From Metamycoplasma spumans ATCC 19526 (GTDB lineage Bacteria > Bacillota_I > Bacilli_A > Mycoplasmatales > Metamycoplasmataceae), in NCBI GenBank assembly GCA_000620005.1, contig JHVF01000011.1, positions 1 to 34,110 of the forward strand: a stretch of DNA of 34,110 nt, written 5' to 3'. Numbering within the stretch: position 1 is the stretch's first letter; the number at the start of each line of letters is the position of its first letter. Below, piece after piece: positions 1 to 34,110 of the stretch. Below the pieces are notes generated by a model that was not told the DNA's origin, did not search any database, and worked only from the letters and a program-made list of their open reading frames with translations. The position numbers and the translations under genes are program-made.

Positions 1-217
<217 letters not shown>

Positions 218-277
218 GTTGATTGGTTATGATTTTTTTGTAAATTATTAAAATTGACGTTATGGTATTCGTATCCA

Positions 278-294
278 GTTTTCAAAGAACTATC
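278..294 (-). promoter_or_regulatory. boxA-like element in the rRNA leader
   Basis: The minus strand reads GTTCTTTGAAAACTGGATAC around 271-290. This matches the CTTTGAAAACTG-type leader box that precedes 16S genes in Firmicutes and mollicutes and is thought to recruit Nus-type antitermination factors. It lies between the promoter and the mature 16S end. The function is inferred from position and sequence. Confidence 0.55.
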
Positions 295-320
295 TCGTAC
301 ACTTAAAAGGTACATTTAGT

Positions 321-350
321 ATTATACACATTTTTTTAATTGTGTAACAA
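321..350 (-). promoter_or_regulatory. Promoter of the 16S rRNA operon
   Basis: A perfect TATAAT lies on the minus strand at 321-326, with TTGTTA at 345-350 as the -35 (18-nt spacer). A start near 314 would give a leader of about 97 nt that contains the boxA-like element. The position between the superoperon terminator and 16S makes this the rrn promoter. Confidence 0.7.
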
Positions 351-423
351 TTTTTATAAAAAATATTTTAAAGCATTATTTTAAGCCATTTTTTAAATGA
401 TTATTAAATAAGAAACAAGCTAA

Positions 424-456
424 ATTAAAAAATCCCGCTGATTATTCGCGGGATCT
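424..456 (-). terminator. Intrinsic terminator of the ribosomal superoperon
   Basis: On the minus strand an 8-bp GC-rich stem (ATCCCGC pairing with GCGGGAT, loop about 9 nt) is followed at once by a run of six T. It lies about 20 nt after the rpmF stop and isolates the superoperon from the rRNA promoter downstream. Confidence 0.9.
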
Positions 457-474
457 TCGATAATTTGGTTTATA

Positions 475-672
475 CTATTTGATTTTATCGTTTAAAGCGT
501 TCTTTAATACTTTTTCGCCTTTGTAAAAACCACAGTATTTACATGCTTGATGTGGAATTATTTGTTGGTTACATTGTTTACATTCAACTAAAGTTGCTGC
601 TGTTAATGCGTGGTGACTTCTTCTTAAATGTTTTCTTTGTTTAGAGGTTTTTCTCTTTGGAACTACTGCCAT
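475..672 (-). CDS. rpmF: 50S ribosomal protein L32
   Basis: This is a 65-aa large-subunit protein. The MAVVPKRKTSK start, the RRSHHAL motif and two CxxC pairs (CKQC, CKYC) that form a zinc ribbon identify L32 of the zinc-binding type. It is the last gene of the superoperon, about 52 nt after rplQ, and is followed by the terminator. L32 usually sits next to yceD and plsX in bacteria, so its place at the end of the alpha operon is worth noting. It ends with TAG. Confidence 0.95.
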   Translation of the reverse strand: MAVVPKRKTSKQRKHLRRSHHALTAATLVECKQCNQQIIPHQACKYCGFYKGEKVLKNALNDKIK

Positions 673-724
673 TTTTATCTCCTTTTGTTATAATTGTCTA
701 ATTCGTGATTTATTAACTAGATTA

Positions 725-1090
725 CTAAACTAATTGGATAATAGCCATCTTAGCGTTGTCACCTTGACGATTTTGAACTTTAATAATTCTTGTGTAACCA
801 CCATTACGTGATTGATATTTTGGTGCTACTACATCAAATAAATATTGTAATGAGTCTTTACCTTGTACATTTGAAGGGATTAGTCTTAAAAATTTTGCTG
901 CTTGGCTACGAGTTGCTAAAGTGTTCTTTTTACCTAAAGTAATCATTTTTTCTGCATTAGATCTAATTCTCTTAGCTCTTTCTAATGTAGTTTTTACTTG
1001 ACCGTGAATTAATAGATCAGTAACTAATGATCTCTCCACATGGTTTCATCATTCAGTATTTCTGCGAAATAGTTGTTTTGGATTTGCCAT
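725..1090 (-). CDS. rplQ: 50S ribosomal protein L17
   Basis: This is a 121-aa protein that sits at the exit side of the large subunit. The start [20 protein letters not shown] is recovered only if two consecutive TGA codons are read as Trp. A truncated reading beginning at a downstream GTG would lose 17 residues. The conserved [15 protein letters not shown] segment follows. The ATG at 1088-1090 overlaps the TAA of rpoA by one base, so the two are probably translationally coupled, as in the classic alpha operon. Confidence 0.95.
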
Positions 1091-2133
1091 TATTCTTCTC
1101 CTTCTTCATTAGTATCTGATTTAACTTCTTCTTCGCCTTCAGTTTCGATATTTTCTTCTTTAGAAGTTCATTCTTTTCTTCTATCAATAATATCTTGAAC
1201 TGATTTTTTACCTAAGTTTTTAATATTAGATAATTCTTCGTCACTTAATTTCATAATTTCGTCAACAGTATTATATCCTGAACGTTTTAAGGCATTCAAT
1301 GATCTAATAGTCAAGTTTAGTTTTTCGATCGAAACTGACATTTTTGGTGTTTTGTCTTTTGTTTCTTTATTTTCTTCAAATAATTGAATTGTTTCTAAAG
1401 CGTCGAAATTACCGATAATTTGGAAGTGTGCAAAAATAATCTTTGCCGCTTGTTCTAAAGCTTCTTTTGATTGTATTGTACCATCTGTTTCAACGTGGAT
1501 TTTTAAACGTTCTTCGATAGTTTTTGAAGAGCTATTTAAGTCTTCAACAGAAATGCCACATTTTTTAACAGGGCTAAAATCTGAATCGATTGCTAAAAAT
1601 TGGCCTTTTTTAATCTTGCTTTCTAATTTTGGACCATATTCTGAGATAATCGATTTATTTTCTTCAAAATCAATATATCCACGTCCTGAACGCAAGAATA
1701 AATCAAATTCTAGCGAACCACCTTTTGAAATGGTAGCTATGTATTGATCTTTGTTAACAATTTCCAAACCTTGTGACTCGATTTGACTTGCGAAAACTTC
1801 GCCTTCTTCATTTGCTTTAAAAGAAACTTTAAATAAATTATCTTTGCCAAATAATTCTGGTTTATAAACGAAACGAATTTTTCTAATATTTGCAACTAAA
1901 GTAATCGCATCTTCTCTAATACCACTAATTGTTTGGAACTCATGCTCAACGTTATTAATTTTAATTGCAAATGGAGCCACTGATGTAATTGAAGATAATA
2001 AAGTTCTTCTAATTACGGTTCCAATAGTGTTACCAAAACCTCTCATTAAAGGTTCGATAACAAATGTTGTATTAAAGTCATTTGTCTTTTCAGCTACTAA
2101 TTCTTTGTATGTTATTTTTTGGATTTTTTCCAT
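1090..2133 (-). CDS. rpoA: DNA-directed RNA polymerase alpha subunit
   Basis: This 347-aa protein dimerises to nucleate RNA polymerase assembly. Residues 1-235 are the alpha-NTD, with the conserved NTIGTVIRRTLLSS segment. Residues 265-320 are the alpha-CTD, with LTIRSLNALKRSGYNTVDEI and a helix-hairpin-helix. A TGA-Trp after RRKE continues the frame into about 25 strongly acidic residues ending EEGEE before TAA. This tail is not part of the canonical CTD. An AAGGAG site lies upstream of ATG 2131-2133, and the stop overlaps the rplQ start. Confidence 0.96.
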
Positions 2134-2172
2134 ACTTGTCTTCTCCTTAAATATTTTTATTTCTTAGTTTGA

Positions 2173-2547
2173 TTATGCTCTTTTAAGAATTTTTTTTGGA
2201 GGACGAGTACCATTGTGTGGAGTAGGTGTTACGTCTTTTACATCTCTAACTGTGAATCCACTGGTTTCAACAGCTTTTCTAGCGGTACTTTTTCCAGGAC
2301 CTACACCTTTAACTAAAATAGAAACTTCTTTTAAACCAAATTCTTTAGCTTTTTCAACAGCTGCTTGAGCTGCTAAACCAGCTGCATATGGGGTTTTTTT
2401 CTTGGTACCTTTGTATCCGATAGCTCCTGATGAACTTCATGCAAATACATTACCTTTTAGATCTGAGAATGAAACAATAGTGTTTTGGTAAGTTGAATGA
2501 ATATGTGCAATCCCTTGGGTTACAACTTTTTTATTTTTCTTTGCCAT
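2173..2547 (-). CDS. rpsK: 30S ribosomal protein S11
   Basis: This 124-aa small-subunit platform protein contacts the mRNA exit region together with S7 and S18. It shows [15 protein letters not shown], a TGA-Trp in [15 protein letters not shown], and the ending [16 protein letters not shown]. The TGA inside the frame hides it from a standard-code translation. It starts at ATG 2545-2547, two bases after the rpsM stop, and ends with TAA 39 nt before rpoA. Confidence 0.96.
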
Positions 2548-2549
2548 TA

Positions 2550-2918
2550 TTATTTACCTTTCTTTCCTGCTATTGTTTTTCTTGGACCTTTTCTTGTTCT
2601 AGCATTTTTCTTTGTTGATTGACCACGAACTGGAAGCCCTTTTCTGTGTCTAATACCACGGTATGATTTAATTTCCATTAAACGTTTAATATTTAAGTTA
2701 ATTTCACGTTTTAAATCACCTTCTGTGGTGTATTTTTTAGCTTCATCTCTAATACGTGTTAATTCTTCTTCTGTTAATTCTTTAACTCTTTTTTCTCCAT
2801 CAACATTAGCATCAGCTAAGATTTGAGCTGCTAATGTTTGACCGATACCAAAGATATAGGTTAAAGAAATACGAACTTTTTTATTATTTGGAATTTCAAT
2901 GTTTAAAACTCTAGCCAT
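2550..2918 (-). CDS. rpsM: 30S ribosomal protein S13
   Basis: This 122-aa head protein contacts the P-site tRNA and forms intersubunit bridges. It starts [20 protein letters not shown], carries the YIFGIG helix-hairpin-helix, and has the conserved basic C-terminus with [20 protein letters not shown]. Length and ending match the family. It lies between rpmJ (5-nt gap) and rpsK (2-nt gap). Confidence 0.97.
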
Positions 2919-2923
2919 ATTAA

Positions 2924-3037
2924 TTATCCTTGTCTTTGTTTGTGTTTAGGGTTAATGCAGATTACTCTATTAACACCATGTCTTTTTATAATTTTGCAAT
3001 CCTTGCAAATACGTTTAATTGAAGCACGTACTTTCAT
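2924..3037 (-). CDS. rpmJ: 50S ribosomal protein L36
   Basis: This 37-aa protein was translated by hand: it begins [14 protein letters not shown], contains [19 protein letters not shown] and ends with TAA. The Cys11, Cys14, Cys27 and His32 pattern is the zinc-binding form of L36. It lies between infA and rpsM, its usual position in the alpha operon. It has a good ribosome-binding site (AAGGAGAAAC) before ATG 3035-3037. Confidence 0.96.
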
Positions 3038-3049
3038 TGTTTCTCCTTA

Positions 3050-3265
3050 TTATTTATGTCTAAAAACAATTCTACCTTTTGTCATATCATAAGGACTTAA
3101 CTCAACATCAACTTGATCACCTGGGATCATTTTAATATTATGAAATGACATTTTACCTGAAATAAAGGCTTTAATTGTAATACCGTTTTCTAATAAAACA
3201 TCATAGTCCTTAGTTGAATGCATCTTGGTAATTTTGCCTGACATTTTGATTGCTTCTTTTGCCAT
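3050..3265 (-). CDS. infA: Translation initiation factor IF-1
   Basis: This 71-aa OB-fold protein blocks the ribosomal A site during initiation. Residues [20 protein letters not shown] start the first strand, and the LLENG, AFISGKM, GDQV and [10 protein letters not shown] segments are typical. Its ATG shares one base with the TAA of map (TAATG), so the two are probably coupled. It lies 12 nt upstream of rpmJ. Confidence 0.95.
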
Positions 3266-4017
3266 TAAATATTATCTCCTGATAGAATGTATGCCTGATC
3301 ATTATCAATTAATATTGTTTGTTCATAATGAGCAGTATTCAGATGGAATGGGTCATATACGGTTCAGCCATCTTCTTTAACTAGTACATTCTTTGATTTT
3401 TGTAATATCATCGGTTCAATGCAAATAACCATTCCATTTCTAATAATGGGACCCGTGTTAGGATTTCCATCATTAAATACATATGGATCTTCATGTAGTG
3501 ACTTGCCTATACCATGACCGCAAAATTCATCAGGGGTATAATAACCTCTTTTTCTGATTAAATTTCCGATTGCGGCTGATATATCACCGATTCTTTTGCC
3601 GACTTTTATAGCATTAAAGCCAGCATAGAAAGCGTCTTTAGCTACCCTGATTAATTCTTCATCTTTTTTAGTTATATTTCCAACTCCCTTTGTAAAGGCT
3701 GAATCAGAATAATAACCTTCTCAAATAACTCCAGTATCGACTTTAATTATGTCACCGTCTTTAACGATGTAGTCGCTTGGAATTCCGTGAATTAATTCGT
3801 CGTTGACAGAAATACAACATGTTCCAGGGAACCCGTATTGACCTAGAAACGCAGGTTTTCCGCCTCTTTTCCTTATTTCTTTAAAAGCGACGCTATCTAT
3901 GTCTTTTAAAGAAACGCCTGGACTTATGAAGTCATACAGTATTGTTTTGACTTCTGCCAAGATAGCGCAGGCTTTTTTGATTTTTTCAATTTCAAATTGA
4001 TTTTTGATTATAATCAT
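3265..4017 (-). CDS. map: Methionine aminopeptidase, type I
   Basis: This 250-aa cytosolic dinuclear metalloenzyme removes the N-terminal Met from new proteins. All metal ligands are visible: Asp94 and Asp105 (in [16 protein letters not shown]), His168 (CGHGIG), Glu201 (CIEPM) and Glu232 (HYEQT), with substrate-contact His77 in HGIP. The Trp after GVI is a TGA codon and splits the gene under the standard code. ATG 4015-4017 lies inside the 3' end of adk (10-nt overlap), and the TAA overlaps the infA start. Confidence 0.95.
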
Positions 4018-4721
4018 CCTAAAGCCTTTTTAACGTCGCTATACACTTTTCCGAATTCTTGGTAGCTATTAATTTCTACTAGCATACCTTTTTCTCGATA
4101 ATAATCTACTAAACGATGAGTTTGTTCTTCATAAACAGCTAAACGTCTAGAAATTACTTCGGGTTCATCATCGGCACGTTTTATAACTTCAGCGCCACAT
4201 TTTGTACAGTATTTTCCATCTTGTGGTGGATATGATTCTAAGTGGAAAATAGTCTTGCAAACTGAACAAATTCTACGTTTTGATAAACGATCAATAACTT
4301 GTTCTTTTGTTATTTTTAATAAAATAACCTTACCAATTTTAATACTTTTTTCTGATAATGTTTGCAAAAAGTCTGCTTGATCAATTGTACGTGGGAAACC
4401 ATCTAAAATAAATGGTTTATTTTCGCTTACCAAATTAAATAATCTCGCTTCAACAAGACGATTAGTTAGAGAATCATCAACATACTTACCTGAATCTAAA
4501 ATTGATTTAATTTCAAGTCCAATTTCTGTTTGATTTTTAATTTCTTGTCTAAACATATCGCCTGTAGATAATTGAAAGTAACCGAAGTCTTTAACCATTA
4601 AAGACGCAATAGAACCTTTGCCAGCTCCAGGGGCGCCTAAAAAGATTAAATTAGGTTTATTTAAATCGTATGATTCGTTAGCGAAATTACGTTCACACGA
4701 TTCTTCTGAATGATCTATCAT
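4008..4721 (-). CDS. adk: Adenylate kinase
   Basis: This 237-aa enzyme interconverts ATP + AMP and 2 ADP. The P-loop GAPGAGKGS is at residues 29-37, followed by STGDMFR and LDGFPRT. The LID carries four cysteines (CSVCKTIFH and CTKCGAEV), so it is the zinc-binding Gram-positive form. It ends with TGA-Trp, TTA, TAA. The first ~21 residues (MIDHSEESCERNF...) precede the usual start, and no other in-frame start exists, so they are either a real extension or reflect an unusual start. The ATG overlaps the secY stop region. Confidence 0.94.
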
Positions 4722-6184
4722 ATTAAATCTTCTTCTTCCTCTCCGTACATTTCTTTTAACTCACGAATCATTCTTCTCTTTCTTGCTAATTCTTGTGATT
4801 TATATCTTGCCTTAATTTGTTGAACGGTTTCATAAGCGGTAGAAACCAAAATGATTATGCTTGTGCCTCCAAAAGCGATTGAGGCAGGCATTCCAAACAT
4901 TTGTTGAACAAATTGTAAAATACCTAAAATAATTAAATAGCCTGATGAGAAAAATGATAAACGTAATACAACATTTAATAAGTAGTTCTCCGTTTGTTCA
5001 CCTGGTCTAATACCTGGTATAAAAGTACTACTTTTAGCAAAATCTTCACTAATCTTATCGATTTTAGACTGTTGAATACCTAATAAAATTGTTAATCCAA
5101 AAGTTATTATTACAAATAAGAAAAATCCTAAGGGTTGAGTAAATTGTAAATTAGCATATACTCATTGATAATACTTACTTGTATTTGGATCTGTCATATT
5201 AGCAATCATAGTAGGAACTGAAAGTATCATCATAGCGAAAATTATACTCATCAATCCCGCCGGATTTGCTTTAATCGGTAAATAACTTAGCTCTTTTTCA
5301 TTTTTAGAAAGACCAGCACCAACTTGTTGAATTGGAATGTGTCTTTCGGCTATAGTAAAGATAACAACAATAAATATTGTTAATAAATAAGCCAAAATGT
5401 ATACACAATAATTAATTACTTCTTGTAAAACGATATTATTTTGTGCTGCAGATGGCATATAGAATTCGAATGCGTGTTTAAAGGTTGGAATTAATGCTGA
5501 AGCAATACCAACAAAAATAATTAAACTTGTTCCATTTCCCACACCCTTATTAGTTATTTGTTCACTTAAAAATAGTGTAAAAAATGATCCAGCAACTAAA
5601 ATCATCGGTAAGATGAAATATTGATATGCTTTTGTTCCTTTTTCACCTAACATTTGAGTAAGTTCTGGTGAAAATCTAATTCCAAACCCTTGACGTGGGT
5701 TAATTAAAGCTTGTGTTATTAATAAAGCTTGTATAACCGCAAAAACAAATGTTGCACCATATGTTATAAAGTTAATTTTTATCCGACCTTGTGGTCCTGA
5801 TTGACTTAATCTATGGATTGCTGGAAAGGCTTTTGTTTGCAATATCATCATAACTAAGCTTGATGATATAAATGGGCCAATCCCTAACGCAACAATGGAG
5901 AACTGTCTAAGTCCTCCACCGCCTACTAAGTTTAAAATTCCGAAGAAATCTCCTTGCGTTAATTTTTCGGGATTTGCTAAATTAACTCCAGGAATGGTTA
6001 ATGTTCCTGCGGCTAGAAAAAGGGTAATAATGAACAAAGTGAAAAGTATCTTTTTAAAAAGATCATGGTTTTTTCATCAATCGTTCCATGTATTACGTTT
6101 ATCTGAAAAGAATTTATCAATCGCTAATTTGCGTTCAATTCTTTCGGCTTCAACTTCCTTTTCTAACTTTGTTTTTTTAGCCAT
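4715..6184 (-). CDS. secY: Preprotein translocase subunit SecY
   Basis: This 489-aa membrane protein forms the Sec channel. The N-terminal region is charged (MAKKTKLEKEVEAE...). About ten hydrophobic segments follow, with typical signatures: GIGPFISSSLVMMILQ, GNGTSLIIFVGI, ERHIPIQQVGAG, LPIKANPAGLMSIIFA and IPGIRPGEQTENYL. Several TGA-Trp codons interrupt it under the standard code. It ends DLIW then TAG, overlapping the adk ATG by 7 nt. Its ATG shares a base with the rplO stop. The C-terminus is rich in Arg and acidic residues, consistent with a cytosolic ribosome- or SecA-facing tail. Confidence 0.96.
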
Positions 6185-6618
6185 TATTTAACCTCGATTT
6201 TTCCTCCGACTTTTTCAATAGCTTCTTTTGCGGCTTGTGAAAGTGTAGGAATTTGTACATTAAGTTTTTTAGTTAAAGTACCTTTAGCTAAAATTTTAAC
6301 TGGTAATGCACCTTTGATTAAATTTCTTTCTGCAAGTGTTTCATATGAAACTACTTCATTATTTGAGTAAACTCTTTCTAAATCTGAAAGGTTAACTACT
6401 TGATACTCAACGTGGTTAACATTATTGAATCCACGTTTTGGAATTCTTCTGAATAATGGTAATTGACCACCTTCAAACCCTAGTCTTACTGTGCTTCTTT
6501 TTGTTTGACCTGATTGTCCACGGCCCGCTTGTTTACCTTTACCAGCAGCATGACCACGACCAACACGATGTTTAGCTTTACGTGATCCTGGTGTAGCTTT
6601 TAAAGTATTTAATTGCAT
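6184..6618 (-). CDS. rplO: 50S ribosomal protein L15
   Basis: This is a 144-aa large-subunit assembly protein. It begins MQLNTLKATPGSRKAKHRVGRG and has the glycine- and basic-rich loop (GKGKQAGRGQSGQ) and GGQLPLFRRIPKRGFNN. It follows rpsE directly: the gene for L30 (rpmD), which normally lies between rpsE and rplO, is absent (only a 19-nt gap). The TAA overlaps the secY start. Confidence 0.96.
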   Translation of the reverse strand: MQLNTLKATPGSRKAKHRVGRGHAAGKGKQAGRGQSGQTKRSTVRLGFEGGQLPLFRRIPKRGFNNVNHVEYQVVNLSDLERVYSNNEVVSYETLAERNLIKGALPVKILAKGTLTKKLNVQIPTLSQAAKEAIEKVGGKIEVK

Positions 6619-6637
6619 AATTATGCCTCCTTAAAAA

Positions 6638-7270
6638 TTATTTAGATAATAAATGTTTAACGTCGATATCACGTAATTTAGCAATATCTTCAACTGTTCT
6701 AACTTTTTTAAGAGCTTTAATTGTAGCGTGAACAATGTTTTGTTTTGTTCTTGAACCGTATGTTTTGGTTGAAATATCTGTATAACCAGCTAATTCAACT
6801 ACGGCACGAACTGTGTTAGAAGCGATGATCCCGGCACCTTTAGGAGCTGGACGTAATTGTACTCTTGAAGCTAGGAATTTTTCATGAATTTCATGAGGAA
6901 TTGTTCCGTTAACCACTGGAACTGAGAAAACATTTTTTTGTGCGTCTTTAACTGCTTTTTTAATTGCATCTTGAACTTCGTTTGCTTTACCGTGACCAAA
7001 GCCTACTTTACCTTTTTTATCTCCAACTACAACATATGCAGAGAATGAGAATCTACGTCCACCTTTAACAACTGTTGTTACACGAGCAATGTCGATAACT
7101 TTTTCTTCATATTGTTTAGGTTGAACTTCTCTTTTAACAAATTGTCTTGGTTTTCTTTCAACACGTTCTTTTGAAGCTTCGGTTGATTTGCTTTCTTTAC
7201 GTGAAGAAGCAGCAACTACTTTAGTAGCAGAAGCTTGTTCTTCAACATTCTTTTTCATTTCTTCAGCCAT
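6638..7270 (-). CDS. rpsE: 30S ribosomal protein S5
   Basis: This 210-aa protein is involved in decoding fidelity and mRNA entry. Residues from about 60 ([20 protein letters not shown]) match the double-stranded RNA-binding S5 core, with [11 protein letters not shown] and the ending that contains [15 protein letters not shown]. The first ~50 residues are an extra charged stretch, low in hydrophobic residues ([12 protein letters not shown]...), that most bacterial S5 proteins lack. Its start shares one base with the rplR stop. Confidence 0.95.
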
Positions 7271-7623
7271 TAGAATTTAATCCCTTCTTCTCTTAATGTA
7301 TCGCAAAATGCAGCTAGTTTTCCATGGTAAATGTAACCTGAACGGTCAAAAACGATTTTTTCAATTTTTGCTTCTTTTAATTTAGCAGCAAATGCTTTAG
7401 CAACTAATTTAACACTTTCAATATTGTTTCCTCTTTGATTTTCTGCTAATTGTCTTGTTGATGAAGATGCTAAAGTGGTGTGAGTTAAATCATTAACAGC
7501 TTGTGCATAGAAATTGTGTAATGATTTAAATACAACAACACGAGGAGTAGATGCTGTACCTTTAGCTAATTTATTAGTAATTTTTAAATGTTTTGCTTTA
7601 CGTTTTAAATTTCTTGATAACAT
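7270..7623 (-). CDS. rplR: 50S ribosomal protein L18
   Basis: This 117-aa protein binds 5S rRNA in the central protuberance with L5. It begins [19 protein letters not shown] and carries [19 protein letters not shown] and the conserved [23 protein letters not shown] ending. Length and order (rplF-rplR-rpsE) are standard. It lies 21 nt after rplF. Confidence 0.96.
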
Positions 7624-7644
7624 AATCTATTTCTCCTTATAAAA

Positions 7645-8184
7645 CTACTTAGCAGCAGTTTTTCCTTCTTTACGTCTAACAACTTCATCTTTGTACATAA
7701 TACCTTTACCTGAATATGGACTTGGACGTCTAATATCACGTAAATTAGCAGCGAATTCACCAACAGCTTGCTTGTCAATACCTGAAATAACAATGTTGGT
7801 TGGTTTTGGAACTTCAACTTTTAAATTTGATGGTAATTCAACATTAACTGGGTGTGAATAACCAGCGATGATTTCAATTTCATTTCCCTTTAGAGTTGCT
7901 TTATAACCAACCCCTTTGATTTCGATTTCTTTTTTGTAACCTTCTGAAACACCAATTAGCATATTTTTAATATTTGCATTGGTTGTACCGTGTAACATTT
8001 TTGTTGTTTTTTCTTCATTTGTTCTTAGAGTTTTAATTTCGTTATTTTCAACTACAACTTTAATTAATGGTGAAAATGTATATTCTAATTGTCCTAATTT
8101 ACCTTTTACAACAATGTGATTGTTATTTAATTCAATTTCAACGCCTGCAGGTATTGCTAAAATTCTTTTTCCAATTCTAGACAT
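7645..8184 (-). CDS. rplF: 50S ribosomal protein L6
   Basis: This 179-aa two-domain protein sits near the factor-binding site. It shows MSRIGKRILAIPAGVEIELN, a first fold with the internal repeat GVSEGYKKEIEIKGVGYKA, and the ending RRPSPYSGKGIMYKDEVVRRKEGK, all diagnostic for L6. It ends with TAG. An overlapping reading frame around 7605-7817 is a shadow. It lies 8 nt after rpsH. Confidence 0.97.
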   Translation of the reverse strand: MSRIGKRILAIPAGVEIELNNNHIVVKGKLGQLEYTFSPLIKVVVENNEIKTLRTNEEKTTKMLHGTTNANIKNMLIGVSEGYKKEIEIKGVGYKATLKGNEIEIIAGYSHPVNVELPSNLKVEVPKPTNIVISGIDKQAVGEFAANLRDIRRPSPYSGKGIMYKDEVVRRKEGKTAAK

Positions 8185-8192
8185 AATAATAC

Positions 8193-8606
8193 CTATCAGA
8201 TGAAAGCAACTACTTCGCCACCAACGTTAGCTTTTCTTGCTTCTTTATCTGTTAATAAACCTTTAGAAGTTGAAATGATTGCTGTACCGTATCCACTTAA
8301 AACACGTGGTAATTTTTCGCTTGATGAATATACTTTAAGACCTGGTTTAGATACTCTTTTTAATCCTGAAATCGCTGATTGGTTTTGGTTCATTCCTTTG
8401 TATTTTAAAGTAACTTTCAATTGTTTGAATGGTTTACCTTCTTCAGATACAACTTCAAAGTTTGTAATGTAACCTTCACGTTTCATGATTTCTAAGATTC
8501 TTTCTTTTTTGTTTGAGTGAGGTAAAACTACTTCGTGGTATTTACGTGAAATAGCATTTCTCATTCTAACAAACATATCTGCAATAGGATCTATAATAAT
8601 AGCCAT
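8193..8606 (-). CDS. rpsH: 30S ribosomal protein S8
   Basis: This 137-aa central-domain 16S binder is a known autoregulator of the spc operon in enterics. It begins [18 protein letters not shown] and contains [28 protein letters not shown] and GGEVVAFIW. The final Trp is a TGA followed by TAG, so a standard-code reading ends one codon early. It lies 2 nt after rpsN. Confidence 0.96.
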
Positions 8607-8608
8607 AA

Positions 8609-8794
8609 TTATCAGCTCGCTTTCTTTACACCTGGAATTTTTCCTTCGTGTGCTAATTCTCTAAAACAAATTCTACAAATTTTATATTTACGTAAAACTG
8701 AGTGAACACGTCCACAAATTTGGCAACGTGTGTATTTTCTAACTTCAAATTTAGGTTCACGTTCAGCTTTAACCATTAATGCTTTTCTTGCCAT
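8609..8794 (-). CDS. rpsN: 30S ribosomal protein S14, zinc type
   Basis: This is a 61-aa S14 of the short zinc-binding class. It begins [20 protein letters not shown]. The CQIC and CRIC cysteine pairs form the zinc site, and [18 protein letters not shown] is the standard ending. The last Trp is TGA, followed by TAA. It lies between rplE (11-nt gap) and rpsH (2-nt gap), the normal spc order. Confidence 0.97.
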
Positions 8795-8805
8795 ACCGGG
8801 TCTCC

Positions 8806-9372
8806 TTAGTTGTTGTTACCTTTAGCAAAAGGCATTCCTAAATGTTTTAATAATGCAAAAGCTTCTTTATTTGATTTTGCACTGGTTACAATGATAACGT
8901 CCATACCTTTTAATTTACGGATTTTATCAAATGAAATTTCTGGGAAAATAATTTCTTCTTTAATACCTAAGGCGTAGTTTCCACGTCCGTCAAAACTTTT
9001 TGTTGATGTTCCGTTAAAATCACGAACACGTGGTAGTGCAACATTTATTAATTTTGTTAAAAATGATCACATTTTTTCACGTCTTAAAGTAACTTTACCA
9101 CCCATTGGCATACCTTCACGTAATTTTCATGATGCTAAAGATTTTTTAGCGGTAGTTTGGAATGGTTTTTGCCCTGTGATTTGGGCTAATTCAGTCATAA
9201 CTTCTTCGATAGCTTTTGAGTTTGAAACTTCGTTACCAGCAGTCATATTGATAACGATTTTTTCTAGTTTAGGAGCTTGCATTACACTGGTGTAACCAAA
9301 TTCTTTAACTAGCGCTGGACGAATTTCTTCTAAATATTTTTTCTCTAATGCTAATTTTTCAGTTTTTGCCAT
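8806..9372 (-). CDS. rplE: 50S ribosomal protein L5
   Basis: This 188-aa 5S rRNA-binding protein of the central protuberance contacts the P-site tRNA. It shows the N-terminal [49 protein letters not shown], a TGA-Trp, then [13 protein letters not shown] and [17 protein letters not shown]. The frame is complete only when TGA is Trp. It ends NNN then TAA and lies 19 nt after rplX. Confidence 0.96.
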
Positions 9373-9391
9373 AATAATTTATCTCCTAATA

Positions 9392-9733
9392 TTAAGCTGT
9401 GATTGTTTTATTCACTTTTCTCATGAATCTTTGTTTCTTACCTGATTTGCTATCTAATTTTCAACCAATTTTTGTTCCAATTGAATGTTGACCTTCAGCA
9501 CCTTTTTTAGCTAAATAAGCAACGTTTGAAACATGGATTGGAAATTCTTTTCTTTCGATTTTTCCTTCAGTATTTTCTTGTGAAGGTTTATGGTGTTTGG
9601 TTTTCATGTTAACTTCTTTTAAGATAACAGTTTGATTCTTTGTGTTTGTTGATAATACAGATGCAAATTTACCCTTATCTTTACCAGCAATAATTAAAAC
9701 CATATCATTTTTTCTAATTTTAGCTTGAGCCAT
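9392..9733 (-). CDS. rplX: 50S ribosomal protein L24
   Basis: This 113-aa KOW-domain protein is an early assembly initiator at the tunnel exit. It has RKNDMVLIIAGKDKGKFASVL (the KOW motif at about residues 8-30), NMKTKHHKPSQENTEG and the ending IGTKIGWKLDSKSGKKQRFM, in which Trp is TGA. A GGAGG ribosome-binding site precedes ATG 9731-9733. It lies 2 nt after rplN. Confidence 0.96.
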
Positions 9734-9735
9734 AA

Positions 9736-10104
9736 TTATAAAACCTCCGGAGCTAATGAAATAACTTTTAAGTAACCTTTATCACGTAATTCACGAGCAA
9801 CTGGACCAAATACCCGAGTTCCTCTTAGTGAACCATCTTCTTTAATTAAAACAACTGCGTTGTCATCAAATCTGATGTATGAACCATTTTCACGAGCTAA
9901 TCCACGTTTTGTTCTAACGATAACAGCTTTAACAACTTGACCTTCTTTAACCATACCATTAGGAATAGCTTTTTTAACTGTTACAACAACTACATCTCCA
10001 ATGTTTGTTGATTTAACAATTGAGCCACCTAAATTTTTAATGATCATAACTTCTTTTGCACCTGAGTTATCAGCTACATTACATCTTGAAAATTCACTAA
10101 GCAT
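9736..10104 (-). CDS. rplN: 50S ribosomal protein L14
   Basis: This 122-aa protein forms bridge B8 and is the RsfS docking surface. I chose ATG 10102-10104 ([18 protein letters not shown]) over an upstream TTG at 10119. The TTG falls on the Shine-Dalgarno GGAGG itself, which is spaced 8 nt from the chosen ATG, and the resulting length is the usual 122 aa. The start lies inside the last codons of rpsQ (8-nt overlap), so translation is coupled. Confidence 0.95.
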
Positions 10105-10381
10105 TTTCATTTCCTCCAACAGCGTGAGATTTAATTTCTACTAATCTAAAGTGTTTTGTTTTTGAAAGAGGTCTTGTTTCTTGAATTTTAACAACATCTC
10201 CAACTTTAGCTTCATTTCTTTCGTCATGAACAGCAAACTTTTTAGATTTTTTGAAACGTTTTGAGTATAATGGGTGTTTTTCGTATGTTTCAACTACTAC
10301 GGTTACAGTTTTATCATTTTTTGTAGAAACAACTGTACCAACTAGAGTTTTACGACGATTTTCTCTTACTTGTGATTCCAT
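10097..10381 (-). CDS. rpsQ: 30S ribosomal protein S17
   Basis: This 94-aa OB-fold 16S-binding protein begins [20 protein letters not shown] and contains [26 protein letters not shown] and the conserved [16 protein letters not shown]. It overlaps the rplN start by 8 nt. Its own start shares one base with the rpmC stop (TAATG). It ends with TAG. Confidence 0.97.
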
Positions 10382-10581
10382 TATTTATCTCCTTCTGTTT
10401 TTTTAGCATTTAAAGCGGTTAATGTTCTAGCAATATCTTTTTTAACTAATTGGATTTTGTGAACTTGGTCTAATTGACGTGTTGCGTTTTTAAAACGTAA
10501 TGAAAATAATTCGGCTTTTAATTCAGCTAACAATGTTTGTAATTCTTTAACTGATTTTTCTTTTAATTCTGAGTAAGACAT
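10381..10581 (-). CDS. rpmC: 50S ribosomal protein L29
   Basis: This 66-aa helical protein lies at the tunnel exit, next to the SRP and trigger-factor docking site. [22 protein letters not shown] and [28 protein letters not shown] are typical. The stop TAA overlaps the rpsQ start by one base. It lies just after rplP (1-nt gap). Length is normal. Confidence 0.96.
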
Positions 10582-10582
10582 A

Positions 10583-11023
10583 TTATAAAGCCTCCTTGTT
10601 TGTTGATTCGGTTACTTCTTTAGATACTATTTTTCAAGTAACTGGTAATTTGTGTCCGCCTAATCTTAAAGCGTCTTTCATGGTTTCAACTGTATTTCCC
10701 ATAACTTCGAACATAACTGTTCCTTCTTTAACAACTGCGAATCATGCATCAGGTGAACCTTTACCTGAACCCATACGAACACCAATAGGTTTACTTGTTT
10801 TTGACATGTGTGGGAAAATTTTAATAATAACTTTCCCTTCACGACCCATACGACGTGTAATAGCAATACGGGCAGCTTCAATTTGACGAGCACTAATTCA
10901 ATTTGAACTAGTTGATTTTAATCCGAATTCTCCAAATGAAACTGTATTATTTCTGTGAGCCTTTACCTTGTCATGACGGATACGGAACATTTTTCTGTGT
11001 TTAGTTCTTTTTGGTTGAAGCAT
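10583..11023 (-). CDS. rplP: 50S ribosomal protein L16
   Basis: This 146-aa protein organises the A-site tRNA region. The canonical start [18 protein letters not shown] is ATG 11021-11023. An upstream in-frame extension ([11 protein letters not shown]...) lies inside rpsC and is rejected. Two TGA-Trp codons occur, and [20 protein letters not shown] and [17 protein letters not shown] are conserved. The start is nested 23 nt inside the rpsC 3' end, an arrangement that favours coupled translation. Confidence 0.96.
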
Positions 11024-11729
11024 GTCTTTCACCGCCCTTTCTTGGTTTTCTTTCTCTTGCTTTTTCTTCAAAAGCGTTTTCTTGATTTTCACCTAAGATT
11101 TCTCCTAGTGAAACTCAAACTTTAACACCTAGAATACCGTAAGTGGTTTTAGCTGTTGTAACAGCGTAATCTACATCTTGTCTTAAAGTATGTAATTTCA
11201 TTTCACCTTCAGTATATCCTTCGGTTCTAGCCATATCAACACCGTTTAGACGGCCTGATACTGAGGTTTTAATACCTTTTGCTCCTGCTTTCATTGCACT
11301 TTTAATTGCAAATTTTTGAGCTAATCTGAAGCTTCCACGGTTTTCTAATTTAACCGCAATACCTTCGGCTAATAATCTAGCATTTAGATCTGGGTTTTTT
11401 AATTCGATAACTTCGATTGTGATGTTTGCGTTTTTGTTTCTAATAGCTTTTTTAAGTTCGCTGGTTAATAATTTAACATTTTCACCATTTGTTCCTAAAA
11501 ATGCTGCTGGTTTAGCTGTGTAAATATAAACGATAATGTGTCCAGATTGATCTCTTTTTAATTGAACATTTCCAATTTGATATTCACGAACTTTTTTATC
11601 AAAGAAGTCGTAAATTTTTTGATCTTCTAATAGTAAAGTAGAAAAATCTTTTTTATCTGCGTATCAAGTTGTGTTGTGGTTTTTTGTAATACCGTAACGG
11701 AATCCATTTGGATTAACTTTTTGACCCAT
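11001..11729 (-). CDS. rpsC: 30S ribosomal protein S3
   Basis: This 242-aa protein lines the mRNA entry tunnel and has helicase activity there. It begins [20 protein letters not shown], followed by TGA-Trp, a KH domain at about residues 60-110, and the C-terminal fold with [21 protein letters not shown] and [14 protein letters not shown]. The Lys/Arg/Glu-rich tail ends TKKN then TAA. Reading TGA as stop would hide the gene entirely. It shares one base with the rplV stop. Confidence 0.96.
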
Positions 11730-12121
11730 TATTTATCTCCTTTACTTAATAATTCAGCAGCTTCTTCAACTGAAGGTAATTCAGATACTTCAATGTAGAA
11801 GTGGCTTGTTCTTTTTAAAATTGAATATGCTCTACCTTGTGAGTGAGGTTGGAATCTTTTTAAAGTAGGTCCGTCATTAACAAGAATTTTTGTAACGTAA
11901 AGTTTTGTTGCATCAAGTCCAGCGTTATTTGTTGCGTTAGCAATAGCTGAGTGTAGAAGTTTAAGGATAATTTCTGAAGCTTTTTTGTTGGTTGTTTGTA
12001 AAATCACTAATGCTTGTGTTGTAGATTTGTAACGAATTAAATCAGCTACTAATCTTGCTTTTCTTGGGCTAATTCTTTGCATCTTAACTGATGCGTGAAC
12101 TGTTTTATCTAATAATGCCAT
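11729..12121 (-). CDS. rplV: 50S ribosomal protein L22
   Basis: This 130-aa protein has a long hairpin that narrows the exit tunnel and influences macrolide sensitivity. It begins MALLDKTVHASVKMQRISPRKARLVADLIR. The hairpin region shows KILVNDGPTLKRFQPHSQGRAYSILKRTSH. The stop overlaps the rpsC start (TAATG). It lies 2 nt after rpsS. Confidence 0.97.
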   Translation of the reverse strand: MALLDKTVHASVKMQRISPRKARLVADLIRYKSTTQALVILQTTNKKASEIILKLLHSAIANATNNAGLDATKLYVTKILVNDGPTLKRFQPHSQGRAYSILKRTSHFYIEVSELPSVEEAAELLSKGDK

Positions 12122-12123
12122 AA

Positions 12124-12399
12124 CTATTTTTTACCTTTATCAGCACCGTGACCGTTGAATGTTCTTGTAGGTGAAAATTCGCCTAATTTGTGTCCTACCA
12201 TGTCATTTGTAACAAAAACATCGATAAATGCATGTCCATTGTGAACTTGGAAGGTTAAACCAATAAATTCTGGGTAAATTGTTGAACGTCTTGATCAAGT
12301 TTTGATTGGACGTTTTGGTGCTTTATTTTCAATAATAGCCACAACTTTTTTCATTAAGTGATCATCAACAAATGGAGCTTTTTTTAGTGAACGTGCCAT
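12124..12399 (-). CDS. rpsS: 30S ribosomal protein S19
   Basis: This 91-aa head protein was translated by hand: [19 protein letters not shown], then [20 protein letters not shown] (Trp is TGA), [20 protein letters not shown] and [19 protein letters not shown], then TAG. This is a full-length S19. It overlaps the rplB stop by one base and lies 2 nt before rplV. Confidence 0.96.
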
Positions 12400-13244
12400 T
12401 ATTTATTTTCCTTTCTTCTTCTAATAATAAATTGATTTGATGCTTTCTTAGTTGCTCTTGTTTTAACTCCAAGTGCTTTCTTACCTCATGGAGTCATTGG
12501 ACTTTTTCTACCGATAGGTTGTCTACCTTCACCACCACCATGAGGGTGATCATTAGGGTTCATAGCAGAACCACGAACGGTAGGTCTGATTCCTCTTAAT
12601 CTGTTTCTTCCGGCTTTACCAATATTTACTAGTGAGTGTTCTTCATTACCAACTTCACCAATTGTTGCACGGCAAACACCTAAAACTTTTCTAACTTCGT
12701 TAGATTTTAATTTTAGAATTACATATCTTCCTGATTCGTCTTTACCTAAGATTTGAGCAGACGCACCAGCTGATCTAGCGATGATTCCACCTTGTTTAGG
12801 TTGTAATTCTATATTGTGAACAAGTGTACCTTCTGGCATGTTTTTTAGAGGCATGTGGTTACCTGGTTGGATATCAACATTTTCCCCTGATAAAATAACT
12901 TGTCCTACTTTAATACCCTTAGGGCTGATAATATATCTTTTTTCACCATCAGCATAAGCAACTAATGAAATATTTGCAGATCTGTTTGGATCGTATTCAA
13001 TAGTTTTAACTACTGCTGGAATATCGTCTTTGTATCTTTTGAAGTCTACAATACGGTAGAATCTTTTTAATCTACCACCGTGGTGACGAGTTGTGATTTT
13101 TCCTTGATTATTTCTTCCTGAATGTGTTGGAAGAGCTACTAATAATGATTTTTCTGGAGCGTGACCAGTTAAGTTAGCTTGATAATCAAGAGAAGACATA
13201 TTACGGCGACCATTGGTATATGCTTTAAACTTTTTAATAGCCAT
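12399..13244 (-). CDS. rplB: 50S ribosomal protein L2
   Basis: This 281-aa protein is a core part of the peptidyl-transferase neighbourhood. It begins [20 protein letters not shown] and carries [43 protein letters not shown] and the invariant [19 protein letters not shown] with [15 protein letters not shown]-Trp follows SPMTP, and the basic tail continues to RRRKENK then TAA, one base into rpsS. An unusually long 90-nt gap with inverted repeats separates it from rplW. Confidence 0.97.
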
Positions 13245-13281
13245 AATGTTTCTCCGTTTCTTAAAAATATTGTTTTCTTTT

Positions 13282-13336
13282 AAGATTATTATTTATTGAT
13301 TTTTAAATTAATCTTATAGTTTATTCAAGATTAATT
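13282..13336 (-). repeat. Overlapping inverted repeats between rplW and rplB
   Basis: A perfect 10-bp inverted repeat pairs 13306-13315 with 13327-13336 (loop 11 nt) and includes the end of rplW. A third copy of the arm at 13282-13288 can pair with the middle arm instead, so two mutually exclusive hairpins are possible. No T-run follows, so this is more likely a processing or stability element than a terminator. Confidence 0.5.
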
Positions 13337-13757
13337 ATTTAGTTTCTTTAGCTTTCTTTTCAGCTGCTTTTTTAATTTTTTCAGCTGCTTTTAATTCAGC
13401 TTCTGAAACTTCTTTTTCTGCTTTAGCTTCAGCTTTTTTAGCTTCTTCAGTAGCTTTTAAAGCATCTTTTGCCTCATCAGCAAATAAAACGATCTTAGAT
13501 TCTTTATCTAGATATACGACAGCTTTTTTAACTGCGTTTTTAAAACCAGAAAATCTTCCTAATCTAGCTGGTTTTTTATCATAGTTAATGATATTTACTT
13601 TTAAAACTTTAACATCAAAAATAAATTCAACTGCTTTTCTAACTTCAATTTTGTTTGTACGTTTATCAACAACAAATGTATATACGTTTTGTTCTGCTCT
13701 AGCGATTTCTGATTTTTCAGTTAAAACTGGATATTTAATAACTTCATTAATATTCAT
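13335..13757 (-). CDS. rplW: 50S ribosomal protein L23 with C-terminal extension
   Basis: This 140-aa protein lies at the tunnel exit and docks SRP and trigger factor. Residues 1-95 are the L23 fold: [39 protein letters not shown] and [22 protein letters not shown]. The remaining ~45 residues form an Ala/Lys/Glu-rich, likely helical tail that canonical L23 (about 95-100 aa) lacks. The start overlaps the rplD stop by one base, and a 90-nt spacer follows. Confidence 0.95.
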
Positions 13758-14719
13758 TATTTTGCCAACCCTTCTAGAACTTTAATATCATTTTCGCTAA
13801 TTACTAATACATCAGCTGCTAATAAAGCTTCAACAGATAAACTTGTAACTTTTGTGACATGAACGTTTGGTAAGTTTCTTGCTGAAGTAAATACTGTTTC
13901 ATTTGAAGAAACTAATAAAACGTTGTTTACATTTACTAATTCATCTTTTGCTAATTCTGTTAATAAAGCTCTTGTTGAAATTTTTTCTAATGCGTATTCT
14001 TTAACTAATACAGCCTTGTCGTTTGCTAATAAAGTTAATGCTGATAATAATGCATTTCTTCTAGCTTTTTTATTGATTTTTAGATTGTAGTTTCTTTCAG
14101 TTGTAGGACCGAATACTTTACCACCACCAACAAAAATAGGTGATCTTAAAGAACCTGTACGTGCGTTACCAGTGTGTTTTTGTGCTCATGGTTTTTTACC
14201 TGAACCACTAACTTCTCCACGGGTTTTTGTTTTGTGGGTAGCTAAACGTTTAGAACCTCTTTCTGATAAAATTGCATCAAAAATTGCTTGGCTATAAACT
14301 TTTTCTAATCCGAATACTGATTTTGGTAAGTTTGTTGTATTGAATAGTGGGTGTTTTGCGTTATCTTTTTTAACACTTGGAGTTTTAACTTTTGGAGTTG
14401 CTTTATCTACTAAATTTTCTTTTTCGATAAATTCAATAGCTTTAGTGTTTTCAACTTTGTTTTCGCTTACTTTTGAAACGATAACTTTTGCTTTTGCTAA
14501 ATCAACTGATCCACGGTATGCTCCATCACGGTGGAATCATACTCTTGTATCGTTTTTACTTTTTTCACTAACTTTGATAAATTCACCAACAGCTTCTAAA
14601 AAGTTTGCAAAATTTCCAGAAATTTTTTGGTTAGCTTTCTTAAAGTTAAATGAAATGTTTCTATCTGCATCAAATTTTTCAGAAATATAGTATTTTTCTA
14701 ATGTTGATTTTGTAGCCAT
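13757..14719 (-). CDS. rplD: 50S ribosomal protein L4 with N-terminal extension
   Basis: This protein is 320 aa where L4 is usually about 205-210. The core starts near residue 127 ([20 protein letters not shown]) and includes the tunnel-lining loop ([20 protein letters not shown], then [20 protein letters not shown]) and the C-terminal fold. The first ~125 residues ([20 protein letters not shown]...) are an added domain, with [19 protein letters not shown] after a TGA-Trp, then a Lys/Thr/Pro-rich linker. L4 regulates the S10 operon in E. coli; whether it does so here is unknown. Confidence 0.95.
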
Positions 14720-15519
14720 TATTTATTTTCTCCTTCTGATTTAGCAATTGCTTCATCTAATGCAGCTTTCATTTCTTTTAATGACATTTCCATGTTTAAT
14801 TCTAGGTTGTATTTTTTAGCAAGTTCAAAAATTTCATTTTTAGCTAAAGCTTCTTTTAAGTTTAGAAGTTTAATTGCTTCTTTCTTTTGAGATGATTTTT
14901 TAGCGTTTTTAATTACTAATAAAGCACCTTTAGCTCCTGGTACACTACCTTTGATTAATAAAAGATTATTTTCCACATCTTCTTTAACAACTTCTAAGTT
15001 TTGAATGGTAACTTGTTCGTGGCCTAAATGACCAGGCATTGTCATACCTTTTCAAACTCTGTTTCCAGAAATATCTCCTAAAGAACCGGTTTGTCTAATA
15101 GGTTGTGAACCACCACCACCACCGTGAGATTTAGGACCAATGTGTTGGTTTCATCTCTTAATGGTTCCGGCAAATCCTTTACCCTTAGAGATAGCTGTAA
15201 CATCAACGATGTCTCCAGCTTCAAATAATGAAGCATCTACAGTATCACCTAAGTTAAATCCAGACATATCACGGATTTCTTTAACGAAGCGCTTAGGTGT
15301 TGTGTTTGCTTGTTTGAAATAGTTAATTTCAGGTTTTTTAACTTGTGAATTTTTCTTATCTTCTACAGATAGTTGTGTTGCAACGTATCCATTTTTTTCT
15401 GAAGTAAGAACTTTAGTAACAACATTTGGTTTAACTTCAACTACTGTAACAGGAATTAATTTACCTTCAGCTGTGAATAGTTGAGTCATTCCAACTTTTC
15501 TTCCTAAGATTCCTTTCAT
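14719..15519 (-). CDS. rplC: 50S ribosomal protein L3 with C-terminal extension
   Basis: This 266-aa early-assembly protein has a finger that reaches the peptidyl-transferase centre. It begins [20 protein letters not shown] and includes [20 protein letters not shown], a TGA-Trp, then [20 protein letters not shown] and [20 protein letters not shown]. The body ends near residue 210. A further ~55 residues ([20 protein letters not shown]...) look helical and charged and are not in the usual L3. The stop overlaps the rplD start. Confidence 0.96.
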
Positions 15520-15563
15520 GATTTTCCTTTCTAAAATATTATTTAATAAATATCTAATAAGAT

Positions 15564-15603
15564 ATTAAATAAAAAAACAAATATCTGTTATTAGTTAACA
15601 GAT
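15564..15603 (-). terminator. Terminator-like hairpin between rpsJ and rplC
   Basis: On the minus strand a perfect 8-bp stem (15596-15603 with 15583-15590, 5-nt loop holding the rpsJ stop) is followed by ATTTGTTTTTTTATTT. It has the form of a weak intrinsic terminator inside the operon and could reduce transcription of downstream genes relative to rpsJ. Confidence 0.45.
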
Positions 15604-15896
15604 TTTAAGTTAATTTGAACACCAGCAGGCAAGTCTAATCTTTTTGCTTTGTCTACAAATGTTTCAGTAACGTTTGATAAAACGATTAAACGTTTGTGGG
15701 TTCTGCTTTCGAATTGTTCACGAGATTTTTTGTTAACGTGAACTGATCTTAAAATGGTAATAATTTCTTTACGAGTTGGTAAAGGAATTGGACCACTTAC
15801 TGTAGCTTTTTCAGCTTTTGCTAATAGAACGATTTTTTTAGAAGCATCTTCTACTAATTGAGCGTCAAAAGCTTTAACTTTTATTTCTAATTTCAT
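15591..15896 (-). CDS. rpsJ: 30S ribosomal protein S10
   Basis: This 101-aa small-subunit head protein is NusE in other bacteria, a partner in antitermination. It starts MKLEIKVKAFDAQLVEDASK at ATG 15894-15896, with AAGGAGAA 6 nt upstream. The longer frame (MWSYFKNEEGEQF...) runs through the leader and is rejected. The conserved GPIPLPTRKEIITILRSVHV, RTHKRLI and PAGVQINLKSVN are present. It is the first gene of the superoperon. Confidence 0.97.
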   Translation of the reverse strand: MKLEIKVKAFDAQLVEDASKKIVLLAKAEKATVSGPIPLPTRKEIITILRSVHVNKKSREQFESRTHKRLIVLSNVTETFVDKAKRLDLPAGVQINLKSVN

Positions 15897-15931
15897 AAAT
15901 TGTTCTCCTTCTTCATTTTTGAAGTAACTCC

Positions 15932-16006
15932 ACACGAGTTCTCGATTTTCGAGATGAACAACTAAGCTCGGCGTATCGTAACCTCGTGTTTCTAAGTTGT
16001 AGTTGC
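15932..16006 (-). promoter_or_regulatory. Structured leader of the S10 operon mRNA
   Basis: The predicted 5' leader (about 110 nt) can fold. An outer 7-bp stem pairs 15983-15989 with 15932-15938 (ACACGAG with CTCGTGT). Inside it, 15940-15945 pairs with 15949-15954 around a 3-nt loop. A further 6-nt complement (16000-16005 with 15959-15964) would cross the outer stem, as in a pseudoknot. Leaders at this position control r-protein synthesis in other bacteria, but this one is not recognisably homologous. Confidence 0.45.
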
Positions 16007-16013
16007 GTAAGTA

Positions 16014-16043
16014 ATTATAACAAATAATTTTTTTTTAGTTAAA
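16014..16043 (-). promoter_or_regulatory. Promoter of the ribosomal superoperon
   Basis: A perfect TATAAT lies on the minus strand at 16014-16019 with an upstream TGT giving an extended -10. TTTAAC at 16038-16043 is a weak -35 with a 17-nt spacer. Transcription would start near 16007, about 110 nt before the rpsJ ATG. Confidence 0.65.
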
Positions 16044-16222
16044 AATAGCATTTTTTTATTAAAAATCTAAAATCAAAGTGCGCTACCCGAATCTTCATTC
16101 ACTGCCGAAAAAGTGCATAAAAATTGATTAATTTCAAAAAAATACACTTTTAATGACTTGTCGCAAGGTTTTCGAGCTCGTTAATAATTGATAAAAACAA
16201 TTACAATTAAAAATATTTTATT

Positions 16223-16252
16223 TTGGTTTAAAATATTAATGCTAAATATATA
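16223..16252 (+). promoter_or_regulatory. Possible xfp promoter
   Basis: TTGGTT at 16223-16228 and TATATA at 16247-16252 have an 18-nt spacer and lie about 55 nt before the xfp ATG. The surrounding AT richness makes other -10 choices possible, so this is tentative. Confidence 0.35.
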
Positions 16253-16305
16253 TTATTAGCCTTTCAGATAAAATATCAATTTTTAATAATTATTAAGGAG
16301 AAAAG

Positions 16306-18696
16306 ATGAAATCTACAATTTTCGACGATGTTAAATATCTTGAAAAAATGGATAAATGATTTAGAGCAGCTAATTATATTAGTGTTGGTCAAATCTATCT
16401 AAGAAATAACCCATTACTTAGAAAACCTTTAACTCAAGATGATGTTAAATTATATCCAATTGGACACTGAGGAACAATTCCTGGACAAAACTTTATTTAT
16501 GTTCACTTAAACCGTGTAATTAATAAATATGATTTAGAAATGTTTTACATTGAAGGACCAGGTCACGGTGGACAAGTTATGATATCTAACTCATATTTAG
16601 ATGGATCATATACTGAAATTTACCCTCAAATTACCGAAGATGAAGCCGGATTACAAAAAATGTTTAAACGTTTCTCATTCCCTGGTGGAACAGCATCACA
16701 CGCCGCTCCCGAAACACCTGGATCAATTCATGAAGGTGGGGAATTGGGATACTCATTAAGCCACGCAACCGGAGCAATTCTAGATAACCCTAATTTAATT
16801 GCCGCTACTGTAATTGGAGATGGTGAAGCAGAAACCGGACCTCTAGCAGCTGGATGATTCTCAAATTCATTTATTAACCCAGTAAATGATGGAGCTGTAT
16901 TGCCAATTGTTCATTTAAATGGTGGAAAAATTTCAAACCCAACAATCTTATCAAGAAAACCAAGAGCAGAAGTTGAACTATACTTTAAAGGTATGGGATG
17001 AGACCCTATATTTGTTGAATGAGATGAAACAAAATCATACATGGATATGCATAAAGAAATGGCTGAACGTACAGATGAAGCTATTGAAAAAATCTTAAGC
17101 ATTTGAAAAGAGGCTCGTCAAAAATCTGCTGATGAAGCTAAAAGACCAAACTGACCAGTATTAATCGTTAGAACACCTAAGGGTTGAACAGGTCCTAAAA
17201 TGTGAAATAATGAAGCAGTTGAAGGAAGTTTCAGAGCTCACCAAGTTCCAATTCCTGTAAGTGCTTTCAAAATGGAAAAAATCGCTGATTTAGATGCGTG
17301 ATTAAGATCATACAAGCCAGAAGAATTATTTGACGAAAGCGGAAAAATATTTGAAGAAATCCGTGAAATAGCTCCAAAAGGTTTAAAAAGAATGGCAGTT
17401 CACCCAGTTACAAATGGTGGAATTAATGCTAAAGTTCTAAACATGGGTAATTGAGAAAAATTTGCTTTAGATATCAAAAAACCAGGTGAATTTAAAGCTC
17501 AAGACATGGTTGAATTAGGTAAATACATGGCCGAAGTTATGACATTAAATAAAGATAACTTTAGAGTATTTGGACCAGATGAAACTAAATCTAACCGTTT
17601 ATTTGCATTATTCGAAGTTACAAAACGTCAATGATTAGAAGAAGCTTCAACTAAATATGATGAATGAGTAGCGCCTGCAGGTAGAATTATTGATTCTCAA
17701 TTATCAGAACACCAAGCAGAAGGATTCTTAGAAGGATATGTTCTAACTGGACGTCACGGATTCTTCGCATCATATGAATCATTTTTAAGAGTAGTTGACT
17801 CAATGTTAACACAACACATGAAATGATTAAAAAAATCATTAGAATTACCTTGAAGAAAAGATTATCCATCGCTAAACGTTATTGCTACATCAACAGCATT
17901 CCAACAAGACCACAACGGATATACTCACCAAGATCCAGGTTTATTAGGACACTTAGCAGATAAAAGACCTGAATTAATTAGAGAATACCTACCAGGTGAT
18001 ACAAACACATTATTAGCAGTTATGGAAAAATCACTAGTTGATAGAAATGTAATTAACTTAATCGTCGCTTCAAAACAACCAAGAGAACAATTCTATACAG
18101 TTGAAGAAGCTAAAGAATTAGTTGAAAAAGGTTACAAGGTAATCGACTGAGCCTCAAATGTAGGCATTAATGAAGAACCAGATGTAGTATTTGTTGCATC
18201 AGGTGTTGAACCAAACCTAGAAACACTTGCAGCTATTAGCATTATGAACAAAGAATACCCACATCTAAAAATTAGATACGTAAATGTTGTTGACCTTTTA
18301 AAATTAAGATCTCAAAAGGTTGACCCACGTGGAATTTCAGATGAAGAATTCGACAAAGTGTTCACAAAAGATAAACCTGTCGTATTTGCATTCCATGGAT
18401 TCGAAGGTTTAATTAGAGATATCTTCTTTGACAGAAATAACCACAACTTAGTAGTTCACGGTTATAGAGAAAACGGAGATATTACTACAAGTTTCGACAT
18501 TCGTCAATTAAGTCACATGGACCGTTTCCACATAGCTAAAGATGCAGCTAACGCTATCTTTAAAAATGATGCAAAACCATTCATGGCAAAGATGGATCAA
18601 AAATTGGCTGATCATACTGCTTATATTCAAGAATATGGATATGATATGCCTGAAGTTGTTGACTGAAAATGAGAAAATATTAATAAAGAAAAATAA
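16306..18696 (+). CDS. xfp: Xylulose-5-phosphate / fructose-6-phosphate phosphoketolase
   Basis: This 796-aa thiamine-diphosphate enzyme splits xylulose-5-P (and often fructose-6-P) with phosphate to acetyl-phosphate plus a sugar phosphate. Acetyl-P can then yield ATP through acetate kinase. Motifs: [11 protein letters not shown] near residue 52, EGPGHGG at 83-89, the ThDP/Mg site GDGEAETGP at 171-179, [11 protein letters not shown], and C-terminal [13 protein letters not shown] and SKQPREQF. About 15 TGA codons are read as Trp. Length matches the family (about 790 aa). It has an AAGGAG ribosome-binding site and lies 65 nt before rpmE, divergent from the S10 operon. Such enzymes supply ATP in mycoplasmas with limited glycolysis. 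Confidence 0.95.
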
Positions 18697-18720
18697 CAAA
18701 ATCCTCATTTTATGGTAAAA

Positions 18721-18750
18721 TTGACCATAGTTAATTAACGTAAAAAATAT
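18721..18750 (+). promoter_or_regulatory. Possible rpmE promoter with inverted repeat
   Basis: TTGACC at 18721-18726 and AAATAT at 18745-18750 (18-nt spacer) lie just before the rpmE ribosome-binding site AGGAG (18751-18755). The -35 overlaps a 6-bp inverted repeat, TATGGT...ACCATA (18711-18728). That repeat could be an operator or a weak hairpin at the end of xfp. Confidence 0.35.
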
Positions 18751-18761
18751 AGGAGCACATT

Positions 18762-18974
18762 ATGAAAAAAGATTTACACCCAAATTACGGTCAAATCAAA
18801 GTTTCATGTTCATCATGTAATGCTGAATACGAATTTGGTTCAACCGCCGATAAAGCTAGTTTAGATGTTTGCTCTAATTGTCATGCATTCTACACAGGTA
18901 ACCGTACAGACGTTAAAGCTCGTGGTCGTGTAGAAAGATTCAACAAGATATTAGAAAAATCTAAAAAAAATTAG
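18762..18974 (+). CDS. rpmE: 50S ribosomal protein L31, zinc type
   Basis: This 70-aa protein bridges the central protuberance and the small-subunit head. It begins MKKDLHPNYGQIKVSCSSCN. CSSC and CSNC supply the zinc ligands of the C+ class, and HAFYTGNRTDVKARGRVERF is the conserved ending. It follows xfp on the same strand with a strong AGGAG site, and a terminator lies directly downstream. TAG stop. Confidence 0.97.
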   Translation: MKKDLHPNYGQIKVSCSSCNAEYEFGSTADKASLDVCSNCHAFYTGNRTDVKARGRVERFNKILEKSKKN

Positions 18975-18978
18975 CATA

Positions 18979-19012
18979 AAAAAACTCGTGAACTTAGCGC
19001 GAGTTTTTTTAT
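18979..19012. terminator. Bidirectional terminator between rpmE and the small peptide gene
   Basis: AAAACTCG at 18981-18988 pairs with CGAGTTTT at 19000-19007. The A-run before and T-run after give a stem plus U-tract on both strands. It ends rpmE on the plus strand and the convergent peptide gene on the minus strand. Confidence 0.85.
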
Positions 19013-19020
19013 TTTATAAT

Positions 19021-19278
19021 TTAAATACAATAATGAAATCCAACACTATATCCAATATTACTATTGCCGCTTTCTCACTTAGCATTAAAATCCTTTAACT
19101 TAATTTCACCGCTTTCAGCCTGCGATGCTTTTATTAAACCAATAGTCGAGCCAAGTGCGCTAAAAACAACAGGGATAAATGACAAAATCGTGGTGATTAA
19201 ACTAGCTGCCGCAAATCCTCCTGATATTTGTGTTTTTTTATTTTCGTCCATTAATTTAAACCCTTTTAGTTCTTTCAT
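19021..19278 (-). CDS. Small peptide precursor with a double-glycine-type leader (putative bacteriocin-like)
   Basis: This is an 85-aa product. Residues 1-21 (MKELKGFKLMDENKKTQISG then G) resemble the leaders removed by C39-peptidase ABC exporters: GG at -2/-1, Ile at -4, Met at -12, Phe at -15. The -7/-8 positions are Lys rather than the usual Leu/Glu. Residues 22-51 are a hydrophobic, Ala/Ser/Gly-rich segment (FAAASLITTILSFIPVVFSA...). The rest is amphipathic and continues through a TGA-Trp to GYSVGFHYCI, with a single Cys. It has a strong AAGGAG site. It is monocistronic between two terminators with its own likely promoter. No exporter or immunity gene is in view. It could instead be a small membrane protein. 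Confidence 0.6.
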
Positions 19279-19295
19279 ATTTTCTCCTTTCCTTA

Positions 19296-19323
19296 AATAT
19301 ATTAAATTTTTTTATTAAGTCAA
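19296..19323 (-). promoter_or_regulatory. Likely promoter of the small peptide gene
   Basis: On the minus strand TTGACT (19318-19323) and TATATT (19296-19301) are separated by 16 nt, the best -35/-10 pair in this gap. The start would fall close to the ribosome-binding site, giving a very short leader. Confidence 0.45.
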
Positions 19324-19353
19324 AATAGTTAAGAAAATTTAGAGAAATTCAAA

Positions 19354-19376
19354 AGAAAAAACGCACATATGTGCGC
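19354..19376 (-). terminator. Terminator after lspA
   Basis: The perfect palindrome CGCACATATGTGCG (19362-19375), followed on the minus strand by TTTTTTCTTTT, lies immediately after the lspA stop. It separates lspA from the small peptide gene. Confidence 0.85.
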
Positions 19377-20075
19377 TTAATCATTAAAATTGTGGTTCGG
19401 GTCTTCAAGTGGACCAGTTCCTCTTTCAATTGAATCAACAACAACTATTTTATTATCGCTATTAAATTCAATATCTTCATCAACTTTTTCATTTTTTGAA
19501 GTCGTATCTTCTGTTTTGTTTTTCTTACTTTGATATCAATTAATTAAAGAAATAATTGCAATAGATAAAAATGCAGTAACGGCTCCAAAAACTAGTCAAG
19601 TATCAGCTATGTTAAATGTTCCTTTATTAGCTCATGGTAAATTAATTATATCTCTAACACCACCATAAGCGAATCTATCATACATATTTCCAAATGCGCC
19701 GGCAGCTACTAAAGCAATTGATGCAACTGTTCAACGATATCTTTTATCTCTGAAAAATAATGTAATTACCATAGTAGCTAAAATTATTAGAATGCTAACA
19801 ATATGAAGCCCAGTCATAGTTAAGCCTATTTCAAGAGTTGTGCCAGCATGAAATACAGATCACAATCTTATAAATGAACTTTCGTAAACAATATGATCTG
19901 GAGAAGAACCCGTATAGCCCTCTTTGTATATAAAATGCTTAGTTAATAAATCTAACAAAATTCCTGCTATTAACACAGAAAAATATATTGCCAAATTAAT
20001 TAATGCGTTTTTTCATTGTTTACTTCAATATTCCTTAGTAAATATTTCTGGCTTTTTCCTATTTGATTTAGCCAT
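19377..20075 (-). CDS. lspA: Lipoprotein signal peptidase (signal peptidase II)
   Basis: This 232-aa membrane aspartyl protease cleaves the signal peptide from diacylglyceryl-modified prolipoproteins. About four membrane segments are visible. The two catalytic motifs are present: NMYDRFAYGGVRD and FNIADTWLVFGA. A cytosolic N-terminus ([20 protein letters not shown]) and an acidic C-terminal tail of about 50 residues make it longer than the usual ~160-aa enzyme. Several TGA-Trp codons hide it under the standard code. The ATG overlaps the ileS stop by 8 nt, so the pair form an operon. Its partner Lgt is encoded about 8 kb away. Confidence 0.93.
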
Positions 20076-22731
20076 TAATAACCTCTTTACATCTTAAACA
20101 AATTTCTAAATCGTCATCAAAATTATCTGATTCGAAGTGATTTCAACATCTTAAACATTTTTTACTATCTAATTTTTCAACTTTATTTTCATCACCAAAT
20201 GAAACTTTAGCTACCATTAATAGTTTAGTCAATGGCAATGATTTTAGTCATTCTGATTCAGTTTTGATTGTTACATGAGCTTCGTTTTGACGTTTCATTG
20301 TTTGGTCTTTAATTTTTTCTTCTATTAAACGATAGATTTCTTCTTTTAAAGTGAAAAACTCTGCTCATTGATTTTCTAAAACATCTGAATAATCATGACC
20401 CTTAATAAATTCAAGCATGTGAACTGATTTTTCTTTATTAGTTAGGTTGAAAAATTCATAAATATCTTCTGCGGTGGTTGGAATAATAGGCGCCAACGCT
20501 TTTAATAATACTAATATAGTTTTAGAAAATACATATTGAACTTGTCTTCTTTCATTATCATTTTCTTTTTCTAAATATAAAATATCTTTAGTAATCGAAA
20601 TATAGTAACTACTAAAATCAATAATAAAGTTATTAATGTCTTTAATAACATTTACAAAACGATATTGTTCATAGTTATTTAAAATTTTAGTTTCTAAATT
20701 ATTTAGTCTTTCATACATCAAAGCATGAATTGAATCTAATTTTACTTCTTTATAATCATAATCAGAAATTGCACCTAACATAAATTTAAATGTGTTACGT
20801 ATCTTACGGTAAATTTCGATAGTTTGATTAATAATTTTATCATCAATTGTAACATCGGCTGTATATTCTGAATTAGCTGCTCACAATCTCAAAATATCAG
20901 CTCCATGTTTAGCAACGACATCTAAAGGATCAACTGTATTACCTTTAGATTTTGACATTTTTTGGCCTTTACCATCCAAAACAAATCCATGTGACAATAA
21001 AGCTTTAAAAGGACTTTGTTTTCTTCAAGCAACCGAGTTGATTAAAGAACTATTAAATCATCCTCTATATTGATCCGAACCTTCTAAATATAGATCAAAT
21101 GGAGCTTCGGTATCACCGGGTTTAACCGAAATAGAAGTTGAACCAGAGTCAAATCAAACGTCCATAATATCAGTTTCTTTATAAAAACCTTGACCTCTGA
21201 ATTTTTCAGGTAGTAATTCATCAGCAGTTTTTTCATATCAGATGTCTGAACCATTTTCTTCAATTAAATTAATCACATAGTCAAATATTTCATCATCAAT
21301 AACTGGTTGTTTATTTTTATCATAGAAAATAATTATAGGAACACCTCAAGTTCTTTGTCTTGAAATACATCATGTTTCACGGTTTTCTAGCATTAGTGAT
21401 AAACGTTTTTTGCTTCAATCATTATATGTTGTGATTTCTTCTAAAGATTTCTTAATTTCTTCTTTAATAGGTTTTAAAGATACAAATCATTGTGGTGTTG
21501 CCCGATACATAATTGGCAAATGAGTTCTTCAGTCATGTGGATATGAGTGTTTAATTTTCTTAAAACCAACTAATAAACCTTTTTCTTCTAAATATTTGCC
21601 AACTAATGGGTTTGCATCATCATAGAACACACCAGCAAATTGTTTAGCTTTTTCATTTAATGTACCATCATCTTCGACGTGCATTATTTTATCTAAGCCA
21701 TATTTATTTCCAATCATAAAGTCATCTTCACCGAACAATGGTGCCATATGAACTAAACCAGTACCATTTTCAAGAGTAACATGGTGACCTTCAACTACTG
21801 GACTTTCTTTTTCGGTAATTGGGCTTAAATATGATACTTCTAAGATTTCTTTTCCTTTAATGTCTTTAACAATTTCAAAGCTTTCTCATTTAGCAACTTC
21901 AGCAACTTTTTCTACTAATTCTTTTGCAATAACATATTTTTTATCATTGGCTTTAACAATTTGATAATCAAAACTTGCATTAATTGCAACTCCACTATTA
22001 GCTATTAAAGTTCAAGGTGTTGTTGTTCAAATTAACAAATAATCACCTTTAGATATATTTTCAGAACCTTTTGTAATTTCAAAACCAACGTATAATGATG
22101 GAGAAATATGATCAGCATATTCAACTTCCGCTTCAGCTAAAGCAGATTGAGAAGATGGTGATCAATATATTGGTTTTAAATCTTTATAAATCAAGCCATC
22201 ATTAACCATTTTTTGAAATAGTCTTAATTGTTTAGCTTCAAAACGTTTGTCTAATGTTACATAAATTTCGCTAAAGTCGGTTAGTAAACTTAATTTTTTA
22301 AATTGTTCTTTTTGTTTTTCTACTTGACCTAAGGCATATTCAGCGGCTTTTTTTCTTAATTCAAGCGCAGAAAAATCACGAGCATTTTTCTTAGCTTCTG
22401 ATAACATTTTGTGTTCAATTGGAAGACCATGTGTATCTCATCCCGGCACAAACGGTGAATAAAAACCTTGCATTGTTCTAAATCTAACAATAATATCTTT
22501 TAAAATTTTATTCAATGCATGTCCTACGTGAATATTTCCATTAGCATATGGTGGCCCATCGTGTAATATAAAGCTTTGGTTATCTTTATTTCTTTTTAAA
22601 AGCTCTTGATAAACTTTATCATCAAGTCATTTTTGATTGTAATACACTTCTTTTTCAGCTAAATTAGCTTTCATTGAAAACTCAGTTTGAGGCATAAGAA
22701 GCGTATTTTTATAATCTTTTTTATCTTCCAT
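20068..22731 (-). CDS. ileS: Isoleucyl-tRNA synthetase
   Basis: This 887-aa class I enzyme charges tRNA-Ile. The HIGH-type motif is in [13 protein letters not shown] at about residues 57-69, and [12 protein letters not shown] lies near residue 590. The intervening CP1 editing domain is present. The C-terminus has a zinc site with two CxxC pairs, the last in [12 protein letters not shown]. Many TGA-Trp codons break the standard-code frame, but the reading is continuous throughout. It begins [18 protein letters not shown] and lies upstream of lspA, a frequent pairing in bacteria. I see no T-box-like leader. Confidence 0.95.
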
Positions 22732-22815
22732 GATTATCCTTTCGTTATTGATAAATATTTATATAAAATATAATATTTATTTTACTCTAAAATTAAAAAA
22801 ATTCTATTATAAACA

Positions 22816-22830
22816 AAAAGCCGAATCGGC

Positions 22831-22833
<3 letters not shown>
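22816..22833 (-). terminator. Terminator of leuS
   Basis: On the minus strand the palindrome GCCGATTCGGC followed by TTTTTG begins at the leuS stop codon. A TATAAT at 22806-22811 directly after it may serve ileS, but no convincing -35 accompanies it. Confidence 0.75.
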
Positions 22834-25245
<2,412 letters not shown>

Positions 25246-25280
25246 AAATAAAATTTTACCTTAAATTTGTATTATTAGCA

Positions 25281-25306
25281 AAATAAAAGAGAACATATAG
25301 TTCTCT
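25281..25306 (-). terminator. Terminator after tRNA-Gln
   Basis: On the minus strand AGAGAAC (25300-25306) pairs with GTTCTCT (25288-25294), followed by TTTATTTT. It lies 20 nt beyond the tRNA-Gln 3' end and closes the tRNA unit. Confidence 0.8.
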
Positions 25307-25325
25307 TCGTTCACATATAGTGATA

Positions 25326-25400
25326 TGGCTGCCCTTGTTAGATTCGAACTAACGCATGGCGGTACCAAAAACCGCTGCCTTTCCGCTTGGCTAAAGGGCA
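25326..25400 (-). tRNA. trnQ: tRNA-Gln (anticodon UUG)
   Basis: This is a 75-nt cloverleaf. Acceptor TGCCCTT pairs with AAGGGCA. The anticodon stem GCGGT/ACCGC encloses the loop TTTTGGT (anticodon TTG). The T arm is TTAGTTCGAATCTAA, and CCA is encoded at 25326-25328. It follows tRNA-Tyr after 3 nt on the same transcript. Confidence 0.95.
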
Positions 25401-25403
25401 ATA

Positions 25404-25487
25404 TGGTGGAGGGGGAGGGATTCGAACCCCCGAACCGTGAGGAAGTGGGTTACAGCCACCCGCGTTTGGCCGCTTCGCTACCCCTCC
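25404..25487 (-). tRNA. trnY: tRNA-Tyr (anticodon GUA)
   Basis: This is an 84-nt class II tRNA. Acceptor GGAGGGG pairs with CCCCTCC. The anticodon loop CTGTAAC sits between GGGTGG and CCAC. A long variable arm precedes the T arm GGGGGTTCGAATCCC, and CCA is encoded at 25404-25406. It is the first gene of a two-tRNA unit. Confidence 0.95.
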
Positions 25488-25504
25488 GTGCATTTGCATT
25501 AATT

Positions 25505-25510
25505 ATTATA
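25505..25510 (-). promoter_or_regulatory. -10 element of the tRNA-Tyr/Gln promoter
   Basis: A perfect TATAAT lies on the minus strand 18 nt upstream of the mature tRNA-Tyr end. The -35 region is AT-rich without a good match, so only the -10 is called. Confidence 0.55.
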
Positions 25511-25639
25511 ATAAAAAAAATTATTTTTTCATAAAAAATTACGTTTTTTATCACTTTCTTTTAAATATAATTTTTTTTCTTCAAATTTTATGAATAAAAC
25601 TAATTTCAAAATCAAGATTTTTTTACCTAGTTTTTCATT

Positions 25640-25645
25640 TATAAT
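25640..25645 (+). promoter_or_regulatory. -10 element upstream of hsdS
   Basis: A perfect TATAAT on the plus strand lies 39 nt before the hsdS ATG, followed by a strong AAGGGGAGG ribosome-binding site. No good -35 is seen. This places hsdS under its own promoter instead of an hsdM-hsdS operon. Confidence 0.5.
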
Positions 25646-25684
25646 TTAATGTAAATAATTAACTAATCAAGGGGAGGCGAATAT

Positions 25685-26875
25685 ATGAATAAGAAAAATA
25701 TGCCAGAAATTCGCTTTTCTGGGTTTGATGATGAGTGAAAACAAAATTTGGTTAAAGATATATTTCATATAACTAGAGGGTATGTTCTTTCTACTAAAAA
25801 AATCTCCGATGTTAAAAGAGGCAAGTATATTTATCCTGTTTTTTCTTCTCAAACAATGGATAATGGTTTATTGGGCTATTATAAAGATTATTTGTATGAT
25901 AATTCAATTACTTGAACAACCGATGGTGCAAATGCTGGTTCTGTAAATTTTAGATCTGGCAAATTTTATTGTACTAATGTTTGTGGTGTTTTATTATCTG
26001 AAACTGGAAACGCTAACTCTATGGTTGCTAATGCTATAAATAATGTGGCCCACAATTTTGTTTCAAGAGTTGGTAATCCTAAATTAATGAACAATATAAT
26101 GGCTGAAATACCATTTAGAAAACCATCTTTATTATCCGAGGAATTGAAGATATCTGAATTTTTAAATAAGATTGACGATTTGATTAATAAAACTGAAAAA
26201 CAATACAACTACTTTAAAAATATAAAAGAGTCTCTTTTAAATAAGATGTTTCCCGAAAATTATTCTAATGAACCTGAGATTAGATTTAAAGGATTTAATA
26301 ATAAGTGAAAAAACTCAATACTTAAAAACATTATTAATATTGAACGTGGAGCTTCACCTCGCCCAATCGATAAATTTATAACAAGATCACTCGGCGGTTA
26401 TAATTGAATAAAAATATCTGATGCGCCTTCTGATGGTATTTATATAGATAAAACTTCAGAAAAAATAATAAAAGAAGGATTATCAAAAACAAAGGTGGTT
26501 AATAAAGGTGATTTAATATTATCTAATTCAATGTCATATGGCAGACCACATATTGTAAATTTATTTGGATGTATTCACGATGGTTGATTATTAATTAAAG
26601 ATTATGAAAAATATTTAAATAATTTATTTTTTTGTTATTTTTTAGGCAGTGAAAATATGTTAAAAAAATATAAATCACTAGCAGCAGGAAGCACAGTAAA
26701 TAATCTTAATAAGGAATTGGTATTAAATTGTAATATTGATCATCCCGAATTAAATGAACAAGAAAAAATCGGAAAATTATTCAAAAATCTTGATGATTTA
26801 ATTACTCTTATAAAACAAAAACATGAAAAACTTAAAAATATTAAAAATGCACTACTAGATAAAATGTTCTGCTAA
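25685..26875 (+). CDS. hsdS: Type I restriction-modification specificity subunit (orphan)
   Basis: This 396-aa protein is the DNA-recognition subunit of a type I R-M system. It has two half-repeats. Each begins with PEIRFSGFDDEWK (residue 7) or PEIRFKGFNNKWK (residue 197), continues with a variable target-recognition domain, and ends with a helical spacer (KIDDLINKTEKQYNYFKNIK, about 162-181; NLDDLITLIKQKHEKLKNIK, about 364-383). The frame is intact across five TGA-Trp codons. No hsdM or hsdR lies within the window, and trxB is convergent downstream. The function is clear by family; whether a methylase partner exists elsewhere is unknown. Confidence 0.9.
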
Positions 26876-26879
26876 AGAT

Positions 26880-26918
26880 AATTAAAAACCAAAACGCTCA
26901 CACGTTCTGGTTTTTAAT
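26880..26918. terminator. Bidirectional terminator between hsdS and trxB
   Basis: AATTAAAAACCAAAACG pairs with CGTTCTGGTTTTTAATT (one small mismatch) around a CTCACA loop. The A/T flanks give U-tracts on both strands. It serves the two convergent genes. Confidence 0.8.
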
Positions 26919-27829
26919 TATTTTACAATTCTTGAATTAATAACTTTGGCAGCTATTGTTCCATCGTTAGTTGCAGTTGTAATTTGTCTAACATCTTTGA
27001 CAATAACGTCACCAATAGCAAAAATATTATGCTCAGAAGTTTCCATATTAGCATCCACTTTAATAAAACCCTTAGGATCTAATAAATTTTTATTTTCAAT
27101 AAATCCAGTTGCTGGTCTAAAACCAATATATGGGAATATTGCTTCAATATTCATTTCTTTATTTCCATCTAAAAACTTAGCCTCAACTTTATCTATTTTG
27201 GTGTCACCAATTAATTTAATAATTTCTGAGTTTTCGTGAATGAAAATATTATTATGTTTTTTAACATCTTCTACTAGTCTTTTTTCAGCAATGATACCAT
27301 CACGAATAAACATATGCACTTCTGAAGCTACAGCAGCCAGGTAAGGCGCTTCTTCAAAAGCTGAGTTTCCTCCACCAATAATTGCTGTTGGTTTATTTTT
27401 ATATAAAGCCCCATCACATAAAACACAATACGAAACACCCTTGCCTCTAAATTTCTCAATACCTTCAATTGACATCGGAACTAAATTCTTCATGCCTGTA
27501 GCAATAATAACTGCCTGTGCATAGTACTCTGTATTATCTTCTAAAATAACTTTTTTAAGATTATCTTCAATAGATTCAAGTTTTTTTACCATTCCATAAA
27601 TAAACTTAGCGCCGTTTTCACGAGCTTGGTTTAACATGTTGGTAGATAATTCCATACCGCTAATATAACTAAATCCTGGATAGTTTTCAATTTTCGATTG
27701 TTCTGCCATTTTACCACCAGGAATATATCCTTCAATAAAAGCAACATTCATATCATTTCTTGCTAAGTATAAAGCGGCTGTCAATCCTGCTGGTCCTGCA
27801 CCAATGATAATAACATCATATTTATTCAT
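26918..27829 (-). CDS. trxB: Thioredoxin-disulfide reductase-like flavoprotein
   Basis: This 303-aa FAD-dependent oxidoreductase would transfer electrons to thioredoxin. The FAD motif is GAGPAG at residues 10-15. The redox-active pair is Cys135-Val-Leu-Cys138 (YCVLCDG). The pyridine-nucleotide fold has GGGNSAFEE at 152-160, and FAIGDV lies near the end. The usual HRRxxxRA motif that binds the NADPH 2'-phosphate is replaced by FIRDGIIAE (residues 174-182), with one residue lost and one Arg replaced by Ile, so cofactor preference may differ. It follows lgt, with a hairpin between. Confidence 0.9.
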   Translation of the reverse strand: MNKYDVIIIGAGPAGLTAALYLARNDMNVAFIEGYIPGGKMAEQSKIENYPGFSYISGMELSTNMLNQARENGAKFIYGMVKKLESIEDNLKKVILEDNTEYYAQAVIIATGMKNLVPMSIEGIEKFRGKGVSYCVLCDGALYKNKPTAIIGGGNSAFEEAPYLAAVASEVHMFIRDGIIAEKRLVEDVKKHNNIFIHENSEIIKLIGDTKIDKVEAKFLDGNKEMNIEAIFPYIGFRPATGFIENKNLLDPKGFIKVDANMETSEHNIFAIGDVIVKDVRQITTATNDGTIAAKVINSRIVK

Positions 27830-27847
27830 AATTTAAATCTCTCCTTT

Positions 27848-27884
27848 AAAAAATAAACATGGATGCTATGCATCCGCGTTTATT
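27848..27884 (-). terminator. Strong hairpin and U-tract between lgt and trxB
   Basis: On the minus strand a stem of about 15 bp (27870-27884 with 27852-27866, one mismatch, 3-nt loop containing part of the lgt stop) is followed by six T. It then runs directly into the trxB ribosome-binding site AAAGGAG. It looks like a complete intrinsic terminator placed within an otherwise compact gene pair. Confidence 0.8.
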
Positions 27885-28819
27885 TTAACCTCGTTGTCTT
27901 TTCTTATTTCTCTTAATTGAGAAATTTCTTTTAAATTTAATCTTTTTTTATTGTTTTTTGGTTCATAAACAATAAAGTAAAATAGATTAGCTAATCTTTG
28001 ATTTTTAAAGTTTGGAATTTTGTAAACATTGTAATTTAATTTAATAATAAACTCAAAGAATACTGTTAAAATAATACCTACAACTAAATAACCACCAGAA
28101 ATAACTTTATAAATTGTATAGCTTCCATCACGTAATGGTTCCATTCCGAAACGAATAATTCCGTAGTATAAAATATACAATGCGCCAGTAGTTCCAGGTC
28201 TTAATCAGTTTCATTTATTTAACACTCAAACTAATAAAATATATCCAATTAAGTTTGCAATAGACTCATATAAGAATAATGGTAAACGATATTTACCGTT
28301 AATATACATATGTTCTCTTATAATCTTTGGCAAGATTCTAAATGCAAGTGAACTTTCTTCCATAATACCACCGTAAACCTCGTGGTTAGCAAAGTTTCCT
28401 CAACGTCCGATAGCTTGCCCGATTAAAACTGCGGGTAGAATAATTGAAAACGCTTTCTTCAAATCGATTCTTTTTGGATTTTTTGAAAATATAATATAAA
28501 GAACACAACAAATTGTAGCAGTAATAACCCCACCGTGAATTGATAAACCGCCCCGTCAAACGGCAAAGGCATTATATCACGGTCCGTCAATCCAGCCCTT
28601 ATGTTCAATTAGTTGTTGAATTACGAAAACAAATCTAGCCCCAATAATAGCTGTTGGCAATGCAATAAATACTAGTATTGCCAATTGATCAAATGTGTAT
28701 TTTTCACGTCTTCAAAAATAATAAACCGTAAAAATTGATGATAACATCCCTAACATCATTGTTAGCGAATACACATAAACTGGACCTAATTTTAACTGTA
28801 CACCAGCATAATCAGTCAT
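27866..28819 (-). CDS. lgt: Phosphatidylglycerol-prolipoprotein diacylglyceryl transferase
   Basis: This 317-aa membrane enzyme attaches diacylglycerol to the lipobox Cys of prolipoproteins. About seven hydrophobic segments are present. The signature GRWGNFANHEVYGG and the essential-His region RGGLSIHGGV are intact, and YGIIRFGMEPLRDG matches the C-terminal part of the family. A basic and acidic tail of about 50 residues follows the last membrane helix. Many Trp are TGA. It starts MTDYAGVQLKLGPVYVYS with AGGAGG upstream. It acts just before LspA (19377-20075), which matters in a wall-less, lipoprotein-coated cell. Confidence 0.94.
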
Positions 28820-28854
28820 TTTTATTACCTCCTAACTTTAAAATTGCTTTAATA

Positions 28855-28884
28855 ATTATATTATTAAGTTAATAAAAATATTGA
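28855..28884 (-). promoter_or_regulatory. Possible lgt promoter
   Basis: TATAAT lies on the minus strand at 28855-28860, with TTCAAT at 28879-28884 as a weak -35 (18-nt spacer). It lies about 35 nt before the lgt ATG and just after the uvrA stop. Confidence 0.4.
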
Positions 28885-28888
28885 AAAA

Positions 28889-31711
28889 CTAGATATTTAA
28901 AATTTTTTTAAGATACTCGCCAGTATATGAGTAATCAACTTTTGCAACTTGTTCAGGAGTTCCAGTGGCAATTATTCTTCCTCCGCCGACTCCACCTTCG
29001 GGGCCAATATCAATAATATGGTCAGCCATTTTTATCACATCTAAATTATGTTCAATAACAATAACAGTGTCACCATTATCAACTATTCTATTTAACACGT
29101 TTAGTAAATTCTGAACATCATACGGATGCAATCCAGTAGTTGGTTCATCTAAAACAAATAGTGATTTTCCCGTTGGTTTTTTTTGTAAATAAGTTGCTAA
29201 CTTAACCCTTTGTGCTTCTCCACCTGATAATGTAGTTGCATTTTGTCCTAGTTGAATATACCCAAGCCCAACATCTAATAAAATTTGTAATTTTTCTCTA
29301 ATACTTGAACGATTAATAAAAAATGCATGCGCCTGTTCAATTGTCATATTTAAAATGTCATTAATACTTTTGCCGTGATATTTAATTTCTAAGGTTTCTA
29401 AATTATACCTTTGTCCATCACAATGATCACAAGTAACATAAACATCTGGTAAAAAATGCATTTCAATTTTTATTAAGCCATCACCTTGACATTTATCACA
29501 TCTTCCGCCGGGCACATTAAATGAAAAGCGTGACTTGGTATAACCTCTAACTTTACTTTCTTCAACATTTGAAAAAATGTCACGAATGTCATCAAAAACA
29601 CCAGTGTATGTAGCAGGGTTAGAACGTGGTGTTCTACCAATTGGATTCTGGTCAATTTTAACCAATTTGTCTATATTTAACTGCCCAGACATATTGCCAT
29701 CTTCTCTAATGTCATAAGCATCGCTATTTAAATAACGAGTTAAACGATTTACCAATTCTTCATTAACTAAGCTAGATTTTCCTGATCCACTAACACCTGT
29801 AACCGCAATAAATTTACCTAACGGAAAAGTCGCTGATATATCTTTTAAATTATTGGCCTTACAATGTTTTATTGATAAAACCTTGCCATTACCAGATCTT
29901 CTTGATTTAGGAGTTTTTATTTCTAGTTCTTTTGATAAATATTTTCCGGTCAAACTATTTTGACATTCAATAATTTTATCAAGAGACCCAGCAGCAACAA
30001 CTTCACCGCCGTGTTCTCCTGCTTTCGGTCCAATATCTACAATAAAATCAGCTTGTCTAATCGTGTCTTCATCATGCTCTACAACTATTAAACTATTGCC
30101 TAAATCAACCATTTTTCTTAATGAATTTATTAATTTTTCATTATCTTTTTGATGAAGCCCTATCGAAGGTTCGTCTAATACATATAAAACACCAGTAAGA
30201 TTTGCGCCTATTTGAGTTGCTAATCTAATTCTTTGCGCTTCCCCTCCAGATAGTGTTTCAGCTTTACGATTAAGCGTTAAATATTGCAATCCAACATTAA
30301 TTAAAAATTCAACTCTGTGTTTCAATTCATTTAAAATTAACTGACTAATTTCTTTTTCTATATCGTTTAGTTCTAAATTATTTAAAATAAAGTCAAGTTC
30401 TTCTATTGATTTATTACAAATTTCATAAATATCTAAACCTTCAATTTTAACCGCCAATGAATATTTATTCAATCTTTTACCATGACATGTTGGACAGTCA
30501 ATATCAGCCAAATATTTACTATAATAAGTCCTTGCTTCGTTTGAATTTGTATCTAAATACTTGCGTTCAAGTTTTTCTAAAATCCCTTCAATATGCTTAG
30601 ATTTTTCATATCTGGTTCCCTTTTCAGAAACAAGTGTAAATGTAATATCTTCAAAAGAACCATATTTTAGAATATGAAGCTCTTCTTCAGTCATTTCATC
30701 AATAGTTTTATCGCGATCAATTTTATAAAATTGCAACATTTTGCTATATTCTTGTCATTCAAGATTTGGTGTGTCAATCATGTTCTTATAATATTTAATT
30801 GCGCCTTCATTAATTGATAAATTTTTATCAGGACATACCAAATCTCAGCTTGCTCTTTGTAAAATTCCTAAACCTCTACACTCTTCACACATTCCACTTG
30901 GTGAGTTAAATGAAAAAATACGAGGTTCAATCTTAGGCATTTCAAAATCGCCGTGTTCACAACTGTGATATATTGAATAAGTATTTTTAAATTTATTAAC
31001 AACTTCAATAGTTACTAAACCACCCGATTCTTTTAAAGCCGCTTCAATAGCTCCAGCAACTCTTGGTCTTTTTTCTTCATCTAAGGGAAATCTATCAATT
31101 ACTAAATCAATATTTCAACGTTTATTTTTATCTAAATTAATTGGTGTGTCCAATGAATGCAAGATATCATTAATCTTTATTTTTAAATAACCATCACGTT
31201 TTAATTTGGCCAAGGTAGCTTGATGCGACCCTTTTTCATTTACAACAATCGGCGCTAAAATATAAATATTTTCACCTTCAGATAATTTATAAACACTATT
31301 AATAATGTCCCTTGTTTTTTGCGCTGTTATTTCTTTTTTATGAACAGGACAAAATGGTTTTCCCACTCTTGCATACAACAATCTTAAATAATCATAAATC
31401 TCGGTAACAGTCCCCACAATACTACGCGGGTTATTGTGTACCGTTTTCTGTTCAATAGAAATGGCCGGACTCAATCCTTCAATACTATCGACGTCTGGCT
31501 TTTTAGTGCCACCTAAAAATTGTTTAGCATAGTTTGACAAACTATCTACATATCTTCTTCTGCCTTCTTCATAGATAGTGTTAAAAGCTAACGATGATTT
31601 ACCAGAACCACTCAATCCACTAAATACAACAAATTGATTTCTAGGTATTATCAAATCGATATTTTTTAAATTATTTTCTTTTGCACCTTTAATTATTATT
31701 TTATCATTCAT
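28889..31711 (-). CDS. uvrA: UvrABC excision nuclease subunit A
   Basis: This 940-aa damage-recognition ATPase acts in nucleotide excision repair. It has two ABC modules. Walker A GLSGSGKS is at 32-39 and GVSGSGKS at 639-646. The first signature LSGGEAQR is at 487-494, with the second in TTLSGGEAQRVKLA near the C-terminus. Zinc ligands C738, C741, C761 and C764 lie in CDKCQGDG and CDHC. The start MNDKIIIKGAKENNLK matches the family. A 25-residue upstream extension is rejected. No Shine-Dalgarno is seen; an extended -10 lies only 10 nt upstream. TGA-Trp codons lie in the middle. Confidence 0.95.
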
Positions 31712-31721
31712 AGTATTAGAA

Positions 31722-31730
31722 ATTATAGCA
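31722..31730 (-). promoter_or_regulatory. Extended -10 promoter of uvrA, near-leaderless
   Basis: TGCTATAAT (a perfect TATAAT with the TGn extension) ends 10 nt before the uvrA ATG. Transcription would start only a few nucleotides upstream of the start codon, consistent with the missing ribosome-binding site. Confidence 0.55.
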
Positions 31731-31760
31731 AAAAAAATACCCATCAAATGAGCATCTTTA

Positions 31761-32885
31761 TTATGAATGATTAATAATTTTTTCAAGTTTTTTTATTTGT
31801 TTTTTAACTAACAAAGTAATTGCTTTTAAATAATTTTTATTAACTTTAAAATTGTCGTGTTCTTTAAACTTAAATTTCTTTAATTTTTCAACTCATTGTT
31901 TATGTCTTGGCTTTGCAAACTTTTCAAGTTGCTCATCAAAGCTATTATAAAAAGTTGTTGGTCTTTTTGAATATTCATCAATTTCTTTTCTTAATGTTTT
32001 TTCATTATACAAAGGAAAATCATATAAAAGTGATTTATTAAAATCAAATAATGGCGCCGTTCCTATAAATTTCTCGCTATCTGAATCAAATAGCATGCCA
32101 AAATTACCCAAATGACGGTCGGCATTTAATATTAGAGCATCAATAACCATTAAATCTTCATAATTTTCTTTTCCATAATATGCATATAAAAATTCTTCAA
32201 TCTCTTCTTGCAATAAATCATTTTTATTAATTAGTTTAGAAAAAGAAATATAGTTAATTTTTTTAGAACTAAATAATTTAGATTTAGAAACCAATTTCTT
32301 TTTATACATAACTAAATCATAAGATACAAAATTGGAAGTTAAAACATTAACTAATTGAGAAGCAAAATATTCAGCATAATTTTCAAAAGATAATTTGCTA
32401 GCCAAATAATTAGGTGCTTTAATTAAATAAATATCGTCATTTTCTTTAACTCAAGATTTTATCATTTGCCCTTCAGTAAATCAGTCGGGCGATTGTTTTA
32501 ATTCAGTATTTTTATATACTAATTTTTTGCTCATCGAATAATCTGTTAATTCATTTTCAAAATGATCAAATAGATTGATTTCATCAAAAGTAATATTTTC
32601 GTTTAATTCTTTTATTCAAAAACAATTATTTAAATTAAGTTTATGATATTTTTCAATTACTTCTAATTTACTATCAAAATTCTTTAAAAGATTTTCATAA
32701 TTAGGGCGCGACGTTGCTAAAAAATCATCAAGAAATAAAAAATTTTTTAAGTCTTCTTCGTTTTTTTGTTTTAAAAAATCAAAACCCTCAAGCTCAATAA
32801 TTTTGCTTAAGGTTTTTGATTTTTTATCATATTCGAAAGATAAGCATTTCTTATCTTTATACATTAAATAATAAATTTTAGTCAT
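31761..32885 (-). CDS. HipA-like kinase domain protein
   Basis: This 374-aa protein has the fold signatures of the HipA/CtkA-type serine/threonine kinase group. SPDWFTEGQ (132-140) precedes the nucleotide lysine Lys156 in YLIKAP. The catalytic-loop match is NADRHLGN (Asp256, Asn261), and the metal-binding Asp281 is in LFDFNKSLL. The N-terminal 120 residues (FWIKELNENITFDEINLFDH etc.) match the region that precedes the kinase core in Firmicute HipA-like proteins. The gene is continuous once four TGA codons are read as Trp. No HipB-like partner is visible. It lies 19 nt after the acidic remnant and 50 nt before uvrA, with no clear Shine-Dalgarno. Substrate unknown. Confidence 0.7.
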
Positions 32886-32904
32886 TATATTAATTATATG
32901 AATA

Positions 32905-33809
32905 TTAGTTTATTTCTTCTCCGAAATCTTCAGTTTTAGAATCTTCTTCTACTTTTTTATCATTTTCTGAGTTGTCTTTTTGAGATTTTATAGTAGTTTT
33001 AGAGTCTTTTGACATTAGTTTATCAAGAATCTTTCTAACTTTAGCCTTAACTTCTTCTTGTTGAGGAAAATTAGGTAAATTCAAGTTATTAAATTCGCCA
33101 AATGCGTCTTCAAAATATTCAACCATGTTTTCATCTTCCACACCCATTGAGCGAGCCGCATTATATAAATCGTAAACCATTTTTTCTAACATTGCATTAA
33201 TAAATTCTTCTGGGTTTTTATTTACATAATCCATCGGGTCAACTGAAAAATTATCATCATTTTCTTCTTTGACATCTTTATTGAATTTTTTAAATGTTTC
33301 TTCTTTGCTTTCGTTTGTTTCGATATTTAAATCTTGTTTATTTCTAGCTTTAAAATGTTCTTCATCTTCTTGATAATTAAAACTACTTTCAAAATCCTTA
33401 TCAGAGTCTAAATCTTCTAGCAATTCTTCATCGTGACTATATTCCTCTCAAAAAATTGGGTCATTTTTACTTGTACGTCATTCAACGGGATAATTCACAT
33501 TGCCAGCATTATACAATTCAATAAACTCATCAACCATAGTATCATTAATTTCTCTTACTGGTTTAATTAAACTTAATTTTTTAGTTGTTATTAAAGATCC
33601 TAAAAATTTAAGTAATTCAGGTTGTTTATTGTCCAATTCAATATTATTAATAATTTCGAAATTTGGTTCAACCAAACCTTCTTTTTTAACTTTGTCTGAA
33701 TTATTATTTAAAAAATCTTGTTGAGCCTCATATTTACTGTAAGTTTTTCTATCAAGTTCAATATTGAACGCTAATGGGGTTCCGTTTTTTAAAATAACAT
33801 AGTACTTGA
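32905..33809 (-). pseudogene. Unidentified acidic protein, 5' part missing next to an insertion sequence
   Basis: This is an open frame of about 300 codons that ends with TAA at 32905-32907 and has no convincing start. Reading upstream it passes YYVILKNGTPLAFNIEL and meets an in-frame TAA at 33814-33816, inside the presumed insertion-sequence end. The product is very acidic and low-complexity in the middle (KEETFKKFNKDVKEENDD). It carries a more structured stretch NPEEFINAMLEKMVYDLYNA followed by ARSMGVEDENMVEYFEDAFG. A TTG at 33675 could allow a short reinitiated product. I do not recognise the family. Loss of the 5' end by insertion is the simplest reading. Confidence 0.6.
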
Positions 33810-33837
33810 TGTCTTAGGTTAGGATAAAAAATAATAG

Positions 33838-33866
33838 ACACATTCCAAAAAGGAGTGTGTTTTTTA
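33838..33866 (+). terminator. Hairpin at the insertion-sequence left end, terminator-like and masking the ribosome-binding site
   Basis: 33838-33846 pairs with 33852-33860 (9 bp, one G-U) around five A, followed by six T. The Shine-Dalgarno AAGGAG (33850-33855) lies in the loop and descending arm, 10 nt before the ATG. Confidence 0.6.
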
Positions 33867-34110
33867 TGTCAAGAAAACAATTTACAGTAGAACAAAAACT
33901 AAAATATATAAATATTGCAAAAAATCAAAATTTTGATATGGCAATTATCACCTTTGTGGAGGACTTTTGAGAAGGACGATACAAGGATACCTATGAAAAT
34001 AAATCTTCTAAAAAATGTTATGTTGACCCATTTCATTATGCAACAGCATATATAAAGAAGTGGATAAACATATATAATTTAGATATGAAAAATTTAGAAT
34101 CAAAAACAGG
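33866..34110 (+). CDS. Probable insertion-sequence OrfA (transposase helper), 3' truncated by the window
   Basis: At least 81 codons are visible before the window ends. It begins MSRKQFTVEQKLKYINIAKN, the kind of start seen in helix-turn-helix first ORFs of IS3-type elements. It continues ITFVEDFWEGRYKDTYENKS, with one Trp as TGA and one (KKWINIY) as TGG, and has a basic composition. A ribosome-binding site AAGGAG is present but lies in a hairpin. The rest, including any frameshift window and the DDE-containing second ORF, is not visible, so the family call is tentative. Confidence 0.5.

What the first reader, a model, noticed from the sequence alone, without database searches (positions are those of the whole stretch)
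19021..19278. Candidate double-glycine-leader secreted peptide in a mycoplasma
Seen: an isolated 85-aa gene with a strong ribosome-binding site, a consensus-like promoter and terminators on both sides. Its first 21 residues fit the bacteriocin-type leader pattern (Phe -15, Met -12, Ile -4, Gly-Gly -2/-1), and a 30-residue hydrophobic Ala/Ser/Gly segment and an amphipathic C-terminus with one Cys follow. Known: such leaders are cut by C39-peptidase ABC exporters of bacteriocins and signalling peptides. Inferred: this could be a mycoplasma bacteriocin, pheromone or membrane-active peptide. The -7/-8 positions are atypical (Lys-Lys), which weakens the call.
Basis: partly seen in the sequence, partly recalled or inferred. 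Interest (0 to 1): 0.75.

Follow-up and report, generated by a model that had tools for sequence, protein, structure and literature searches.

The report
Universal secreted peptide of mycoplasmas
Nearly every mycoplasma genome carries one small gene for a peptide with a classic 'cut here' tag, plus one transporter-protease that should cut it; a 2019 paper on the minimal cell said no such partner peptide was known, and in Mycoplasma genitalium the peptide appears to be a protein already known to be needed to switch on gene shuffling.

Summary
The 85-aa ORF (minus strand) is a real gene: its homologue occurs in each of 24 genomes of its genus, with dN/dS 0.06-0.20 in close pairs. The double-glycine leader is conserved: -1 Gly in 109 of 110 leaders sampled across the order. 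The window's genome has exactly one C39-peptidase ABC exporter, with an intact catalytic triad, and so does each other genome of the genus. Across about 300 Mycoplasmatales genomes the two genes occur, and are lost, largely together. Best explanation: the peptide is the missing substrate of the 'orphan' mycoplasma C39 exporter, cut after Gly21 and released as a 64-aa hydrophobic peptide. A 2019 analysis of JCVI-syn3A stated that no such peptide was known there or in other mycoplasmas, and proposed lipoyl-peptide import instead. The bacteriocin reading is disfavoured: the gene is core, single-copy and without an immunity partner. In M. genitalium the family member is, by position, MG220 (RrlA), reported as necessary for sigma-20 activation and recombination. 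That makes signalling or regulation the leading hypothesis, but no sigma-20-like factor was detected in the window's genome. Cleavage and export are inferred, not shown.

The parts
19021..19278 (-). CDS of the 85-aa double-glycine-leader precursor (TGA = Trp, stop included)
   Evidence: homologue in 24 of 24 genus genomes; dN/dS 0.06-0.20 in close pairs of homologues
19216..19278 (-). leader, residues 1-21, predicted cut after Gly21 (F-15, M-12, I-4, G-2, G-1)
   Evidence: best leader-model hit in the whole own genome, 19.7 bits; leader pattern in 110 relatives
19024..19215 (-). predicted mature 64-aa peptide: hydrophobic Ala/Ser/Ile segment, then SGEIKLKD..KW motif, C-terminal FHYCI
   Evidence: alignment A1: E58, K60, K67, W68 and Y83 invariant in the genus; max 19-residue hydropathy 2.1, charge about 0
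19284..19290 (-). ribosome-binding site AAAGGAG
   Evidence: sequence; strong sites also upstream of most homologues
19296..19323 (-). promoter-like site TTGACT-16-TATATT
   Evidence: 10 of 12; weak statistical support
19359..19378 (-). terminator-like hairpin between lspA and the peptide gene, so the peptide gene is probably its own transcription unit
18976..19012 (.). terminator-like hairpin between rpmE (+) and the peptide gene (-)
   Evidence: scored on the + strand

Best explanation
The gene encodes the substrate of the genome's only C39-peptidase ABC exporter (contig C1, 68364-70385, minus strand, upstream of ybeY and era). Inferred steps: the leader docks in the C39 domain, is cut after Gly21, and the 64-aa hydrophobic peptide is released to the outer face of the single membrane or beyond. 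Shown here: one exporter and one peptide per genome across most of the order, joint losses, an intact protease triad, and purifying selection on the peptide. Most likely job (inferred, less certain): a self-made signal or membrane regulator kept by the whole order, not a bacteriocin. In M. genitalium the family member is, by position, RrlA (MG220), which is reported as needed for sigma-20 activation. The confidence given is for the substrate role, not for the signalling role (about 0.35).
For: A peptide and exactly one C39 domain in every one of 24 genus genomes. C39 is found in 133 of 135. In family f7, 49 genomes have both, 8 have neither, 2 have the peptide only and 1 has C39 only, Fisher p 1.5e-7, not corrected for phylogeny. 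Family f3 (10 genomes) lacks C39 and gives no credible peptide match. The exporter has Q6, C12, H91, D107, Walker A and signature and is closest in the PDB to PCAT1, E 5.5e-36, then ComA. 110 leaders: -1 Gly in 109, -2 Gly/Ala in 100, -12 L/M/I/V in 108. In the M. genitalium-sized genome G289 a leader matrix finds exactly one small ORF, 25.2 bits, which is the MPN313 family, 138.9 bits. The leader model's best hit in the own genome is this gene; the only other hit lies inside a repeat protein. Relatives pass TIGR01847 and TIGR03949 cut-offs. RrlA/MG220 role: PMC9262362.
Against: No cleavage or secretion data. Position -7 is mostly Lys here, whereas Leu-7 to Lys impaired cutting by LahT150 (PMC6363468). 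Two genomes (G153, G164) have the peptide without a detected C39. The peptide and exporter genes are not adjacent in the window's genome. In genera g25, g29, g34 and g35 the C39 protein's ATPase domain is degenerate, so ATP-driven export cannot be the mechanism there. No MG428-like alternative sigma factor was detected in the window's genome, so the RrlA role may not carry over.
Confidence: 0.82

Rival explanations
1. It is a class II-type bacteriocin that kills related bacteria, exported by the C39 transporter.
For: Leader type; hydrophobic small-residue segment; relatives pass TIGR01847 and one reaches the TIGR03949 cut-off (class IIb cerein).
Against: Core, single copy, order-wide distribution; same gene neighbourhood (rpmE, xfp) in most of the genus; no immunity gene beside it; near-neutral charge.
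Confidence: 0.1
2. The peptide stays uncut as a small membrane protein and the leader resemblance is a relic; the C39 protein does something else, such as the lipoyl-peptide import proposed for JCVI-syn3A gene 0401.
For: Hydrophobic segment long enough to span a membrane; RrlA is listed as transmembrane; -7 Lys is unfavourable in LahT150; published proposal for 0401.
Against: Gly -1 kept in 109 of 110 leaders although the rest varies widely; joint loss with C39; C39 triad kept even where the ATPase domain has decayed; in one genome without detected C39 (G164) the GG has become GV.
Confidence: 0.12
3. It is a C39-exported, host-directed membrane-active or adhesion peptide of these host-associated bacteria (an alternative to signalling as the job of the exported peptide).
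For: Mycoplasmatales are host-associated (general knowledge); the mature part is hydrophobic.
Against: Found alike in lineages of insects, plants and vertebrates (general knowledge); no similarity to any toxin or adhesin family; no direct data.
Confidence: 0.15

Closest known systems
Peptidase-containing ABC transporters (PCAT1, ComA, LahT) with double-glycine substrates
   Same: Exporter hits PCAT1 (5.5e-36) and ComA (2e-25) over nearly its full length; leader has hydrophobic -12 and -4 and Gly-Gly.
   Different: Mycoplasma leaders mostly lack a hydrophobic -7 (Lys in 46 of 110, Leu in 14). Peptide gene unlinked to the exporter. Usually one substrate per genome, order-wide.
MPN313 family (NF045747), with M. 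genitalium MG220 / RrlA
   Same: The M. genitalium ORF found by the leader scan is this family (138.9 bits, cut-off 100); same leader type, hydrophobic segment, single copy.
   Different: The window peptide does not match the model. Its KGEIKTKD..KWD-type motif is shared between families f1 and f7 but not with f8. The family name does not mention a double-glycine leader.
Streptococcal ComC / ComA / ComX competence pathway
   Same: Double-glycine peptide, C39 exporter, and in M. genitalium a sigma factor for recombination that depends on the peptide gene (PMC9262362).
   Different: Mature peptide is much longer and hydrophobic; no receptor known; no sigma-20-like factor found in the window's genome.
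JCVI-syn3A gene 0401
   Same: C39 ABC protein of a mycoplasma, described as having no known double-glycine substrate (PMC6609329).
   Different: The syn3A genome was not available here. That 0401 is the exporter of the exporter-ybeY-era locus is from memory of its gene order. Its probable relatives in this study (g25, g29) have a degenerate ATPase domain.

Membership tests
Double-glycine-leader substrates of C39 exporters | N-terminal leader with hydrophobic -12 and -4 and Gly-Gly/Ala at -2/-1 | tested here: met
   Sequence; conserved in 110 relatives; relatives pass TIGR01847 and TIGR03949 cut-offs, the window peptide itself does not
Double-glycine-leader substrates of C39 exporters | Hydrophobic residue at -7 (contact in LahT and ComA; not universal by definition of the family) | tested here: not met
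   Lys -7 in the window peptide; Lys 46, Leu 14 of 110. The mutational requirement is from LahT150, not from mycoplasma C39 domains, so I treat this as a caution and describe the peptide as a probable, variant substrate
Double-glycine-leader substrates of C39 exporters | C39 exporter in the same genome | tested here: met
   One, E 1.9e-23, triad intact, Pfam C39 and ABC_tran above cut-off
Double-glycine-leader substrates of C39 exporters | Proteolytic removal of the leader and export | not testable with these tools
   Needs C39 cleavage assay or peptidomics
Class II bacteriocins | Neighbouring immunity gene, patchy distribution | tested here: not met
   Neighbours are rpmE, xfp, lspA, ileS; order-wide single copy
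Class II bacteriocins | Antimicrobial activity | not testable with these tools
   No assay
MPN313 family (NF045747) | Score above curated cut-off | tested here: not met
   Window peptide no hit at E<=10; family f8 members 7.6e-10 and 5.1e-6, below cut-off; M. genitalium ORF above it
ComC-like pheromones | Secreted peptide that activates a sigma factor or regulator from outside | not testable with these tools
   Only an analogy through RrlA; no MG428-like sigma factor detected in the window genome

The most novel reading that the evidence does not exclude
The peptide is a pheromone: mycoplasmas, thought to lack peptide signalling, use a C39-processed double-glycine peptide as a population or self signal. 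In M. genitalium (RrlA, exporter MG390) it would switch on sigma-20-dependent recombination, antigenic variation and gene transfer, a pared-down counterpart of streptococcal competence.
Probability: 0.2. Interest if true: 0.93.

Novelty: new variant of a known kind. Interest (0 to 1): 0.8.

Why it matters
C39 exporters of mycoplasmas have been described as orphans without substrate, even in the minimal cell JCVI-syn3A, where import of lipoyl-peptides was proposed instead (PMC6609329). A peptide conserved across the order, usually one per genome, and lost together with the C39 gene, gives that exporter an obvious substrate. It turns an open annotation question into one cleavage assay and one deletion experiment. 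If RrlA acts after export, peptide signalling would control recombination and antigenic variation in some of the smallest pathogens.

Tried and rejected
Pfam and NCBIfam on the window peptide: only a chance hit. A genome-contig scan with two joined peptides found no relative; the second scan named only Williamsoniiplasma lucivorax, so most organisms here, including the window's, are unnamed. Search for a sigma-20-like factor as a common partner: found in M. genitalium, with sub-threshold candidates in G286, G208 and G157, and one above cut-off in the haemoplasma-like G138, which lacks both peptide and C39. In the window's genome only RpoD and a 75-aa region-4 protein were found, so a universal sigma-factor link is not supported. 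A second leader hit in the own genome lies inside a repeat protein. Primary RrlA paper not held.

Full report
OBSERVATION. The minus strand at 19021-19278 encodes the 85-residue protein described, in table 4. It lies between rpmE/xfp and lspA/ileS. It has the ribosome-binding site AAAGGAG, a promoter-like site (10 of 12), and terminator-like hairpins on both sides; the hairpins exceed shuffled sequence clearly, the promoter-like hits only slightly. No Pfam family matches; the single NCBIfam hit is noise.

IT IS A CONSERVED GENE. A homologue is found in each of the 24 genomes of the genus. The aligned ORFs keep the Gly-Gly (two have Ala-Gly), and G21, E58, K60, K67, W68 and Y83 are invariant. 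Close pairs give dN/dS of 0.06-0.20. In most of the genus the gene sits beside rpmE; further away the neighbours change, so conservation is not a by-product of linkage.

THE EXPORTER. The own genome has exactly one C39 domain, in a 673-aa protein with C39, membrane and ABC domains (the membrane domain scores just under its Pfam cut-off). PCAT1 is the closest solved structure (5.5e-36), then ComA. Oxyanion Gln6, Cys12, His91 and Asp107 are present in it and in ten other exporters of the order. In the window's genome, in M. genitalium-sized G289 and in Mesoplasma-like genomes it lies just upstream of ybeY and era (one extra gene between in G289), so it looks ancestral.

CO-OCCURRENCE. Genus: 24 of 24 have both. 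Family: 127 of 135 genomes have a peptide match at E<=0.1 (about 130 below 1e-6 with the wider model, my count), and 133 of 135 have C39. Beyond the family I iterated: weak hits in other families (mostly f7 and f8) were read out, and nearly all carried an N-terminal leader ending in Gly-Gly or Ala-Gly. Models built from them found the peptide in 51 of 60 f7 genomes and 78 of 95 f8 genomes at E<=0.1, some weakly. In f7, 49 genomes have both, 8 neither, 2 peptide only, 1 C39 only (Fisher p 1.5e-7, relatedness not corrected). Family f3, 10 genomes, lacks C39 and gives no credible peptide match. In one of the peptide-only genomes (G164) the Gly-Gly has become Gly-Val.

LEADER STATISTICS. In 110 leaders from these families, -1 is Gly in 109, -2 is Gly in 89, Ala in 11 and Pro in 7; -12 is L/M/I/V in 108; -4 is mostly Ile, Thr, Leu or Val; -8 is often Glu. 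This is the ComA/LahT pattern except at -7, where Lys prevails. LahT150 needs a hydrophobic residue there (PMC6363468), so mycoplasma C39 domains must read the leader somewhat differently, or cleavage fails; this is the main sequence-level doubt. A leader-only model ranks the window gene first in its genome, and genomes without C39 give only background scores. The second hit in the own genome lies within a repeat protein.

M. GENITALIUM AS A CHECK. G289 has 580,076 bases, the length I remember for strain G37. Its exporter lies at 491,537-493,516, consistent with MG_390 as placed in PMC5745988. A leader matrix run over the whole genome finds one small ORF, 25.2 bits (this ORF was not among the 110 training leaders). 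NCBIfam calls it the MPN313 family at 138.9 bits. It lies between the P41/HMW2-region genes and mraZ, which makes it MG220 by position (inference). PMC9262362 lists MG220 as RrlA, transmembrane, a sigma accessory protein needed with RrlB for sigma-20 activation in a feed-forward loop, with severe recombination defects when lost. I did not find a report of its double-glycine leader; the primary paper was not available.

WHAT IT DOES. Shown: a conserved peptide with a conserved cut site, coupled in evolution to the only C39 protein. Inferred: it is cut after Gly21 and released. Less certain: its job. A bacteriocin is unlikely, because the gene is core, single-copy and without an immunity gene. 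RrlA points to signalling or membrane regulation. However, an MG428-like sigma factor was not detected in the window's genome, where only RpoD and a 75-aa region-4 protein were found, so the M. genitalium pathway cannot simply be transferred.

A SURPRISE IN THE EXPORTER. In all ten sampled exporters of genera g25, g29, g34 and g35 (Mesoplasma/Williamsoniiplasma-like; one organism named) the ATP-binding motifs are gone while the protease triad stays. These genera keep the peptide (missed only in G159). There the preserved function is cutting, not ATP-driven export.

LITERATURE. A 2019 study of JCVI-syn3A says of its C39 protein 0401 that no double-glycine peptide had been identified there, nor apparent candidates in other mycoplasmas, and proposed lipoyl-peptide import (PMC6609329). 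No paper found in ten searches of the held library reports such a peptide in mycoplasmas. Two reasons it may have been missed: the gene is short and fast-evolving, and several f7 copies appear to start with ATT or ATC after a GGGGTGAT-like ribosome site.

LIMITS. Co-occurrence counts are not corrected for phylogeny. Homology of the mature parts between f1/f7 and f8 is not established. No wet data.

Noticed in passing
L244-L247, L257, L271, L300, L352-L354 (genera g25, g29, g34, g35): The C39 'exporter' keeps its protease triad but has lost Walker A, signature and Walker B motifs: an apparently ATPase-dead PCAT. Spiroplasma-like genera, M. genitalium and the window's family keep the motifs.
   Followed up: partly
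L163, L164, L242, L270 (family f7): Peptide genes without a fitting ATG/GTG/TTG start; the reading frame appears to begin at ATT or ATC after a GGGGTGAT-like ribosome site, which would hide them from gene finders.
   Followed up: partly
families f8 and f11, e.g. G260 C9:9727-11449, G319 C1:1080529-1082460: The peptide gene lies about 1 kb from rpoD, and the exporter in f7 lies in the ybeY-era-recO-glyS-dnaG-rpoD cluster, so the two may once have been neighbours.
   Followed up: no
L249 (G164): Genome without a detected C39 gene whose peptide has Gly-Val instead of Gly-Gly, as if the cut site decayed after loss of the protease.
   Followed up: partly
L258, L260, L167: Some f8 genomes carry two adjacent double-glycine-leader peptide genes, reminiscent of two-peptide systems.
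   Followed up: no
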